Source: an uncultured Sphingomonadales bacterium (GTDB taxonomy: Bacteria > Pseudomonadota > Alphaproteobacteria > Sphingomonadales > Rhodothalassiaceae). Taken from it: a stretch of DNA of 64,000 nt. A model generated the notes under the pieces. The model worked only from the letters and a program-made list of their open reading frames with translations, was not told the origin of the DNA and made no database searches. Positions 1 to 64,000 of this stretch are shown here, piece by piece. Position numbers and translations under genes: made by a program. Location: NCBI GenBank assembly GCA_947499155.1, contig CANMND010000002.1:434001-498000 (forward strand), read 5' to 3'. Each line of letters starts with the position of its first letter. The stretch's first letter is position 1.

Positions 1-246
1 CATAGTCTTTAATAGCAGGTGAAAACGACCAAGCGTGCGAATGGCGTGATCCATCGCGGCAGCGTCCATATCGCCAGTCAGCCCCACAGTGCGACCCAGA
101 CCGCACATAATCTTTTCATTGAACAACACTTGCGGGTAACGAAACAGCCCATTGAACACAACCAGCCGAACAGAGTTCGACCCGATATCGATCACAGCAA
201 ACTCAGTTCCGTCATGTTCGCTTATTTTGGAATATTTATCAGTCAC
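1..246 (-). CDS. ppx: Ppx/GppA phosphatase family protein, N-terminal part (cut by window edge)
   Basis: Exopolyphosphatase/guanosine pentaphosphatase family. The reverse strand reads from a GTG codon at 246 with no stop to the edge. It carries the family's N-terminal actin-like/ASKHA phosphate-1 motif VIDIGSNSVRLVVF, beginning about 18 residues in. Only about 82 residues are visible. The frame has a stop about 22 codons upstream of the GTG and no ATG in between, so GTG is the best start. It follows ppk by 87 bases in the same direction, so polyphosphate synthesis and hydrolysis are probably co-transcribed. Exopolyphosphatase and pppGpp phosphatase cannot be told apart from this fragment. Confidence 0.85.
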   Translation of the reverse strand, partial: MTDKYSKISEHDGTEFAVIDIGSNSVRLVVFNGLFRYPQVLFNEKIMCGLGRTVGLTGDMDAAAMDHAIRTLGRFHLLLKTM

Positions 247-333
247 AGGCCCCAGCCATCCCAGGCTATCATCGCATACAGTCCTTCATATCACTGCTTC
301 AAAGCCTTGCGCCGTCTGAACGCACCATAACCG

Positions 334-2592
334 TCAGGATCGCGATTGCTCTGCCAAATTTGAACCGTCAATTCTGGTGCCACCACTATTGGGAAAATGG
401 CGTTCCATCTCAAGTTTTCCTGGCCGGGTCCGCTCCAGCGCCTTGCCACGGCCAGACAAGCTCGGATTGTTCATGAAATAGACATGAGCTGAAAACCTTT
501 CACTCTCAGAATCGGCCTTAATCCTCGTATAGGCGCCTTCTGCATCAAGAACCCAGCTTTGCATATCATCTTTCAGGTTAGCCATCATCACCTGTCCCAT
601 GATCTGTTCATGAACAGTGGGGTTTTCGATTGGAACCAGGGTTTCCACCCGTCGGTCGAAATTGCGCGGCATCCAGTCAGCTGAAGAAATAAACACCTTC
701 GCCTCCCGCGAGGGCATCTCATGGCCATTCCCGAAACACAAAATCCGCGAATGCTCCAGAAAGCGGCCGACAATGCTTTTCACCCGGATATTGCTGGACA
801 GGTCCGGCAGTCCTGGGCGCAGGCAACAGATACCGCGTACCACGAGTTCAATCTCAACGCCCGCCATGGACGCTTCATAGAGCTTGTCGATCATTTTCGG
901 ATCAACCAACGAATTGAGTTTCGCCCAGATCGTTGCCGGACGCCCAGCTCGTGCATGAGCAATTTCTGCATCCATCAAATCCATAAGCTGGCCACGTACA
1001 AAAAATGGCGAAATTGATAGCTTTTCCAATTCCTTTGGGCGGGCGTAACCGGTGACATAATTAAATAGCCGAGCAGCATCGCGGCCCAGTTCCGGGCTCG
1101 CGGTGAAAAAGCTCAAATCCGTATAAATCCGGGCCGTTACCGGATGATAATTTCCGGTGCCATAATGGACATATGTCTGCAATTTGCCCGCTTCCCGACG
1201 CACCACCATTGAGACCTTGGCATGGGTTTTAAGGTCAAGAAAGCCAAACACCACCTGAACGCCAGAGCGCTCCAGATCCCGTGCCCATTTGATATTCTGC
1301 TCCTCATCAAATCTGGCTTTCAGCTCGACAAGTGCCGTTACAGACTTGCCTGCTTCTGAAGCTTCTTTAAGCGCATCGATAATTTCAGACTGAGATCCAG
1401 CGCGATAAAGTGTTTGCTTGATTGCCACCACATCAGGGTCGCGGGCAGCTTGCCTTAGGAAAGCATGAACCACGTCAAAGGATTCATATGGATGATGAAC
1501 AACAAAATCCTTCGTCCGAATGGCCCTGAAGATATCTCCACCATGATCGCGCACCCGTTCCGGATAGCGCGGATTATAGGGTGTAAATTTCAAGGCAGGC
1601 AGGTCATCAATAATCAGTTTATCAGTTTCACTGAGCCCTAAAATGCCATCCACATAAGTGACTGAATTGGGATCCACGTCCAGTTGGTCTATGACCATGG
1701 CCGCCAAATCTGCCGGCATGGCGTGATCGATCTTCAAACGAATAACGCGGCCACGACGACGGCGCTTCAAGGCAGTTTCAAACAGACGTATCAGGTCTTC
1801 TGCCTCTTCTTCGATTTCCATATCGCTGTCACGGATAATGCGGAATACCCCACTTCCATCAACCCTGTAGCCAGGAAAAAGCTGATCCAGAAACAAAGAG
1901 ATCAATGTTTCAAGCGGAACGAAGCGGACCTTTTCACCTGGCAAGCGAATAAAGCGGTCTACCTGATCAGGAATTGGCAAAAGTGCGTTGATTTCCTTGC
2001 CGTCCCTTGTTCTTGTCAAGGACAGAACCAGGGAAAATCCAAGATTGGGCAAAAAGGGAAAGGGATGAGCGGGATCAATAGCCAGCGGTGTGAGGACCGG
2101 AAACACATTGGTGAGAAAATAGTCTTCCAGCCAGTTCCGCTCTCGCCTAGTTATGGACTTTGCATCCAGAACAGACAGCCCTGCCCTTTGCAACAACTCT
2201 CGCAATTCACGCCAATGGATCTGCTGCTCAGCCATCAGCTCTTCGGCCAAAATATTAATCTGGGCAAGTTGCTGGGCCGGGGTGAGACCATCATCACTGA
2301 TCGATTCCACAGGTGAATCGTGAAGTCCGCGCAAACCTGCGACCCGGACCATATAAAATTCATCAAGATTGGATGCGGAAATAGACAAAAAACGCAGACG
2401 CTCAAGCAAAGGATGCGCTTTATTCCCCGCTTCTTCCAACACACGCAGATTGAAATTCAGCCAAGATACTTCGCGGTTGATATATCTCTTTCCCGGCGGT
2501 GTCTTTGCAATGAGCGAGCGCGCAGTCCGGGTGTCAATCGGCTGTGACATGGCCGAAGGCGCGGCCGTTTCGCGCAGTGATTTATCCGTCAT
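334..2592 (-). CDS. ppk: polyphosphate kinase 1
   Basis: Reversibly transfers the terminal phosphate of ATP to inorganic polyphosphate. At 752 residues it is full length for PPK1. The N-terminal domain shows [16 protein letters not shown] near residue 40 and [13 protein letters not shown] near 74. The two phospholipase-D-like halves carry the expected histidines: KTHAKV at 455-460 (His457, the autophosphorylated position) and LEHSRI at 612-617 (His614). [11 protein letters not shown] and [13 protein letters not shown] are also present. The start is the first ATG; Met15 is an alternative. It lies between hda (upstream, 117-base gap) and ppx (downstream), as is usual in alphaproteobacteria. Confidence 0.97.
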
Positions 2593-2709
2593 CGCATCAA
2601 ACTCCTGAGACCCATTTGGAGGTCTGTAATCAGGTCAGTATTAGCGTCCAATTAAAGTCATAAGCTAGTCTCTTTAAGCTTAATATAACCCTATGTGAGC
2701 TTCTGGTCT

Positions 2710-3387
2710 TCAGGAGTCTGAAAGAGACGCCATAACAGTGCGTGCAAGCGGAATAGTGATAGGCTTTTTTCGGGCAAGTGATTCCCGGTCAAGAGCTGTC
2801 ACCACCTGTTCCATAGCACTGAAAGACCGTTCAATTCTCGTGATCACAAATTCCACAAGCTTGGGTTCGACCCGCAATTGCCGGTCTGCCAGGCGCTTGA
2901 CCATCAAGGCTGCAAGCAAGGTATCATCAGGGGAATCGATCGTCACTATCGGCATGCTGGACAAGCGCGAGCGCAGGTCAGGCAGTGTCGTCTCCCATCG
3001 CGCCGGCGGAGTATGGCCACTCATCAGCAAAAAGCCCTGCCGTTCCCTGATCCAGTTATAAAGATGAAACAGATCAACAGGATCCAGCCGCCCGTCTGCC
3101 AAAGCCAGATCAGCATCTTCCACGATAACCGCCGGATTGTCGTGCATCATCAGGCGACTGCGAGCACCTACCGCATCAACCGGAATATTTCCTGCTCCTG
3201 AGCGCGCCTGCCAGACCGCTGCCAGATGTGACTTTCCCGATGCTTTGGGGCCGACAACAGCCAGAGCGTGAGACGGCCAGTCTGGCCAGCGGTCAATCAT
3301 TGCGACCGCCATGCGATTGGAGTCAGCCACGAAGAAATCTTCGCCCCGAAAACTTGCACGCTGTGGAAGTTCAAGTGCCAATTGCAT
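2710..3387 (-). CDS. hda: DnaA-like regulatory ATPase, Hda/HdaA family
   Basis: Short AAA+ protein of 225 residues related to the DnaA ATPase domain but without the DnaA DNA-binding domain, the layout of Hda. In the family it works with the DNA-loaded beta clamp to stimulate ATP hydrolysis by DnaA and prevent over-initiation. It starts MQLALELPQ, resembling the clamp-binding QL(S)LPL N-terminus of Hda. Walker A GPKASGKS is at 46-53, Walker B-like VIVEDAD further on, and an arginine-rich sensor region (LPDLRSRL) follows. Its ribosome binding site GGAG overlaps the stop codon of the upstream permease gene, suggesting translational coupling. Confidence 0.88.
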   Translation of the reverse strand: MQLALELPQRASFRGEDFFVADSNRMAVAMIDRWPDWPSHALAVVGPKASGKSHLAAVWQARSGAGNIPVDAVGARSRLMMHDNPAVIVEDADLALADGRLDPVDLFHLYNWIRERQGFLLMSGHTPPARWETTLPDLRSRLSSMPIVTIDSPDDTLLAALMVKRLADRQLRVEPKLVEFVITRIERSFSAMEQVVTALDRESLARKKPITIPLARTVMASLSDS

Positions 3388-3397
3388 GGCTTATCAT

Positions 3398-4534
3398 TTA
3401 CTCCTGACTGGACACACTGACTGATTCAGAAACTCCAGACTCATCTATCTCACCGTCACGATAATGGGCAAGGCTGGTGCGTAGCAGCACGGCGATTACG
3501 GCTGCTGCCGGGACTGCCACAAGCACACCGACGAACCCTGCCACCTCTCCACCGGCAAAGACCGCAAACAGGACCCATACAGGATGCAGCCCCACTTCTC
3601 GCCCCAAAAGCCGTGGCGTCAAGACGGAAGATTCCAAAATCTGTACAAAAATCCAGACACTGGCCACCAGACCAAGATTGACCATATCCGGTCCCCATTG
3701 GCCATAGCCGACTGCAAGTGCCAAAGCTGCCGCAAACACCATGCCGATAAAGGGAATGATCCCCAAAAGCCCGGCGACAAGTCCCAATATCAATCCGTAA
3801 TCAAGGCCGATCGCGGTCCATCCCACGGCATAAAGGACCGCCATCACGGCCATCACGCACAGTTGCCCCCGCACAAAGCCTGAAAGAACCCGGTCAATAT
3901 CATTGAAAGTCTTGCGAATAAGCGGCGCATGAGCACGGGGCAGCAGGGCGTTTGCCCGCTCTATAATCCGGTCATAGTCTCGCAAAAGATAAAAGGCGAC
4001 CATGGGTGTTATCAGCAAAAGTGTGAGGAAATTGAAGAAGGCAAGGCCACCGGCAAATGCCCGGTTTGCCACAGCCTGAATGCCTTTCAGTCCTTGTTCC
4101 AATGCTGATGATAAAACACCGCGTGCCTGCTGCTCCAGATCAGCGCCCAGTTCTGCACTCAAAGACAGCATTAAAAGATCAAGCCGCTCGCGCACACCAT
4201 CAATTGCGGCTGGCAGGCTTTTGACCAGGCCAATAAGCTGTGCCTGCAACAGGGGCCAGATGGCAAGCATTCCGCCCACCACCAGCAAAAAGAATCCGGC
4301 GATAATCAGGCCCGTCGCAATCCCCCGGCCAATCCCCCATGATTCCAGCCTGTCGGCCAAGGGGTCTGCCAAATAGGCAAGGGCAAAGCCTGCGATGAAC
4401 GGCAGTAAAATTCCCCGGGTGATATAGGCAAACAGCAAGGCCCCGAAAAGAATGAGCCACGGAACCATCCGCACCGCCCATGATCGCGCAGGAGGCGGGC
4501 CGCCCGGGCTGTTATCGTTTATCGCTGTCGCCAT
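3398..4534 (-). CDS. AI-2E family (PerM-like) membrane protein
   Basis: Multi-span inner-membrane protein of 378 residues in the PerM/AI-2E transporter superfamily. A cytoplasmic-type start precedes two hydrophobic segments (about 20-65), then a long amphipathic loop (SLPAAIDGVRERLDLL), then hydrophobic segments to the end, including the conserved-looking region around IIPFIGMVFAAALALAVGY. Substrates differ across the family (quorum signal, Na+/H+, organic anions) and cannot be inferred here. The gene overlaps the end of the DUF2066 gene by 23 bases and is 10 bases from hda, so the three are probably one transcript. Confidence 0.85.
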   Translation of the reverse strand: MATAINDNSPGGPPPARSWAVRMVPWLILFGALLFAYITRGILLPFIAGFALAYLADPLADRLESWGIGRGIATGLIIAGFFLLVVGGMLAIWPLLQAQLIGLVKSLPAAIDGVRERLDLLMLSLSAELGADLEQQARGVLSSALEQGLKGIQAVANRAFAGGLAFFNFLTLLLITPMVAFYLLRDYDRIIERANALLPRAHAPLIRKTFNDIDRVLSGFVRGQLCVMAVMAVLYAVGWTAIGLDYGLILGLVAGLLGIIPFIGMVFAAALALAVGYGQWGPDMVNLGLVASVWIFVQILESSVLTPRLLGREVGLHPVWVLFAVFAGGEVAGFVGVLVAVPAAAVIAVLLRTSLAHYRDGEIDESGVSESVSVSSQE

Positions 4535-5708
4535 CCCCTCGCACCCCCGATGTTTGCTCCGTCACTGGCTGTTCCACAGGACGAAGAACCATGCTGTCTG
4601 CCCCCTGACTCAAGGCAAGGCGCGCTTGTGCCAGTGCAAGCTGCAACTGGGCGTCCGTCCCTATATAATCAATAACAAGCGTAGACAGTGGAATATTGAT
4701 TGCCGTCACCTTTGTATTTCGCACAGTTGAGACGGTTGCAAGCCGATCCCGCACCGCCATCCAGTCCGACAGGCCGCGAACCGGCACCAAAACCGTCATG
4801 CTGTTAAGGTCACTGCCTTCCACCAGCGTGCGGGCTTTCCAGTTATTGTCCGCCTCACGCAGCACCATGTCCGCCGCCCTCACCAGCAAATCATGCGGGT
4901 TTTCATCAGCCATGGCCACAAGACGCCCGGACCGGACTGCGCGTTCTGCAGCGTCTTCCTCATCAAGAAGCGGACCAATCACCACCTCATATTTCAGCGC
5001 CTGCCGGCCAGTGGCAAAATCAAAGGTGCGTACAGCTTTAGCCACCACAACCTTTGCCACCGAAAAAACCCGGGCCACCGGCTCCAGATCATCGGGTGTT
5101 GCATCAGCAAGCGAACTGGGGCTTAGCCAGCGTCGTGAATGCACGGACTCATCAGGAAAGCGATAGGAAATCAGGCGGTTTTTGATATCGGCGTCTTCAA
5201 GAGCCTTGCGCCATTCATGTTCGCCAAACAAGTGATGGGCACCGCCTTCCACCAGAACAGGCAGCAAAAGATAAGGACCCGCCCCTGATTCGGTATAAGA
5301 AACATCAGACTGGGCAAATAACTCGCGCACGCCATCGGCCCAGAATGTGACATCGATATTGGCCAGATAGCGCCGGGCGGACGAGCGTTCATCCCGCACA
5401 TCCACGGCCCGGACGAGGCGTTCCAGAAGCGGCGCACTGGCAGGTGGCAGGCGTCCTGCGCTTTCCACAGACACCAGCTTGTCCGTCAGCTTCACCCAGG
5501 CCCGCGCCTGCGCATCCGCCAAAGCCTGCCTGCGGGCCTCAGTCGCATTGGCCGCCGTCACATCAACAGCAACACCATGAACAGCAAACAACCGGTCACC
5601 ATCCCGATCCGCCGCCGATGCAGGCAAGGCGAACCCCAACATAACCACCGCCCAAAATCCCAACCCAACCAGCACTCTCACGCCCGTTCTCCTTTGGTTC
5701 CCCCGCAC
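4512..5708 (-). CDS. DUF2066 domain-containing exported protein
   Basis: Protein of 398 residues with a clear signal peptide: a basic N-terminus, the hydrophobic stretch VLVGLGFWAVVMLGF, and probable cleavage after ALPASA near residue 32. The mature part begins with the pattern FAVHGVAVDVTAANATEA, typical of the DUF2066 family, whose function is unknown. The tail is rich in Glu, Thr and Asp. It is the first gene of the minus-strand run to AI-2E permease, hda and ppk. This same neighbourhood (purM divergent from DUF2066-permease-hda) recurs in alphaproteobacteria, which supports the call. Confidence 0.85.
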   Translation of the reverse strand: MRGNQRRTGVRVLVGLGFWAVVMLGFALPASAADRDGDRLFAVHGVAVDVTAANATEARRQALADAQARAWVKLTDKLVSVESAGRLPPASAPLLERLVRAVDVRDERSSARRYLANIDVTFWADGVRELFAQSDVSYTESGAGPYLLLPVLVEGGAHHLFGEHEWRKALEDADIKNRLISYRFPDESVHSRRWLSPSSLADATPDDLEPVARVFSVAKVVVAKAVRTFDFATGRQALKYEVVIGPLLDEEDAAERAVRSGRLVAMADENPHDLLVRAADMVLREADNNWKARTLVEGSDLNSMTVLVPVRGLSDWMAVRDRLATVSTVRNTKVTAINIPLSTLVIDYIGTDAQLQLALAQARLALSQGADSMVLRPVEQPVTEQTSGVRGDGDSDKR

Positions 5709-5878
5709 TATAACGAACCAAATCTATATATGAAATGAGACAGGTCTATGAAATTGCCATCGTCACATAAGCTGATGGGCTGGCGTGGGTGAAGTGATAG
5801 TAATTTGAGGCCGCCACATTGTGTGGGGAGACGGATCATAAGCTTTTTTACGCCATTTTTAGCATACGGGTCAGATAC

Positions 5879-6082
5879 TTAGTCCTTAAATATGCTAACT
5901 ATACCTAAACCGATAAATAATACAGACATAGCAGCGGATACAGCCATCATTTCATGCAAATCTGGCATAAAAATAGTAAAAACACATAATGCTAAAAATA
6001 CAACACCAGCTTCGAAATATAATTTCGTGAAATTTAGCTTTCTATTAAATTCTGTGTCACGGACTTTATTAACTTCACCCAT
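5879..6082 (-). CDS. small two-helix membrane protein, candidate bacteriocin immunity protein
   Basis: Protein of 67 residues not matched to a named family. It has a charged N-terminus (about 20 residues) and two hydrophobic segments, roughly 21-38 (FEAGVVFLALCVFTIF) and 46-63 (AVSAAMSVLFIGLGIVSIF), ending in KD. It is probably an inner-membrane hairpin. The start chosen is the ATG at 6082, because GGAG lies six bases before it; the ATG four codons upstream (6094) has no ribosome binding site. It lies directly downstream of the putative bacteriocin gene in the same direction, the usual place and architecture for an immunity protein. That role is inference. The stretch is AT-rich compared with the flanking genes. 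Confidence 0.55.
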   Translation of the reverse strand: MGEVNKVRDTEFNRKLNFTKLYFEAGVVFLALCVFTIFMPDLHEMMAVSAAMSVLFIGLGIVSIFKD

Positions 6083-6103
6083 CTTGATCTCCATGATTAG
6101 ATT

Positions 6104-6133
6104 AAATCAGGAGGTAAAAGTGCCTCCTGATTT
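6104..6133 (-). terminator. perfect 11-bp hairpin between bacteriocin and immunity genes
   Basis: The arms AAATCAGGAGG (6104-6114) and CCTCCTGATTT (6123-6133) are exact complements around an 8-base loop. The hairpin lies just after the bacteriocin stop codon and before the immunity start. On the minus strand it is followed by the AT-rich AATCTAATC rather than a run of T, so it may be a leaky terminator/attenuator or an mRNA-stabilising or processing stem. Confidence 0.6.
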
Positions 6134-6145
6134 CGTATATCGAAT

Positions 6146-6349
6146 CTAATACTCACAAGCTGCCCAAACCCCGGCACCCCCCACGATAGCGCCAGCCACC
6201 ATGCCCCAAGGCCCCAGGATAGAGCCAATCCGCGCTCCCAGAACCGCACCGCTCATACCCATTGCTGCACAATGAGCTGAGCCGCCAGAGACGATTTCTA
6301 TTTCTCCACTTGATAGCTCTCTTACTGTTGTCTCTTTATTTGTGTACAT
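6146..6349 (-). CDS. putative double-glycine-leader bacteriocin (microcin-like) precursor
   Basis: Precursor of 67 residues. The leader ends in ELSSGEIEIVSGG (residues 11-23), matching the double-glycine leader consensus of class II bacteriocins and microcins that are cleaved by peptidase-C39 ABC exporters. The mature part would be residues 24-67, 44 residues, hydrophobic and rich in Gly and Ala. It contains a glycine zipper with Gly at 34, 38, 42 and 46, then 49, 53 and 57. Cys27 and Cys65 lie near its two ends and could form a disulfide. The start ATG has AGGA about nine bases upstream. No exporter is visible in the window, so export would need one encoded elsewhere. Glycine-zipper peptides such as Caulobacter CdzC/CdzD are a possible analogy. 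Confidence 0.65.
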   Translation of the reverse strand: MYTNKETTVRELSSGEIEIVSGGSAHCAAMGMSGAVLGARIGSILGPWGMVAGAIVGGAGVWAACEY

Positions 6350-6886
6350 AATTCCATTTCCTGTGTTTCATATATCATATAAGCGCGCGGCTATAAATAT
6401 TTGCTGCACTTAGCCAGATAGATTCAATCTGACATTGCAAGGCTGCCCCCCCCCGAGATTGCTCGAGTCAAGAGAATTTAATTATTCTAAATTATGTAAA
6501 ATTGTTATAAATTAACCTGTTAGTGGCCCCTAGGGCCCACGCACGCAGGCTCAGGAGCGGGTCGAGGAGCTATTCGATCAGTCAGCATTTTCCAGGATAA
6601 CATTTGAAGAGACAGTCATTCCGGTCTGTAGGGGTATGGACTTTCCATAAGCCTTGATCGCACGTCAGTCGATGTCCACTGTGATAATGGTTACAATTTA
6701 TACATAAATCAGATTACAATATCCTTTTCCTCTTACAGGCTCATAAGTCGCACACAATTTATCCCGCCACCCCCAACAGTAAAAATTCATACCCTGCCCC
6801 CTTGCCTGTAATATAGACTTGCTCTTTGAGGGGCTTTCGATCCATGGTGCGCTCCCATTTTTATATGCGTTTGGGATATTCAGATC
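6350..6886. other. AT-rich intergenic stretch upstream of purM and the bacteriocin gene
   Basis: 537 bases between the divergent bacteriocin gene and purM. It holds a run of nine C at 6446-6454, a very AT-rich block at about 6476-6525, and a short open stretch described separately (6546-6650). Promoters for both divergent units should lie here, but I cannot assign -35/-10 boxes with confidence. No RNA gene is recognisable. Confidence 0.4.
6546..6650 (+). pseudogene. possible remnant of a protein C-terminus, unidentified
   Basis: One frame reads 34 codons and a TAA: QAQERVEELFDQ, then SAFSRITFEETV and IPVCRGMDFP. The composition looks protein-like and hydrophilic, unlike the surrounding AT-rich DNA. 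There is no start codon or ribosome binding site, and a stop lies five codons upstream. It may be the end of a displaced or decayed gene. I do not recognise a family, and it could be chance. Confidence 0.2.
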
Positions 6887-8011
6887 GTGAGTGATGAACG
6901 ACCAGTTTCCGAGAAGCCCGTCTCATACAGCTATGCAGATGCGGGCGTAGATATTGCAGCCGGTGAAGCGCTGGTGGATGCGATCAAGCCTGCTGCTGCG
7001 TCCACGCGGCGGCCCGGTGCCGATGCGGCTCTTGGCGGCTTTGGTGCCCTGTTTGACCTGAAAGCTGCGGGATACACGGATCCCCTGCTTGTTGCAGGAA
7101 CCGATGGTGTGGGCACCAAGCTTAAAATAGCATTTGAGACCGGCCACCATGAAACGGTCGGGATCGATCTTGTGGCCATGTGCGCCAATGATGTGCTGGT
7201 CCAGGGTGCAGAGCCTCTCTTTTTCCTCGATTATTTCGCAACGGGGCGGCTTGCGACCGATGTTGCAACCTCAGTGGTCAAGGGCGTGGCCGAAGGGTGC
7301 CGGCAGGCAGGCTGCGCGCTGATCGGTGGCGAGACGGCTGAAATGCCCGGCATGTATGGTCGCGGTGAATATGACCTGGCAGGCTTTGTCGTTGGCGCAG
7401 TCGAGCGCGACCAATTAATAACCGGCGATACCATCAAGCCCGGCGACCGCATTATCGGGCTTGCCTCATCCGGCCTTCATTCCAACGGCTTTTCACTGGT
7501 GCGGAAGCTGATAGCCGATATGGAACTGCGCTTTAACAGCCCTGCCCCCTTTGACAGCCGCACGACACTTGGTGATACCCTGCTCATTCCCACAAAGCTT
7601 TATATCAAAAGCTGCCTGCCCCTTGCCCGCAAGGGCCTGGTAAAGGGCATGGCCCATATCACCGGTGGCGGCCTGCTTGAAAATATCCCGCGCTGCCTTC
7701 CAGATGGCACATCTGCTTTGATTGATGCTTCGACCTGGACATTGCCCCCAGTCTTTTCCTGGCTTCAGGAAGCTGGCCGGATCATTCCTGCCGAACTTGC
7801 ACGCACCTTCAACTGTGGCATAGGAATGATTCTTGTCATTGACGAAAAAGATGCAGATGCAGTTATATCTCATCTCAACAACACGGGCGAAGTCGCGACC
7901 GAAATCGGTGTCGTCACAAAAGGCGAAGGCAAAGCCCGCACCGTGATCGAAGGAGCGCCCGGCTTATGGGGCGCACGTGACGGGTTTAACGCACAATCAG
8001 GCGAGGAGTGA
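6887..8011 (+). CDS. purM: phosphoribosylformylglycinamidine cyclo-ligase (AIR synthetase)
   Basis: Converts FGAM and ATP to aminoimidazole ribotide, step five of purine synthesis, in the cytoplasm. 374 residues. Family signatures are [13 protein letters not shown] near residue 14, [22 protein letters not shown] (nucleotide-binding), [25 protein letters not shown] and [10 protein letters not shown]. The start is GTG at 6887, preceded by a weak GGGA. The stop lies within the ribosome binding region of purN, which begins four bases later, so the two are co-translated. It is divergent from the bacteriocin locus. Confidence 0.97.
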
Positions 8012-8015
8012 CCAT

Positions 8016-8669
8016 ATGGCGCGGATGAAGCTTGGCGTCCTGATATCCGGACGCGGGTCCAATTTGCAGGCGCTCATTGAGGCCGCCAAAAAGGAAGACT
8101 ACCCGGCTGAAGTCGTCCTTGTCATATCCAACCGGCACAATGCCAAGGGCCTTGACCATGCGCGCTCGGCGGGGATCGAGACGCTGGTGATTGATCATAA
8201 TGATTTTGAAAGCCGCCAGGCCTTCGATGATGCAGTCCATGCGGGCCTTGTTGATGCGGGTGTGGAGCTTGTGTGCCTGGCAGGATTCATGCGCCTGCTT
8301 GACCCTGAATTTGTAGCCAGATGGCATAACCGGATGCTTAATATCCACCCGTCTCTCCTGCCTGCCTACCGTGGATTGCGAACCCATGAACGAGCCATTG
8401 AGGATGGAGTCCGCTTTACCGGTTGTACCGTTCATTTTGTACGCCCTGAAATGGATGCAGGGCCCATTGTCATGCAGGCCGTGGTTCCTGTGCGCCCGAC
8501 TGACACAGCCGTATCTTTGGGGCGGCGGGTGCTGGATTATGAGCATCGGGTCTATGTGGAGTCCGTGCGTCTTGTCGCCTCCGGACATGTTCGGGTTTCA
8601 GGATCTCGTGTAACAGGCAAGGATTTGGTCATTCCGGAAAATGGCCTGATCAGTCCGCTTCAATCCTGA
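8016..8669 (+). CDS. purN: phosphoribosylglycinamide formyltransferase
   Basis: Transfers a formyl group from 10-formyl-THF to GAR, step three of purine synthesis. From the ATG at 8016 it is 217 residues. This start sits after GAGGAG and gives the expected N-terminus MARMKLGVLISGRGSN; extending further upstream would run into purM. Conserved elements are GRGSNLQAL, the catalytic region MLNIHPSLLPAYRG (Asn and His), and GCTVHFVRPEMDAGPI with the catalytic Asp. Confidence 0.96.
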   Translation: MARMKLGVLISGRGSNLQALIEAAKKEDYPAEVVLVISNRHNAKGLDHARSAGIETLVIDHNDFESRQAFDDAVHAGLVDAGVELVCLAGFMRLLDPEFVARWHNRMLNIHPSLLPAYRGLRTHERAIEDGVRFTGCTVHFVRPEMDAGPIVMQAVVPVRPTDTAVSLGRRVLDYEHRVYVESVRLVASGHVRVSGSRVTGKDLVIPENGLISPLQS

Positions 8670-8687
8670 CTTTTTATACAAGCCATT

Positions 8688-8722
8688 AAAAAAGCACCGT
8701 ACCTTGATGGCACGATGCTTTT
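8688..8722 (-). terminator. bidirectional terminator between purN and ndk
   Basis: The minus strand reads AAAAGCATCGTGCC, loop ATCAA, GGTACGGTGCTTTTTT: a stem with two mismatches and a T-run. The other strand also ends in TTTT, so it can serve both convergent genes. Confidence 0.75.
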
Positions 8723-8747
8723 AATTTGCGCTGAAATAACGTCTGCC

Positions 8748-9170
8748 TTAGCCGACGATTTCCGTGCCTGAGAAGAAATAGGCAATTTCGATTGCTGCAT
8801 TCTCAACACTGTCAGAACCATGAACCGAATTGGCTTCAATGCTTTCGGCAAAGTCCTTGCGGATTGTACCATCGGCTGCGTCCGCCGGGTTGGTGGCTCC
8901 CATGACTTCACGGTTTTTTGCGACCGCATTTTCCCCTTCCAGCACCTGTACGACGACAGGACCAGATGTCATGAAGGATACCAGGTCATTGAAAAAAGGC
9001 CGCTCGGCATGGACGCCGTAAAATGTTTCAGCCTGTGCCTTGGTCATATGCACGCGCTTTTGCGCCACGACGCGAAGACCCGCATCTTCAAGACGCGCTA
9101 TGATCTTGCCGGTCAGATTGCGACGGGTGGCATCGGGTTTGATAATCGAAAATGTACGCTCAAGTGCCAT
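8748..9170 (-). CDS. ndk: nucleoside diphosphate kinase
   Basis: Transfers gamma-phosphate between nucleoside triphosphates and diphosphates through a phosphohistidine. The ATG at 9170 gives 140 residues beginning [17 protein letters not shown], exactly the family length and N-terminus; the longer open frame upstream is not coding. The active-site motif NSVHGSDS contains the phosphorylated His near residue 117. It is convergent with purN and divergent from the ABC-F gene. Confidence 0.97.
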
Positions 9171-9339
9171 ATCTGGGATATTCCTGACGATCTGGTTGAT
9201 AAAGAGGTTCGCTGCGGCTTTTAAGCGATGACCGGCTCTTTCGCAAGAGGCGGAGCGTGTTAGCAACTTGCGGCCCTCACCCTTTTCATGTCATGACCCG
9301 CTTTGGAAAACCTGTGATCCACGAGCACGGCAGAAATCA

Positions 9340-11241
9340 ATGCTTCACATTAAGGACCTCACCTATCGCATTGGCGAACGCTTGCTGTTCGACCAGGCCA
9401 CACTCCATATTCCGCCTGGGCGGAAGGTGGGACTGATCGGTCGCAATGGTGCAGGGAAATCTACGCTTCTCGGCCTGATTACCGGACACCTGTCAGCCGA
9501 AAGCGGCAATATCAGTCTCCGCCCGCGTGCCAGCCTCACTCTTGTGGGCCAGGAAGCCCCATCTGGCGACCGGTCGCTGGTCGAAGCGGTTCTTGATGCG
9601 CATAAAGAGATGCGCGCCCTGCAAAAAGAAGCGTTAACAACAAAGAACCCACAGCGGATTGCTGAAATCCACACCCGTCTTGCTGATCTGGACGCCCATG
9701 CAGCTCCCGCACGCGTCGCAGCAATTCTGGCAGGCCTGGGCTTTGACGAGGCGGCACAGGCCCGCCCGCTTGACAGTTTTTCAGGTGGCTGGCGTATGCG
9801 AGTGGCACTGGCATCCGCCCTTTTTACCCAGCCCGACCTGTTGCTGCTGGACGAACCCACCAACTATCTGGATCTGGAAGGCGTTATCTGGCTGGAAAAT
9901 ATCCTTCGTACCTATCCCTATACGGTGATCGTCGTCAGTCATGACCGCTCACTTCTCAACCGCGCGGTCACTCATATCGTCCATCTGGAAGCCATGCGGC
10001 TGGTTTCCTATACCGGCGGCTATGATAGCTTTGAAAAGGCCCGATTGCTTCGGAATGAGCGACTGGCAGCGATGAAATCCAAGCAGGACGCACAGCGCCG
10101 CCATCTTCAGGCTTTTGTGGACCGCTTCCGGGCCAAGGCATCCAAGGCTTCCCAAGCGCAAAGTCGCCTTAAAATGCTGGAAAGACTGCAGCCGATAGCT
10201 GGAGTTGTTGAAGAGCATACTATCCCCTTCAGCTTCCCCAAGCCCGATCCATTATCTCCTCCTCTCATTTCCCTTGAAGGCGTCTCCGTAGGCTATGAAA
10301 CGGGAAAGCCAATCCTGCGCAATCTTGATTTGCGGATCGACCCGGATGACCGCATTGCTTTGCTTGGTTCCAACGGCAATGGAAAGTCTACCTTCGCCAA
10401 ACTGATCTCAAGACGCCTTAAGCCCATGAACGGCAAGATCATTGTGCCACGGTCCCTGAAAGTCGGCTATTTTGCCCAACATCAGTTGGATGAGCTTCAC
10501 GCCTCTGAAACCCCCTATATGCACATGTCCACTCTTATGCCTGACAGTACTGAGGCCAGGACCAGGGCGCGGCTTGGCAGTTTCGGCTTTAGTGCTGACA
10601 AGGCGGACCGCCAGGTTGATACCTTGTCCGGGGGCGAAAAGGCACGGCTGCTTTTTGCATTGATGGCCCATGAAGCGCCACAGGTGATGATATTGGATGA
10701 ACCTACCAACCATCTTGATATTGACAGCCGGGAAGCCTTGATCCGTGCCCTGAATGACTATGATGGTGCTGTGATCCTGATCAGCCATGATCGTCGGCTG
10801 GTGGATGCCTGTGCAGACCGTTTGTGGCTGGTGTCAGACGGCAAGGTCACACCTTTTCATGGTGATATGGAGGACTACCGGCAGCAGCTTTTAAAAGACA
10901 GGGGTGGACGGACAGATTCAGAAAGTGATGCTGGTGCCGTTGATCAACGCAAAGCCAGTCGTCAAAGTTCCGCCCAGGAACGAGCGCGCCTTGCACCCTT
11001 CAAAAAACGGATCAGCGATGCTGAAAAGGCGCTTGAAGACACGGCAGAGAAAAAAGCTGCGATAGAGCGTGCTCTCAACAACCCTGCCCTTTATGATGGC
11101 AGCATCAAGGATGGCCCGGCAAAGGCCGCGCATCTGCAACAAGAGCTGGCGCGACTGGAACGCCTGATCAGTGATTGCGAAAGAAAGTGGTTCGCTGCAC
11201 AAGATGCCTATGAAGCAGCGTCAGAAAATTCACCTGACTGA
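9340..11241 (+). CDS. ABC-F family ATPase (Uup/YheS type)
   Basis: Soluble protein of 633 residues with two ABC ATPase domains and no membrane segments. ABC-F proteins act on the ribosome. Domain 1 has Walker A GRNGAGKST, signature FSGGWRMR and LLLLDEPTNYLDLEG. A basic linker (RFRAKASKASQAQSRLKMLE) follows. Domain 2 has Walker A GSNGNGKST, LSGGEKARL and MILDEPTNHLDIDS. The C-terminal 100 residues are charged and likely coiled coil, as in Uup. The ATG at 9340 gives the standard start MLHIKDLTYR; the open frame extends upstream to a TTG but is not needed. The exact subfamily is uncertain. Confidence 0.9.
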   Translation: MLHIKDLTYRIGERLLFDQATLHIPPGRKVGLIGRNGAGKSTLLGLITGHLSAESGNISLRPRASLTLVGQEAPSGDRSLVEAVLDAHKEMRALQKEALTTKNPQRIAEIHTRLADLDAHAAPARVAAILAGLGFDEAAQARPLDSFSGGWRMRVALASALFTQPDLLLLDEPTNYLDLEGVIWLENILRTYPYTVIVVSHDRSLLNRAVTHIVHLEAMRLVSYTGGYDSFEKARLLRNERLAAMKSKQDAQRRHLQAFVDRFRAKASKASQAQSRLKMLERLQPIAGVVEEHTIPFSFPKPDPLSPPLISLEGVSVGYETGKPILRNLDLRIDPDDRIALLGSNGNGKSTFAKLISRRLKPMNGKIIVPRSLKVGYFAQHQLDELHASETPYMHMSTLMPDSTEARTRARLGSFGFSADKADRQVDTLSGGEKARLLFALMAHEAPQVMILDEPTNHLDIDSREALIRALNDYDGAVILISHDRRLVDACADRLWLVSDGKVTPFHGDMEDYRQQLLKDRGGRTDSESDAGAVDQRKASRQSSAQERARLAPFKKRISDAEKALEDTAEKKAAIERALNNPALYDGSIKDGPAKAAHLQQELARLERLISDCERKWFAAQDAYEAASENSPD

Positions 11242-11279
11242 CAAGCAGGAATATGCAGCCAGCCCATACGATATGCACA

Positions 11280-11735
11280 TCAGGCCTTCTTCTCCCAACC
11301 GCCTTCCGGCCTTTGCTGCCAGTATGTGAGCTCTGACGCCTTTTCCTTGAAAGCCAGCCAGTCCTGTCGTGCGCGGGACACGATATCGGCGTCATGGCCG
11401 TCAAACATATAAAGGCACATGCTGTAAGGCGTAAGATCAGCTGGGGCGTCCACCGCATTGATCAACAACAAAACTTCGGCATCGTTGGGGCGCTCGTCAC
11501 CCATAGTCAAATAAATTGGCTGACGGTCTGGATTCTCGTCCTTTTCAGTTCCGTGGGGCAGAAAAGATGCAGGCTCATAGGCCCACAAAGACCGATCCAG
11601 CTCTAGCAGCAGATCGTCTCCCGGCACCTTCACACATACTCGCAAGCCACGGTCCAGCACCCGCTCCAGAAGTTTGGGTAATGCCGCCTCAAGCGTTTGG
11701 CGTTGCAGATGATAAAAGCGCACGTCACTCAGCAT
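11280..11735 (-). CDS. holC: DNA polymerase III chi subunit
   Basis: Clamp-loader accessory protein of 151 residues that binds SSB. The N-terminus SDVRFYHLQRQTLEAALPKLLERVLDRG is spread over residues 3-30 and matches HolC, followed by LDRSLWAYEPASFLPHG, the conserved LW-(x)-FLPHG signature. Near the middle is DAEVLLLINA and toward the end FDGHDADIVSRAR, both typical. It is downstream of the DUF885 gene on the same strand and separated from it by a strong hairpin, so it may have its own promoter. Confidence 0.92.
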   Translation of the reverse strand: MLSDVRFYHLQRQTLEAALPKLLERVLDRGLRVCVKVPGDDLLLELDRSLWAYEPASFLPHGTEKDENPDRQPIYLTMGDERPNDAEVLLLINAVDAPADLTPYSMCLYMFDGHDADIVSRARQDWLAFKEKASELTYWQQRPEGGWEKKA

Positions 11736-11756
11736 CTGTCACATCCAACAGTCAAA

Positions 11757-11788
11757 CGAGGCCAGAACACCGCTGCATTCTGGCCTCG
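11757..11788 (-). terminator. hairpin after the DUF885 gene
   Basis: Perfect 11-bp stem, CGAGGCCAGAA (11757-11767) against TTCTGGCCTCG (11778-11788), with a 10-base loop. On the minus strand it lies 22 bases after the DUF885 stop and is followed by TTTGACTG. It is a likely intrinsic terminator, though the T-run is short. Confidence 0.65.
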
Positions 11789-11809
11789 ACACTCATATAT
11801 ACAGACCAG

Positions 11810-13693
11810 TTATCCAGCCTGTTGCACGCGTTCAACCCATGCATCGATCTTCTCTTCCAGAATATCGAGCGGCACAGGGCCATCCTTTAGGACTTCATCA
11901 TGATAATCACTTAAGCTAAAGGAATTGCCAAGCTTGGCTTTTGCAGCTTCCCTTAACTCCAGGATCTTTTCCTTGCCGATCATATAGGCGGTCGCCTGGC
12001 CGGGCATGACGATATATCGTTCAATGGACTTGATGATGTCGCCTTCTGAATTGGGCGTATTTTCCTTCAGATAATCAATAGCCTGTTCACGTGTCCATTT
12101 TTTGGAATGCATGCCGGTATCCACTACCAGGCGGCATGCACGCCACAATTCCATGGCCAATCGGCCAAAATCGGAATACGGATCTTCATAAAAGCCCATT
12201 TCCTTTGGCAGAAACTCGGTATAAAGGCCCCAGCCTTCAGTATAGGCTGTAAAGCGCGACATTTTCTGGAACATGGGCACATCATCCAGCTCCTGGGCGA
12301 TTGCAAGCTGCATGTGATGGCCCGGAATGCCTTCATGATAGGCCAGCGCCTCCATCTGGTAGGTGGGCATGTCCCTCATGTTGTAAAGATTGGCGTAGTA
12401 GGTGCCAGGACGTGAGCCATCCAGTGCCGGGGTCTGGTAAAAAGCCTTGCCGGCCGAACGTTCGCGGAATGCCTCAACTTTCTTTACTACCATGTCCGCC
12501 TTGGGGAAAATCCCGAACACCTCTGGCAGTCTTGTACGCATCACATCAATCAGATGTGTAGCTTCTGCCAAATAGCGCTCCCGTCCCTCATCGGTATTGT
12601 CATAGTAGAATTGGTCATCTGCCCGCATATATTCGAAGAAAGCCGCAAGATCCCCATCAAAATTGACGGTTTTCATGATTTCGCGCATTTCTTCATGAAT
12701 ACGCGCCACATTATCAAGACCGATCTGATGCACTTCTTGCGGTGTCAGGTCTGTCGTCGTGTAGTTTTTAAGTTGCGCCTCATAGTAGGCACCGCCATCC
12801 GGGAACTTCCAGGCGCCGTCATCTGTTGTCGCTATTTTCTGCTGACGCTCCATCTCAGCGATCATGCGCTCATAGGCTGGTGCAACCACCTTCACGAGTG
12901 CATCATTGGCACGGCTTAAAAGCTGTTCTTTTTCCTCGTCCGTCACATCGAGAGCATTAATTTTATTGTTGAAGTCTTCATAGATCGGGGATTTCGCATC
13001 ACTTTCGTCGAAAGGAGCACCGGATATCACATTTTGGGATGCCTCAATCACCCGCGGGAAAACAAACTGTGGCGGCACAACGCCCGCCTTTTCTGAAGCT
13101 TTCATACGTGTGATGATTTCATCTGCCAACTCACCGACGCCATTAAGACGGGAAATATAATGCTCGGCATCAGACACGGACGTAATCCGATGGATGTTGA
13201 TCAAAAAGCTTGGGATTGAGGACTGCCAGCCAAACATCTGGTTCACAGGGTAGCTGTAGTGCCGCCATTTATACCCATCGACCGCACGCTGTGTTTGTGC
13301 CTTGAACAAACGATAGGAAAGCTGATCCGCGGCGTTCAGTGCATCATAATCAAACTCTGCAAGCTCTGCCAGATACCGTTGATTTATCCGATGATCTTCT
13401 TCGGCATGCTCTTGGCTTAGGTCGTCCCATCTCCCATAATCCTCAGTTTTGATGCCGAGATAGGCCTGGCGCATGGGAGAACGGTCAATTGTTTCCTGAT
13501 AGGCTGCATCGAAAAATGCATGCAGGCGTTCACTTTCCGATTGCTTTGCTACTTCAGCGCCCTGAGTAGTCTCCGATGGTGCTGCACGATCGTTTGTCGT
13601 CGTTCCCTGATCGCAGGCCGCAGCCCCTAAGGATAATGCGATTGCTGAAGTTCCGACCAACAGTAAGCGGCGCAAGGTGGATACGTCTGGCAT
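11810..13693 (-). CDS. DUF885 family exported peptidase-like protein
   Basis: Protein of 627 residues in the DUF885 family, which contains a zinc-peptidase-like motif. The N-terminus (LRRLLLVGTSAIALSLGAAAC) is a signal sequence ending in Cys, followed by Asp. This suggests a lipoprotein, but the -3 residue is Ala rather than Leu, so a plain signal peptide is possible. A low-complexity Thr/Glu linker follows. The key motif YHEGIPGHHMQLA is present near residue 455. The start has GGGAGAG five bases upstream. Substrate unknown; probably periplasmic. The gene stands alone between holC and the flagellar operon. Confidence 0.85.
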   Translation of the reverse strand: MPDVSTLRRLLLVGTSAIALSLGAAACDQGTTTNDRAAPSETTQGAEVAKQSESERLHAFFDAAYQETIDRSPMRQAYLGIKTEDYGRWDDLSQEHAEEDHRINQRYLAELAEFDYDALNAADQLSYRLFKAQTQRAVDGYKWRHYSYPVNQMFGWQSSIPSFLINIHRITSVSDAEHYISRLNGVGELADEIITRMKASEKAGVVPPQFVFPRVIEASQNVISGAPFDESDAKSPIYEDFNNKINALDVTDEEKEQLLSRANDALVKVVAPAYERMIAEMERQQKIATTDDGAWKFPDGGAYYEAQLKNYTTTDLTPQEVHQIGLDNVARIHEEMREIMKTVNFDGDLAAFFEYMRADDQFYYDNTDEGRERYLAEATHLIDVMRTRLPEVFGIFPKADMVVKKVEAFRERSAGKAFYQTPALDGSRPGTYYANLYNMRDMPTYQMEALAYHEGIPGHHMQLAIAQELDDVPMFQKMSRFTAYTEGWGLYTEFLPKEMGFYEDPYSDFGRLAMELWRACRLVVDTGMHSKKWTREQAIDYLKENTPNSEGDIIKSIERYIVMPGQATAYMIGKEKILELREAAKAKLGNSFSLSDYHDEVLKDGPVPLDILEEKIDAWVERVQQAG

Positions 13694-13876
13694 GGTTCTC
13701 TCCCAGATTGTGACCCGGCTTAATCTGCCGACCCAAATGCCCGGCCCGTTATAGCAGACCGTGAATGGTCGCTAGCCTAGCGTGTGCACAAAAAAACGGC
13801 AAGATAGCAGTTGGTATATGCCTAATAAGATTACATGCAACTTTGCTGCAAAAACTGAAAGGCAAAATCACATGAC

Positions 13877-16780
13877 CTAAAGCGCACCACCTGCAGCTAC
13901 TGAGGAGTCTGCTGATTTGAACTCAGCCCGATAGGCGGACAGGAATGAGCGGAACCGGTCCACCCCACCCAGAGAACCGGCAATCCGGCTGAGTTCGCCT
14001 TCAGGGGTCCCGTCAGGGCTGGTTAGAAGGTCGAAAATCCCGGCATAATCCCCTGTACTGATCAAGGGCAGGTAGCGCTCTCGCAAAAGACCAAGATTTT
14101 GGCGATCATCCATAAATGAAAGGGCGAGCGCATTACGTATCAAGATTTCACGCTCCTTGAGGCCCAACACCTCGTCAAACTTGTACCGTTCTCCCAGCAT
14201 ATTCTGTGTAACACGAGCGAGCGCTGGCCAATCCGTATTTGCCCAGTAAATATCAGCTCGGAGCTGATCCGCCTCATGGCTGTGAATATCTTCTAGCGAG
14301 ACGGACGCTTCTTCATAGCGCTTCAATTCCGTCAGTGCTCGGGCTGTTACCAGTATCCTGTCTTCAGTCACATCCTCAGGCAACACGGTTTGTCGGGTTG
14401 CCCGCATGATTTGCAAAGCTTTCTCGGGCTTGCCATCCAGAAGATATATTTTGCCAAGCTTTGACGCCACCGACGCCTGCGCGGCCCCTTCCAAACGGAA
14501 ACTGACCTGATGCTCCAGAAGATCAGCAGCCCGATCCAGCAGATCTACTGATACCAATCGATCCACAAGATTGCGGATCATCCGGTCGCCCTCAGACCCC
14601 AGAGGTGTCAGTTCATTAAAATCATAAAAGAGGCCCAAAGCTTCAAGCGGTGAAAACGCAAGAGAGCCTCCATCCAGGAACAGACCAGAGAATATTTTTG
14701 ACATATGCGCCGCAATAGAACGGGAACGCGAGGTATCGGGAAAGGCCATGGCCGCAAACTGCAAGGCTTCCAGTGCCTGGCGATGGTGCCCGTTTTCTTC
14801 ATAATAGCCGGCCAAAGTCTCAAGAATATCCAGTTCCAGTTCGTCCCCACGCCAGGCAAAGCGCAATCTTTCCAGACGTTCAATAGCTTCTTTCACTGAC
14901 AAAGCACCTTCACGCTTCTCCAGCCTGATCAGTGCGTAACGGGCCCGGGTCGACAATGCCCGGTCAAATGCGCTTGCCGCATCCTGATAGCGTGCCCTTG
15001 CGGTGGCAAAATCACCCTGAATATCGGCCAGACGCCCGGTCAAATAATCCGAAACAAGTGCCTCAGTGCCTTCCAGTCCCATATTCTGAAGAATACCGAC
15101 ATGGTCTGACGCAAGATCAAGGGCATCAATTGCAAGGGCCGCTTCAGCCATGGCAATATGAAGGCGTGCCAGAAAGGGGCGTTCGTGCAGAACAATGGCT
15201 TCCTTGCCCCGATTGTACCATATCAGTGCGTCGGACATGCGTCCACTGTGGCGAGCCGCTAACGCACGCCATAGCCAGATATCCGATTCCGCATCGAGAT
15301 CCGGGGCCATCAGGGATGTAAGGGCTTCTGCAGGGCGGTTTAGCCCAAGGAGTGCAAGACCATTAACCGCACGCCATTCAGGAGTATCAACAATTTCCGG
15401 GTCTGTATTGGCCAGTAAAGTCAGCATGGCCAGAGATTCTGCTGCGGCGCCATGGCCAATATAAAAGCGCGCAAGGTCCCAACGTATGGCCTTTCTGTCG
15501 GTGGGCCCGGCAAGTGAAAGTGCCACCAGCATCGACTGTTCCTGATCGGTATAACTGTCCTTGTCGCCCAGTTTCCAAGACTTGGGGTCCAGCAACCGCT
15601 TAGGCATACCGTCTCCAGAGGAATCCAGAAATCGCTTGCCAAGTTGCGGACCACTTAAAGCAAGTCCGCTTTTAGTACCCAGACTAAGACCCTCGGCAAA
15701 GCGCACAATTTCAATATCATCGGAGAGAGGCCTGATCACCAGGCCCTGCGCACTTCGCAACAGCTCCATATTCACGAGTTGCCGTGCTTCAGCCAGTCCG
15801 CGACCGCTTCCACCAAGGGGGATAATCAATAGCTCGTCGCCCACATCAGGATCAGTAACGCGAATGCGCGCGCCAATAGTGCGATCGGCCACGAAAATCA
15901 CCGGACCTTGCTGACGCTCTTGCCTTTCAAGAACGAGCCCCGCTCGCGGGATGACTTCATTTTGTGAAAGCCTGATACGCCATACCGGACCAGATCGGGT
16001 CATGCCGACGCCAGGAGAGCCTCTTAACCGGAATCGCACTATGCTGTGTCCCGGTTCATGCATTGCCTCAACCGCATGAACGGCTCCACTCTGGCCTGCC
16101 ATAATGGCATGACGGATAGCATCAAGATCAAGTGCGTCCTGGCTATCAAACACCACCCACAACCAGTCCCCTCGCAAGAAGGCGGCGACTGCGGTGTCCT
16201 CCCACCAGCCGAATGCAATGTCCAGTGAAGGGCCATCCCATTTCAGAGAAACAGGGATTGCACGATTTTTGGGTGGTTCTGAATTGACAGATGTAACGGC
16301 TGATTCTGCAGGGGGCGTTATGGCTGCTTTGGATGAAGTAGTATGTGTCTGTTCCGTCTCGACCTGTGTCGTGGCTAGAGGTTGAGCGTCCGATTCAGTC
16401 ATTACATCAAGCACGACACTCTGTCCGCTCATAAAATGACGAAGCGTAGCGCCAGGGGGAATTTGAAACAGTAACAATGTGCCCTGCTCAATACTGCCCA
16501 CCACTGGCTGGGAGATGCGTTGAAGTGGGTCTTGTTCCAGTACCGACAGGTCGATGTTATGTGCCACTGGAAAATGAACCTCCAGTGTGTCTTCCTTTAT
16601 TGCAGCTTCATAAGAAGGCATGGTTTCAAAATCGAAAACCATGCGGCTGAACGTGTCATGTTCACCGATACGCAGAACCACATCATCGGCTGCAACTGCC
16701 ACATTTGCAGTCACCAGTCCCGCTACCATTTGGCCTAAAATCAGTAATACTCTCAATAATTTCATAGACTTAACGGGCAT
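13877..16780 (-). CDS. large exported AMIN-like/TPR-repeat protein in the flagellar operon
   Basis: Protein of 967 residues with a signal peptide (LLRVLLILGQMVAGLVTANVAVA), so the mature protein is periplasmic. The N-terminal 100 residues (HDTFSRMVFDFE and following) resemble an AMIN-type domain. A Ser/Thr/Glu-rich linker follows at about 130-170, and a second beta-rich region to about 370. From about residue 400 onward it is helical, with repeated A/L-rich pairs typical of tetratricopeptide repeats. Its start overlaps the end of the MotB-like gene by 11 bases and has GGAG seven bases upstream. This ties it to the flagellar/stator operon. It is not a protein I can name; a periplasmic scaffold for the MotB-like pair is inference. 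Confidence 0.7.
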   Translation of the reverse strand: MPVKSMKLLRVLLILGQMVAGLVTANVAVAADDVVLRIGEHDTFSRMVFDFETMPSYEAAIKEDTLEVHFPVAHNIDLSVLEQDPLQRISQPVVGSIEQGTLLLFQIPPGATLRHFMSGQSVVLDVMTESDAQPLATTQVETEQTHTTSSKAAITPPAESAVTSVNSEPPKNRAIPVSLKWDGPSLDIAFGWWEDTAVAAFLRGDWLWVVFDSQDALDLDAIRHAIMAGQSGAVHAVEAMHEPGHSIVRFRLRGSPGVGMTRSGPVWRIRLSQNEVIPRAGLVLERQERQQGPVIFVADRTIGARIRVTDPDVGDELLIIPLGGSGRGLAEARQLVNMELLRSAQGLVIRPLSDDIEIVRFAEGLSLGTKSGLALSGPQLGKRFLDSSGDGMPKRLLDPKSWKLGDKDSYTDQEQSMLVALSLAGPTDRKAIRWDLARFYIGHGAAAESLAMLTLLANTDPEIVDTPEWRAVNGLALLGLNRPAEALTSLMAPDLDAESDIWLWRALAARHSGRMSDALIWYNRGKEAIVLHERPFLARLHIAMAEAALAIDALDLASDHVGILQNMGLEGTEALVSDYLTGRLADIQGDFATARARYQDAASAFDRALSTRARYALIRLEKREGALSVKEAIERLERLRFAWRGDELELDILETLAGYYEENGHHRQALEALQFAAMAFPDTSRSRSIAAHMSKIFSGLFLDGGSLAFSPLEALGLFYDFNELTPLGSEGDRMIRNLVDRLVSVDLLDRAADLLEHQVSFRLEGAAQASVASKLGKIYLLDGKPEKALQIMRATRQTVLPEDVTEDRILVTARALTELKRYEEASVSLEDIHSHEADQLRADIYWANTDWPALARVTQNMLGERYKFDEVLGLKEREILIRNALALSFMDDRQNLGLLRERYLPLISTGDYAGIFDLLTSPDGTPEGELSRIAGSLGGVDRFRSFLSAYRAEFKSADSSVAAGGAL

Positions 16781-17492
16781 TACTTATCTCCGCCGACCAG
16801 GCCATTATTTCGATATCGACCCGGCGGCCTGGTGTAGGGAACTTTAGCCCTGACGCCATCTGTGCCAGTTCCTGGCTGCGCCCAGAACCATACCCCACTA
16901 CCTTAATTTGACGACGGTAGCCCGCGGCCCTGAAAACACTGGCCACCTCTTCTGCCCGTCTTAGAGACAACTCCCAATTAGACTGATAGGCCCGTCCAGT
17001 ATTTTGCTCTGAGTTCATGTGTCCAGATATCACAATTTCATTACCAATACGAGAAAACTGCTCGACCAGATCATCAATCGCTACTTTTGCTTCTGGTGAC
17101 AGACGGGCTGTCCCTGCCTCAAAGGCACCATCAACGGACAGAGATATAACCACACGATCGGGCAGGCGTATAACATTTGCCCATGCCATGCCGGTGACCG
17201 TTACCTGGTGGGACAAAAGCGCCGACAAATATTCAAGACTGACAGCCCACGGACTGTACTGCAGTACAGATTCAGCCTCGGATATAGGATTTGGCATCAC
17301 CTCAGCCGCATGGGGATTGAATTGCTTCCGGAATGACGTGACAACAGCCTGCCAAGTGGATAGCTGGACAGCGTTCATTGAGAACATCAGGACAAAGAAT
17401 GTCAGCATCAACGCCAGAAGATCAGCAAGCGACACCATCCATGACGGCGTCGCAGAGGGCTTCCTCGGTGATATGGTAACGCGTTCAATCAT
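16770..17492 (-). CDS. MotB-like protein with OmpA C-terminal domain
   Basis: Protein of 240 residues. The N-terminal basic segment is followed by one membrane helix SWMVSLADLLALMLTFFV (about 17-34) with Asp24 at the position of the proton-binding Asp of MotB. The C-terminal half is an OmpA/MotB peptidoglycan-binding domain: GAFEAGTARLSPEAK, IVISGHMNSEQ, LSLRRAEEVASVFRAAGY and VVGYGSGRSQ. It overlaps the preceding MotB-like gene by four bases. Flagellar stator B subunits normally pair with MotA, but no motA is in this window. Confidence 0.82.
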   Translation of the reverse strand: MIERVTISPRKPSATPSWMVSLADLLALMLTFFVLMFSMNAVQLSTWQAVVTSFRKQFNPHAAEVMPNPISEAESVLQYSPWAVSLEYLSALLSHQVTVTGMAWANVIRLPDRVVISLSVDGAFEAGTARLSPEAKVAIDDLVEQFSRIGNEIVISGHMNSEQNTGRAYQSNWELSLRRAEEVASVFRAAGYRRQIKVVGYGSGRSQELAQMASGLKFPTPGRRVDIEIMAWSAEISNAR

Positions 17493-18139
17493 TGGTTTCG
17501 CAGCCTTTTCCCAATGATTGGTGCTGACCTCATTTCCAGGACAATAACACGGCCGGATTGAGCCTGATCAAGGCCGACGGCAATGGCGTTTTCCGCCATT
17601 CCTGCCACCTGAAGTGCCTGGGCAAGTGTATCAGCACGACGAAAGGCATAGATACCTGCCTCACCATCTTGTCCAAATATAAATGAGATTTCCCGCCGCA
17701 TTCCTGTCGGCGCTCCATCAACAAGCGCGATCAGTCCCGTAAAAAGTGAGCCAGCCTGTTCGCTCAAGCGGGAATCATTCACATAAAAAAGGCTGGTCGC
17801 CCTTATCTCAAAGCGTGCGATATTACCACCTGTGGATGGGTAACGTTTTATAGGCACTCGCCATGCCGCTATCAGCGATCCCACATCTTCAAGAAATACA
17901 TCGTCAGACACGATATGACGGCCAGGCGGGATCAGACCCGATGCACGGGCCCGTTCTTCAAAAGGACGTTCGAACGCTTCCTCCAGACTTTCGATAACCG
18001 CTATGGAGCGCGCCGTTTCCTGATTTGAGATTGCGTTCATCACGATAAAGAAGGCCACCAGAATAAAGTACAACGAGACAAACAGACCAACTGTCGGATC
18101 AATAAAGCGCCGGTGACTTTCTTCTGTCCTTAATTTCAT
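17489..18139 (-). CDS. second MotB-like membrane protein with degenerate OmpA-like domain
   Basis: Protein of 216 residues with the layout of MotB: short N-terminus, a single membrane helix (PTVGLFVSLYFILVAFFIVM, about 15-34), then a periplasmic part. Asp14 sits just before the helix. The C-terminal part keeps the spacing of an OmpA-like domain (LFYVNDSRLSEQAGSLF, ISFIFGQ, AFRRADTLAQALQVAGM) but has lost the usual NxxLSxxRA residues. It is a paralogue-like partner of the gene that follows it, and the two are translationally coupled. It may form a heteromeric MotB-type complex; that is inference. Confidence 0.6.
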   Translation of the reverse strand: MKLRTEESHRRFIDPTVGLFVSLYFILVAFFIVMNAISNQETARSIAVIESLEEAFERPFEERARASGLIPPGRHIVSDDVFLEDVGSLIAAWRVPIKRYPSTGGNIARFEIRATSLFYVNDSRLSEQAGSLFTGLIALVDGAPTGMRREISFIFGQDGEAGIYAFRRADTLAQALQVAGMAENAIAVGLDQAQSGRVIVLEMRSAPIIGKRLRNQ

Positions 18140-18148
18140 CGCCCTGCT

Positions 18149-18802
18149 CTAATCAAAGTTGGCGAATAATGCGTCGATATCGTCCTGATTATTCCCTTCG
18201 CCTTCAAGCTGTGGGCCCTGCTTGAGCGCGTCCGGGTTGATCACCTCCCCAGCTTCATCGAAAATTATTTCCGCCTCATCTTCGTACACCACCGTGTCCC
18301 CGATCGCCTCGGCCAGGGCCGACAGACGATCCTCAATATGACGCAATACGCTAACAACCTTGGTCACTCGCTGACCGGTGATATCCTGAAAACTTGAGGC
18401 CTCAAAAATTTCTGTGCTGATCTGTCTTAGGTGGTCCCCCGTTTCTCCTGATACCTCTCCTGCCAAATCACACACCCTGTCGGCCGCATCCATGAAGCGT
18501 TCAGCCGCATTTTCCGTGCTGGCCACCACTGCATCCAGTTCATCCCGGGCACAGGCAATATGCTTGTCAGTTATGGTTTTGGGGCGCATATGGAATAGTT
18601 CATCTTTTGCGCGGGAAATAAAGTCCAGCATTTCCCGGACTTCTGCACCGATATTTGGCTCCTCGTTCTTGTGTGATTTGTCTAAAGACATAACTAGGCT
18701 GGCAATAACTGCGCCCAGCTCATCCACAGGAACAACGGCACCATGGGCCGCCTTGATATCGGCCAGCCTGCTTTCAAGTGTTTCAATAACAGCTATGTTC
18801 AT
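18149..18802 (-). CDS. cheZ: CheZ-type protein phosphatase
   Basis: Dephosphorylates CheY-P in chemotaxis. 217 residues from the ATG at 18802, which has GAGG four bases upstream; the frame extends to a GTG at 18850. It is mostly helical. The catalytic region SSFQDITGQRVTKVV matches the CheZ QDxTGQ motif that supplies the catalytic Gln. The acidic C-terminal end NQDDIDALFANFD resembles the CheY-binding tail of CheZ. It lies between motE and the MotB-like genes in the fliL-fliM operon, fitting a role at the motor switch. Confidence 0.85.
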   Translation of the reverse strand: MNIAVIETLESRLADIKAAHGAVVPVDELGAVIASLVMSLDKSHKNEEPNIGAEVREMLDFISRAKDELFHMRPKTITDKHIACARDELDAVVASTENAAERFMDAADRVCDLAGEVSGETGDHLRQISTEIFEASSFQDITGQRVTKVVSVLRHIEDRLSALAEAIGDTVVYEDEAEIIFDEAGEVINPDALKQGPQLEGEGNNQDDIDALFANFD

Positions 18803-18890
18803 AATGCCTCGCCGGTTCCACGTATGGCTGTCTGTCTTTCGACCACTCACACCTGCTTTGGCACCTTAAGCGATTTCCCTTAATAGCCTC

Positions 18891-19622
18891 TTAAGGCATT
18901 GTTTCTGCTGACCTCAGACTGGCGACATCAGGCAGTTGTGACCGGGTAGCAAGCAACGTGGTGAGAATCTGGGCCGCATTTGGATTCATCTGGGCAAGCA
19001 AAGCCGCCATTTTACGGTCAGACATCCGCAGCGCCACTTCCTGCTGTATTTCCGTGTCCAGTTTCTCAAAAATCTGGGCAGCATCTTTTGGCTTCATGGT
19101 CTCATAGACCTTGACGATACTGTCGATCTGGGCATTTTCCCGCTGTTCATGCTTAGCGACAAGAGCGCTCAGTTTCTCTTCAATACCATGTAATTCTGTA
19201 ATTTTTTTGTCGATCCGCCGTTCAGTTGATGCCAGAAGCTGCTCACGCAAGGCTGCTTGTTGCTCGCGTTCTTCCAGTTGCTCGCGTCGGTCACGCAAAT
19301 CCTGAAGCAGATTCATTTCCGCGCGGCTGACACCAGCCAGGGCCGCAGTTGCCGACGTTAAATCCGGGTCAGTGTTGGATGGGCTGTTTTCATCCGTCTC
19401 GGTCTTGGTGACGTCATCTTTTTTCACGTCACTTTCTGAAGCAGGCTGCTCTGCTGGGCTACTTTCTTGCGCATGAACTTCAGTGATGACACGCGTCAAG
19501 TCCCCGGCGAAATGCCCTGCCCTGAAGACAAGAGCCAACGCCACTGTCACGATAAAAACTGGCAGAAGTCGGATATAGCCGCCAAGGCTCCCATTTCTCA
19601 GCCGGTGACGCAAAGCACTCAT
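18891..19622 (-). CDS. motE: MotE-like flagellar protein (MgtE N-domain fold)
   Basis: Protein of 243 residues. A short cytoplasmic start, one hydrophobic segment (YIRLLPVFIVTVALALVF, about 16-33), an acidic Glu/Asp/Ser/Thr linker, then a long coiled coil (EQLEEREQQAALREQL). The C-terminal MgtE-type helical domain follows (VYETMKPKDAAQIFEKL, MSDRKMAALLAQM). MotE is known in rhizobia as a chaperone for the periplasmic motility protein MotC, and homologues sit in flagellar operons. Its ATG overlaps the stop of the DUF6468 gene by one base. Confidence 0.85.
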   Translation of the reverse strand: MSALRHRLRNGSLGGYIRLLPVFIVTVALALVFRAGHFAGDLTRVITEVHAQESSPAEQPASESDVKKDDVTKTETDENSPSNTDPDLTSATAALAGVSRAEMNLLQDLRDRREQLEEREQQAALREQLLASTERRIDKKITELHGIEEKLSALVAKHEQRENAQIDSIVKVYETMKPKDAAQIFEKLDTEIQQEVALRMSDRKMAALLAQMNPNAAQILTTLLATRSQLPDVASLRSAETMP

Positions 19623-20032
19623 CAGCGTGCCTCCTTCAAGGCTTTAAGAAGATCGGGGCGAGCGCCATGAATGCTGGTGACTTTCTCTCCGGGAGCTGCG
19701 ACTTTTGCTGTCAGCCCCTGCTCCAGCCGGTTGGCCAGATTGTCACCGGCCTCGGTTATTAGCGTCAATTCATCGGACAGTGCCCGTGCTTTACGCACAG
19801 TAGAGCCTAATGTATCGCCTACATCGCTGCTTTCACGGCGTAATTCACTGATTGCCTCTTTGGCTTTTGATGTAGCCGATTCCAGGCGATCAACAAGATC
19901 CGCCAACTCGGTCTGGCCAGCCCGGATCACCCCCAGTCGACCGTTCACCCTGATGCAGGCATAAAGTACAGCGACTAGCAAAATAACCAGAACGCCGTCC
20001 ATGATCAGTCCCGTCAAATCCATGGTTTCCAT
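19622..20032 (-). CDS. DUF6468 flagellar-operon protein
   Basis: Protein of 136 residues with one N-terminal membrane helix (LIMDGVLVILLVAVLYACI, about 9-27), then a helical, probably coiled-coil cytoplasmic region (LADLVDRLESATSKAKEAIS) and a basic tail. It sits between fliM and motE, four bases after fliM and overlapping motE, as DUF6468 genes do in alphaproteobacterial flagellar operons. The function is unknown. Confidence 0.75.
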   Translation of the reverse strand: METMDLTGLIMDGVLVILLVAVLYACIRVNGRLGVIRAGQTELADLVDRLESATSKAKEAISELRRESSDVGDTLGSTVRKARALSDELTLITEAGDNLANRLEQGLTAKVAAPGEKVTSIHGARPDLLKALKEAR

Positions 20033-20036
20033 GTCC

Positions 20037-21185
20037 TTATTCCTTCCGGGCAGAGCGTTTCAAACGCCTGATATCATCAATCAAAATCGCCAGCCTTTGA
20101 CCGGAACGCCCCATTTTTCCGTATACAAGTGGAACATCACCGCAGCGCAGCTCCACGCTGTCCTTAGGCGTGACATTCAACTGGATTGTCTGGCCAACCT
20201 GAAAATTCATTACATCGCGCAGGCTCATGACCTGCTCGTCCAGGACAGCACTGAGTTGCATGTCCGCAGACCACAGTTCAGTCGCCAGATGGGTTTCCCA
20301 AATACTGTCCCGTCCAAACTTCTCCCCCATGAAGCGCTGAAGCAGCAGCTCACGTACAGGTTCGAGTGTTGCATAGGGATAAAGCAGTTCAAGTCGCCCG
20401 CCACGGTCTTCCATGTCGATACGCAGCTTGATCAAGACAGCTGCATTCGGTGGCCTTGCTATGGTGGCAAAGCGGGGATTTGTTTCCAGACGATCAAAAG
20501 TAAAGTTGGTCGGTGACAATGGCTCAAACGCTGCCGACATGTCTTTCAAGATCACGGCGATCATGCGCTCGACCAGGGTTTGCTCAATAGTCGTATAAGG
20601 GCGACCCTCAATCCGCATGGCCGCCGTACCGCGACGCCCCCCCAACAGTACATCGACAATGGAATAGATAAGGGAACTGTCCACGGTCATCAGACCGTAA
20701 TTGTCCCACTCTTCTGCACGAAAAACCGCAAGCATGGCCGGAAGCGGAATGGAATTGAGATAATCGCCAAAGCGGACCGACGTGATATTATCAAGGCTGA
20801 CCTCGATATTATCGGACGTGAAATTACGCAAAGATGTGGACATCATCCGCACCATGCGGTCAAAAATGATATCCAGCATGGGAAGGCGCTCATACGATAC
20901 AAGCGCACTATTGATCAGCGCCTGTATGCCATGCGCGTCTCCCTCTTCATCCTCGCCATCAAAGCCCAGCAAGCTGTCGATTTCATCTTGATCAAGAACA
21001 CGGCCTGGCGCACTGCCGCTGTATTCATCGTCATCATCGGCGTCTTCAGCGTCACCGCCCGCCATAGCCGCCCATTCAGCGGCTACTGCTTCATCATCGG
21101 GCGCACTATCAGCTTCAGCCATCGCCGCCCATTCAGCAGCAACGGCATCATCATCGATTCCCTGATTTTCTGTTTCGTCGGCCAT
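20037..21185 (-). CDS. fliM: flagellar motor switch protein FliM
   Basis: C-ring switch protein that binds CheY-P. 382 residues. The CheY-binding motif LDQDEIDSLLG is at 64-74, unusually far from the N-terminus. In front of it lies an acidic extension with two near-identical copies of AVAAEWAAMA, at 14-23 and 33-42. The FliM middle domain follows (MLDIIFDRMVRMMSTSLRNF, IPLPAMLAVFRAEEWDN, LLGGRRG) and a C-terminal SpoA domain (FQVGQTIQLNVT, LRCGDVPLVYGKMGR). It is seven bases after fliL in the same operon. Confidence 0.95.
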   Translation of the reverse strand: MADETENQGIDDDAVAAEWAAMAEADSAPDDEAVAAEWAAMAGGDAEDADDDDEYSGSAPGRVLDQDEIDSLLGFDGEDEEGDAHGIQALINSALVSYERLPMLDIIFDRMVRMMSTSLRNFTSDNIEVSLDNITSVRFGDYLNSIPLPAMLAVFRAEEWDNYGLMTVDSSLIYSIVDVLLGGRRGTAAMRIEGRPYTTIEQTLVERMIAVILKDMSAAFEPLSPTNFTFDRLETNPRFATIARPPNAAVLIKLRIDMEDRGGRLELLYPYATLEPVRELLLQRFMGEKFGRDSIWETHLATELWSADMQLSAVLDEQVMSLRDVMNFQVGQTIQLNVTPKDSVELRCGDVPLVYGKMGRSGQRLAILIDDIRRLKRSARKE

Positions 21186-21192
21186 AAATGTC

Positions 21193-21702
21193 TTACTGAA
21201 CCAGCATTTCTCTAAAAAGAACGTCTTTCACTTCAACTGGCGCGACCGACCTGTTGATCCGCACCAATAGCTCTTCTTTCAACCGGTAAAGGCCCGCAGA
21301 CCCGTTAAGGTCCTGTGCCCGCAATTCACGCAGATAGACTTGGAAATCATCAATTACACGAGGCATTTTCGCCTCCACTTCGGCACGCGCACTTTCACGA
21401 TCCACTTCCAGACTAATGCGCGCACGCAGAAACTGCGGCTGGCGTTCCCCGGTGTTGAGATTGACCACCAATTCCGGAATATCGATAAAAATCAACTGGA
21501 CCGCTTCCGTCGCTGCACCCTTTTGCGCTTCGTCCGTCTTTGAGCCGATGATGAAAAACCCTGCGATCGCAAGAATTACCAGGAGGACAAGGCCAGCACC
21601 TGCAAACAAGACAATTTTCTTGCCACTAAGTTTCTTGGCTTCAAGTCCTTCCAGGACATCATCGTCATCTGGACCTTCATCGATTATCTGATCAGCAGCC
21701 AT
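21193..21702 (-). CDS. fliL: flagellar basal-body protein FliL
   Basis: Inner-membrane protein associated with the stator and basal body. 169 residues: an acidic cytoplasmic N-terminus, one membrane helix (KIVLFAGAGLVLLVILAIAG, about 29-48), and a periplasmic FliL domain with VNLNTGERQPQFLRARISLE and the C-terminal VKDVLFREMLVQ. It is the first gene of the minus-strand operon fliL-fliM-DUF6468-motE-cheZ-MotB-like pair-TPR, divergent from flgF. Confidence 0.92.
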   Translation of the reverse strand: MAADQIIDEGPDDDDVLEGLEAKKLSGKKIVLFAGAGLVLLVILAIAGFFIIGSKTDEAQKGAATEAVQLIFIDIPELVVNLNTGERQPQFLRARISLEVDRESARAEVEAKMPRVIDDFQVYLRELRAQDLNGSAGLYRLKEELLVRINRSVAPVEVKDVLFREMLVQ

Positions 21703-21826
21703 TAACTTTCAGTCCTAATTCGCCTTGGTAAAACCCGGTCAAGGGTCGCGAAGAACTATAGTTAAGAGCATGAATATTAATAAGTCGTAAGGCTCGCCAA
21801 TTTTCACGCACGCGTTTCTCCCCTCT

Positions 21827-21870
21827 CCCGGCAAGTCATGCCCACCAAGCCACGGCAATGTTTCATGCCC
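21827..21870. promoter_or_regulatory. two short palindromes upstream of the flgF promoter, candidate enhancer sites
   Basis: CCCGGCAAGTCATGCCC (21827-21843, GGCA-N5-TGCC) and GGCA-N8-TGCC (21854-21869) lie about 50 to 90 bases upstream of the sigma-54 box, where enhancer-binding proteins such as FlbD bind in Caulobacter. They are candidate sites only, judged by position and symmetry. Confidence 0.35.
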
Positions 21871-21916
21871 TGAATATTTAATTGCCTGAATACAATGAGT
21901 TAAGAAAAAATGAGAA

Positions 21917-21933
21917 CTGGCATACGCATTGCA
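21917..21933 (+). promoter_or_regulatory. sigma-54 promoter of flgF operon
   Basis: CTGGCATACGCATTGCA fits the -24/-12 consensus: GG at 21919-21920 and GC at 21931-21932 with exactly ten bases between, in a TGGCA...TTGCA context. Transcription would start near 21944, about 30 bases before the flgF ATG. Sigma-54 control of rod and ring genes is known in Caulobacter. Confidence 0.75.
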
Positions 21934-21973
21934 TATTGGATTGCGAACGATCCTGAAATGCGGAGTGGAATTC

Positions 21974-22714
21974 ATGGACACGATTTTATCAGTAGGACTG
22001 TCGCACCAGGATGCCATGCGTCGGCGTATGGATGTGATCGCCAATAACATCGCGAATGCGTCCACCACTGCCTATAAAAGTGAGCGTGTCGTTTTTCAGG
22101 ATTATCTTTTCAATATGGAAGGCAAGGGGCCAAAAGCCCTTCGTGATGTCCAGATGGTTCTTGATTATGGCGTCCTGCCAGACATGAAAGGTGGCGCCCT
22201 GCAATCCACCGGCAATCCGCTTGATATAGCCCTGGAAGGCGAAGGCTTCTTTGTTGTCGAGAATAACCAGGGCGATCGTCTCTACACCCGTAACGGAAAG
22301 CTCGGCATTAATGATGCGGGCGAGCTTGTTACCCAGTCCGGTGCACGCGTCCTTGGCATGAACGATCAGCCAATCGCGCTCAATATTGATGATGCGTTGA
22401 TCACGATCTCAGACGACGGCACCATTATTACTGAAAACGGCGAAATCGCCCAGATACAGATGACAGGTTTTGCCAGTTACCAAGGGCTTCAGCGTCGGGG
22501 TGACAGCATGTTTGCCACCGATCAGCCTGAACTGCCCCCTGTAAATCTCAGGATACATCAAGGGACGCTTGAAGGCTCAAACGTCAATCCCATACAGCAA
22601 GTGACTGAAATGATTACAGCCCTGCGCAGCTATCAGACGATGGAACGCAGCCTGAGTGAATATTCCGATCTTCGTGACCGCGCCATCGACCGCCTTGCCA
22701 GCCTTCAGGCCTGA
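21974..22714 (+). CDS. flgF: flagellar basal-body rod protein FlgF
   Basis: Proximal rod protein exported by the flagellar type III system. 246 residues from the ATG at 21974, which follows GGAG and gives MDTILSVGLSHQD; the open frame upstream is non-coding. The N-terminal flagellar rod motif RRRMDVIANNIANASTTAYK is at about 16-35. The C-terminal pattern NVNPIQQVTEMITALRSYQ is typical of the rod family. It is first in flgF-flgG-flgA-flgH. Confidence 0.94.
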   Translation: MDTILSVGLSHQDAMRRRMDVIANNIANASTTAYKSERVVFQDYLFNMEGKGPKALRDVQMVLDYGVLPDMKGGALQSTGNPLDIALEGEGFFVVENNQGDRLYTRNGKLGINDAGELVTQSGARVLGMNDQPIALNIDDALITISDDGTIITENGEIAQIQMTGFASYQGLQRRGDSMFATDQPELPPVNLRIHQGTLEGSNVNPIQQVTEMITALRSYQTMERSLSEYSDLRDRAIDRLASLQA

Positions 22715-22742
22715 CCCCCCGCGCCAACAGGAGCATTAAGAC

Positions 22743-23528
22743 ATGAAAGCCTTGAGTACCGCAGCCACCGGAATGCTGGCACAACAAATGAATGTTGAGA
22801 TTATCTCGAACAATATCGCCAATCTCAACACCACGGCCTACAAGCGCCGTCGCGCTGAATTCCAGGATCTTTTATATCAGACCATTGAACGGGTGGGTGC
22901 CAACTCCACAGCCCAGGGCAATGTGGTGCCATCTGGCATTCAGGTGGGTGTAGGCGTCAAGGCGGCAGGCGTTTACCGCATTGCAAGTCAGGGCAGTCTG
23001 GAACTGACCGACAATCCTCTTGATATCGCCATTAATGGTCGCGGCTTTTTCAGAATCCAAAGCCCCAATGGTGAAGAGCTTTACACCCGTGCCGGATCCT
23101 TCCAGCTTGATCAGGACGGACGCCTTGTCACCCCTGAAGGATTTGAGGTTCTGCCGGGCATTAACATTCCGCAAGAAGCGATCGATGTCAGCATCAACAA
23201 GGATGGCGAAGTACAGGCCAGCCTGCAAGGCCAGGTCAATCCGCAAGTGGTGGGCCAGCTTGATCTGGCGATTTTCCCCAATGAAGCAGGCCTTGAAGCC
23301 ATCGGCTCCAACATGTTGAGAGAATCACAGGCCTCAGGCCCGCCAACCGTCGCAGTGCCGGGAACTGAAGGCTTTGGATCCATTGAGCAGGGCTTTCTGG
23401 AGCGTTCAAATGTGGACCCGGTTCAGGAAATCACCAACCTCATTACCGCCCAGCGTGCCTATGAGTTGAACTCACGTGTCATTACGACGGCTGATGAAAT
23501 GATGAATGCCGTCAATGCCCTGCGTTAA
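22743..23528 (+). CDS. flgG: flagellar distal rod protein FlgG
   Basis: Distal rod protein of 261 residues, the normal FlgG length. It begins MKALSTAATGMLAQQMNVE and has ISNNIANLNTTAYKRRRAEF. GVGVKAAGVYRIASQGSLE and the C-terminal NVDPVQEITNLITAQRAYE and FlgG-type end VITTADEMMNAVNALR are all present. It is 28 bases after flgF, with AGGAG before the ATG. Confidence 0.96.
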   Translation: MKALSTAATGMLAQQMNVEIISNNIANLNTTAYKRRRAEFQDLLYQTIERVGANSTAQGNVVPSGIQVGVGVKAAGVYRIASQGSLELTDNPLDIAINGRGFFRIQSPNGEELYTRAGSFQLDQDGRLVTPEGFEVLPGINIPQEAIDVSINKDGEVQASLQGQVNPQVVGQLDLAIFPNEAGLEAIGSNMLRESQASGPPTVAVPGTEGFGSIEQGFLERSNVDPVQEITNLITAQRAYELNSRVITTADEMMNAVNALR

Positions 23529-23558
23529 TGCCGATCTCTTCTCTACAGGAGTGACAAG

Positions 23559-24551
23559 ATGATACCCGTTCGCCGCCGCCACCACCGCCCCGATCGCAAC
23601 TTTGCCACCTTGTTATTGATGGTGATCATGGGTCTTGCTGTCATGGTGCCGGGCACAGCTCAAGCATACATGCTGAAATCTGCCGCCGAGGTGAACGGCC
23701 CATTCATCCATCTCTCTGACGTTTTGGCAGATGCAGGTAAAATCGGTACACAGCGTGTTGCCCTTGCACCTGATCCCGGTGAAACAATGAGCCTTCAGCT
23801 CCATGTCATCGAAAGCGCCATGCGCAAGGCTGGCGTCACTCAATCTCTTGCTCTTGGTAATGGCTATATCTCCGTCAGGCGATCAGGGCGGGAAATTCCT
23901 TCCCATATACTTGAAGGTCGCATTTTTGATGCCATTGCGGCAAAGAATGGCACGCGGTCACAGCTCAATATTCGCATCACTGGTACGCGAGGATCACTTT
24001 ATCTGCCCCCGGAAAGTGATTTTAACCGCATTCGGATCGAAAACCTCGAAACAGACAATCGATCCGGCCGATTTTCCGCGACCCTCGTCGTTCCCTATGA
24101 TGTCAATGCCCAGCTTCGGACCGATATCAGCGGTATTGCCGAGCCGGTCATGCGTGTACCGGTTCTTGCCCACGCCCTTAGTCGTGGAGAGATGGTTACC
24201 CGTCACATGATTGACTGGATCGAATTGCCAGAAAGGCGTGTTAACCGCACCATGGTTCTTGACGTGGAGCAGCTTGTCGGAATGGAGGTCCAGCGTCCCC
24301 TTAAGGCCGGACAACCCTTGCGCATAAGCGATGTGCGCCACCCCCTGATGGTGGAAAAGGGCTCATTGGTCACCATGACCGTCGTAAATGGTGCCCTGTC
24401 ATTAAGTGCAACAGGAAAAGCCATGCAGGATGGAGCTATGGGCGAAACCATCCGTCTCATCAATACCAGCACCAATCGTATGATCGAAGCCAAAGTGACA
24501 GGAGCGGGAACCGTGACTGTTACTGGCATGTCCAGAATTGCTAGCCGTTGA
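23559..24551 (+). CDS. flgA: flagellar P-ring assembly chaperone FlgA
   Basis: Periplasmic chaperone for P-ring (FlgI) assembly. 330 residues with a signal peptide (LLLMVIMGLAVMVPGTAQA, cleavage near residue 37). The C-terminal SAF-like domain is recognisable: VLAHALSRGEMVTRHMID, VGMEVQRPLKAGQPLRISD and LSLSATGKAMQDGAMGE. It is longer than E. coli FlgA (219 residues) because of an extended N-terminal region, as in other alphaproteobacteria. Located between flgG and flgH. Confidence 0.9.
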   Translation: MIPVRRRHHRPDRNFATLLLMVIMGLAVMVPGTAQAYMLKSAAEVNGPFIHLSDVLADAGKIGTQRVALAPDPGETMSLQLHVIESAMRKAGVTQSLALGNGYISVRRSGREIPSHILEGRIFDAIAAKNGTRSQLNIRITGTRGSLYLPPESDFNRIRIENLETDNRSGRFSATLVVPYDVNAQLRTDISGIAEPVMRVPVLAHALSRGEMVTRHMIDWIELPERRVNRTMVLDVEQLVGMEVQRPLKAGQPLRISDVRHPLMVEKGSLVTMTVVNGALSLSATGKAMQDGAMGETIRLINTSTNRMIEAKVTGAGTVTVTGMSRIASR

Positions 24552-24571
24552 GCGTTTAAAGGAGAATATCC

Positions 24572-25330
24572 ATGGCCACCCGTTCATCCATCATTCGGCA
24601 CGGCTTAACTTATGCGGTCCTGTGCCTTTCGCTAAGCGCTTGTACTGTTGGTGACCGTCTCGCCAATATCGGTAAGGCGCCGGACCTTGCCCCGATCGAG
24701 AATGTACAGGCACCATCGCGCCAGCAATCCATCTCACTGGCAAGAAACCATCCCCCTGCCGTTGTCAGTCAGCCAAACTCCTTGTGGCGCACCGGGGCAA
24801 AAGCCTTTTTCCGCGATCAGCGAGCCGGAGAAATCGGCGATATCCTGACTGTCCAGATTGAAATCAACGACAGGGCTGCCATCGAAAATCAGACATTACG
24901 CACACGTAATAATGGTGAGACGGCTGGTCTGGACGGATTTCTAGGGTTTGAAGGTAAACTGAACAAAATTCTTCCCAATGCCGTCAATCCTTCTGCCCTG
25001 GCCGATTTCGGCAGCACAAGTAACCATGCCGGATCAGGTGAAGTTGACCGCGCTGAAAATATCCGTCTGACCGTTGCCGCAATCGTCACTGATGTTCTGC
25101 CCAATGGCAATCTGGTCATCCAGGGACGTCAGGAAGTCCGGGTCAATTTTGAGGTCCGGGAATTGCTGATTGCCGGTATCGTAAGGCCTGAGGATATTTC
25201 ATCCATCAATACAATCAATCACAGCCAGATTGCTGAGGCTCGTATTTCATATGGCGGACGTGGCCAGCTGACCGACGTGCAACAGCCCCGTTATGGCCAG
25301 CAGCTATATGATATCCTGTTCCCGTTCTGA
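24572..25330 (+). CDS. flgH: flagellar L-ring protein FlgH (lipoprotein)
   Basis: Outer-membrane L-ring lipoprotein of 252 residues. The signal peptide ends in the lipobox LSAC with Cys24 as the lipidated residue. Conserved blocks are SLWRTGAKAFFRDQRAGEIGDIL, spread over about 70-92, VTDVLPNGNLVIQGRQEV, GIVRPEDISSINTI and the C-terminal PRYGQQLYDILFPF. It ends the flgF operon and is followed by a strong terminator. Confidence 0.95.
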   Translation: MATRSSIIRHGLTYAVLCLSLSACTVGDRLANIGKAPDLAPIENVQAPSRQQSISLARNHPPAVVSQPNSLWRTGAKAFFRDQRAGEIGDILTVQIEINDRAAIENQTLRTRNNGETAGLDGFLGFEGKLNKILPNAVNPSALADFGSTSNHAGSGEVDRAENIRLTVAAIVTDVLPNGNLVIQGRQEVRVNFEVRELLIAGIVRPEDISSINTINHSQIAEARISYGGRGQLTDVQQPRYGQQLYDILFPF

Positions 25331-25359
25331 TAAAGACAACACAGGAAGAACAAAACCAG

Positions 25360-25394
25360 CGATGGCCTGAATTATCGGGCCATCGTTTCTTTTT
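25360..25394 (+). terminator. intrinsic terminator after flgH
   Basis: Stem CGATGGCC (25360-25367) with GGCCATCG (25378-25385), ten-base loop, followed by TTTCTTTTT. It separates flgH from the convergent hflX gene. Confidence 0.88.
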
Positions 25395-25400
25395 GGACTA

Positions 25401-26738
25401 TTATTCCTGGCTGTTAAAACGCGCCCATGCAATGGGATCCAGCCGGACCATCAGATGTGTCGTTCCTTCATCGTCCACGCGACTGTCAAGAACCCGACCA
25501 TTGCGATGAAGCCAGGAAATTTTTGCCCCCTCACCCACAGATAATGCAATATGCTGGGTCACGTCACGGGCGCCAAGAACCACATCAATTTCGTGCATCA
25601 TCAGATCCATCCCGTCGCCGGTCAATGCCGATAAGGGAACAGCGCCAGGTTCACGTTTTGCCTTGTTCAACAAAGCCGTGCGGGTGTCTTTATCCAACAA
25701 GTCAGATTTGTTAAGTGCCTCAATGATCGTTGGCGCATCCTCATTATCCGGTGTGACGCCCAGATCAGACAGAATAGACAGTACATCTGCTTTTTGAGCC
25801 TCAGTATCGGGGTGTGAAATATCGCGCACATGTATAATAAGATCCGCCGAGATCACCTCTTCAAGGGTTGCCCTGAATGCCGCAACCAGGTGGGTCGGCA
25901 GGTCTGAAATAAAGCCGACCGTATCCGACAGGATCACCTTGCGACCAGTATCCAGTGCAATTGCCCGCAAGGTGGGATCAAGCGTGGCAAACAGCATGTC
26001 CGCCGCTAAAACTTCTGCCTTTGTCAAGCGGTTAAACAAGGTGGACTTCCCCGCATTGGTATAGCCTACAAGGGCAACCAGCGGATACGGTGCTTTTTGC
26101 CGCCTTGAGCGATGAAGTGTGCGGGTTCTGCTGACAGTTTTTAATTGGCGACGAATGGCTGCAATCTGATCAGAAATGATACGACGGTCTGACTCGATCT
26201 GGGTTTCTCCTGGCCCACCCATAAAGCCAACACCACCCCGCTGGCGCTCCAGATGGGTCCAGCTTCTGACAAGGCGTGATCGCTGATAGGTGAGATGGGC
26301 AAGTTCGACCTGAAGCTCCCCTTCTTTCGTGGCCGCCCTTTCACCAAAAATTTCAAGGATCAGCCCGGTGCGGTCGATAACCTTTGTTTTCAGCTTCCGC
26401 TCCAGATTGCGTTGCTGTACCGGGCTCAGGTCAGTGTCAAAAATGACAAGGTCGATATCATCGGCCAGAACACAGGCCGCCAGTTCTTCAACCTTGCCCT
26501 TGCCTATGAAAGTTGAAGGCCGTCGCTTAGTGAGTGGGGCAAGCATTTCCCCTACCACCAACAGATCAATAGCCCTGGCAAGTCCGACCGCTTCTTCCAG
26601 TCGGGCTACAGGTGCACGGACGGCCTCAGACTCATGTCCGCGATCTGTCCGAAAATAGGGATGAATAACAAGTGCCTTGGCCAGACCACCAACCTGCTCG
26701 GAGGGTGATCTGTGATTTTCACCGCGATTGTCTGTCAC
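25401..26738 (-). CDS. hflX: GTPase HflX
   Basis: Ribosome-associated GTPase of 445 residues. The N-terminal HflX domain has TFIGKGKVEELA and FDTDLSPVQQRNLE. The linker carries the GGVGFMGGPGETQIE signature. The G domain has G1 GYTNAGKST, G3 DTVGFISDLP and G4 NKSD. The start is GTG at 26738. It follows hfq by 22 bases, the hfq-hflX pairing common in proteobacteria. Confidence 0.96.
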   Translation of the reverse strand: MTDNRGENHRSPSEQVGGLAKALVIHPYFRTDRGHESEAVRAPVARLEEAVGLARAIDLLVVGEMLAPLTKRRPSTFIGKGKVEELAACVLADDIDLVIFDTDLSPVQQRNLERKLKTKVIDRTGLILEIFGERAATKEGELQVELAHLTYQRSRLVRSWTHLERQRGGVGFMGGPGETQIESDRRIISDQIAAIRRQLKTVSRTRTLHRSRRQKAPYPLVALVGYTNAGKSTLFNRLTKAEVLAADMLFATLDPTLRAIALDTGRKVILSDTVGFISDLPTHLVAAFRATLEEVISADLIIHVRDISHPDTEAQKADVLSILSDLGVTPDNEDAPTIIEALNKSDLLDKDTRTALLNKAKREPGAVPLSALTGDGMDLMMHEIDVVLGARDVTQHIALSVGEGAKISWLHRNGRVLDSRVDDEGTTHLMVRLDPIAWARFNSQE

Positions 26739-26760
26739 GGTCGTTTGCTTTTATTGGCAG

Positions 26761-27009
26761 TCATTCGCCACTATTTTCCTTTTCGGGATCAAAAAGCTGA
26801 ATGGGGCCAGACGGCATAATGGTAGAAATTGCATGTTTATAAACAAGCTGAGAGTGACCATCACGACGTAGAAGAACACAGAAATTATCAAACCAGGTGA
26901 TCACGCCTTGTAATTTGACTCCGTTTACCAAAAAGACAGTTACAGATGTTTTTGACTTACGGATGTTATTGAGAAAGACATCCTGGAGGTTTTGATTTTT
27001 TTCGGACAT
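26761..27009 (-). CDS. hfq: RNA chaperone Hfq
   Basis: Sm-like hexameric RNA chaperone that pairs small RNAs with mRNAs. 82 residues. Sm1 motif [20 protein letters not shown] and Sm2 motif [11 protein letters not shown] are intact, including the YKHA residues of the proximal uridine pocket. The C-terminus is short and acidic, as in other alphaproteobacteria. AGAAGG lies six bases before the ATG. Confidence 0.97.
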
Positions 27010-27270
27010 GTTTTGCCTTCTTTTTTGTTGAGTGGGAGGGGCCGACGTTTAGACGCTCTTACCAAACATGCCGACCTTTCGGGATGTGCCTCATAATTAT
27101 GTCTGCACAATCGCTTTTGTCATCCGCGATATAACAAAGACGAAACCATTATTTTCCAGCCAATTATGGCAAAATAATCCGCCAAGTATAGAACATAAGC
27201 GTTTGAATCGCGAAATCAAATGACCAAGGCTGGAAATTTATCTGACAGGCTGTATTTGACAGCTGCCCTA

Positions 27271-28647
27271 TCAGAAAAATTCCAGATTGACAGAGAAAAG
27301 TTGTTCTACAGCTTTTACCGCGTCCGTCAAGGCCATCAGTATAACCCGGTCGCCAGCTTCAAATACGGTCGTTCCACTGGGTATCAGAACCTGGTCATCC
27401 CTGACGATGGCACCTACAACCACACCTCTGGGAACTTTGACCTGCCTGAGCGTTTTTCCTGCAAGAGGTGAAGATTCCAGGGTTTCTGCCTCAATGATTT
27501 CTGCAACACCATCACCCACCGAGCGCAAATCCCGGATACGCCCGCGTCGGATATGCCGCAAGATAGTCGAAACTGTCATTTCCCTTGGATCAACCCGGAC
27601 TTCGATACCCAGTGATGCGATCAGGGGAGAAAAAACGGCATTGTTGACAAGTGTGACCGCCCTTGGTGAACCGTAACGCTTGGCCAGCAAGGTAGAGAGG
27701 ATGTTGACTTCGTCTTCATTAGTGACAGCAACCACCGTTTCTGCTTCTGCGACATTGGCTTCATGCAGGATCTCAGGATCCAGCGCATCACCATGAATGA
27801 CAACAGTACGGTTCAGTTTATCTGCGATGAAGGCAGCCCGTTCCTCGTCTTTCTCGATTATTTTCACATTAAGCTTTGGCGTTCGGGTTTCGAGACTTTG
27901 TGACAAGAACAGCCCCACCGACCCCCCACCGATCACAATAATTCTGCGGGCCGTTTCCTCTTCATGTCCAAATACCCCCATGGCTCGGGCGACATGGGCG
28001 GTTTCAACGGCAATATATACGCCGTCACCCACCTCCATATGGTCATCAGCCAATGGAATGAACAATTTATCGTCCCGGGATATTGCCAGAACCCGCACCC
28101 GCAAATCAGGAAAAATCTCGGTTAACTGGCGCAATGAGGCATCAACGACCGGGCAGTTCTCATCCAGCCACAGGCCAAGAACCCGAACCTTGTCATTACA
28201 AAATGGCAAGGTATCAAATGCACCGGGCACCTCAAGCCGTCTGAAAATGGCTTTCGCCACCTCTACTTCGGGTGAGATCACCACGTCAATCGGGATATTA
28301 TCCCTTGTAAACAGGTCGCTCCACTGCGGCGCCAGATAGCTTTGATTACGGATACGCGCGATTTTTGTCGGAATGTTGAAGAGCGAATGCGCAATCTGAC
28401 AAGCGATCATATTCACTTCATCGGATATGGTCACTGCAATCAGCATATCGGCGTCATGGGCGCCAGCGCGTTCCAGAATGTTAGGGTCGGTTGCATGCCC
28501 TTCAATTGCCTGGACATCCAGTATCTGCTCGACCTTACGTATCAGCTTTGATGAACGATCGATAATTGTAATATTATTATCCTGGTCCGCCAAATAACGA
28601 GCAATGTTAAGGCCGACCTGTCCGGCACCACAGATGATGACATTCAT
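27271..28647 (-). CDS. trkA: Trk system potassium uptake regulatory protein TrkA
   Basis: Peripheral membrane NAD-binding regulator of Trk/Ktr K+ channels. 458 residues with two RCK-N Rossmann domains: first MNVIICGAGQVGLNIARYL, second RIIVIGGGSVGLFLSQSLE near residue 237. Each is followed by an RCK-C domain, the last ending VILMALTDAVKAVEQLF. It sits between ntrX and hfq, the conserved alphaproteobacterial order. A separate promoter for hfq probably lies in the 261-base gap after it. Confidence 0.95.
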   Translation of the reverse strand: MNVIICGAGQVGLNIARYLADQDNNITIIDRSSKLIRKVEQILDVQAIEGHATDPNILERAGAHDADMLIAVTISDEVNMIACQIAHSLFNIPTKIARIRNQSYLAPQWSDLFTRDNIPIDVVISPEVEVAKAIFRRLEVPGAFDTLPFCNDKVRVLGLWLDENCPVVDASLRQLTEIFPDLRVRVLAISRDDKLFIPLADDHMEVGDGVYIAVETAHVARAMGVFGHEEETARRIIVIGGGSVGLFLSQSLETRTPKLNVKIIEKDEERAAFIADKLNRTVVIHGDALDPEILHEANVAEAETVVAVTNEDEVNILSTLLAKRYGSPRAVTLVNNAVFSPLIASLGIEVRVDPREMTVSTILRHIRRGRIRDLRSVGDGVAEIIEAETLESSPLAGKTLRQVKVPRGVVVGAIVRDDQVLIPSGTTVFEAGDRVILMALTDAVKAVEQLFSVNLEFF

Positions 28648-28697
28648 ACTTTATCCCTCATCACCCCTGACTATGCTCCGGCATATGATAGCGCGCG

Positions 28698-30089
28698 TCA
28701 CATGTCCCCATTTCTACGCCGATCAGAGGATGTAAGCCCCAATGATTTGAGTTTTCTGTGTAACGCACTGCGTTCCATGCCAATAAATGCAGCTGTTTTT
28801 GAGATATTACCTGAAAACCGGGTGATCTGAATACGAAGATATTCCCGCTCAAACGCCTCTCGCGCATCTCTCAAGGGCAAAGTCATGATCGCCATGTCGC
28901 CATCACCCCTCATAAGGTCTGAAGATGTCTCGGTCAGGTCGTTTGGCAGCATATCAAGCTCGACCGTTCCCCTCTCATCTGTGGACATAATCAAAAGTCG
29001 CTCGATCACATTGCGCAGCTGTCGCACATTCCCAGGCCAATCATAAGCCTGAAGTGCAGCTATGGCCGCTTCACTGAAACTGAGATTGGGTTTGCCATAG
29101 CTGGCGGCCACGGTCTTCATGAAATGTTCAGCCAGATGAGGGACATCTTCGCGCCTCTCGCTCAATGGAGGAATTTCGACCGGGACGACCGACAGACGAT
29201 GGAAGAGATCCTCACGGAAAGTGCCCTGTCCAATTGCGTGACGCAGATCACGGCTTGATGCGGAAACCACCCGCACATCGACCTGCACCCGCTTAGAGCC
29301 GCCCACGCGTTCGAACCTTTGTTCCGTCAAGACCCGCAGGATTTTTGCCTGAGTTGTTGCAGGCATGTCGGCCACTTCATCAAGGAACAGGGTCCCGCCA
29401 TGAGCGCGCTCGAACAAGCCGGTCTTCAAGACACCGCTTTCTTTCTCCACTCCAAACAATTCTTCTTCCATGCGATGCGGCTCCATGGAAGCAGCTGACA
29501 CCACAATAAACGGGCCACGGAACCTTTTTGATTGCGCATGTAACAGGCGGGCAGCCACTTCCTTGCCAGACCCTGGCGGTCCGCTAAACAGCACACGGGA
29601 GTTAGTTGGGGCCACCCGTTCTATCGCCTGTCGCACCCCATGGATCGCACTGGAATCGCCAGTCAACTCAAACACAAGTCCTGCACGGCGGCGCAGTTCC
29701 TCGTTCTCACGGCGCAACTCTTCTGCCTCTGTCGCCCGCTCCACCACATGCAGCAGTTGATCTGACTTGAAGGGCTTTTCAATAAAGTCATATGCACCCC
29801 TCTTGATCGCAGAGACAGCGGTCTCGATCGTTCCATGGCCGGAAATGATCACAACAGGCAGATCGGGGTGTCGGCGTTTGACCAACTCCAAAACTTCAAG
29901 TCCGTCAAGTCTGCTGCCTTGCAACCAGATATCGAGAACAAGCAAGGACGGTCGGCGCGCCTCCAATTCAGCCAAAGCACTGTCACAATCATGGGCAACG
30001 CGAGCCTCATAACCGTCATCGGTCAAGATACCCGCAACCAGGTCACGAATATCGGCTTCATCGTCCACTACTAAAATATCCAACGCCAT
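28698..30089 (-). CDS. ntrX: nitrogen/redox response regulator NtrX
   Basis: Response regulator of 463 residues: receiver domain (VVDDEADIRDL, phospho-acceptor in LLVLDIW), AAA+ domain (Walker A GPPGSGKE, GGTLFLDEVADM) and C-terminal Fis-type helix-turn-helix (ISKTAAFIGMERSALHRKL). The ATG at 30089 is chosen because AGGAG precedes it by eight bases. The loop where sigma-54 activators carry GAFTGA reads GVEKESGVLKTG, so this protein is unlikely to contact sigma-54. Partner of NtrY, 22 bases upstream. Confidence 0.93.
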   Translation of the reverse strand: MALDILVVDDEADIRDLVAGILTDDGYEARVAHDCDSALAELEARRPSLLVLDIWLQGSRLDGLEVLELVKRRHPDLPVVIISGHGTIETAVSAIKRGAYDFIEKPFKSDQLLHVVERATEAEELRRENEELRRRAGLVFELTGDSSAIHGVRQAIERVAPTNSRVLFSGPPGSGKEVAARLLHAQSKRFRGPFIVVSAASMEPHRMEEELFGVEKESGVLKTGLFERAHGGTLFLDEVADMPATTQAKILRVLTEQRFERVGGSKRVQVDVRVVSASSRDLRHAIGQGTFREDLFHRLSVVPVEIPPLSERREDVPHLAEHFMKTVAASYGKPNLSFSEAAIAALQAYDWPGNVRQLRNVIERLLIMSTDERGTVELDMLPNDLTETSSDLMRGDGDMAIMTLPLRDAREAFEREYLRIQITRFSGNISKTAAFIGMERSALHRKLKSLGLTSSDRRRNGDM

Positions 30090-30111
30090 CAGCGGTCTCC
30101 TGTACACATGC

Positions 30112-32400
30112 TCATTGCGCTGCTTCCTGTCCGCCCCCCGGCGCGCCAGTTAGTGAATTCATTGATCTGGTTTTCAGCTTTTTCCTGGAAAAACGCAAAG
30201 AAATGAATGCCCCCCCTTCCGTACGATTAGACAAAAGAAGCTGTCCACCATGCTCTTCAACCACTTTCTTCACGATAGCAAGACCAAGCCCGGTTCCTTT
30301 TGCGCGAGTAGTGACATAAGGCTCAACCAGTCTGTCCCTGTCTTCAGGTAATCCCAGACCATTGTCACTGACAGAAACCTCTATCAAATCGTCAGTGTCT
30401 TGAAGTAACACGGAAATCTCACCCGCACTATTGTCGCCCGCCTCCATCCGTCCGGTAATGGATTCCTGAGAATTCTTCAGTAGATTGGTTAGGGCCTGGG
30501 CCAGAAGACGCCCGTCACAGGTCAAAATCACGGCTTCATCGGGTAAATCCAGATTATAACTTATCTCACTATGCCCCATTTCCTGAAGAAATACGGTCTG
30601 CCTTACAATATCGCGCAAGTTTTCTTCACGAAATGTTGGCGCAGGCATTCGGGCAAATGAACTGAACTCATCCACCATACGCCGCAAATCGCTCACCTGC
30701 CGGATTATCGTTTCAGTACATTGAGTGAATATTCCAGGATCAGTCGTTATTTCTTTTTCATATTTTCTTTGCAGACGTTCAGCAGCCAGTTGGATTGGTG
30801 TAAGCGGATTTTTGATTTCATGAGCAATGCGGCGTGCAACATCTGCCCACGCAGCAGTGCGCTGGTCGCGCAACTGGTCGGTTACATCGTCAAAGGTAAC
30901 TACATATCTCGTAATGTGTATATTGTCAGCTTCTGCTGTCACCCGGACCAGCAAAGTTCGTGCCTGCTCTCCTCTTATCAGCGTCACCTGGGCCTGAGCC
31001 GTTCGTTGACCTGATTTTGAAGCACCCGCCAATAATGGCGCCATTTGTGGTGCAATTTCGATCAATGGCGCACCCACAAGATCTTCAGGCGCCACCCCCA
31101 GAAGATCGCAGGCCGAACGGTTGGGAAGATGGACGATCCCGTCAGCCGTCACACCAAGCACTCCAGCTGACACGCCCTCTAGAACAGTTTCAAGAAAGCT
31201 GCGCCTCTCGTCCAGTTCACGGTTAGTGCTGACAAGTTCTCGTCTTTGCGTTTCAAGCTGTCTACTCATGCGGTTGAAAGTCCGCGACAAAACACCGATT
31301 TCATCCGGTCCCGCCGGTCCCGCAATGCGGGCAGTCAGGTCGCCCTGTCTGATCCGGTTTGCGGCGGCGACAAGGTGACTGATTGGCGTCACCAATCGGT
31401 TGGCAAACCACAGGCCAATCCATACGGCGGCCAGAAGGATAAGCAGTGTGACGACGATAAAGATGGCGTTGGAGCGGAACTGAACCAGGGACCGTTGCCC
31501 TTCAAGGGTGCGATATGTTTCCACAGCGCGTCTCGCTGCCTCCACATGCGCTGTCACGCGCGGATCAACCTGGCGGCTGACATATAAAAAGGCATCATAA
31601 AAGCCATCAAGCCGGGCCAGCGCCCTCACCTGATCATCGCCGGGATCAGCAATCACTACCTGCTCACCACCAATAGCGCGCTGCATCACAGTCTCAGGCA
31701 CCCGATTGGCCGACAGATCAAGATTGAAAGAATACTTCGCCAAAACCCTGCCCGTTGAGTCGAACACCACTGCCTCCTGAAGAGAGCGGAACAGCACCTG
31801 TTCTTCGACCAGCCTTTGCAGATAGGCACGATCTCGCTCTGCCTCTCCTGCTGCGCGGTTAAGGTCGCTGGTCATGGCTATGAGATCGAGTCTGATATTT
31901 TGGCGATGCTCTTCGATATACGCATCGGCCACTTCCAAACTGTTATTAAGCGCGCCACGCACCGAATCTGAAAACCAGTTCGACACGCCATATTGCAAGA
32001 ACAAGACGGACAACACCGCCATTATGATAGGTGGAACAGACGCTATGGCTGCAAATAATGCCACCAAACGCAGATGGAGACGCGAACCGGCAGAACCCTT
32101 GCGTCGGGCAAACCAGACTTTCACCACGCGTCGCGCCACAAGAGACGCAAGCGTCATCAGTAAAACCAGATTGATCAGCAATAAAGTGGCAACAAGGCCA
32201 TCAGCCACATCTTCAGCGGCATTCTTGCGACTAAGGGCAATATATGTGGCAATTCCAGACAGAACAGCGATGACAGCCAGACCAATTTCCAGTTTAAGCC
32301 CTATCCCCACCCGACGAGCCCATAGCCGCAAATCACGGATACGCTGTTGTATCCGTCCTTTCCAGTTTCTGTCTGTATTTTCCTGGCGAGCCATGCTCAA
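30112..32400 (-). CDS. ntrY: sensor histidine kinase NtrY
   Basis: Membrane histidine kinase of 762 residues. Two to three membrane segments lie near 36-55 and 68-88, then 110-135, with a periplasmic sensor region to about 300, another helix near 310-330, HAMP, a PAS domain, then HisKA with the phosphorylated His in ADVARRIAHEIKNPLTPIQL. The ATPase domain has NLLKNSQESI and DNGLGLP (N and G1 boxes). It phosphorylates NtrX. The gene lies between the Fis-like gene and ntrX. Confidence 0.95.
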   Translation of the reverse strand: MSMARQENTDRNWKGRIQQRIRDLRLWARRVGIGLKLEIGLAVIAVLSGIATYIALSRKNAAEDVADGLVATLLLINLVLLMTLASLVARRVVKVWFARRKGSAGSRLHLRLVALFAAIASVPPIIMAVLSVLFLQYGVSNWFSDSVRGALNNSLEVADAYIEEHRQNIRLDLIAMTSDLNRAAGEAERDRAYLQRLVEEQVLFRSLQEAVVFDSTGRVLAKYSFNLDLSANRVPETVMQRAIGGEQVVIADPGDDQVRALARLDGFYDAFLYVSRQVDPRVTAHVEAARRAVETYRTLEGQRSLVQFRSNAIFIVVTLLILLAAVWIGLWFANRLVTPISHLVAAANRIRQGDLTARIAGPAGPDEIGVLSRTFNRMSRQLETQRRELVSTNRELDERRSFLETVLEGVSAGVLGVTADGIVHLPNRSACDLLGVAPEDLVGAPLIEIAPQMAPLLAGASKSGQRTAQAQVTLIRGEQARTLLVRVTAEADNIHITRYVVTFDDVTDQLRDQRTAAWADVARRIAHEIKNPLTPIQLAAERLQRKYEKEITTDPGIFTQCTETIIRQVSDLRRMVDEFSSFARMPAPTFREENLRDIVRQTVFLQEMGHSEISYNLDLPDEAVILTCDGRLLAQALTNLLKNSQESITGRMEAGDNSAGEISVLLQDTDDLIEVSVSDNGLGLPEDRDRLVEPYVTTRAKGTGLGLAIVKKVVEEHGGQLLLSNRTEGGAFISLRFSRKKLKTRSMNSLTGAPGGGQEAAQ

Positions 32401-32531
32401 CCACTTTCCTTGACCTGTAGCGCCCTATTGGCTTTTAGCGTCCCAGCATGACTGAGAGTTGGCCCGACAAAGAGAACACAGCAAGAGATGCAATAATGCA
32501 ACAGTTATTACCCGCAAGGTCAGAAAATAAC

Positions 32532-32813
32532 TTATGTTCGCCTGAATCGTTGTGGATCAATGCCGTGTGCACACATTTTCTTTCGCAAGGTGTTACGGTT
32601 AAGGCCCAATAATCTGGCCGCTTGTATCTGGTTACCATCTGTCGCCTCTAGCGCAAGCATCAGCAAGGGCAATTCTACTTCGCGCAGAACACGGGCATAA
32701 AGCCCCGCAGGAGGCAATGCATTGCCATGGGCTTCAAAGTAACGGCGTAAATGACGCTCCACTGCTGTATCAAGGCCATCATTATCTTGCCTATCAGGTA
32801 ACGGAGATGACAC
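32532..32813 (-). CDS. stand-alone Fis-like DNA-binding protein in the ntrBC position
   Basis: Protein of 93 residues beginning VSSPLPDRQ. GTG at 32813 is favoured because AGGAG sits eight bases upstream; a TTG two codons earlier is too close to it. The whole protein lines up with E. coli Fis and with NtrC C-terminal domains: a helical part (VERHLRRYFEAHG, GLYARVLREVELPLL) and the helix-turn-helix GNQIQAARLLGLNRNTLRKK. It has no receiver or AAA+ domain. In alphaproteobacteria dusB is normally followed by ntrB-ntrC-ntrY-ntrX; here dusB is followed directly by this gene and then ntrY-ntrX. It may be a residue of ntrC or a Fis-like nucleoid protein. Confidence 0.8.
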   Translation of the reverse strand: MSSPLPDRQDNDGLDTAVERHLRRYFEAHGNALPPAGLYARVLREVELPLLMLALEATDGNQIQAARLLGLNRNTLRKKMCAHGIDPQRFRRT

Positions 32814-32918
32814 GTTCAAGGCTCCTATAGCCGATTCAGCAATTTCAGCACCAAAGAAGCCTCAGAAACCAGGGCAGAAACAGCTTGGAAATGCAAATAC
32901 CAGATAAGCGGAGACAAG

Positions 32919-33920
32919 TCAGGCAGCGGCCGCATCCAAAAGCGGCAAATAAAAATCATCTAATGCACAAAGCGCCAGTTCAGGATCTGAAATCTGGTTG
33001 AAACTGTTACGAAACTCAGCAGACCCATGCAGACCTTTTGTATACCATCCAATATGTTTGCGGGCCATACGCACCCCTACCAAAGCGCCATAATGCGCAA
33101 TCATGGAACTGTAATGTTCTTTCACCAGGGCTGCCTGCACGTCCAGTGGCGGATCAGGAAGCTTGGTTCCTGTCTTAAGGTAATGACGAACCTGATTGAT
33201 AAACCAGGGTTTCCCATATGTACCACGCCCCACCATCACACCATCAGCCCCCGACAGTTCAAGCGCCTTGTCTGCATCTTCAACACAGTTGATATCGCCG
33301 TTAACAATAACAGGCAGATCGACTGCTTCCTTGACCTTGGCTACAAAGGCCCAATCCGCATGCCCGCGATAAAGCTGGCAGCGGGTCCGACCATGGACTG
33401 TGATCATCTTGACGCCCAGGTCCTGGGCAATCTTTGCAAGTTCGGGAGCATTGCGGCTGTTATCATCCCAGCCTGTACGCATTTTGAGGGTGACAGGAAC
33501 GCTGACCGCATCAACGGTCGCCTTGATCAGACTTGCTGCATGATCAAGATCCCGCATGAGCGCTGAACCCGCATAGCCGTTCACAACTTTTTTCACCGGG
33601 CAACCCATATTGATATCGATGATATCAGCGCCCAGTTCTTCATTAAGTCTGGCAGCTTCTGCCATGCTTTCAGCCTTGCAGCCGGCAAGTTGCACCGATA
33701 CTGGGCGCTCATCAAGAGAGGCTTTTGCCTTGGTCATGGACTCACGGGTGGCGCGAATCATTGCTTCTGACGCGATCATCTCAGTCACAAGCAAAGAACT
33801 TCCATAGCGCTTGACCAGTCGCCGGAACGGATGGTCAGTCACACCCGACATGGGGGCGAGGATCACTGGGTCTTTGATCTCCAGTGGCCCAATGTTTATA
33901 GAAGATGCCAGTCGCGCCAT
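32919..33920 (-). CDS. dusB: tRNA-dihydrouridine synthase DusB (NifR3)
   Basis: FMN enzyme of 333 residues that reduces uridines in the tRNA D-loop. Signatures are [14 protein letters not shown], the SVQLAG strand, the active-site region [12 protein letters not shown] with the catalytic Cys, MRTGWDD and [14 protein letters not shown], and VIVNGDI. It is divergent from ispDF with only 52 bases between starts, and upstream of the Fis-like gene, mirroring the dusB-fis operon of enterobacteria. Confidence 0.96.
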
Positions 33921-33972
33921 ATCGTACAGTCCATTCTTTGCGATTCACCGGTCTGAAGTATGAGCAGTTTAT

Positions 33973-35163
33973 ATGTCACCAACGCCTGTCAATGCAACAA
34001 ATCCGCCGAACATCATAGCTCTGATCGTGGCCGCTGGCCGCGGCAGACGCGCAGGTGGCGGGATTCCAAAACAATATCGCATGCTTGATGGACAGATGAT
34101 TCTGGCCAGAGCCATTCATGCATTTAAAGATCATCCTGCCATCCGATCTATCTGTGTGGTCATTCACCCTGATGACAATGACCTTTATGATCAGGCGGTT
34201 ACTGGCTTGCAAATTCTTCCCCCTGTTTATGGAGGCGCAACGCGACAGGAATCCGTCAAGAATGGACTTGAAGCCTTGGTAGCACACAACCCCGACATGG
34301 TTCTGATCCATGATGCGGCGCGCTGTTTTCTGAGCGCGTCTCTGCTGGACAGGATTATCGCTGCCACAGATCATGAGGTGGGCGCCATTCCGGCGCTGGC
34401 GGTTACAGACACTTTGAAGCGTGCCGAAAACGGCCTTGTCACAGCTACTGTTTCCCGAGATAAGCTGTGGCGAGCGCAAACACCCCAGGCATTCCCCTAT
34501 AAAGCCATTTTGGATGCGCACCGAAAAGCCGGATCAAGGGAACTGACAGATGATGCCGCTGTTGCAGAAGCGGCAGGACTTGCCGTGCGAATTGTCGAGG
34601 GCGATGCGGAGAATATCAAATTGACCATGGCAGAAGACTTTAAAGAAAGCACAGGATCCGGCCAAGCTCTTGAGCCGCGCACCGGCTCTGGCTTTGATGT
34701 TCACCGCTTTGAGCCGGGCGACCATGTCTGGCTATGCGGCATTAGAATACCTCATGAATCGGGGCTTAAAGGTCATTCAGATGCGGATGTGGGCTTGCAT
34801 GCCTTGACCGATGCCATTCTTGGTGCTTTGGCAGATGGGGATATCGGGACGCATTTCCCGCCCAGCGATCCTAAATGGCGCGGGGCTTCATCAGACAGGT
34901 TTCTTGCCCATGCCGGTGAACTGGTCCGAAAAACCGGGGGGCAGATCACCCATTGTGATGTAACCCTTATCTGCGAACGTCCGCGTATAGGCACGCACAA
35001 GCAGGCGATGCGAGACCGGATAGCAGCCATTCTTGGCCTTAACGTTGCCCGGGTGTCCGTAAAAGCAACAACCACGGAACAACTCGGCTTTACTGGTCGA
35101 GAAGAAGGCATTGCAGCACAGGCCACCGCCACCTTGCTGCTGCCCGCACCAAAGGACCAATAG
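33973..35163 (+). CDS. ispDF: bifunctional IspD/IspF enzyme of the MEP isoprenoid pathway
   Basis: Fused enzyme of 396 residues. The N-terminal half is 2-C-methyl-D-erythritol 4-phosphate cytidylyltransferase (AAGRGRRAGGGIPKQYR, IHDAARC, LWRAQTPQAF). The C-terminal part from about residue 237 is MECDP synthase (GSGFDVHRFEPGD with Asp and His zinc ligands, GHSDADVGLHALTDAILGA, ATTTEQLGFTGREEGI). The fusion is common in alphaproteobacteria. It is followed four bases later by pgpA. Confidence 0.97.
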   Translation: MSPTPVNATNPPNIIALIVAAGRGRRAGGGIPKQYRMLDGQMILARAIHAFKDHPAIRSICVVIHPDDNDLYDQAVTGLQILPPVYGGATRQESVKNGLEALVAHNPDMVLIHDAARCFLSASLLDRIIAATDHEVGAIPALAVTDTLKRAENGLVTATVSRDKLWRAQTPQAFPYKAILDAHRKAGSRELTDDAAVAEAAGLAVRIVEGDAENIKLTMAEDFKESTGSGQALEPRTGSGFDVHRFEPGDHVWLCGIRIPHESGLKGHSDADVGLHALTDAILGALADGDIGTHFPPSDPKWRGASSDRFLAHAGELVRKTGGQITHCDVTLICERPRIGTHKQAMRDRIAAILGLNVARVSVKATTTEQLGFTGREEGIAAQATATLLLPAPKDQ

Positions 35164-35166
35164 CCG

Positions 35167-35646
35167 ATGGTGCACCCCGCAACCCTTGTCGCTACCCTGT
35201 TCGGAATCGGCTATATCCGCCCTGCCCCCGGCACATGGGGATCCCTTGCCGCCACCCTGATCGCCTGGGCGCTATTGCCATTCATCGGACCGTGGGGCCT
35301 TTTGGGTGCCATTATCCTTGTCACTGTCCTTGGAATCTGGGCCGCAGACCGTCATGAAATAGTGTCAGGCCGTCATGATGGCAGCGAGGTCGTCATTGAT
35401 GAAGTCGCAGGGCTGTGGCTGACCTTGTTGCCTGTCGCATTTCTCAGCGATGGCGTCATGACATGGCAGGTTTATGCTGTTGGATTTTTAGGGTTCAGAT
35501 TATTTGATATCTGGAAGCCATGGCCGATCCGCTGGCTGGATAACACGCTGCCGGGAGGCTTGGGCACCATGGTGGATGATCTTGCAGCCGCCCTGCCTGC
35601 CGGCCTTGTTTTATGGTTGTTATACGGAAGCCTTCCAATACTGTAG
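35167..35646 (+). CDS. pgpA: phosphatidylglycerophosphatase A
   Basis: Membrane phosphatase making phosphatidylglycerol from its phosphate. 159 residues with several hydrophobic segments. GYIRPAPGTWGSLAA near residue 17, VVIDEVAGLWLTLLP near 75, and FRLFDIWKPWPIRWLD near 115 are the family signatures. It begins four bases after ispDF, so it is probably co-transcribed with it. Confidence 0.94.
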   Translation: MVHPATLVATLFGIGYIRPAPGTWGSLAATLIAWALLPFIGPWGLLGAIILVTVLGIWAADRHEIVSGRHDGSEVVIDEVAGLWLTLLPVAFLSDGVMTWQVYAVGFLGFRLFDIWKPWPIRWLDNTLPGGLGTMVDDLAAALPAGLVLWLLYGSLPIL

Positions 35647-35675
35647 ACTCTTCCAACTACCCAAGGGAGAGCACG

Positions 35676-36089
35676 ATGACAGATAAATCATATATAACGG
35701 GGATAGGCGGCGTCTTTTTCAAATGTCCTGACATTGACAAAACGCGGAACTGGTACCGCGACATGTTGGGATTCAACATTGATGACAGCTATGGCGGCAC
35801 GACATTTGAGTGGCACGACAAACAAAAGCCTGAGCGCGTCGGTCGTACAATATGGAGTCCATTTAAACACGACACGGAATATTTTGGACCCGGCAACGCT
35901 GAGTTCATGATCAACTATCGCGTCAGCAATCTTGACGATCTATTGGCGGACCTCAAAACAAAGGGTATCGAGCATATCGGCGATATCGAAGACGAGGAAT
36001 ATGGCCGCTTTGCATGGATTAACGATCCCGATGGCCGCAGGATCGAGCTATGGGAGCCAAAGGGCGAACCATTGCGGGAAGCCGATTGA
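35676..36089 (+). CDS. VOC (glyoxalase/bleomycin-resistance) family protein
   Basis: Protein of 137 residues with a beta-alpha-beta-beta-beta fold of the VOC superfamily: GVFFKCPDIDKTRNWYRDML at the start and NDPDGRRIELWEPKG at the end. The ATG at 35676 has GGGAGAG five bases before it. The superfamily includes isomerases, dioxygenases and binding proteins, so substrate is not assigned. Its stop overlaps the cinA start (TGATG). Confidence 0.85.
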   Translation: MTDKSYITGIGGVFFKCPDIDKTRNWYRDMLGFNIDDSYGGTTFEWHDKQKPERVGRTIWSPFKHDTEYFGPGNAEFMINYRVSNLDDLLADLKTKGIEHIGDIEDEEYGRFAWINDPDGRRIELWEPKGEPLREAD

Positions 36090-36577
36090 TGATCTTCCCT
36101 CCTGCACTCATTGAAGCAGCGCGCGCCCTTTTGGTGGAATGCAGGGCACGCGGCATTATGGTCGCAACAGCTGAATCATGCACGGGCGGCCTGATTGGCG
36201 GGCTCTTAACCGAGATTCCCGGCTCGTCCGATATCTTCGATCGAGGTTTTATCACCTATTCCAATGACTCAAAAACCGCTCTTCTTGATGTGTCAGCAGA
36301 GCTTATAAGCACCTATGGCGCGGTGTCTGCCCCCGTTGCATGTGCCATGGCTGAAGGCGCACTTGGCCATTCAAAAGCTGATATCGCGGTTGCCGTGACC
36401 GGTGTTTCAGGGCCTGGTGGCTCTGAAAACAAGCCTGAAGGACTGGTATATTTTGCACTGGCCCATCTCGGCGGCGTTACACAGTCAGAAGAAAAACAGT
36501 TCGGGGCAATCGGGCGTGCGGAAGTTCGACTTGAAACCGTCAGACACGCCATTGCCATGTTGATGCCAACAGCCTAG
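36089..36577 (+). CDS. pncC: CinA C-terminal-domain nicotinamide-nucleotide amidase
   Basis: Protein of 162 residues equal to the CinA C-terminal domain (PncC), which deamidates NMN to NaMN in pyridine-nucleotide salvage. TAESCTGGLIGGLLTEIPGS with the catalytic Ser, FITYSNDSKTALL, VAVTGVSGPGG and KPEGLVYFAL are all intact. The start overlaps the previous stop by one base. It ends four bases inside the convergent COQ10/RatA-like gene. No MocF-like N-terminal domain is present. Confidence 0.92.
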   Translation: MIFPPALIEAARALLVECRARGIMVATAESCTGGLIGGLLTEIPGSSDIFDRGFITYSNDSKTALLDVSAELISTYGAVSAPVACAMAEGALGHSKADIAVAVTGVSGPGGSENKPEGLVYFALAHLGGVTQSEEKQFGAIGRAEVRLETVRHAIAMLMPTA

Positions 36578-37050
36578 TCGGCTGCGCTCTTTTCCACCAC
36601 CACGCCAGCGAGCGACTTGTCACCGTACAACACATCAGCCCTGCGTTCGAATGCGCGCACCATATGACTGACAGCTTCGGTGAAGACGGTCCCGACCAAG
36701 CGTTCAAACAAGTGGCTTTTAAATTCGAAATCAACGCTGAAGTCGATAGCGCACCCGCCACCCTCAACCTCATGAAACACCCAATGATTATTCAGATAGC
36801 GCAAGGGCCCACGAACATACTCCACATGCACTGAATGTGGCCTGTCCAGGGTTACCTTTGAGGTAAAGCGTTCCTTGAAAATCTTGAACCCGATGATCAG
36901 GTCGGCCTGAAAACCATCATCCCGCTGATCATAGACACGCGCATTGATAAGCCAGGGCAGGAATTCAGGGTAGCGTGCAACATCTGCGACAAGATCGAAC
37001 ATCTGATCGCTGCTATAGGGCAGATATTTTCGTTCTTCGTGATGAGGCAT
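36574..37050 (-). CDS. COQ10/RatA-like START-fold protein
   Basis: Protein of 158 residues in the polyketide-cyclase/START-fold group that includes ubiquinone-binding COQ10 and RatA. YSSDQMFDLVADVARYPEFLPW near residue 12 and LNNHWVFHEVEGGGCAIDFSVDFEF near 87-111 are characteristic. In alphaproteobacteria it lies next to lipA, as here (11 bases downstream of it). A quinone-related role is more likely than a toxin; not proven from sequence. Confidence 0.88.
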   Translation of the reverse strand: MPHHEERKYLPYSSDQMFDLVADVARYPEFLPWLINARVYDQRDDGFQADLIIGFKIFKERFTSKVTLDRPHSVHVEYVRGPLRYLNNHWVFHEVEGGGCAIDFSVDFEFKSHLFERLVGTVFTEAVSHMVRAFERRADVLYGDKSLAGVVVEKSAAD

Positions 37051-37061
37051 GTCAGGCCGAT

Positions 37062-37994
37062 TTATTCCGCAGCCGTTTGTGCTGCCAATTTCTTTTCGCG
37101 TGCCGCCCGCAATTTCTGGAAGTCATCACCGGCATGATAGCTGGACCGGGTAAGCGGCGAGGCAGACACCATCAAAAAGCCCTTGGAACGCGCCAATTTT
37201 TCATAATTGGCGAATTCTTCAGGGGTCACATAACGGACCAGTGGTGCGTGCCGGGGCGTGGGTTGCAGATACTGGCCAATGGTCAGAAAATCGATATCGG
37301 CCGATCTCATATCATCCATCACCTGGCTGACTTCCATCCGTTCCTCGCCCAGACCTGTCATCATGCCGGACTTGGTGAAGATGGTGGGATCGACCTTTTT
37401 CACCGTTTCAAGCAGCTTTAAGGAATGATAATAGCGCGCACCGGGCCGGATTGTTGGGTAAAGGCGCGGTACCGTTTCCAAATTGTGGTTAAACACATCA
37501 GGACGGGCATCGGCCACACGCTCAATCGAACCGGGCTTGTTACGAAAATCAGGTGTGAGAATTTCAATGGTGGTGTTAGGCGCGCGTTTGCGGAGCTCTT
37601 CGATCACTTTCACAAAATGGGCAGCACCGCCATCATCGAGATCATCCCGGTCAACGGACGTGATAACGATATGCTCCAGCCCCATTTCGCCGCAAGCTTC
37701 CGCCACACGCACAGGCTCCATGGGGTCCACTATACGCGGCAGGCCGGTCTTGATATTGCAAAAGGCGCACGCACGGGTACAGACATCACCCAGAATCATC
37801 ACAGTCGCATGTTTTTTGGTCCAGCATTCCCCGATATTGGGACATGCCGCCTCCTCACAAACCGTGTGAAGCCCCAGACGCCGCATCAAGTGTTTGGTTT
37901 CACCAAACTGCTTGGATGTAGGAGCCTTGACCCGCAGCCAGTCCGGCTTGCGCTTGCGGGGTGTGTTATCGCGAATGGGTGTTAAGTCTGTCAT
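37062..37994 (-). CDS. lipA: lipoyl synthase
   Basis: Radical SAM enzyme of 310 residues that inserts two sulfurs into octanoyl groups to form lipoyl cofactors, used by the dehydrogenases encoded nearby. The auxiliary cluster Cys are in [12 protein letters not shown] and the radical SAM Cys in CTRACAFC. The conserved RSSYHAGD lies near the C-terminus with the serine cluster ligand. The ATG at 37994 is chosen as the start (MTDLTPIRD); the longer open frame upstream lacks family similarity. Confidence 0.96.
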
Positions 37995-38141
37995 GGAACT
38001 TCCCGAAATGAAGGCTTGTGCCTCGCCATAACATAGGCATCCCAGCCTGTCACGAAAAGGCACATAAGCGCGCAGGTGCCATGCACGAAAGTTCCGGCAT
38101 GAACCATGAAGCGCTACATTATTGTCAGAACTGGAATAGCA

Positions 38142-38483
38142 TTACCCGATAGAGAAAGAAGCATCGCGCATAAGATAGTCCGGTAATATAGTGTGCTCAT
38201 CGACGATAGCCTGCTCGATCTGTTCCTCTGTCAAGTTGAGAACATCTGTCAGATCAGCACCTTTCAAAACTGTGCCCTTTAACCGGGTATTTTTCAAATT
38301 TGCACCAACAAGACTGGCATTGGTTAAATTTGCATTTTCGAGATTCGCATCCTCAAGATTTGCACGATCAAGGCGAACGCCACCTATACCCGCGCCAGCC
38401 AGATTAACAGGTGGATATAGTTTCCGGCGCTCCACCAGTATCTTGCTAAGCTTGATTGTATGCGTACCAGATGAACTAGTCAT
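38142..38483 (-). CDS. pentapeptide-repeat protein (C-terminal half of a split protein)
   Basis: Protein of 113 residues from the ATG at 38483, with GGAG upstream. It contains a pentapeptide-repeat solenoid of about ten A(D/N)LxX units (RANLEDANLENANL, NLKNTRLKGTVLKGADL), then a helical tail with Glu/Gln. The start codon overlaps the stop of the preceding gene (ATGACTAG), so the two are translationally coupled. Usually such repeats are the C-terminal part of a single protein with a membrane helix and helical domain, as encoded by the preceding gene. Confidence 0.75.
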   Translation of the reverse strand: MTSSSGTHTIKLSKILVERRKLYPPVNLAGAGIGGVRLDRANLEDANLENANLTNASLVGANLKNTRLKGTVLKGADLTDVLNLTEEQIEQAIVDEHTILPDYLMRDASFSIG

Positions 38484-38886
38484 GATCGAAATCTCCGCTT
38501 TCATCAAAATATCCATTCTGGAAAATATAGTTTATCATTTCTTGGATATCGGGAGAGATATTTTTCGTTCTGCTTTCTCTTATTCGGGCCTGAAAAATTT
38601 CCACGACTTTGAAATCAAGGTCCGGATACTTCTCAACGATTCCTTCCAAAGTATAGACAGCTCCTAACCGTATCGCGACATGTTCATTATATAGTTGCTC
38701 TACAGCCTTGTTAAAGACTTCCGTCGCATGCACCCTGCGACTAAGTTGAGCCTGTTCGCCAGCATGGGATGCCTGTCTGTCGATAGCGCGACTCCTGATA
38801 AAAGCGAATATAAGGCCAGCAATTATACCCAGACTGACAACCCAGTTCTGGATGGCTGAGCTTTCTTCAACGAGCCAATGGAACAT
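38476..38886 (-). CDS. membrane protein, N-terminal half of a split pentapeptide-repeat protein
   Basis: Protein of 136 residues with one membrane helix (NWVVSLGIIAGLIFAFI, about 14-30), then a helical region VFNKAVEQLYNEHVAIRLGAVYTLEGI of the kind found before pentapeptide repeats in longer membrane proteins, and an acidic end. It overlaps the pentapeptide-repeat gene by eight bases. The locus is AT-richer than its neighbours and has no flagellar or metabolic partner. Function unknown. Confidence 0.7.
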   Translation of the reverse strand: MFHWLVEESSAIQNWVVSLGIIAGLIFAFIRSRAIDRQASHAGEQAQLSRRVHATEVFNKAVEQLYNEHVAIRLGAVYTLEGIVEKYPDLDFKVVEIFQARIRESRTKNISPDIQEMINYIFQNGYFDESGDFDHD

Positions 38887-38910
38887 TTCTCGCCTCCCCC
38901 CACGTGGATC

Positions 38911-40311
38911 CTAGTAATGGATGGCACGTCCGTAGGCGTCGAGGACACTTTCGTGCATCATCTCTGACAATGTCGGATGAGGGAATATGGTGTGCATCAA
39001 TTCCGCTTCCGTTGTCTCCAGGGATTTTGCGACGACATAGCCCTGAATAAGCTCGGTCACTTCTGCACCGATCATGTGCGCACCAAGCAGCTCTCCGGTT
39101 TTCTCATCGAAAATGGTTTTGACAAACCCTTCCGGTTCACCCAAAGCAATCGCCTTGCCATTGCCGATGAAAGGGAATTTTCCAACTTTGATCTTGTAGC
39201 CCGCCTCTTTGGCCTTGGCTTCCGTCAGTCCAACAGATGCGACCTGTGGCCGGGAATAGGTGCAACCTGGTATCAAGTCTTTCCGCATTGGATGCAGACC
39301 TTTTATCCCCGCGATCTTCTCAACTGCGATCACGCCTTCATGGCTCGCCTTGTGGGCAAGCCAGGGTGCACCGGCTACATCGCCGATCGCCCAAATGCCA
39401 GTAGCAGCCGTGCGTCCCCACTCATCGGTCACGACATGGCCGCGTTCAACTTTGACGCCAGCCTCTTCCAGACCAAGATTTTCCACATTGCCTGTAATGC
39501 CGATGGCAAGGATCATACGGTCGAATGTCTGTGTTTCCGTCTTGCCGTCTTTGCCCTTAATCGTGGCGGTGACACTGTTCTTTTTGATGTCCACCTTTTC
39601 AACACTGGCATTAAGAACGATCTTCATCCCCTGCTTTTCAAACTGTTTTTTAGCAAAGGCTGAAACCTCTTCATCCTCAACAGGCAGGATCCGATCCATC
39701 ATTTCAACGATGGTGACCTCTGCGCCCATATCGCGGTAGAAGCTGGCAAATTCCAGACCTATGGCCCCTGAACCCACAACCAGCAGGGACTTGGGCATCA
39801 CTTCAGGCGTCATGGCGTGCTTATAGGTCCAGATCAGTTTGCCATCGGCCTTCAGGTGCGGCAGTTCTCGCGCCCGTGCACCGGTGGCCAGAATGATATT
39901 CTTTGCCTGCAGCTCCGTGGTCTTGCCATCTGCCTTGACTGAAACACCGCCCTTACCCTTAAGCGTTGCTTCACCCATGATTGTGACGACCTTGTTCTTT
40001 TTCAAAAGGCCCTTCACACCCGTATTCAACTGACCCGCAATCTTGCGAGAGCGCGAAACCACCTTCTTAAGATCGAAGTCTATATCTTTGGCCGACAAGC
40101 CAAAATCAGATGCGTTATCCAGATAGTGTTTAATCTCGGACGTGCGCAGTAACGCCTTTGTCGGGATACAACCCCAGTTGAGACAGATGCCGCCCAGATG
40201 CTCGCGTTCGATGATTGCAGCCTTCAAACCCAATTGCGCTGCCCGAATGGCCGCCACGTAGCCACCGGGACCTGCACCGATCACGATCAGGTCGTATTTT
40301 GTCTCAGCCAT
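38911..40311 (-). CDS. lpdA: dihydrolipoyl dehydrogenase (E3)
   Basis: FAD flavoprotein of 466 residues that reoxidises dihydrolipoamide in pyruvate dehydrogenase. FAD motif VIGAGPGGYVAAIRAAQLG, redox disulfide GGICLNWGCIPTKAL, NAD motif VVGSGAIGLEFASFYRDMGA, and the C-terminal HPTLSEMMHE with the catalytic His are present. The ATG at 40311 has AGGAG upstream and gives the usual N-terminus. It follows pdhC by 26 bases. Confidence 0.96.
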   Translation of the reverse strand: MAETKYDLIVIGAGPGGYVAAIRAAQLGLKAAIIEREHLGGICLNWGCIPTKALLRTSEIKHYLDNASDFGLSAKDIDFDLKKVVSRSRKIAGQLNTGVKGLLKKNKVVTIMGEATLKGKGGVSVKADGKTTELQAKNIILATGARARELPHLKADGKLIWTYKHAMTPEVMPKSLLVVGSGAIGLEFASFYRDMGAEVTIVEMMDRILPVEDEEVSAFAKKQFEKQGMKIVLNASVEKVDIKKNSVTATIKGKDGKTETQTFDRMILAIGITGNVENLGLEEAGVKVERGHVVTDEWGRTAATGIWAIGDVAGAPWLAHKASHEGVIAVEKIAGIKGLHPMRKDLIPGCTYSRPQVASVGLTEAKAKEAGYKIKVGKFPFIGNGKAIALGEPEGFVKTIFDEKTGELLGAHMIGAEVTELIQGYVVAKSLETTEAELMHTIFPHPTLSEMMHESVLDAYGRAIHY

Positions 40312-40337
40312 CTTTAAAGGCTCCTTTAATCGCCTTG

Positions 40338-41693
40338 TCACAAAAGCATGGTGATAGGGTCTTCAATGAAGCCCTTGAATGCCTTGAGGAAATCGGCGCC
40401 GATCGCCCCATCCATAACGCGGTGGTCAACTGCCAGCGTCACGCTCATCATCAGGCGCACAGCAACTGCATCATCGACAACTACGGCCCGCTTTTCACCT
40501 GCCCCTACTGCCAGAATTGCGCCCTGGGGTGGATTGATGACCGCGCCAAATTCACGAATGCCGTACATGCCCAGATTGGAGATGGAAAATGTTCCGCCCT
40601 GGTAATCCTCAGGAACCAGCTTGCCTTCCTGAGCCCTACCAGCCAGTTCCTTCATCTCACGGCTGATTTCTGCCAGACCCTTGGAGCCAGCATCACGCAC
40701 AATCGGCGTCACAAGGCCACCTTCGACGGCAACCGCCACGGATATATCCTGGCGTTTGAACATATAGGCCTTGTCGCCTGCAAACATGGCGTTGGCCTGC
40801 GGTACCTTTTTCAATGCCAGAGCGCATGCACGGATGATGAAGTCATTAACCGAGATTCTAACACCGTCTTCTTCAAGACGGGCGTTGAGGTCTTTCCGTT
40901 GGGCCATCATCTTGTCCAGCGCCACATCCACAGTCAGATAGAAATGTGGAACATGGGACTTGGACTGGGTCATACGCTTGGCAATGACCTTGCGCATACC
41001 TGAAAGCTTAACCTCATCATAAGGAACATCAGCCGGGGGCGTGAAGTCCGGCGCACCAATTGCAGGTGCGGTAGCTGCCGCTGCCTGGTCTTTAGCAGCC
41101 GGAACAGCCTTGCCCATGGCGTCTTCAATATCAGCCTTGACGATACGTCCCTTTGGCCCGCTACCCGTTACAGACGCAAGATCAAGCCCCGCCTGTTGCG
41201 CCATACGCCGTGCGAGAGGAGATGCAAACACACGTTCACCTTCTTCTGTTGTTGGCGCTGCCGGTGCCTTGGCCTTTTCCTCTGGCTCAGAATCTGAATC
41301 AGGCTTTGACTCATTACCAGTAGCTTTTGGTTGCTCTTCATCACTTTTGTCATCGGCCACGTCTCTGGAAGGAATATCTGTTTTCTTAGCGGCCTTATCC
41401 TTCGAGCCGGACGACTTGGCGACCGCGGCGTCAAGGGCGCTTTCGTCCTCGCCCTCTTCCAGCAAAATCGCAATGACTGCATTCACCGGCACCTCTTCCG
41501 TGCCGTCAGCGACCAAAATCTTGCCAATTCGGCCTTCATCAATGGCTTCCACTTCCATGGTCGCCTTGTCCGTTTCGATCTCCGCGATGATATCACCAGA
41601 TGAGACCGTATCCCCCTCGCTCACGAGCCACTTGGCAAGAGTTCCCGTTTCCATCGTTGGCGACAGGGCCGGCATGAGAATTTCAATCGGCAT
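40338..41693 (-). CDS. pdhC: pyruvate dehydrogenase E2, dihydrolipoyllysine acetyltransferase
   Basis: E2 core of the pyruvate dehydrogenase complex, 451 residues. One lipoyl domain with Lys43 in [11 protein letters not shown]; an acidic and Ala/Pro/Lys-rich linker (about 80-160); a peripheral-subunit-binding domain ([19 protein letters not shown]); and an acetyltransferase domain ending with the catalytic VDHRVMDGA motif. The ATG at 41693 gives the family start. It follows pdhB after a 273-base gap with an inverted repeat. Confidence 0.95.
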
Positions 41694-41898
41694 GAAGCTG
41701 ATCCCTTTCGTGAACAGGGCGGGCGCAAGTCTTACGCACCTGTGACATGGCATGCGTCCTTTTGGTCCGGACGGCGAAAAATCTCAATGAAGAGATCGGA
41801 AAAGGCGCGCATCATGCTTGGCATAAAACCCCGATGATCGCCGCACTTTAACACCACTCTCTCCATTACTCTTAAATTCAAAACCCCTAACAATCTTC

Positions 41899-41927
41899 TT
41901 GTTATTCAGACGGTTGTAATAACAAGA
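41899..41927 (-). promoter_or_regulatory. inverted repeat in the pdhB-pdhC gap
   Basis: CTTGTTATT (41899-41907) and AATAACAAG (41919-41927) form a 9-bp stem with an 11-base loop, about 40 bases after the pdhB stop. The gap between pdhB and pdhC (41694-41966) is otherwise featureless. No T-run follows, so attenuation or mRNA processing is possible but unproven. Confidence 0.4.
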
Positions 41928-41966
41928 TGGACATCAGGGTAGCACATAATGCTAATCAAAAACTGC

Positions 41967-43376
41967 TCAGTCGCGGTAACAGACAGCCTTTACTGCCCTT
42001 ACTATCTTCTCTGGAGATATCAGCCACAGCTTTTCCAGATTGGCGGCATATGGGGTTGGCGTATCTTCGTTTGTGACCCGCGTGACCGGCGCGTCAAGAT
42101 AATCGAAAGCCTCCTCCATCAGGCGCGCAGAAATCTCAGATGAGATTGAACAGACGGGCCACCCTTCTTCCACGACAACGCAACGGTTTGTTTTCCGTAC
42201 CGATGCCACAACTGTATCCATATCAAGAGGACGCAGCGTGCGAAGGTCCACCACTTCTGCCTCAATGCCCTCTTCCGCCAGCGCATCAGCCGCTTTAAGA
42301 GCCTCACGTACTGCAATTGAATAGGCAACAATTGTTACATCACTGCCCTTGCGCACCACTTTCGCCTTGCCAATGGGCAGGACGAAATCGTCAAGCTTGG
42401 GAACATCAAAGCTGTGGCCGTACATGATTTCGTTTTCAAGAAACACGATCGGGTTCTGGTCACGGATCGCGGCCTTTAAAAGGCCCTTGGCATCGGCCGC
42501 AGAATAAGGGGCAATGACCTTCAGACCGGGAACGGACGCATACCACGGTGCCAGATTCTGGCTGTGTTGGGCCGCCACACGGGCCGCCGCACCGTTGGGG
42601 CCACGAAAGACGATGGGTATAGTGATCTTGCCACCAGCCATATAACGCTGTTTGGCGGCTGAGTTGACGATGGCGTCAATCGCCTGCATGGAAAAGTTAA
42701 ACGTCATGAATTCAACGATGGGACGCAATCCACCAAGAGCCGCGCCCGTCCCAACGCCCGCAAAGCCGTATTCTGTAATCGGCGTATCAACAACACGTTT
42801 GTCGCCAAATTCTTCCAGCAGACCCTGAGTGACCTTATAGGCCCCCTGATATTCGGCCACTTCTTCGCCCATCACAAAGACGGTGTCATCACGACGCATC
42901 TCTTCCGCCATAGCGTCGCGCAGCGCCTCTCGCACGGTCTGCTTCACCATTTCGGTGCCAGCAGGAATTTCTTCTTCATCAGGGACTGACGCGGCACGAG
43001 GACGAGCAGGAAGGACTGCCGGCGCCTCCTCCGATTGGCCATCGTCGGACTCGTCTGCCTTCGCCTTCTTTTCAGGTTTTTGCGATTTCTGCTCAGCTTT
43101 TGTCACAATTTCATCGAGAACAGATTCGTCTTCGCCTTCTTCTAAAAGCACAGCGATCACCTGGCCTACTGGCACATCCTCTGTGCCCTCTGTCACCAGA
43201 AGTCGTGCAAGCTTTCCATCGTCCACCGCTTCCACTTCCATCGTGGCCTTGTCGGTTTCGATTTCGGCAATAATATCACCGGCGCTAATCATATCGCCTT
43301 CGGATTTAAGCCATTTCGCAAGAGTTCCCGACTCCATGGTCGGTGACAATGCAGGCATGGTAATTTCAATTGGCAT
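41967..43376 (-). CDS. pdhB: pyruvate dehydrogenase E1 beta with N-terminal lipoyl domain
   Basis: E1 beta subunit of 469 residues. Unlike most bacterial E1 beta proteins it starts with a lipoyl domain (Lys43 in [11 protein letters not shown]) and an acidic linker to about 130, then the transketolase-like body ([37 protein letters not shown]). This extra lipoyl domain is a known trait of alphaproteobacterial E1 beta. It is 15 bases after pdhA. Confidence 0.95.
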
Positions 43377-43391
43377 GGAAACGGACGCTCC

Positions 43392-44420
43392 TCAAGACTC
43401 AACGAGAATGTCGGTATAAAGCTCAGACGGATCGGGTTCAGGAGCGTTCTGGGCAAAGTCTGCCACATCCGCCACTTCTGCCTTGATTTCGTTATCGATG
43501 ACCTTCAGCGTTTCCTCAGTCTCACCATCTTCAAGCAAACGCTTCTTGATAAAGGTGATGGGATCCCGCTCTTCACGAGTGGTCTTAACCTCCTCGCGGG
43601 TACGGTACTTTGCGGGGTCCGACATGGAATGCCCACGATAGCGATAGGTCTTCAGTTCCAGAAGCAGTGGACCCTTGCCCGCGCGGACATGGGCAACAGC
43701 CTCATCTGCGGCTGCGCGCACTTCCAGAACATTCATGCCGTCAACCAGCTTGCCAGGAATACCGAACCCTTCACCACGGCGGAAAAGCTCCTGCTGGCCT
43801 GAAGATCTGGCGACCGAAGTCCCCATGGCGTACTGGTTGTTTTCAACAATGAAGACGATCGGCAAGGACCAGAGCTTTGCCATATTAAAAGTCTCATAGA
43901 CTTGGCCCTGATTGGCCGCGCCATCGCCGAAATAGGCAAGGATGACGCTATCATCGCCCTTGTACTTTGCAGCGAAAGCAAGCCCTGCTCCCAAAGGCAC
44001 CTGGGCACCAACAATACCATGACCACCATAAAACCCGGCTTCCGGATCAAACATATGCATGGAGCCGCCTTTGCCCCGTGCAATACCGGCATCACGCCCG
44101 GTTAATTCAGCCATCACTTCTTTGGATGATGCGCCTGTCACAATGGCATGACCATGGGACCGATAGCCGGTGATCACGCCGTCACCTTTTTTCAAGGCAG
44201 ACTGAAAACCGACAACAATTGCTTCCTGACCAATATACAGGTGACAGAAACCGCCGATAAGACCCTGGCCATACATCTGGCCCGCCTTTTCTTCGAAGCG
44301 GCGGATCAGGGACATCTGTCGGTAGAATTCCAACATTTCCTTACGGCTCGCCTTGTATTCTGGCGACGCCTTGGAGTTACTTCCGGTTTTACCGGATCGG
44401 GTAGAAGGTGACTTTGCCAT
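43392..44420 (-). CDS. pdhA: pyruvate dehydrogenase E1 alpha
   Basis: Thiamine-diphosphate-binding E1 alpha, 342 residues. GIVGAQVPLGAGLAFAAKY and ILAYFGDGAANQGQVYE with the TPP/Mg2+ motif (GDG...N) are present. YRYRGHSMSDPAKYRTREEV is the family phosphorylation-loop region. ATG at 44420 is preferred; the frame runs five codons further to a TTG. It is first in pdhA-pdhB-pdhC-lpdA. Confidence 0.95.
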   Translation of the reverse strand: MAKSPSTRSGKTGSNSKASPEYKASRKEMLEFYRQMSLIRRFEEKAGQMYGQGLIGGFCHLYIGQEAIVVGFQSALKKGDGVITGYRSHGHAIVTGASSKEVMAELTGRDAGIARGKGGSMHMFDPEAGFYGGHGIVGAQVPLGAGLAFAAKYKGDDSVILAYFGDGAANQGQVYETFNMAKLWSLPIVFIVENNQYAMGTSVARSSGQQELFRRGEGFGIPGKLVDGMNVLEVRAAADEAVAHVRAGKGPLLLELKTYRYRGHSMSDPAKYRTREEVKTTREERDPITFIKKRLLEDGETEETLKVIDNEIKAEVADVADFAQNAPEPDPSELYTDILVES

Positions 44421-44607
44421 CGAACAACCCGTCAATTACGAGGAGTGAACAAGACTATATGCGGATAACCGGAAAGGAGAGGCCATTCCAGTCAAATACG
44501 GGCTGCATCCATAACGCAGCCGTCTTGCCACATCCATATCGACCAAACCGCATGTTTTCAAAGAAAAAACGATTACCCGCACTTTTACGCGCAAAATAAT
44601 GCAGGCA

Positions 44608-44940
44608 CTATCGCGTCTCCAAAAGCCGATCAGGGGACAGTATGACGACTTCATCGGGGTGTATAAAGCCCAAAGTCTTGCGTGCCTGTTCATCCAGCAT
44701 ATCCGGGTCCAAATTGTCCGGGCGTAATAATGCAACACGAGCAGACAATTTTTGGCGCTCAGCAGAAAGCTTTTCGGCTTCAGCACGCAATACATCGGCG
44801 CGCGCGTCAAACTCCCGCAAAGCGAACAAACCATTTTCTCCCTGTACCGCATGGTACATGAAGTAGCACACAAGCATTATAAATGCGGTCGGGACCGCTG
44901 CTCGCTTCAGACGACGGTATACAAGGGATGTTGTTCTCAT
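44608..44940 (-). CDS. ftsB: FtsB/DivIC-type septum formation initiator
   Basis: Small bitopic membrane protein of the divisome, 110 residues: a basic N-terminus, one membrane helix (VPTAFIMLVCYFMYHAVQG, about 16-34), then a coiled coil (LRAEAEKLSAERQKLSARVALL) and a C-terminal piece LDPDMLDEQARKTLGF with the conserved RxxLGF. In alphaproteobacteria it usually lies between eno and pdhA; here the lysis cassette intervenes between it and eno. Confidence 0.92.
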   Translation of the reverse strand: MRTTSLVYRRLKRAAVPTAFIMLVCYFMYHAVQGENGLFALREFDARADVLRAEAEKLSAERQKLSARVALLRPDNLDPDMLDEQARKTLGFIHPDEVVILSPDRLLETR

Positions 44941-45092
44941 AAACGAATCGAATCACATGCGACTCAGTCAATCAAGTGAAAAATACTGGTGAGTCAATAT
45001 ATTGGGGTGCGGAAGCTGCTTAGCACATGATGGTCAGCAAACCTTTGGGCAGATTCATTATTTTCCTCACATCTACAAGTAAAATCAGGGTT

Positions 45093-45146
45093 TTGACACT
45101 TCCTTGGATAATAAATATTGACTTTTAACCAATATGGTACATTATG
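45093..45146 (+). promoter_or_regulatory. possible promoter of the lysis cassette
   Basis: TTGACA at 45093-45098 and a second TTGACT at 45118-45123; 17 bases after the latter lies ATTATG (45141-45146). Either could drive the endolysin gene, but the -10 matches are poor. No Shine-Dalgarno is seen before the gene. Confidence 0.25.
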
Positions 45147-45150
45147 AATA

Positions 45151-45726
45151 ATGAATATTCCATGGACACACCACATGCCCCCCTTTCAACTTGAACACAT
45201 TCTGGATCGCATCCTGCAACGTGAAGGCGGCTTCGCAAATGATCCGGACGATCCCGGCGGCGCTACGAATATGGGAATCACCCGTAAAACTTTGGCCGAT
45301 TGGCGCGGCACCCCTGTGTCCATCCAGGATGTAGAAAACCTTAAAAGCACTGAAGCTAGGGCAATATACCGCGCCAGATACATTGACGCGCCCGCGTTTG
45401 ATAAACTGCCGGTGTTATTATTACCCGTTCTGGCGGATTCATCGGTCCATCATGGACCACGACAGGCAACGCTTTTTTTGCAGCATGTTCTCAACAGGCT
45501 GGATACAGGCGCCCTGCATGAAGATGGCGTCGCAGGGCGACGAACACAACAGATGACAGATCGAGTCCTGCAACGCACCGGACTTGCCCTTCCCCGCTCG
45601 ATCATAGAAGAGCGCAGGCGATTTTTTTATCGGATAACTGCGCAAAAACCTGTCTTGGGGAAGTTCCTTAATGGCTGGCTGGCCAGATTGAATGACCTTG
45701 ACCTTGAATACAGGGATATAAACTAA
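45151..45726 (+). CDS. GH108-family endolysin (GTA/prophage-type muramidase)
   Basis: Protein of 191 residues in glycoside hydrolase family 108 (N-acetylmuramidase). The catalytic Glu is in ILQREGGFAND (residue 25 from the ATG at 45151), followed by DPDDPGGATNMGITRKTL. The C-terminal part with GVAGRRTQQ and ARLNDLDLEYRD matches the GH108 plus peptidoglycan-binding-3 layout. The ATG at 45151 is used; Met9 at 45175 is an alternative. No SD is visible for either. No signal peptide, as expected for a holin-dependent lysin. Its last base is the first of the holin gene. Confidence 0.85.
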   Translation: MNIPWTHHMPPFQLEHILDRILQREGGFANDPDDPGGATNMGITRKTLADWRGTPVSIQDVENLKSTEARAIYRARYIDAPAFDKLPVLLLPVLADSSVHHGPRQATLFLQHVLNRLDTGALHEDGVAGRRTQQMTDRVLQRTGLALPRSIIEERRRFFYRITAQKPVLGKFLNGWLARLNDLDLEYRDIN

Positions 45727-46133
45727 TGGCCTTACCCCTTTTCGGAAGCGTTGTCGGACTGGCAGACCGGGTCTTTAACGTTATTGACGCCCTGGTGTCG
45801 GACAAGGACGAAGCCAATCGTCTAAAGCACGAAATACAGATGACGCTGGCCAACCATAATCAGGCCCAGATCGCTGTCAATCAGCAAGAAGCGCAGCACC
45901 GCTCCTTGTTTGTCGCGGGCTGGCGTCCTTTTATTGGCTGGGTCTGCGGTGCGGCCCTTGCATGGGAATATATTGGTGTTCCCATCGCCCAATGGAGCCT
46001 GATTATGGCAGGGCTGGAACTGCAATATTCCGTCCCGCAAATCGATCCCAGTAACCTGCTGGAACTGGTTTTGGCCATGTTGGGCATGGCGGGCCTCAGA
46101 AGCTTTGAAAAGCGCACAGGTGTGGCGCGCTGA
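45726..46133 (+). CDS. 3-TM holin of the gene-transfer-agent release type
   Basis: Protein of 135 residues. An amphipathic N-terminus with FGSVVGLADRVFNVIDALV, then a charged helix (LANHNQAQIAVNQQEAQHRS), then VAGWRPFIGWVCGAALAWEYI and two more hydrophobic segments to LGMAGLRSFEKRTG. This matches the 3-TM holin family for gene transfer agent release. It overlaps the endolysin gene by one base (TAATG). Together they form a compact lysis unit inserted between ftsB and eno. Confidence 0.82.
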   Translation: MALPLFGSVVGLADRVFNVIDALVSDKDEANRLKHEIQMTLANHNQAQIAVNQQEAQHRSLFVAGWRPFIGWVCGAALAWEYIGVPIAQWSLIMAGLELQYSVPQIDPSNLLELVLAMLGMAGLRSFEKRTGVAR

Positions 46134-46158
46134 CCAGTACACCCCTGTCCATAAAAAA

Positions 46159-46188
46159 CGGGGCGGAACAATAATCTGTCCCGCCCCG
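46159..46188. terminator. bidirectional terminator between holin and eno
   Basis: CGGGGCGG (46159-46166) pairs with CCGCCCCG (46181-46188), extended by three pairs after one mismatch. The minus strand continues to TTTTTTAT, suiting convergent termination of both genes. Confidence 0.85.
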
Positions 46189-46207
46189 CTTGATCTTAAA
46201 AAAGGCC

Positions 46208-47530
<1,323 letters not shown>

Positions 47531-47578
47531 CTATCCCTACTCCCAAGTACGTCTGGCAGCAACCTTCTTTGGACAAGA

Positions 47579-48433
47579 TCAGAGCTTAAGCGCCGCTTTT
47601 GCTGCATCTGACACAAGCCGCAATTCCCCACGGTCGAGATCCTGATGAGTCGCATAGGTCATGCCAAAGCCCGCTTCCTCCGGCAGAATAAGCCGCCGTT
47701 TTCCGGTCCCAACGATTTCAGGTATCACTGTCACAATTGGCGTTTTTTCCGCCTGATGCAGCGCCTCGGATACGGTATTGGCACGGGCAAGCTTCATCAG
47801 ATTAAGTCTGGTAGGAAACATCAGCCGCTGACGGCCCTCATCCCAGGCCTCAAGAAGATCCTGAGGGCGGAGCCAGTCCAGATCCAGGGTTTCTATGCCA
47901 TCCGACGATGCCCTCTGTGCGACTGGGGCAGGAGCCAGATAAAAACGCGTGTCAAATCGCACCGGCGACAATTCCGGGGTTATCCAATGGGCGAATGGCA
48001 CCAGGCCATCCAGATCAAGCAACAACCCTTCCCGCTCCAGCAACCTTGAAAACGCAACCCTCCCCTGATGAAGACGCTGGCGGTACCGTCTTGCAATACG
48101 GGCTCTCGCCCCCTCCCCAGGCACAGATTGTCTTGGCCCCGTCCGTACACACAAAAGTCCGGTTTCTTCAAACAGTTCACGTAATGCCGCCGTTCTGAAT
48201 GCACTGTCAGTGGGCAACCGTCTCTTTGCAATCTGTGACTCCCGCAGCCGCGGGCTGCTGTCACCACGATCAACACGGCCACCGGGGAAAACAAGCATAC
48301 CAGCGGCAAAGCGCATCATACGGCTGCGTTCGATCATCAAGACCTCTAGCCCATCGCTGCCGTCACGGATCAACATTACTGATGAGGCGGGGGCGGGATC
48401 AACCGGCACAAAGCCTTCCGGCCAGTCGTTCAT
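47579..48433 (-). CDS. NUDIX hydrolase (NUDT7/NUDT19-like)
   Basis: Protein of 284 residues. The Nudix box is present as RELFEETGLL near residue 89, but the Gly-Gly of the box (VFPGGRVDRGD, near 49) is separated by a long insert, as in NUDT7/NUDT19 coenzyme-A-type hydrolases. Substrate cannot be assigned. It starts immediately after the dnaE stop codon. Confidence 0.85.
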   Translation of the reverse strand: MNDWPEGFVPVDPAPASSVMLIRDGSDGLEVLMIERSRMMRFAAGMLVFPGGRVDRGDSSPRLRESQIAKRRLPTDSAFRTAALRELFEETGLLCVRTGPRQSVPGEGARARIARRYRQRLHQGRVAFSRLLEREGLLLDLDGLVPFAHWITPELSPVRFDTRFYLAPAPVAQRASSDGIETLDLDWLRPQDLLEAWDEGRQRLMFPTRLNLMKLARANTVSEALHQAEKTPIVTVIPEIVGTGKRRLILPEEAGFGMTYATHQDLDRGELRLVSDAAKAALKL

Positions 48434-51400
48434 TCACGCCTCCACTACTTCGACAACGCCATTGAAAGACTGTATGGCACCAGTCAAAGCAGGTGCCACA
48501 CGATAATGTCCATCGAGATCAACCAAAGCCTGGTTGCCATTAGCCAGTTGCAAAATCAGCCTCACCTTCCCTCGCCCACCCTTAAAACGGTCCAACTGGC
48601 TGGCAATATTTTTAAGGGCCCGAGCTTCGTTCAAGTGAATTTCAAGGCCGGTATCCGATTGGGCGGCCATAGTCTCAAGCGACATCATACCCTTGGCGGA
48701 CAAGCGTACGGCATCATCATCAGGCCTTTGCCTTACCTCAACATCCAGAACGATCGGCCCGCGTTTTTCGACCAGAAGTCGTGCATTTTCGAGATCATCT
48801 TCAAAGACCATCACCTCAAACCCGCCTGAGGCATCAGACAGGTTCAAGACACCAAACGGCCTGTTTTTCACGCGTGATCGACGTTCTCCATAACCTTCAA
48901 TAGCCCCTGCCATCTTGACCGATCGCCCAACATAATCAGTGCTTGATGTCACATCAGCGGCTGACTTCACATCAAAGCGGCGCAAAATCGTCGCATAACC
49001 ATCAAGAGGATGAGCGGACAGATAAAAGCCAACAGCGGACAATTCGCGTTTCAAAAGCTCTGCGTCATTCCATGGTTCGACTGTCGGCAAAGGCGGACGC
49101 TGGTTCATACCTGTATCAATATCGCCAGCAAAAAGACTGGTTTGCTGCGAATTGCGGGTTTCTGCCGCCATATGGGAATGGCGTGTCAGCAACTCAGCCG
49201 CTGATGCTGCCCGTGCGCGATTTTGATCCAGTTGATCAAACGCCCCCGCCGACGCCAACTGTTCCAACTGCCGCTTGTTGATCAGGCTCGGATCAAGTCG
49301 CTCTGCCATATCGAACAGGTCCGTGAATGGTCCATTGGACTCGCGCTCTTCCACAAGCTGTTCCATGGCTTTCCCACCCACACCCTTAATAGCTGCAAGG
49401 GCATAGCGAACCGCCAGTCCGGCCCGGGGATCGTCAGGCTGTTGTGGTGTGCTGCCGTCCACTTCTGCCTCTATGGCCGGTGCTTTCTCCACTTTGAAGC
49501 TCACCCCTGATGAATTCACATCTGGCAAAAGCAGCGGGATATCCATTTTCACCAGTTCTTTTTTGAACATCCCCAGCTTGTCAGTATTATTCATGTCCAA
49601 AGACATGGACGCGGCCATAAATTCAACGGGATAATTCGCCTTCAGATAGGCCGTCTGATACGCCACAAGTGCATAGGCTGCGGCGTGAGACTTGTTAAAA
49701 CCGTAGCCGGCAAATTTTGCCAGCAAGTCAAAGATTTCATCAGCCTGCTTTGACTCCACACCATTTTTTGTGGCCCCTTCCACGAAGCGGGTGCGCTGGC
49801 GGTCCATTTCGTCCGCCTGCTTTTTACCCATGGCCCGGCGCAACAGATCGGCTTCTCCAAGACTGTAGCCCGCCATCACCTGGGCAATCTGCATCACCTG
49901 TTCCTGATAGATGGCAATGCCATAGGTTTCTTCCAGGATATGGGCAATCATATCATGTGGATAATGGACTTCCTCCCGCCCGTGCTTGCGGCTGATATAG
50001 GTAGGAATATTCTCCATCGGACCAGGACGATAGAGAGCAACGATAGCGATAATATCTTCGAATTTGTCAGGCTTCAGGCCTTTCAGCATCGAGCGCATGC
50101 CCGTTGATTCAAGCTGAAACACCCCTGCCGTATTACCGCTCGAAAGCAGTTCAAATGTCTTGGGATCATCAAATGGCAGAGATTCAAGATCAACCTTGAT
50201 CCCCCGTTCCGCGATATAGTCAACCGCATAATCAAGAACGGTCAGGGTTTTAAGGCCCAGAAAGTCAAACTTTACCAGCCCCGCTTTTTCGACCCATTTC
50301 ATGTTGAACTGGGTAACGGGCATGGGAGATCGGGGATCGCGATATAGCGGCACAAGCTTTTCAAGCGGCCGGTCACCAATGACAACACCGGCGGCATGAG
50401 TGGACGCATGCCGGTAAAGACCCTCAAGCTTCAGGGCATGGTCAATAACAGTCGCCGTCAGGGGATCATCGCGTCGCGCTTCTCTCAGGCGTGGCTCTTC
50501 ATTAAGGGCCTGCTCCAGTGTCTTGGGGTCAGCGGGATTGTTGGGAATCAGCTTGCACAGCCTGTCAGTCACCGGATAAGGCTGCTGCATCACGCGCCCC
50601 ACATCACGCAATACGGCGCGCGCCTGAAGCTTTCCAAAGGTGATGATCTGCGCCACCTGTCCAAAACCATATTTTTCCTGGACATAACGGATCACCTGTT
50701 CACGCTTGTCCTGACAGAAATCGACGTCAAAGTCGGGCATGGACACGCGTTCAGGATTGAGGAAGCGCTCAAACAGCAAGGAAAACCGCAAGGGGTCAAG
50801 GTCGGTAATCCGCAAGGCCCAGGCAACAACGGACCCCGCACCGGAACCACGTCCGGGACCAACCGGTATGCCATGCTCCTTCGCCCATTGAATGAAGTCG
50901 GCAACAATCAAAAAATAACCGGGAAATCCCATCTCATTGATGATGCCCAGTTCGTAATCCAGTCGCTCCAGATAAGGCTTTGCGCGTTCGGCTTTTTGTG
51001 CGTCGCTGTCGCCTGGCTGATAAACCGCCGCATCCAGTCTGCCCGCCAGTCCACTGGACGCCATGTCATGCAGCAGGTCTTGTTCTGGAACCTCAGAATC
51101 AGCCGCAAAATTTGGCAGAATAGGCGCGACCTTGGGCACCATGAACGCACAGCGCTGCGCCACTACCAGCGTGTTATCCACGGCTTCTGGCAGGTCAGAA
51201 AAAAGTGCGCGCATTTCCCGCGCGGATTTGAAGCCATGTTCTGGCGTCAAACGTCGTCGGTCAGGCGTCTCAACATATGTGCCACCGGCTATGCATAAAA
51301 GGGCATCATGGGCCTCATACATCGACGCATCCGGGAAATAGCACTGATTGGTCGCAATCAGGGGCAGATTGTGACTGAAGGCAAAGTCTAGAAAGGCCTT

Positions 51401-51973
51401 CTCCGTCTCGGCTTCATCCTTCAGCCCATGACGCTGGATTTCGACATATAAACGGCCTGGAAATAGGGAAATGAGGCTTTTAAGAAGCTCTTCTGCTTTA
51501 TCCTTCTGGCCATCAAGCAGCAAACGCCCCACAGGGCCATGGGCGCCGCCCGTAAAGGCGATCAGACCATCTGTATGATCACCATCCATCAGATTCTGAA
51601 ATGTTATGTGCGGCGTGTCATTAACATCACCTTCAAGATGGGCCTTTGAGACAAGCGCCATAAGATTGGCGTATCCCACTTCGTTTTGAGCCAATAGTAC
51701 CAGAGAATCCGGTGCGGGCTTTTTCCCAAAGCGCGAACTTTGGGCCAAGGGATTTTCAAGCGGCAAAGTGATGCCGATTATTGGCTGGACGCCAGAATTT
51801 GCCAAAACTTCGGAAAATTCCAGTGCTCCGAACATATTGGCCGTATCTGTCATGGCGACAGCAGGCATTTTCTCCTCAGCACATAAGCGGGCGAGGTGCT
51901 TTACATGGATGGCGCCTTCCAATAGCGAATACGCTGTATGGACGCGCAGATGAACGAAATCAGCGTGCGGCAT
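48434..51973 (-). CDS. dnaE: DNA polymerase III alpha subunit
   Basis: Replicative polymerase of 1179 residues. The N-terminal PHP domain begins FVHLRVHTAYSLLEGAI. The polymerase active-site region has SMPDFDVDFCQDKREQV with catalytic Asp residues and GRGSGAGSVVAWAL. A helix-hairpin-helix and an OB domain (KMAGAIEGYGERRSR) follow. Length and order fit DnaE1. Unlike E. coli there is no rnhB-dnaE arrangement; it lies downstream of the lolCD genes as in many alphaproteobacteria. Confidence 0.97.
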   Translation of the reverse strand: MPHADFVHLRVHTAYSLLEGAIHVKHLARLCAEEKMPAVAMTDTANMFGALEFSEVLANSGVQPIIGITLPLENPLAQSSRFGKKPAPDSLVLLAQNEVGYANLMALVSKAHLEGDVNDTPHITFQNLMDGDHTDGLIAFTGGAHGPVGRLLLDGQKDKAEELLKSLISLFPGRLYVEIQRHGLKDEAETEKAFLDFAFSHNLPLIATNQCYFPDASMYEAHDALLCIAGGTYVETPDRRRLTPEHGFKSAREMRALFSDLPEAVDNTLVVAQRCAFMVPKVAPILPNFAADSEVPEQDLLHDMASSGLAGRLDAAVYQPGDSDAQKAERAKPYLERLDYELGIINEMGFPGYFLIVADFIQWAKEHGIPVGPGRGSGAGSVVAWALRITDLDPLRFSLLFERFLNPERVSMPDFDVDFCQDKREQVIRYVQEKYGFGQVAQIITFGKLQARAVLRDVGRVMQQPYPVTDRLCKLIPNNPADPKTLEQALNEEPRLREARRDDPLTATVIDHALKLEGLYRHASTHAAGVVIGDRPLEKLVPLYRDPRSPMPVTQFNMKWVEKAGLVKFDFLGLKTLTVLDYAVDYIAERGIKVDLESLPFDDPKTFELLSSGNTAGVFQLESTGMRSMLKGLKPDKFEDIIAIVALYRPGPMENIPTYISRKHGREEVHYPHDMIAHILEETYGIAIYQEQVMQIAQVMAGYSLGEADLLRRAMGKKQADEMDRQRTRFVEGATKNGVESKQADEIFDLLAKFAGYGFNKSHAAAYALVAYQTAYLKANYPVEFMAASMSLDMNNTDKLGMFKKELVKMDIPLLLPDVNSSGVSFKVEKAPAIEAEVDGSTPQQPDDPRAGLAVRYALAAIKGVGGKAMEQLVEERESNGPFTDLFDMAERLDPSLINKRQLEQLASAGAFDQLDQNRARAASAAELLTRHSHMAAETRNSQQTSLFAGDIDTGMNQRPPLPTVEPWNDAELLKRELSAVGFYLSAHPLDGYATILRRFDVKSAADVTSSTDYVGRSVKMAGAIEGYGERRSRVKNRPFGVLNLSDASGGFEVMVFEDDLENARLLVEKRGPIVLDVEVRQRPDDDAVRLSAKGMMSLETMAAQSDTGLEIHLNEARALKNIASQLDRFKGGRGKVRLILQLANGNQALVDLDGHYRVAPALTGAIQSFNGVVEVVEA

Positions 51974-52000
51974 AGACCCTGCCTTAAGCTATTTTCATGC

Positions 52001-52411
52001 TCAATTCCAGCCGCCTATTACGGCCCCGATGATCAGCATGGCAACAATAGGCATCCCTTCATTGACGATAAACAGGCGAATGGACCGGCCTTCAAAGACA
52101 TAAACAGGCAAGGCCGCAGGCACTGAAATCAAGACGCTGGCAAAAAGGCCAATAAGCGCCCCGCCAAACCACGAATGATAACCCGCAAGATGAATGAGCA
52201 CCGCAAGGCCTATGGACAGGACTAACGCGGCAAGAAAAGCATAGGCTATGGCTGGAAGCATGCCGCGGCTTTCAAGATCATCATCGGAAAAACGATTGGC
52301 CTGCATCCAGGTGCGGCCGAAAGCCAGGGGCGAATACCACAAGGCGGCAATACCAAGATACAGAATAGCTGAGACGAGTATCGCTGCGTAATTCAGTTGG
52401 AAAAGCACCAT
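52001..52411 (-). CDS. DUF1761 family membrane protein
   Basis: Protein of 136 residues with four hydrophobic segments (about 8-30, 50-72, 80-103, 112-134) and the conserved LWYSPLAFGRTWM near residue 24. DUF1761 has no known function. ATG at 52411 is used; the frame also runs five codons further to a GTG. It lies alone between dnaE and lolD. Confidence 0.8.
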   Translation of the reverse strand: MVLFQLNYAAILVSAILYLGIAALWYSPLAFGRTWMQANRFSDDDLESRGMLPAIAYAFLAALVLSIGLAVLIHLAGYHSWFGGALIGLFASVLISVPAALPVYVFEGRSIRLFIVNEGMPIVAMLIIGAVIGGWN

Positions 52412-52514
52412 CTGTCCTGTCCCCACGTCTGGAGTGCATACACCATATATACGTGTTCTTGCAGGCAGATAGAAGGGACTCCGTCAACAGGCTGGCTGTT
52501 TGGTGAGGAAAGTT

Positions 52515-53186
52515 CTAGATGATCCGCCCTTCCTTCAAAGTCAGAGTCCTGTCCATGCGGTGGGCCAATCCGGGATTATGCGTGGCCACAAGGGCAGCCA
52601 GCCCCTGCTCTCTCACCACATCAAGCAACAAGACCATCACCCTGTCCGCTGTTGCCTCATCAAGATTGCCGGTTGGTTCATCGGCAAAGAGCACGTCTGG
52701 CTTATTGGCAAGTGCGCGGGCAATAGCCACACGCTGTTGCTCACCACCCGATAACTGCGCCGGACGATGATCCAGCCGTTCGGACAGGCCCATGCGATCA
52801 AGCAATGAAGACGCTCGCTTATTGGCGTCATGGGTGGATGAACCTGCAATTATCAGAGGCATTGCAACATTCTCAAGTGCCGTAAACTCCGGCAATAAGT
52901 GATGGAACTGATAGACAAAACCCAAATGCGCAAGACGCACCTTTGTTCTGTCGCGTTCCGACGATCCTGCATAGGCCCTGCCTGCAATTACGATCTCTCC
53001 ATCGCTTGGCCTTTCCAGCAAACCGGCGATATGTAATAGCGTCGACTTCCCCGCACCTGACTGCCCCATGAGCCCGACAATCTCACCGGCCGATACGGAC
53101 AAACTGACATCATGCAGGACTTCCAGCCTGCGGGTGCCCTGACGGTAAGTCTTGGAAATACCCTGAATATCAAGAACAGCGCTCAT
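52515..53186 (-). CDS. lolD: lipoprotein-releasing ABC transporter ATPase LolD
   Basis: ATPase of 223 residues powering release of lipoproteins from the inner membrane. Walker A GQSGAGKST, signature LSGGEQQRVAIARAL, Walker B VLFADEPTGNLD and LVATHNPGLA are present. The start overlaps the permease stop by four bases. Confidence 0.95.
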   Translation of the reverse strand: MSAVLDIQGISKTYRQGTRRLEVLHDVSLSVSAGEIVGLMGQSGAGKSTLLHIAGLLERPSDGEIVIAGRAYAGSSERDRTKVRLAHLGFVYQFHHLLPEFTALENVAMPLIIAGSSTHDANKRASSLLDRMGLSERLDHRPAQLSGGEQQRVAIARALANKPDVLFADEPTGNLDEATADRVMVLLLDVVREQGLAALVATHNPGLAHRMDRTLTLKEGRII

Positions 53187-54427
53187 TCGTACCTCAATAC
53201 GTCAACAGGATCGAGACGCGCCGCGCGCAGTGAGGGCGGAAGTGTCGCAAGAAGCGACAACACCAGGGCCATCAGAACAATCATGGACACTTCACCCATA
53301 TCAAGAAGTGCTGGAATTTCCGACAGGAATCGCACCTCTGCATTCCAAAGGTCAGTTCCGGTCAGACGTTCCAGCAGGGACTTGATGGCCTCGATATTCG
53401 TACAAAATAAAACACCCAGCAAAACGCCAAGCGCTGTCCCCACAACGCCAACACTGGCGCCTGCTATCACAAAAATACGCATGACCGAGCCTTGGCTTGC
53501 GCCCATGGTGCGCAGGATTGCCACATCACGGGCCTTGTCCTTCACCAGCATAATCAGGCTGGAAATGATATTGAAAGCCGCAACCACGATAATCAGGGTC
53601 AAAATCAGGAACATGACGTTGCGTTCCACATCAAGTGCGGACACAAGACTTTGATTGGTCTGACGCCATGTGGTGACAAACCCCTTGCCGTTAACAGCCT
53701 TGTTGATGGCTGGCAGAAAACTTTCAATTGACTCTGGAGAGTCGACCATAACTTCAATATTGCTGACACCATCCCCATAACGAAAAAAAGTCTGAGCCTC
53801 TGATAATGGCATGCCGATAAAAAGGTTATCAAAGTCATAGATACCGACATCAAGTGTTGCAACAAGTTGAAAAGATACGCCGCGTGGCAAGGACCCAAAG
53901 GGTGTATCTGTAAAGCTGGGCGCAATAAGGGTCACATCATCACCGGCCATCAGGCCAAGCCCGCGTGCAAGTCGGTGACCCATAACGATCGTGCGCTCAA
54001 AATCCAGGCCCTCCAGCGAGCCGGATACGACTGTCATGCCGTCAAGCTTGTGAAAATCGAGATCTTCGTCCGGCAGGCCTCGTACGAACGCGCCGGACGC
54101 CCGGCCTTCATTAACGGCCATCACCTGAGCATGGATATAAGGGGATGCTGATGTAACCCCTGGTATCTCCCGGATCGCATTGGCAATATCGCCATAATCC
54201 TGAAGCTTGCCTTCATAACCTGAGACAATGGCGTGACCGTTAAACCCCAAAAGCTTGGTTACCAGTTCTTGTCGGAAACCATTCATGACTGACATGACAA
54301 TAATAAGGGTTGCCACCCCAAGCATGATGCCAAGGAAGGAAAAAATAGCGATGAGTGAAATAAAGCCATCGGACCGGCGCGCCCGCAGATATCGCATCGC
54401 CACCAGCCATTCAAATTTGGATATCAC
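53183..54427 (-). CDS. lolC: lipoprotein-releasing ABC transporter permease, LolC/LolE type
   Basis: Inner-membrane permease of 414 residues: one N-terminal membrane helix ([20 protein letters not shown]), a large periplasmic domain, and three C-terminal helices of the FtsX type. [14 protein letters not shown] at the start and [19 protein letters not shown] at the end are the LolCE signature. A single permease gene serves both LolC and LolE roles, typical for alphaproteobacteria. It overlaps proS and lolD by four bases each. Confidence 0.93.
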
Positions 54428-55776
54428 CCTATAGCGCCTTTTTGGTCCGTCAGCTTTTGAATGGCTGCATCCATGCTCAGTTCTTCCCGTTCACCTGTGG
54501 CTCGGTTTTTCAGCTCTACATAACCTGATGCCAGCCCTCTTGGCCCGATCATAAGCTGCCAGGGAAGGCCTATCAGATCCATTCTGGCAAACTTTGCCCC
54601 TGCCCGCTCGGTACTGTCATCATAGAGCACATCAAACCCTGCTTGAGACAGTTTTCCATACAAATCATCGCAAGCAGCTATACAGCCCGCGTCATCGCCG
54701 CGCAGATTGATCAGTCCCACATCAAAAGGTGCCACAGACGACGGCCAGATTATCCCGTTCTCATCGTGGCTAGCCTCAATGATCGCACCGACCAAGCGTG
54801 ATACACCGATCCCGTAGGATCCCATATGCACCGTGATTTTTTCACCATCAGATCCTTGTACAATAGCTCCCATAGGCTCGGAATATTTGGTGCCGAAATA
54901 AAAGATATGGCCAACCTCAATCCCGCGCCCGCTGATCAGGCTGTCGTCCATGGGCAGTTGTCCTGAGTCCGGGTCGTGCATATCTTCCGTCGCTGCATAA
55001 AGCGAAGTCCAGCGATCTACGATTGGCTGGAGATCAGCGTCATAATCGACATCATTGCCTGGTATCTCAAAGCCATCGAATGCACGATCATAAAACACTG
55101 CACTTTCCCCGGTTGGGGCGAGAACAATGAATTCATGGCTAAGATCGCCCCCGATTGGTCCGGTATCTGCTTTCATGGGAATTGCCCGCACGCCAAGACG
55201 GTCAAATGTCCGCAAATAAGCGACAAACATCTTATTATAGGATAGTCGGGCCGCCGACTCGTCAAGGTCGAAGGAATAGTTATCCTTCATCAAAAACTCT
55301 CGTCCACGCATAACGCCAAAGCGCGGACGGACCTCATCGCGAAACTTCCACTGAATCTGATAGAGATTGAGCGGCAAATCCTTGTAACTTTTGACAGCAG
55401 TTCGGACAATATCCGTTATCTGCTCTTCATGGGTTGGCCCATAAAGCATGTCCCGGTCATGCCGGTCTGTTATTCTCAGCATTTCCGGACCATAGGCATC
55501 ATAGCGCCCGGACAACCGCCAAAGCTCCGCCTGCTGCAAAGTCGGCATCAAGACTTCATGGGCCCCTGTCCTGTCCTGCTCCTCGCGCACGATCTGTTCA
55601 ATCTTGCGTAAGACACGCAAGCCCAGTGGCAGCCAACTATAAATACCAGCAGCAGCCTGCCGGATCATACCGGCCCGGAGCATCAGCCTGTGTGAAGCAA
55701 TCTGAGCTTCTGCTGGCGTCTCTTTCATCACCGGCAGAAAAAATTTGGAAACACGCATTGGAAACGGATCTTTCAT
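54424..55776 (-). CDS. proS: prolyl-tRNA synthetase (short alphaproteobacterial type)
   Basis: Class II aminoacyl-tRNA synthetase of 450 residues, shorter than the bacterial form because it lacks the editing insertion. Motif 1 region [18 protein letters not shown], motif 2 [19 protein letters not shown] and motif 3 [14 protein letters not shown] are clear. It lies downstream of the DUF1467 gene after a 373-base gap with a strong terminator. Confidence 0.96.
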
Positions 55777-56149
55777 CTAAATCAGGACGGACAGCGATCA
55801 GATACCCTTGTGCCAAACTGACAAGGGTAAGGGCAATCGCAATTATCATCACAAACTATTCAAGCCCAACTACCATCTGTGGCCAATAAACCACACCATT
55901 CGAAAACATGCACCAAAATGTTACAGAACAAGACGGTGGGTAGTGACAGGGCCCCATCGGTTGCGTAACGTTGCTTTCGGCGCGGACAATACTTGCAAAA
56001 TAAGCAAGGAAGCGGCCCAGATTCAGGGAGGGGAAAAGCTCTGAATATTAAGATGCCGATAGAACGGCGCGTCTCGAACATATATCCACTATAAAAAGCA
56101 AGGCTCTGAAGAGTCTTGCTTTTTTTATCTCAAGACTGGTTCTTGGCGA
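55777..56149. other. proS upstream region, with leader hairpin and terminator
   Basis: 373 bases between proS and the DUF1467 gene. It holds a perfect 9-bp hairpin, TACCCTTGT (55803-55811) with ACAAGGGTA (55821-55829), 27 bases ahead of the proS start, and the terminator at 56093. The segment between them (about 55850-56090) has no convincing reading frame and could hold a small RNA; no known RNA family is recognised. Confidence 0.45.
56093..56127. terminator. bidirectional terminator after the rnj-mce-DUF1467 run
   Basis: AAAAAGCAAGGCTC, loop TGAA, then GAGTCTTGCTTTTTTT: a stem with one mismatch and T-rich ends on both strands. It would end transcription from the DUF1467 gene on the minus strand. 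Confidence 0.85.
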
Positions 56150-56404
56150 TTATTGCAGCAAAGCAAAAACAGCGCTCCAATCAGTTGTACGGGCAATATG
56201 AAATATACCCCACGCCACCGCAGCGATCAGGGTAGCTGCACCGGCCTTGCGCCATAACAATGGTCTGGTAGGCGCGCTTCCAGGAGTGCCCGGCACCACT
56301 CCTTCGTCAGATTCATCCTGAGCGACAACACCTATCGGCAGCATCATAAAGAAGATAATCCACCAGAAGATTATGTATACCATGATACCGGTCAGGATCT
56401 GCAT
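56150..56404 (-). CDS. DUF1467 family small membrane protein
   Basis: Protein of 84 residues with two membrane segments (about 7-30 and 55-75) separated by a polar loop. The N-terminus ITGIMVYIIFWWIIFFMMLPIG-like pattern and its place just after methylmalonyl-CoA epimerase are typical of DUF1467, whose function is unknown. Three bases separate it from mce. Confidence 0.85.
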   Translation of the reverse strand: MQILTGIMVYIIFWWIIFFMMLPIGVVAQDESDEGVVPGTPGSAPTRPLLWRKAGAATLIAAVAWGIFHIARTTDWSAVFALLQ

Positions 56405-56407
56405 GTC

Positions 56408-56812
56408 TTATACCTGCTCTAATTCCACCAGTGTTCCCAGAAAATCCTTGGGGTGCAGGAACAAAACCGGCTTGCCATGAGCACCGATTTTGGGCTCACC
56501 GTCCCCCAATATCCGCATACCGTCAGCAACCAGCTTATCACGAGCTACGCGGATGTCCTGCACTTCATAACATATATGATGAACACCGCCCGCGGGATTA
56601 CGGACAAGGAATCCGGCAATCGGGCTGTCCGTTCCCAAGGGGTGCAGTAATTCTATCTTGGAGTTGGGAAGGTCCACAAAAACCGTTGTCACCCCATGAT
56701 CTGGCAAATCAAGTGGATCTGAGACCATGGCACCCAGAGTATCGCGATAAAGCCGGACAGCAGCATTCAGGTCAGGTACCGCAATCGCGACATGGTTAAG
56801 CCGACCGATCAT
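56408..56812 (-). CDS. mce: methylmalonyl-CoA epimerase
   Basis: VOC-fold enzyme of 134 residues that interconverts the epimers of methylmalonyl-CoA in propionate metabolism. RLNHVAIAVPDLNAAVRLYR with a metal-binding His near residue 7, VHHICYEVQDI with a second His, and LVELEQV ending in the Glu ligand are present. It sits between rnj and the DUF1467 gene, a conserved order. Confidence 0.94.
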   Translation of the reverse strand: MIGRLNHVAIAVPDLNAAVRLYRDTLGAMVSDPLDLPDHGVTTVFVDLPNSKIELLHPLGTDSPIAGFLVRNPAGGVHHICYEVQDIRVARDKLVADGMRILGDGEPKIGAHGKPVLFLHPKDFLGTLVELEQV

Positions 56813-56854
56813 CTTTTGCCCCTCTCAAAAGTTATCAACTGGAGTTGGTATATT

Positions 56855-58534
56855 TTATACCAACTCGTCCTCAAAACGCACCACCCTCACTTCGACCGAA
56901 GGATTCTTATTGGTATGTCGACGCAAGAATCGCCGGGAGGCAATACGTACGGCTTCTCTCACATCTCTGTCGATAAAGCGTGCTGAGCGTCCAAGGCCTG
57001 CCATAGCATCATCGATCACACCCAAGAGATCACTCATCAGTGGATCATCCTCTGCCAGCCCTGCAATCCCAAGGGATATCACCTCCGCGTCGCTGTCAAG
57101 AAACCCATTTTCGTCCAGCATCAGGATAATGACCACAACACCGTTCATGCTCATGCGCCTTCGCATGGCAATTACATCACTGTCCACAGGCAACAGGGAT
57201 TTCCCATCCAGCACCAGACGACCGGATGGCGCCTGATCCACAATAGCCAAGGGACCGGGAGCCAAACGGATAATATCACCATTGGCAGGAGCAAGACTGT
57301 GTGACACCCCCATTTTATCAGCAAATTCTGCATGTCGACGCAGATGGCGCGCCTCGCCATGCACCGGAATGGCTATCTTGGGTCGAATCCATTCGTACAT
57401 CTTTTGCAGTTCGGCCCGGCCCGGATGGCCTGACACATGGACAGGTGCATCTCGCTCTGTCAGCACATCCACATCCATCAAAACCAGCTTGTTGATCAGG
57501 CGCCCAAGTGAGCGCTCGTTCCCAGGAATAATGCGTGAGGAAAAAATCACCGTGTCACCTGCTGCAAGTGACATATGCCTGTGGTCGCCATTTGCCATTC
57601 TTGAAAGAGCCGCCCGCGGCTCTCCTTGCGCGCCGGTACACAAAACCAGCACCTGATCTCGCGGCAAATGACGCGCCTTGTCTTCCGGTATGGTTTCGGG
57701 CCAATTTTTTAGATAGCCCGTCTTTTGTGCAGCGGCGACAATGCGATGCATGGATCGCCCAAACAGCACGATCTTGCGACCATTGCGGCGCGCAACCTCG
57801 GCCACGGTTTGAAGCCGGGCCGCATTGGATGCAAATGTCGTGATAACCACACGGCCTTTAAGACCAGTTACCACGTCGTGCAAGGCATCCTTTACCGATT
57901 GTTCCGAGCCGGATTCGTGCGGATTAAAAACATTAGTGCTGTCACCGATCATAGCCAGCACGCCTGCATCACCAATCTTTGTCAGTTCGTCCGGAGTGGA
58001 CGGGATACCAATTTGCGGAGCATCATCGAGTTTCCAGTCGCCAGTATGAAACAATGTCCCGTAAGGTGTCTCAATTTTTAGGGCATTACCCTCTATTATG
58101 GAATGTGCCAGGGGAACGTAAGTTATGCCAAAGGGGCCCAGGGCAAACGATCCGCCAATCTCAATTTCGTGCAGTTCAACAGCGTCTATAAGCCCTGCCT
58201 CGATGAGCTTGCCCCGGACCAGTTCCATGGTGAAGGGCGTGGCATAAATCGGGCAGCGCAGACGGGTCCACAAATATGGAACAGCGCCAATATGGTCTTC
58301 ATGTCCATGGGTGAGGACCAGGCCCAGCAGGTCATCGCGACGGTCCTCAATAAATCCGGGATCTGGAAAAATCAGATCGACACCTGGCAACCATTCGTCG
58401 GCAAATGTCATTCCGCAATCGACCATGATCCATTGGCCATTACAACAAAACAGATTCATGTTCATGCCGATTTCTCCCGACCCGCCCAATGGGCAAAACA
58501 GGAGATCGTCTTCGTTCATCCCTTCAAGTCTCAT
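56855..58534 (-). CDS. rnj: ribonuclease J
   Basis: Metallo-beta-lactamase ribonuclease with endo- and 5'-exonuclease activity, 559 residues. The zinc motif LTHGHEDHIGAVPY (HxHxDH) lies near residue 76, later metal ligands in FHTGDWKLDD, and the beta-CASP region has VSGHPGRAELQKMYEWIRP and PVHGEARHLRRHAEFA. In alphaproteobacteria it is the main RNase J and sits next to coaX, as here. Confidence 0.95.
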   Translation of the reverse strand: MRLEGMNEDDLLFCPLGGSGEIGMNMNLFCCNGQWIMVDCGMTFADEWLPGVDLIFPDPGFIEDRRDDLLGLVLTHGHEDHIGAVPYLWTRLRCPIYATPFTMELVRGKLIEAGLIDAVELHEIEIGGSFALGPFGITYVPLAHSIIEGNALKIETPYGTLFHTGDWKLDDAPQIGIPSTPDELTKIGDAGVLAMIGDSTNVFNPHESGSEQSVKDALHDVVTGLKGRVVITTFASNAARLQTVAEVARRNGRKIVLFGRSMHRIVAAAQKTGYLKNWPETIPEDKARHLPRDQVLVLCTGAQGEPRAALSRMANGDHRHMSLAAGDTVIFSSRIIPGNERSLGRLINKLVLMDVDVLTERDAPVHVSGHPGRAELQKMYEWIRPKIAIPVHGEARHLRRHAEFADKMGVSHSLAPANGDIIRLAPGPLAIVDQAPSGRLVLDGKSLLPVDSDVIAMRRRMSMNGVVVIILMLDENGFLDSDAEVISLGIAGLAEDDPLMSDLLGVIDDAMAGLGRSARFIDRDVREAVRIASRRFLRRHTNKNPSVEVRVVRFEDELV

Positions 58535-58544
58535 TTAATGTCTT

Positions 58545-59351
58545 TCAGTCTTCATCAGGTATAGAACCGCACTTGTCGCGATTGCGGTCATAAATAAGGC
58601 GCAGGCCTGTGATTGTCAGATCGTAATCGACATGACTAATGCTTTGGGCCCGCCCCAGGAAAATTTTACCAAGTCCACCAGTTGTTATCACTTCCATGGT
58701 GCTGGAGTGTTCCGCCCGCAAACGGGACACAATGCCATCAATCAGGCCGACATAGCCCCAGAAAACACCGGATTGCATGGCTTCAAGGGTCGACAGCCCA
58801 GTTACCCTGTCACTTGTAGGGGCCTCCACCGCAATGCGTGGCAATTTGGCTGCGGCTTCGTGCAGGGCTTTTAGGGAAAGATTGATGCCCGGGCTGATAA
58901 CACCGCCCAGATAAGCTCCATCTTCTCCGATTATATCAAATGTGGTGGCAGTTCCAAAATCGACAACTATCAATGGCCCGCCATAAAGCTGGTTAGCAGC
59001 GACCGCATTAACCAGTCTGTCTGCTCCCACCTCACGCGGATTATGGATTCTCACTTCCACGCCAAGGTCCACATGAGGATCTCCGACCACCAGAGGCTCG
59101 CAGCGAAAATATCGGCGGCACAACAAGACAAGATTAAGTTTCCCCTGTGGCACCACAGTTGCGATAATCGCCCCTGTTACGTCGGTGGGCGAAATGTCAG
59201 CGATTTTCAAAAGTGCCGCCACCCAGACCATATATTCATCTGATGTGCGGCTCTCACTGGTGGAGATACGCCATTTCCGTACGATCCAGTCGCCATCAAG
59301 AATGGCGAAGATTGTATTGGTATTACCTTGGTCAATCGCAACCAGCATCAT
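58545..59351 (-). CDS. coaX: type III pantothenate kinase
   Basis: First enzyme of coenzyme A synthesis, 268 residues. The ASKHA phosphate motif AIDQGNTNTIFAI, GADRLVNAVAA, VDFGTATTFDII and GVISPGINLSLKAL are the CoaX signatures. It overlaps birA by four bases and precedes rnj by ten. Confidence 0.95.
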   Translation of the reverse strand: MMLVAIDQGNTNTIFAILDGDWIVRKWRISTSESRTSDEYMVWVAALLKIADISPTDVTGAIIATVVPQGKLNLVLLCRRYFRCEPLVVGDPHVDLGVEVRIHNPREVGADRLVNAVAANQLYGGPLIVVDFGTATTFDIIGEDGAYLGGVISPGINLSLKALHEAAAKLPRIAVEAPTSDRVTGLSTLEAMQSGVFWGYVGLIDGIVSRLRAEHSSTMEVITTGGLGKIFLGRAQSISHVDYDLTITGLRLIYDRNRDKCGSIPDED

Positions 59352-60091
59352 CTGGCTCCAGCAGAAAGCGGGAAAATATCGCCTGCAGTTATTCTTGCCA
59401 CGCTACGGTCCGGCAATTCCAGCAAAAGCGCACCATCATCGGCCAGATCAGAGAAAACACCGCTTAGATCCTTGTCGTGAAGCCTTGCAATCAAAGGCTC
59501 ACCCAGCCCCTCAGCCCGTGCCAGCCATTCGGCGCGAATGGGTTGAAAGCCCTCAGCCTCCCATAACCTCCGCCGCACTTGAAACGCGGATGCCAGTGCC
59601 TGCAACAACACCTCAGGAGGCACCACTTTCCCGCATATATCAGAAAGAGCGACAGCATGGCGTTCCACATTATCTGGCGCGTGAGCAAGATTGACACCTA
59701 TTCCCACGGCAACCCAGTCATGCTCGCTTTCCAGCAGGATACCTGCAAGCTTGCCGCCTTCCAGCTTCAGGTCGTTAGGCCATTTACAGCGTATCCTGTC
59801 GCCAAGGCCGGATACTGTTGCCAGCGCATCATGAAGGGCAAGGGCCGCAACAAAGGACAATTGCGCCCGCTCGCTTTGTGGGCGACCTGGGCTGAGCAGG
59901 CAGGTAGCAAAAAGATTGCCTGGCTCCGATACCCAGTTTCGTCCGCGCCTGCCCTTGCCGCCGGTCTGGCGGGCCGCCCTGATCCACAAGGGGCCCCGCT
60001 CTCCGCTATGCGCCAGACGACGCGCCTCTTCGTTCGTACTGTCAATAGTCTCAAAGATACGACAGGGTTCGCCCGTTGGAAGATCTGCCAT
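59348..60091 (-). CDS. birA: biotin-[acetyl-CoA-carboxylase] ligase
   Basis: Attaches biotin to the carboxylase carrier protein. 247 residues; it lacks the N-terminal helix-turn-helix of E. coli BirA, so it is a ligase only, not a repressor. ARQTGGKGRRGRNWVSEPGN near residue 40 is the ATP/biotin-binding loop, and IRCKWPNDLKLEGGKLAGIL follows. It lies between nuoN and coaX. Confidence 0.94.
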   Translation of the reverse strand: MADLPTGEPCRIFETIDSTNEEARRLAHSGERGPLWIRAARQTGGKGRRGRNWVSEPGNLFATCLLSPGRPQSERAQLSFVAALALHDALATVSGLGDRIRCKWPNDLKLEGGKLAGILLESEHDWVAVGIGVNLAHAPDNVERHAVALSDICGKVVPPEVLLQALASAFQVRRRLWEAEGFQPIRAEWLARAEGLGEPLIARLHDKDLSGVFSDLADDGALLLELPDRSVARITAGDIFPLSAGAR

Positions 60092-60102
60092 TCAAACCGG
60101 CA

Positions 60103-61536
60103 TCAGAAGAGTGATTTTGCTGCAAGACCGGCCGCAATCGTCAAAGGACCAATCAACAGCAGATGAAGCGGTGAGTTGATAACAGCGGTCAGATATCCGA
60201 CTGTGACTATGCCTTTGTCTTTCATCGGTTCAAAGCTGTCTTTTGGCTCTTCAAAGTACATCACCTTCACAATACGCAGATAATAAACAGCGCTGACAGT
60301 GGATATGACAAAACCAACAACTGCCAGCCAGTAAATGCCTGCATCGACAACAGCCATAAAGACATAAAGCTTGGCAAAGAACCCGGCCAGAGTCGGAATG
60401 CCCGCCAGGCTGAACATCATGATGCCCATGGCAGCCGCCATGACAGGCCGTGTCTGAGAAAGCCCTGCAAGATCGCTGATTTCTTCGGTCAGGCCTTCCT
60501 TACGGCGCATGCTCAGGATCAATGCAAATGTTCCTGCCGTCATCAGCATGTAAATCGTCATATAAACGAGCACGCCTTCAACACCTGCCTTGGTTCCAGC
60601 AGCAAGGCCAGTCAGGGCGTAGCCCATATGGGCGATGGAGCTGTAGGCCATCCATCGCTTGATGTTGTCCTGCATCAAGGCGCCAAGAGTACCCACAACC
60701 ATGGAAGCCACCGAGATGAAGATCACAATCTGTTGCCATTCAGCGAGAAGTTCGGGGAACGGCACAATAATGGCACGCAGAAACAGCGCCATGGCCGCGA
60801 CCTTGGGCGCGATGGCAAAAAATGTCGTGACTGGTGTTGGAGCACCTTCATAAACATCGGGTGCCCACATGTGGAACGGCACAGCCGAAACCTTGAAGGC
60901 AAGACCCGCCACCAGAAAGACAATACCAAACAGCAAGCCGATGGCATTGGCCCCGGATCCCGCACCATATGCCGCGATCACTTCAAATGAGGTCGAGCCG
61001 GTAAAGCCGTATATCAGGGAGATACCGTAAAGCAACAGGCCGGAACTGAGAGCACTGAGAACAAAGTATTTGAGTCCTGCTTCAGATGAACGCAGCTTGT
61101 CACGGTTGAAGGAAGCCAACACGTACAATGCAATATTCTGCATTTCCAGCCCGATATATAGCGCCATCATGTCATTGGCAGAAATCATCATCATCATGCC
61201 GATAACGGCAAAGATGATGAGTATGGGATACTCAAAACGAGCAATTCCACGCTCTTTGAGATAGGTCCCTGACAAGGCCAATGTGAAGACTGCACCCAGC
61301 ATGACCAATGTCTTGGTGAACAAGGCAAAGTCATCAGCCACAAACATGTTGGCAAATGCGTGGCTGTCGCGCGGCACAACGAACATCATCGCCAGGAAAG
61401 CAACGCCAACAAGTCCGGCGGCAAGCCACGTCACCAGATCGTGGCTTTTTTCACCGCTGAACACCCCGATCATCAAAAGCACCATGGACCCCACAGCGAG
61501 GATCAGTTCGGGCAAAACAGGAAGAAGATCCGGCAT
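60103..61536 (-). CDS. nuoN: NADH-quinone oxidoreductase subunit N
   Basis: Antiporter-like membrane subunit of complex I, 477 residues, with about 14 membrane helices. The conserved Lys-containing region KVSAVPFHMWAPDVYEGAPT and AYSSIAHMGYALTG with the LGALMQDNIKRWM stretch identify the NuoN/L/M group. It is last of the nuo genes here and 11 bases from birA. Confidence 0.96.
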   Translation of the reverse strand: MPDLLPVLPELILAVGSMVLLMIGVFSGEKSHDLVTWLAAGLVGVAFLAMMFVVPRDSHAFANMFVADDFALFTKTLVMLGAVFTLALSGTYLKERGIARFEYPILIIFAVIGMMMMISANDMMALYIGLEMQNIALYVLASFNRDKLRSSEAGLKYFVLSALSSGLLLYGISLIYGFTGSTSFEVIAAYGAGSGANAIGLLFGIVFLVAGLAFKVSAVPFHMWAPDVYEGAPTPVTTFFAIAPKVAAMALFLRAIIVPFPELLAEWQQIVIFISVASMVVGTLGALMQDNIKRWMAYSSIAHMGYALTGLAAGTKAGVEGVLVYMTIYMLMTAGTFALILSMRRKEGLTEEISDLAGLSQTRPVMAAAMGIMMFSLAGIPTLAGFFAKLYVFMAVVDAGIYWLAVVGFVISTVSAVYYLRIVKVMYFEEPKDSFEPMKDKGIVTVGYLTAVINSPLHLLLIGPLTIAAGLAAKSLF

Positions 61537-61550
61537 TTTCCAGTGGTCCT

Positions 61551-63107
61551 TTATTGAGTCTCGTGAGCGGACAAAACACCCGACCCGCTATTTCGGAAGG
61601 CCATATCAAGGCCCAATTCATGATTTGCAATGGATGCGCGGTGGTCTTCCAGAAGCTTTTCCACAGATGGATTAATCACATCCAGGAACGGCTTAGGATA
61701 AATTCCCATCCACAAGACGACCGCAATCATCGGAAGGAAAATTATCTTTTCCCTCAAATTCAGATCCGGCATGGCTTTCACATCATCCTTGGTGAGATTG
61801 CCAAACACAATTCTCATATAAAGATAAAGCATATAGGCCGCAGCAAGGATCACACCGATTGCCGCCACAAACGCTATCCAGCTATTGCGTTGGAACGCCC
61901 CGGTCAGAGCCAGAAACTCTCCCACAAACCCGCTGGTTCCGGGAAGTCCAAGGCCGGCCATGGTAAAGACCATGAAGACGACTGCAAAAACCGGCATATT
62001 ATTGACGACGCCACCATAACGCGCAATTTCACGTGTATGGAGACGATCGTATAGAACACCCACACACAAGAACAGTGCGCCGGAAACGACGCCGTGGCTC
62101 AGCATCTGGAAAACACTGCCGCCCACCCCTTGGGAGTTGAGGGCAAATATCCCGATGGTAACAAAGCCCATATGCGCGACCGATGAATAGGCGATCAGCT
62201 TTTTCATGTCTTTTTGAGCCAGGGCTACCAGTGACGTATAGATGATAGCCACCATGGACAGGCCAAAAATCAGCCAGGCCAGCTGGTCCGTCGCCACAGG
62301 GAACATGGGAACAGAAAAGCGCAGGAAGCCATAACCACCCATCTTCAAAAGGACACCCGCCAGAATAACTGAACCAGCAGTCGGCGCTTCCACGTGGGCA
62401 TCAGGTAACCAGGTGTGGACAGGCCACATCGGCATTTTGACTGCAAATGAGGCAAAAAAGCCAAGCCACAGCCAAGTCTGAATAGATGCGGGGAAATCTG
62501 TCTGCATCAGTGTGGGTATATCCGCAGTTCCAGCGTCAATATACATCCACAAGATCGCGACAAGCATCAGCAGCGAGCCAAGCAGCGTATAAAGGAAGAA
62601 CTTGAAGGAGGCATAAATCCGCCGAGGACCACCCCACACCCCGATAATCAGGAACATGGGGATGAGCCCGCCTTCAAAGAATATGTAGAACAAGAAGATA
62701 TCAAGGGCGACGAAAACGCCGACCATTAACGTTTCCAGAACCAGAAACGCGATCATGTATTCCTTGACGTTGTCCTGGATCGATTCCCAGCTGGCCAGAA
62801 TACATATCGGCATCAGGAATGCGGTGAGAACCACCAGCAGCATGGATATCCCATCGACACCCAGCTTATAGCGGATAGATTCACCTATCCAGGCATGGTC
62901 TTCGATGAGTTGAAAGCCAGCTTCGCCAACCTCAAACATCGACCACATCAGGATGACCAGAACAAACTCTGCCAATGTGGTGAAGAGTGCCACATAGCGA
63001 ATATTCTTCTTGGCCTGTTCGCTGTCACCCCGAATGGTGAGAATTAAAAGTGCGCCAAAGAGAGGGACCAACAAAAGCGCAGATAAGATGGGCCAGTCCG
63101 CCATCAC
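61551..63107 (-). CDS. nuoM: NADH-quinone oxidoreductase subunit M
   Basis: Antiporter-like membrane subunit of complex I, 518 residues, about 14 helices. [20 protein letters not shown] with the conserved His and Glu, [16 protein letters not shown] and [15 protein letters not shown] are NuoM features. The start is one base from the nuoL stop, and nuoN follows after 14 bases. Confidence 0.96.
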
Positions 63108-64000
63108 TTAAAAACCTCCCCCGGTAAGCACAAAATAGGTGATGACGATAGCGATACCGATCAGCATCGCGAACGCATAGTGATAAACATAACCAGATTG
63201 CAAGACCCTGAATCGGCTTGCCGTTGCCATGATCCGTGCAGACACACCATCAGGCCCAAGCCCGTCAATGGTCTTTCCGTCTCCGCGCTTCCAGAACAAA
63301 CGTCCGAACCAGAATGCAGGCCGGATGATTACCCGGTCATACAGCTCGTCGAAATACCATTTATTGAGCAGGAAGGCATAAATCCCAGGGAACGTCCGCG
63401 CCACTGCGGCTGGAAGATCCGGCTTCAGAATATAAAACAGAAGAGACAAACCAAAACCTATAGCCATCATGACTGCAGGCAACCACTTGATATAGCCAGG
63501 GATATTGTGAGCCTCATCCATTACATCGCCGGCGTGGGTCATGAGTGAGCCGGCCCAGAAGGCAAGTCTTTCATGCCCTATGAAATATTCCGCAAATACC
63601 ACTCCGGTGAAGAGTGCACCAACAGCAAGAACAGCAAGTGGCACCCACATAACAGGCGGACTTTCATGGACATGGCTCATGACTTTTTCATCGGCACGCG
63701 GATTGCCATGGAACGTCATGAAGATCAGGCGCCAGCTATAAAAACTGGTCATGAGAGCGGCAATCACTGTCATCAGGAATCCGAAATCTGCCATACCATT
63801 TTCAGTGACATAAGCAGCTTCGATCACCATGTCCTTTGAGAAAAAGCCTGCGGTATAGGGGAAGCCAGTCAGCGCCAATGTACCCACCAGCATCATGATA
63901 TAGGTGAGCGGGATCATCTTCATCAACCCACCCATGTTCCTCATGTCCTGTTCATCAGACATGGCGTGAATGACAGACCCGGCACCAAGGAACAACAAGG
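63108..64000 (-). CDS. nuoL: NADH-quinone oxidoreductase subunit L, C-terminal part (cut by window edge)
   Basis: The frame is open to the end of the window, about 297 residues visible. It begins inside the family motif LLFLGAGSVIHAMSDEQDMR, then has TYIMMLVGTLALTGFPYTAG and the C-terminal long-helix region (KWYFDELYDRVIIRPAFW) followed by the last membrane helix. The N-terminal half lies beyond 64000. Confidence 0.95.
   Translation of the reverse strand, partial: LLFLGAGSVIHAMSDEQDMRNMGGLMKMIPLTYIMMLVGTLALTGFPYTAGFFSKDMVIEAAYVTENGMADFGFLMTVIAALMTSFYSWRLIFMTFHGNPRADEKVMSHVHESPPVMWVPLAVLAVGALFTGVVFAEYFIGHERLAFWAGSLMTHAGDVMDEAHNIPGYIKWLPAVMMAIGFGLSLLFYILKPDLPAAVARTFPGIYAFLLNKWYFDELYDRVIIRPAFWFGRLFWKRGDGKTIDGLGPDGVSARIMATASRFRVLQSGYVYHYAFAMLIGIAIVITYFVLTGGGF

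Follow-up and report, generated by a model that had tools for sequence, protein, structure and literature searches.

The window (the whole 64,000-nt stretch of DNA that was analysed) carries, in an enlarged intergenic gap, two small open reading frames (ORFs) on the minus strand: a peptide precursor with a double-glycine leader and, after it, a small membrane protein. The gap and its contents are laid out as follows.

5709-6886, no strand: enlarged intergenic gap between a 398-aa gene (4512-5708, minus) and purM (6887-8011, plus)
5879-6082, minus: small membrane protein of 67 aa, putative immunity protein; hydrophobic stretches at residues 16-34 and 47-65, GGAG before the ATG
6104-6133, minus: hairpin between precursor and partner gene; 11-bp stem, 8-nt loop, no clear T run
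6146-6349, minus: double-glycine precursor of 67 aa; leader (residues 1-23) at 6281-6349, mature peptide (residues 24-67) at 6149-6280

The gap interrupts a conserved gene order: an AI2E-like gene, the 398-aa gene (which we take to be DUF2066-like), and the plus-strand gene at 6887-8011 (which we presume to be purM) follow one another in five relatives as well (G001, G002, G003, G004, and G005). Between ORF ends, the gap measures 1178 bp in the window, versus 171 to 336 bp in these relatives, measured there from one tblastn alignment end to the next, and roughly 0.9 kb is inserted between the 398-aa gene and purM. Its GC content is 42.8%, versus 52.3% for the window, with the precursor at 54% and the partner at 32%. 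The precursor was found in none of the 98 other genomes in which it was sought and the partner in none of 59; thus, of the genomes searched, only this one carries the pair, as an insertion. No similar DNA was found in phage records, and a search for the precursor pattern in named genome contigs, a set from which the own genome is perhaps absent, returned 410 stretches, none of which was confirmed.

Translation bears out the sequence-only reading, which had described a 67-aa precursor with a 44-aa mature part and had listed its Gly and Cys positions; both ORFs lie on the minus strand. At the end of the leader (RELSSGEIEIVSGG), Leu at -12, Glu at -8, Ile at -7, Val at -4, and GG occupy every position of the double-glycine consensus (L-12, E-8, hydrophobic residues at -7 and -4, and GG or GA). 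The mature part begins at Ser24 and contains two GxxxG series (Gly 34/38/42/46 and Gly 49/53/57), further Gly residues at 31, 58, and 60, and Cys at 27 and 65. Helices are predicted at residues 23-45 and 47-66 (single-sequence model, pLDDT 75, pTM 0.41); in such a model, both Cys residues would share one end of the helical hairpin, making a Cys27-Cys65 disulfide possible. When the precursor was compared with bacteriocin profiles, as the sequence-only reading had proposed, Pfam PF10439 (Bacteriocin_IIc) did match it (E = 1.2e-4), but at 22.5 bits against a curated cut-off of 27.1 bits; because the score lies under the cut-off, we term the precursor bacteriocin-like.

The same-strand protein said to follow the precursor is likewise present, with two hydrophobic stretches and two predicted helices (single-sequence model, pLDDT 78, pTM 0.43). 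It has 71 aa if read from its first ATG (6094) and 67 aa if read from the ATG at 6082, which has GGAG 6 nt before it. Pfam offers no match to this partner, and NCBIfam offers three weak ones, far under their cut-offs. The hairpin separating the two genes (minimum free energy of -22.2 kcal/mol over 83 nt, z = -2.29, with 4 of 200 shuffles folding equally well) is attenuator- or stabiliser-like.

Exporter and sister precursors on contig C3

The exporter, which had been expected elsewhere in the genome, is indeed encoded there: contig C3 holds a C39-ABC protein (749 aa, at C3:169678) and an HlyD protein (474 aa), ~7 kb apart in the same orientation, with profile matches to Peptidase_C39 (1e-33) and HlyD_3 (1.6e-17), beside four precursors of the same leader type. 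By reading, the N-terminal domain of the C39-ABC protein contains QSEAAECG, a later His in HWDMNHFVVL, and an Asp in IHDPA, whose Cys, His, and Asp we take to be the C39 catalytic pattern; the genome therefore contains both a C39-ABC protein with these residues and an HlyD partner. Three C39 matches occur in the genome (on contigs C3, C5, and C1), and the C3 protein is the only ABC exporter among them whose Cys/His/Asp pattern looks intact. Its best solved relatives are ABC-type bacteriocin transporters (e.g., 8vp3 and 4ry2).

Two other candidates were set aside. The C39 transporter on C5 lacks the catalytic Cys by reading, and a leader scan of the surrounding 19 kb turned up nothing but two implausible ORFs, while the C39 protein on C1 occupies a frame of 259 aa, which leaves no space for an ABC part. 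A stand-alone C39 peptidase on C1 (L006:5279-9492; G000:C1) sits next to proteins that look secreted, several of which have GG motifs, and to a possible outer-membrane protein, a neighbourhood resembling functional-amyloid (Fap-like) operons. A few kb from the exporter cluster are prophage-like genes (L004:27-2370; G000:C3), which we take to be terminase-small-subunit-like and repressor-like.

Between the C3 exporter and HlyD lie four precursors, three with leaders of the form RELT.LEI[ED][FY]VSG[GA] and the fourth with RDLYATEYSFINGG. Each has after it a protein of 59 to 171 aa that contains two or four hydrophobic stretches. The leader form R[ED]L...E[IY]..[VI].G[GA] is common to these four and the window precursor. 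A profile built from the five recovers them in the own genome along with a sixth at C1:523055 (E 4.1e-4); its further listed match (E 1.1) is inside an 837-aa frame. Precursors in the own genome thus number six: the window copy, the four of the C3 cluster, and this satellite on C1. A PF10439 match at C3:243133 sits inside a 584-aa frame and was judged to be chance. The C1 satellite (L156:6008-6572; G000:C1, about 523.0-523.6 kb) encodes a 96-aa precursor, LTANEIDFVSGA, and then an 85-aa ORF with two hydrophobic stretches; it is preceded by a promoter-like TTGACG-N16-TAATAT and has neither a G tract nor the upstream block shared by the window and the cluster. The latter comprises two features:

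6344-6682, minus: upstream homologous block; the closest copy, upstream of a C3 cluster precursor, is 77% identical over 341 bp
6526-6682, minus: remnant of the hlyD 3' end; 72% DNA identity, with stops and a frameshift

Compared with the upstream DNA of three cluster precursors, the window block is 77, 82, and 76% identical (best E = 8.8e-69), and this match, together with the leader type common to the precursors of the same genome, makes the likeness more than chance. At E 0.01, the block matches six places in the own genome: the window itself and five in the C3 cluster, namely, the upstream regions of three precursors, a short copy toward the exporter side, and the hlyD gene's own 3' end. 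A stop-free copy of the hlyD tail precedes the cluster precursor at 15964-16284. Neither the window's mature part nor the partner showed DNA similarity to the cluster, so these parts have either diverged or been replaced.

From these sequences, the window pair looks like a relocated cassette of the C3 cluster, hlyD scar included, and, most simply, cassettes made up of hlyD tail, promoter, precursor, and partner would have undergone duplication inside the cluster, and one of them would have moved to contig C2. The pair had been called an orphan, which is apt insofar as it is unlinked from its exporter but misses that, judged by the shared upstream DNA and the hlyD-tail remnant, it seems to be a relocated member of the cluster. 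We assign the C3 exporter to the window pair because four precursors with the same leader adjoin it and because the window shares their upstream DNA and carries the hlyD-tail remnant. Also on C3, a 169-bp block occurs twice (L004:11479-11645 and L004:13853-14021, 94% identity): the first copy precedes small membrane genes upstream of the exporter, with no G tract after it, and the second precedes a precursor.

Within the family, the exporter is present in the own genome, in G004 (68% identity), and in G006 (71%), with six, four, and two precursor-profile matches, respectively; in G001 and G002 (same genus), G003, and G005 (64% complete), we found neither a close exporter nor a profile match. 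Across 60 genomes, profile matches at E 0.01 occur in 9 of the 13 whose exporter has at least 39% identity versus 2 of the 47 others, although the profile was built from sequences of the own genome, G004, and G006, making the independent count 6 of 10 versus 2 of 47. The matches in those two (G009 and G056) are in 309- and 293-aa frames and look spurious, and 4 of the 11 positive genomes (G009, G027, G031, and G056) are positive at only E 0.003-0.01, with G027 and G031 at E 0.009-0.01. Partnering is widespread in the three family members: 11 of 14 precursors are followed by a same-strand protein (59-206 aa, two to five hydrophobic stretches), the exceptions being two satellites in G004 and one precursor in G006. 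On contig C276 of G006 (L201), a double-glycine precursor, RPLSTEELDHVHGG, stands in 2455 bp that contain no G run of 7 or more, and no membrane-protein ORF was found after it on its strand.

Poly-G element upstream of the precursors

Within the upstream block, three features lie in close succession:

6413-6433, minus: stem-loop downstream of the tract; 7-bp stem, 7-nt loop; 2 of 300 mononucleotide shuffles of 46 nt fold equally
6446-6454, minus: poly-G tract of 9 G (C9 on the plus strand), the longest G/C run of the window
6466-6471, minus: -35-like hexamer TTGACT; 11 nt separate it from the G tract, and 20 nt lie between it and the tract end

No other G/C run in the 64 kb reaches a length of 8. 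Mononucleotide shuffling of the window sequence gives an expectation of 2.05 runs this long versus the 1 observed, so a lone tract is meaningless, and the argument is instead its position before sister precursors and those of relatives. Four of the six precursors in the own genome have the element: a TTGAC-like hexamer (TTGGCA in one), 9 to 13 nt, and then a G run, located 95-98 nt before the start codon and numbering 9 G in the window and 11, 8, and 6 (interrupted, GGAGGGGGG) in the cluster. The block copy near the exporter has GAAAGGAG in place of the G run. Two further stretches of the own genome (L005 and L006) contain one run of 8 each, with no known link to a precursor. Over three genomes of two genera, the tract precedes 11 of the 14 precursors listed (own genome, 6; G004, 6; G006, 2) and is missing from the own cluster precursor 15641, the C1 satellite, and one G006 precursor (contig C276).

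We searched 40 genomes for the strict pattern TTGAC-N7..14-G8, with the backward pattern as a control. The strict pattern gave 10 distinct sites in four genomes (own genome, 2; G004, 6; G006, 1; G003, 1), and all nine sites in the exporter-bearing family members (own genome, G004, and G006) precede ORFs with double-glycine leaders; after the G003 site, no double-glycine precursor ORF was found. The control gave six matches in 5 of the 40 genomes, G006 among them. In G004, whose assembly consists of two contigs, three sites fall in the exporter cluster and three are satellites. As a general feature of exporter-linked loci, poly-G was rejected: 96 such loci (1.78 Mb, some genomes represented twice) held seven runs of 8 or more, three of which are the G004 cluster promoters, and a tract lay within 300 nt upstream of 1 of 46 precursor candidates (in G004), the candidate expression having missed two G004 cluster precursors.

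Two G004 loci have contents of their own. At L184:3261-4810, the element is followed by a double-glycine peptide of 83 aa that contains two CC pairs, and then by a protein of 377 aa whose ATP-grasp similarity stays under the cut-off; judging from these sequences, the peptide is possibly a modified (graspetide-like) one served by the same system. At L185:2693-3163, the element precedes a Gly-rich peptide of 90 aa that contains two Cys and has the leader RELDEKELPFVFGG, and the next ORF (309 aa) has one hydrophobic stretch.

In 10 of 11 promoters, 19-23 nt separate the hexamer from the tract end, more than the usual sigma-70 spacing. Directly after the tract, a TA-starting hexamer occurs in 9 of the 11 (a set chosen for having hexamer and tract), with none in the window copy or in 13747. 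Stem-loops of differing sequence occupy the same place in most sister promoters, with stems that are TCAGAT/ATCTGA-like in the own genome, CCGGTG/CACCGG in four G004 promoters and in G006, and CCGGCG/CGCCGG in a fifth G004 promoter; in mononucleotide shuffles, at most 4 of 300 fold equally for 8 of the 11 and 16, 27, and 35 for the other three (note that three of the 11 are near-identical). From its layout, the TTGAC-N-poly(G) element is probably a promoter with slippage-tuned spacing for most cassettes.

Tract length differs between otherwise near-identical copies. Two G004 promoters with 11 and 14 G have flanks that are identical at 60 of 60 positions upstream and 224 of 226 aligned positions downstream (99% outside the tract), such that, in this one promoter pair, tract length is more variable than the flanks. 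A third G004 cluster promoter, with 13 G, is identical to them at 42 of 60 positions upstream and at 223 of 227 or 221 of 226 downstream. Phase variation is the natural reading of such length differences. Homopolymeric tracts in promoter spacers are familiar from Neisseria porA and Bordetella fim. Precedents come from two further systems. In HPT_37 of Propionibacterium acnes, a C/G run is placed between -10 and -35, and the presence of 5 or 7 C is offered as a cause of an expression difference; in the available text, this run is not before a bacteriocin gene, whereas here the element precedes most members of a peptide family (PMC4746626). The nap island of Neisseria gonorrhoeae encodes double-glycine bacteriocin-like peptides and a putative immunity gene and has homopolymeric tracts that its authors consider likely phase variable; there, poly-G in napR and poly-T in napC are inside ORFs, whereas here the tract is upstream of the cassettes, after a -35-like hexamer (PMC11798529). 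Within the literature searched, as available to us, this island, with its tracts inside ORFs, was the only place for which phase-variable bacteriocin-like peptides were described.

Alternatively, the G tracts could be fixed features (e.g., a binding site or a structural element), with length differences that reflect assembly noise or slow drift, an explanation to which we give real weight while leaning away from it. It would have to accommodate both the recurrence of the tract in the same place before most precursors of three genomes in two genera and the 99%-alike promoters with 11 and 14 G in the two-contig genome of G004. In its favour, homopolymer lengths are error-prone and all tract-length comparisons draw on one assembly per species, one cluster copy is interrupted, and the variation of G/C tracts in P. 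acnes tracked phylogenetic clades in the available part of that study, suggesting slow accumulation (PMC4746626).

A proposed toxin-immunity cassette and its alternatives

We consider it likely, from the sequences, that the window pair is a toxin-immunity cassette relocated out of a class II double-glycine bacteriocin-like cluster, exported by the C3 machine and tuned by a poly-G promoter. Starting from what the sequence shows, namely the exporter genes, the common leader, the common upstream DNA with its hlyD scar, and a tract whose length differs from copy to copy, we infer export, killing, immunity, promoter identity, and switching along the following lines. Transcription would begin at the promoter with the poly-G tract after its -35-like hexamer, and replication slippage would shift the spacing, tuning or switching the window cassette independently of the others. 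The leader would be recognised and the precursor cut after Gly23 and exported by the C3 C39-ABC/HlyD machine, with a putative housekeeping TolC completing the route. The 44-residue Gly-zipper helical hairpin, perhaps with its disulfide, would then enter the inner membrane of sensitive neighbours, and the two-helix partner would shield the producer.

As anatomy, the combination of a double-glycine bacteriocin-like peptide, a probable immunity protein, and a distant C39 exporter is well supported by sequence. The window pair resembles class II double-glycine bacteriocins and microcins (PF10439 and PF17508) in its L-12/E-8/I-7/V-4/GG leader, in having C39-ABC and HlyD proteins in the genome, and in its small Gly-rich mature peptide with an adjacent small membrane protein; it differs in scoring under the Pfam cut-off, in being unlinked from its exporter, and in its poly-G upstream block and hlyD-tail scar. 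What looks new here is the relocated cassette with a scar of its origin, its being one of six precursors, and the poly-G on four of them.

Within this class, the closest functional analogue known to us is CdzC/CdzD of Caulobacter crescentus, described as GxxxG-rich small proteins with ABC/HlyD-type export, a small membrane immunity protein (CdzI), and, in the available text, no TolC gene in the cluster (PMC5380434). These traits recur here, where an extended GxxxG zipper is accompanied by an ABC/HlyD-type exporter, no TolC gene in the cluster, and a small membrane immunity-like protein. CDZ is, however, a two-protein toxin, as described in the same text, whereas here there is one precursor per cassette, although with six precursors in the genome some may yet act together, and the cassettes are dispersed, unlike those of CDZ. 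Small and hydrophobic residues (G, A, V, and I) make up 75% of CdzC/D versus 61% (27 of 44) of the window mature peptide, and CdzI has three predicted hydrophobic stretches versus two in the window partner (PMC5380434). The likeness is a general one (GxxxG and ABC/HlyD export) rather than a claim of homology.

It is unlikely that the pair is instead a product of the same double-glycine system without toxicity to neighbours, i.e., a peptide for signalling, biofilm, or self-lysis with the membrane protein as its receptor or accessory. Several mature parts are divergent and most come with their own differing membrane protein, which is the usual pattern of bacteriocin-immunity diversification, and Gly-zipper mature parts suit membrane insertion; both points argue against a nontoxic role. 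Such roles are nevertheless on record: double-glycine small proteins of Synechococcus act in biofilm development (PMC4997328), and in N. gonorrhoeae no antimicrobial activity was detected for the Nap peptides, which instead promote lysis of the cells that make them (PMC11798529). That the relocated window copy is a decaying remnant, no longer expressed or exported, seems quite improbable, since both ORFs are open, every canonical leader position is kept, purine-rich ribosome-binding sites are present, and the upstream block retains its tract and stem-loop, even though the hlyD tail beside the pair is broken, the block is 23% diverged from its nearest copy, the 20-nt distance comes with no clear -10 element, and the pair was not found in the relatives searched (0/98 for the precursor, 0/59 for the partner).

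If the window pair is such a toxin-immunity cassette, and if promoter slippage turns toxin and immunity on and off jointly, "on" cells may kill their "off" siblings, and fratricide, bet hedging, and kin recognition become directly testable questions. More tentatively, and with somewhat more doubt than confidence, we suggest that one exporter serves a dispersed toxin-immunity repertoire whose members mostly have their own poly-G switches, such that clonal siblings stochastically hold different subsets of toxins and immunities, as in an arsenal governed by contingency loci; this repertoire would include the satellites and the G004 Cys-bearing peptide with its ATP-grasp-like enzyme. The locus also illustrates a possible origin of an orphan bacteriocin gene, as a cassette copied out of an exporter cluster, scar included. 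In this family, TTGAC-N-poly(G) has served as a DNA signature by which double-glycine peptides far from the exporter were found.
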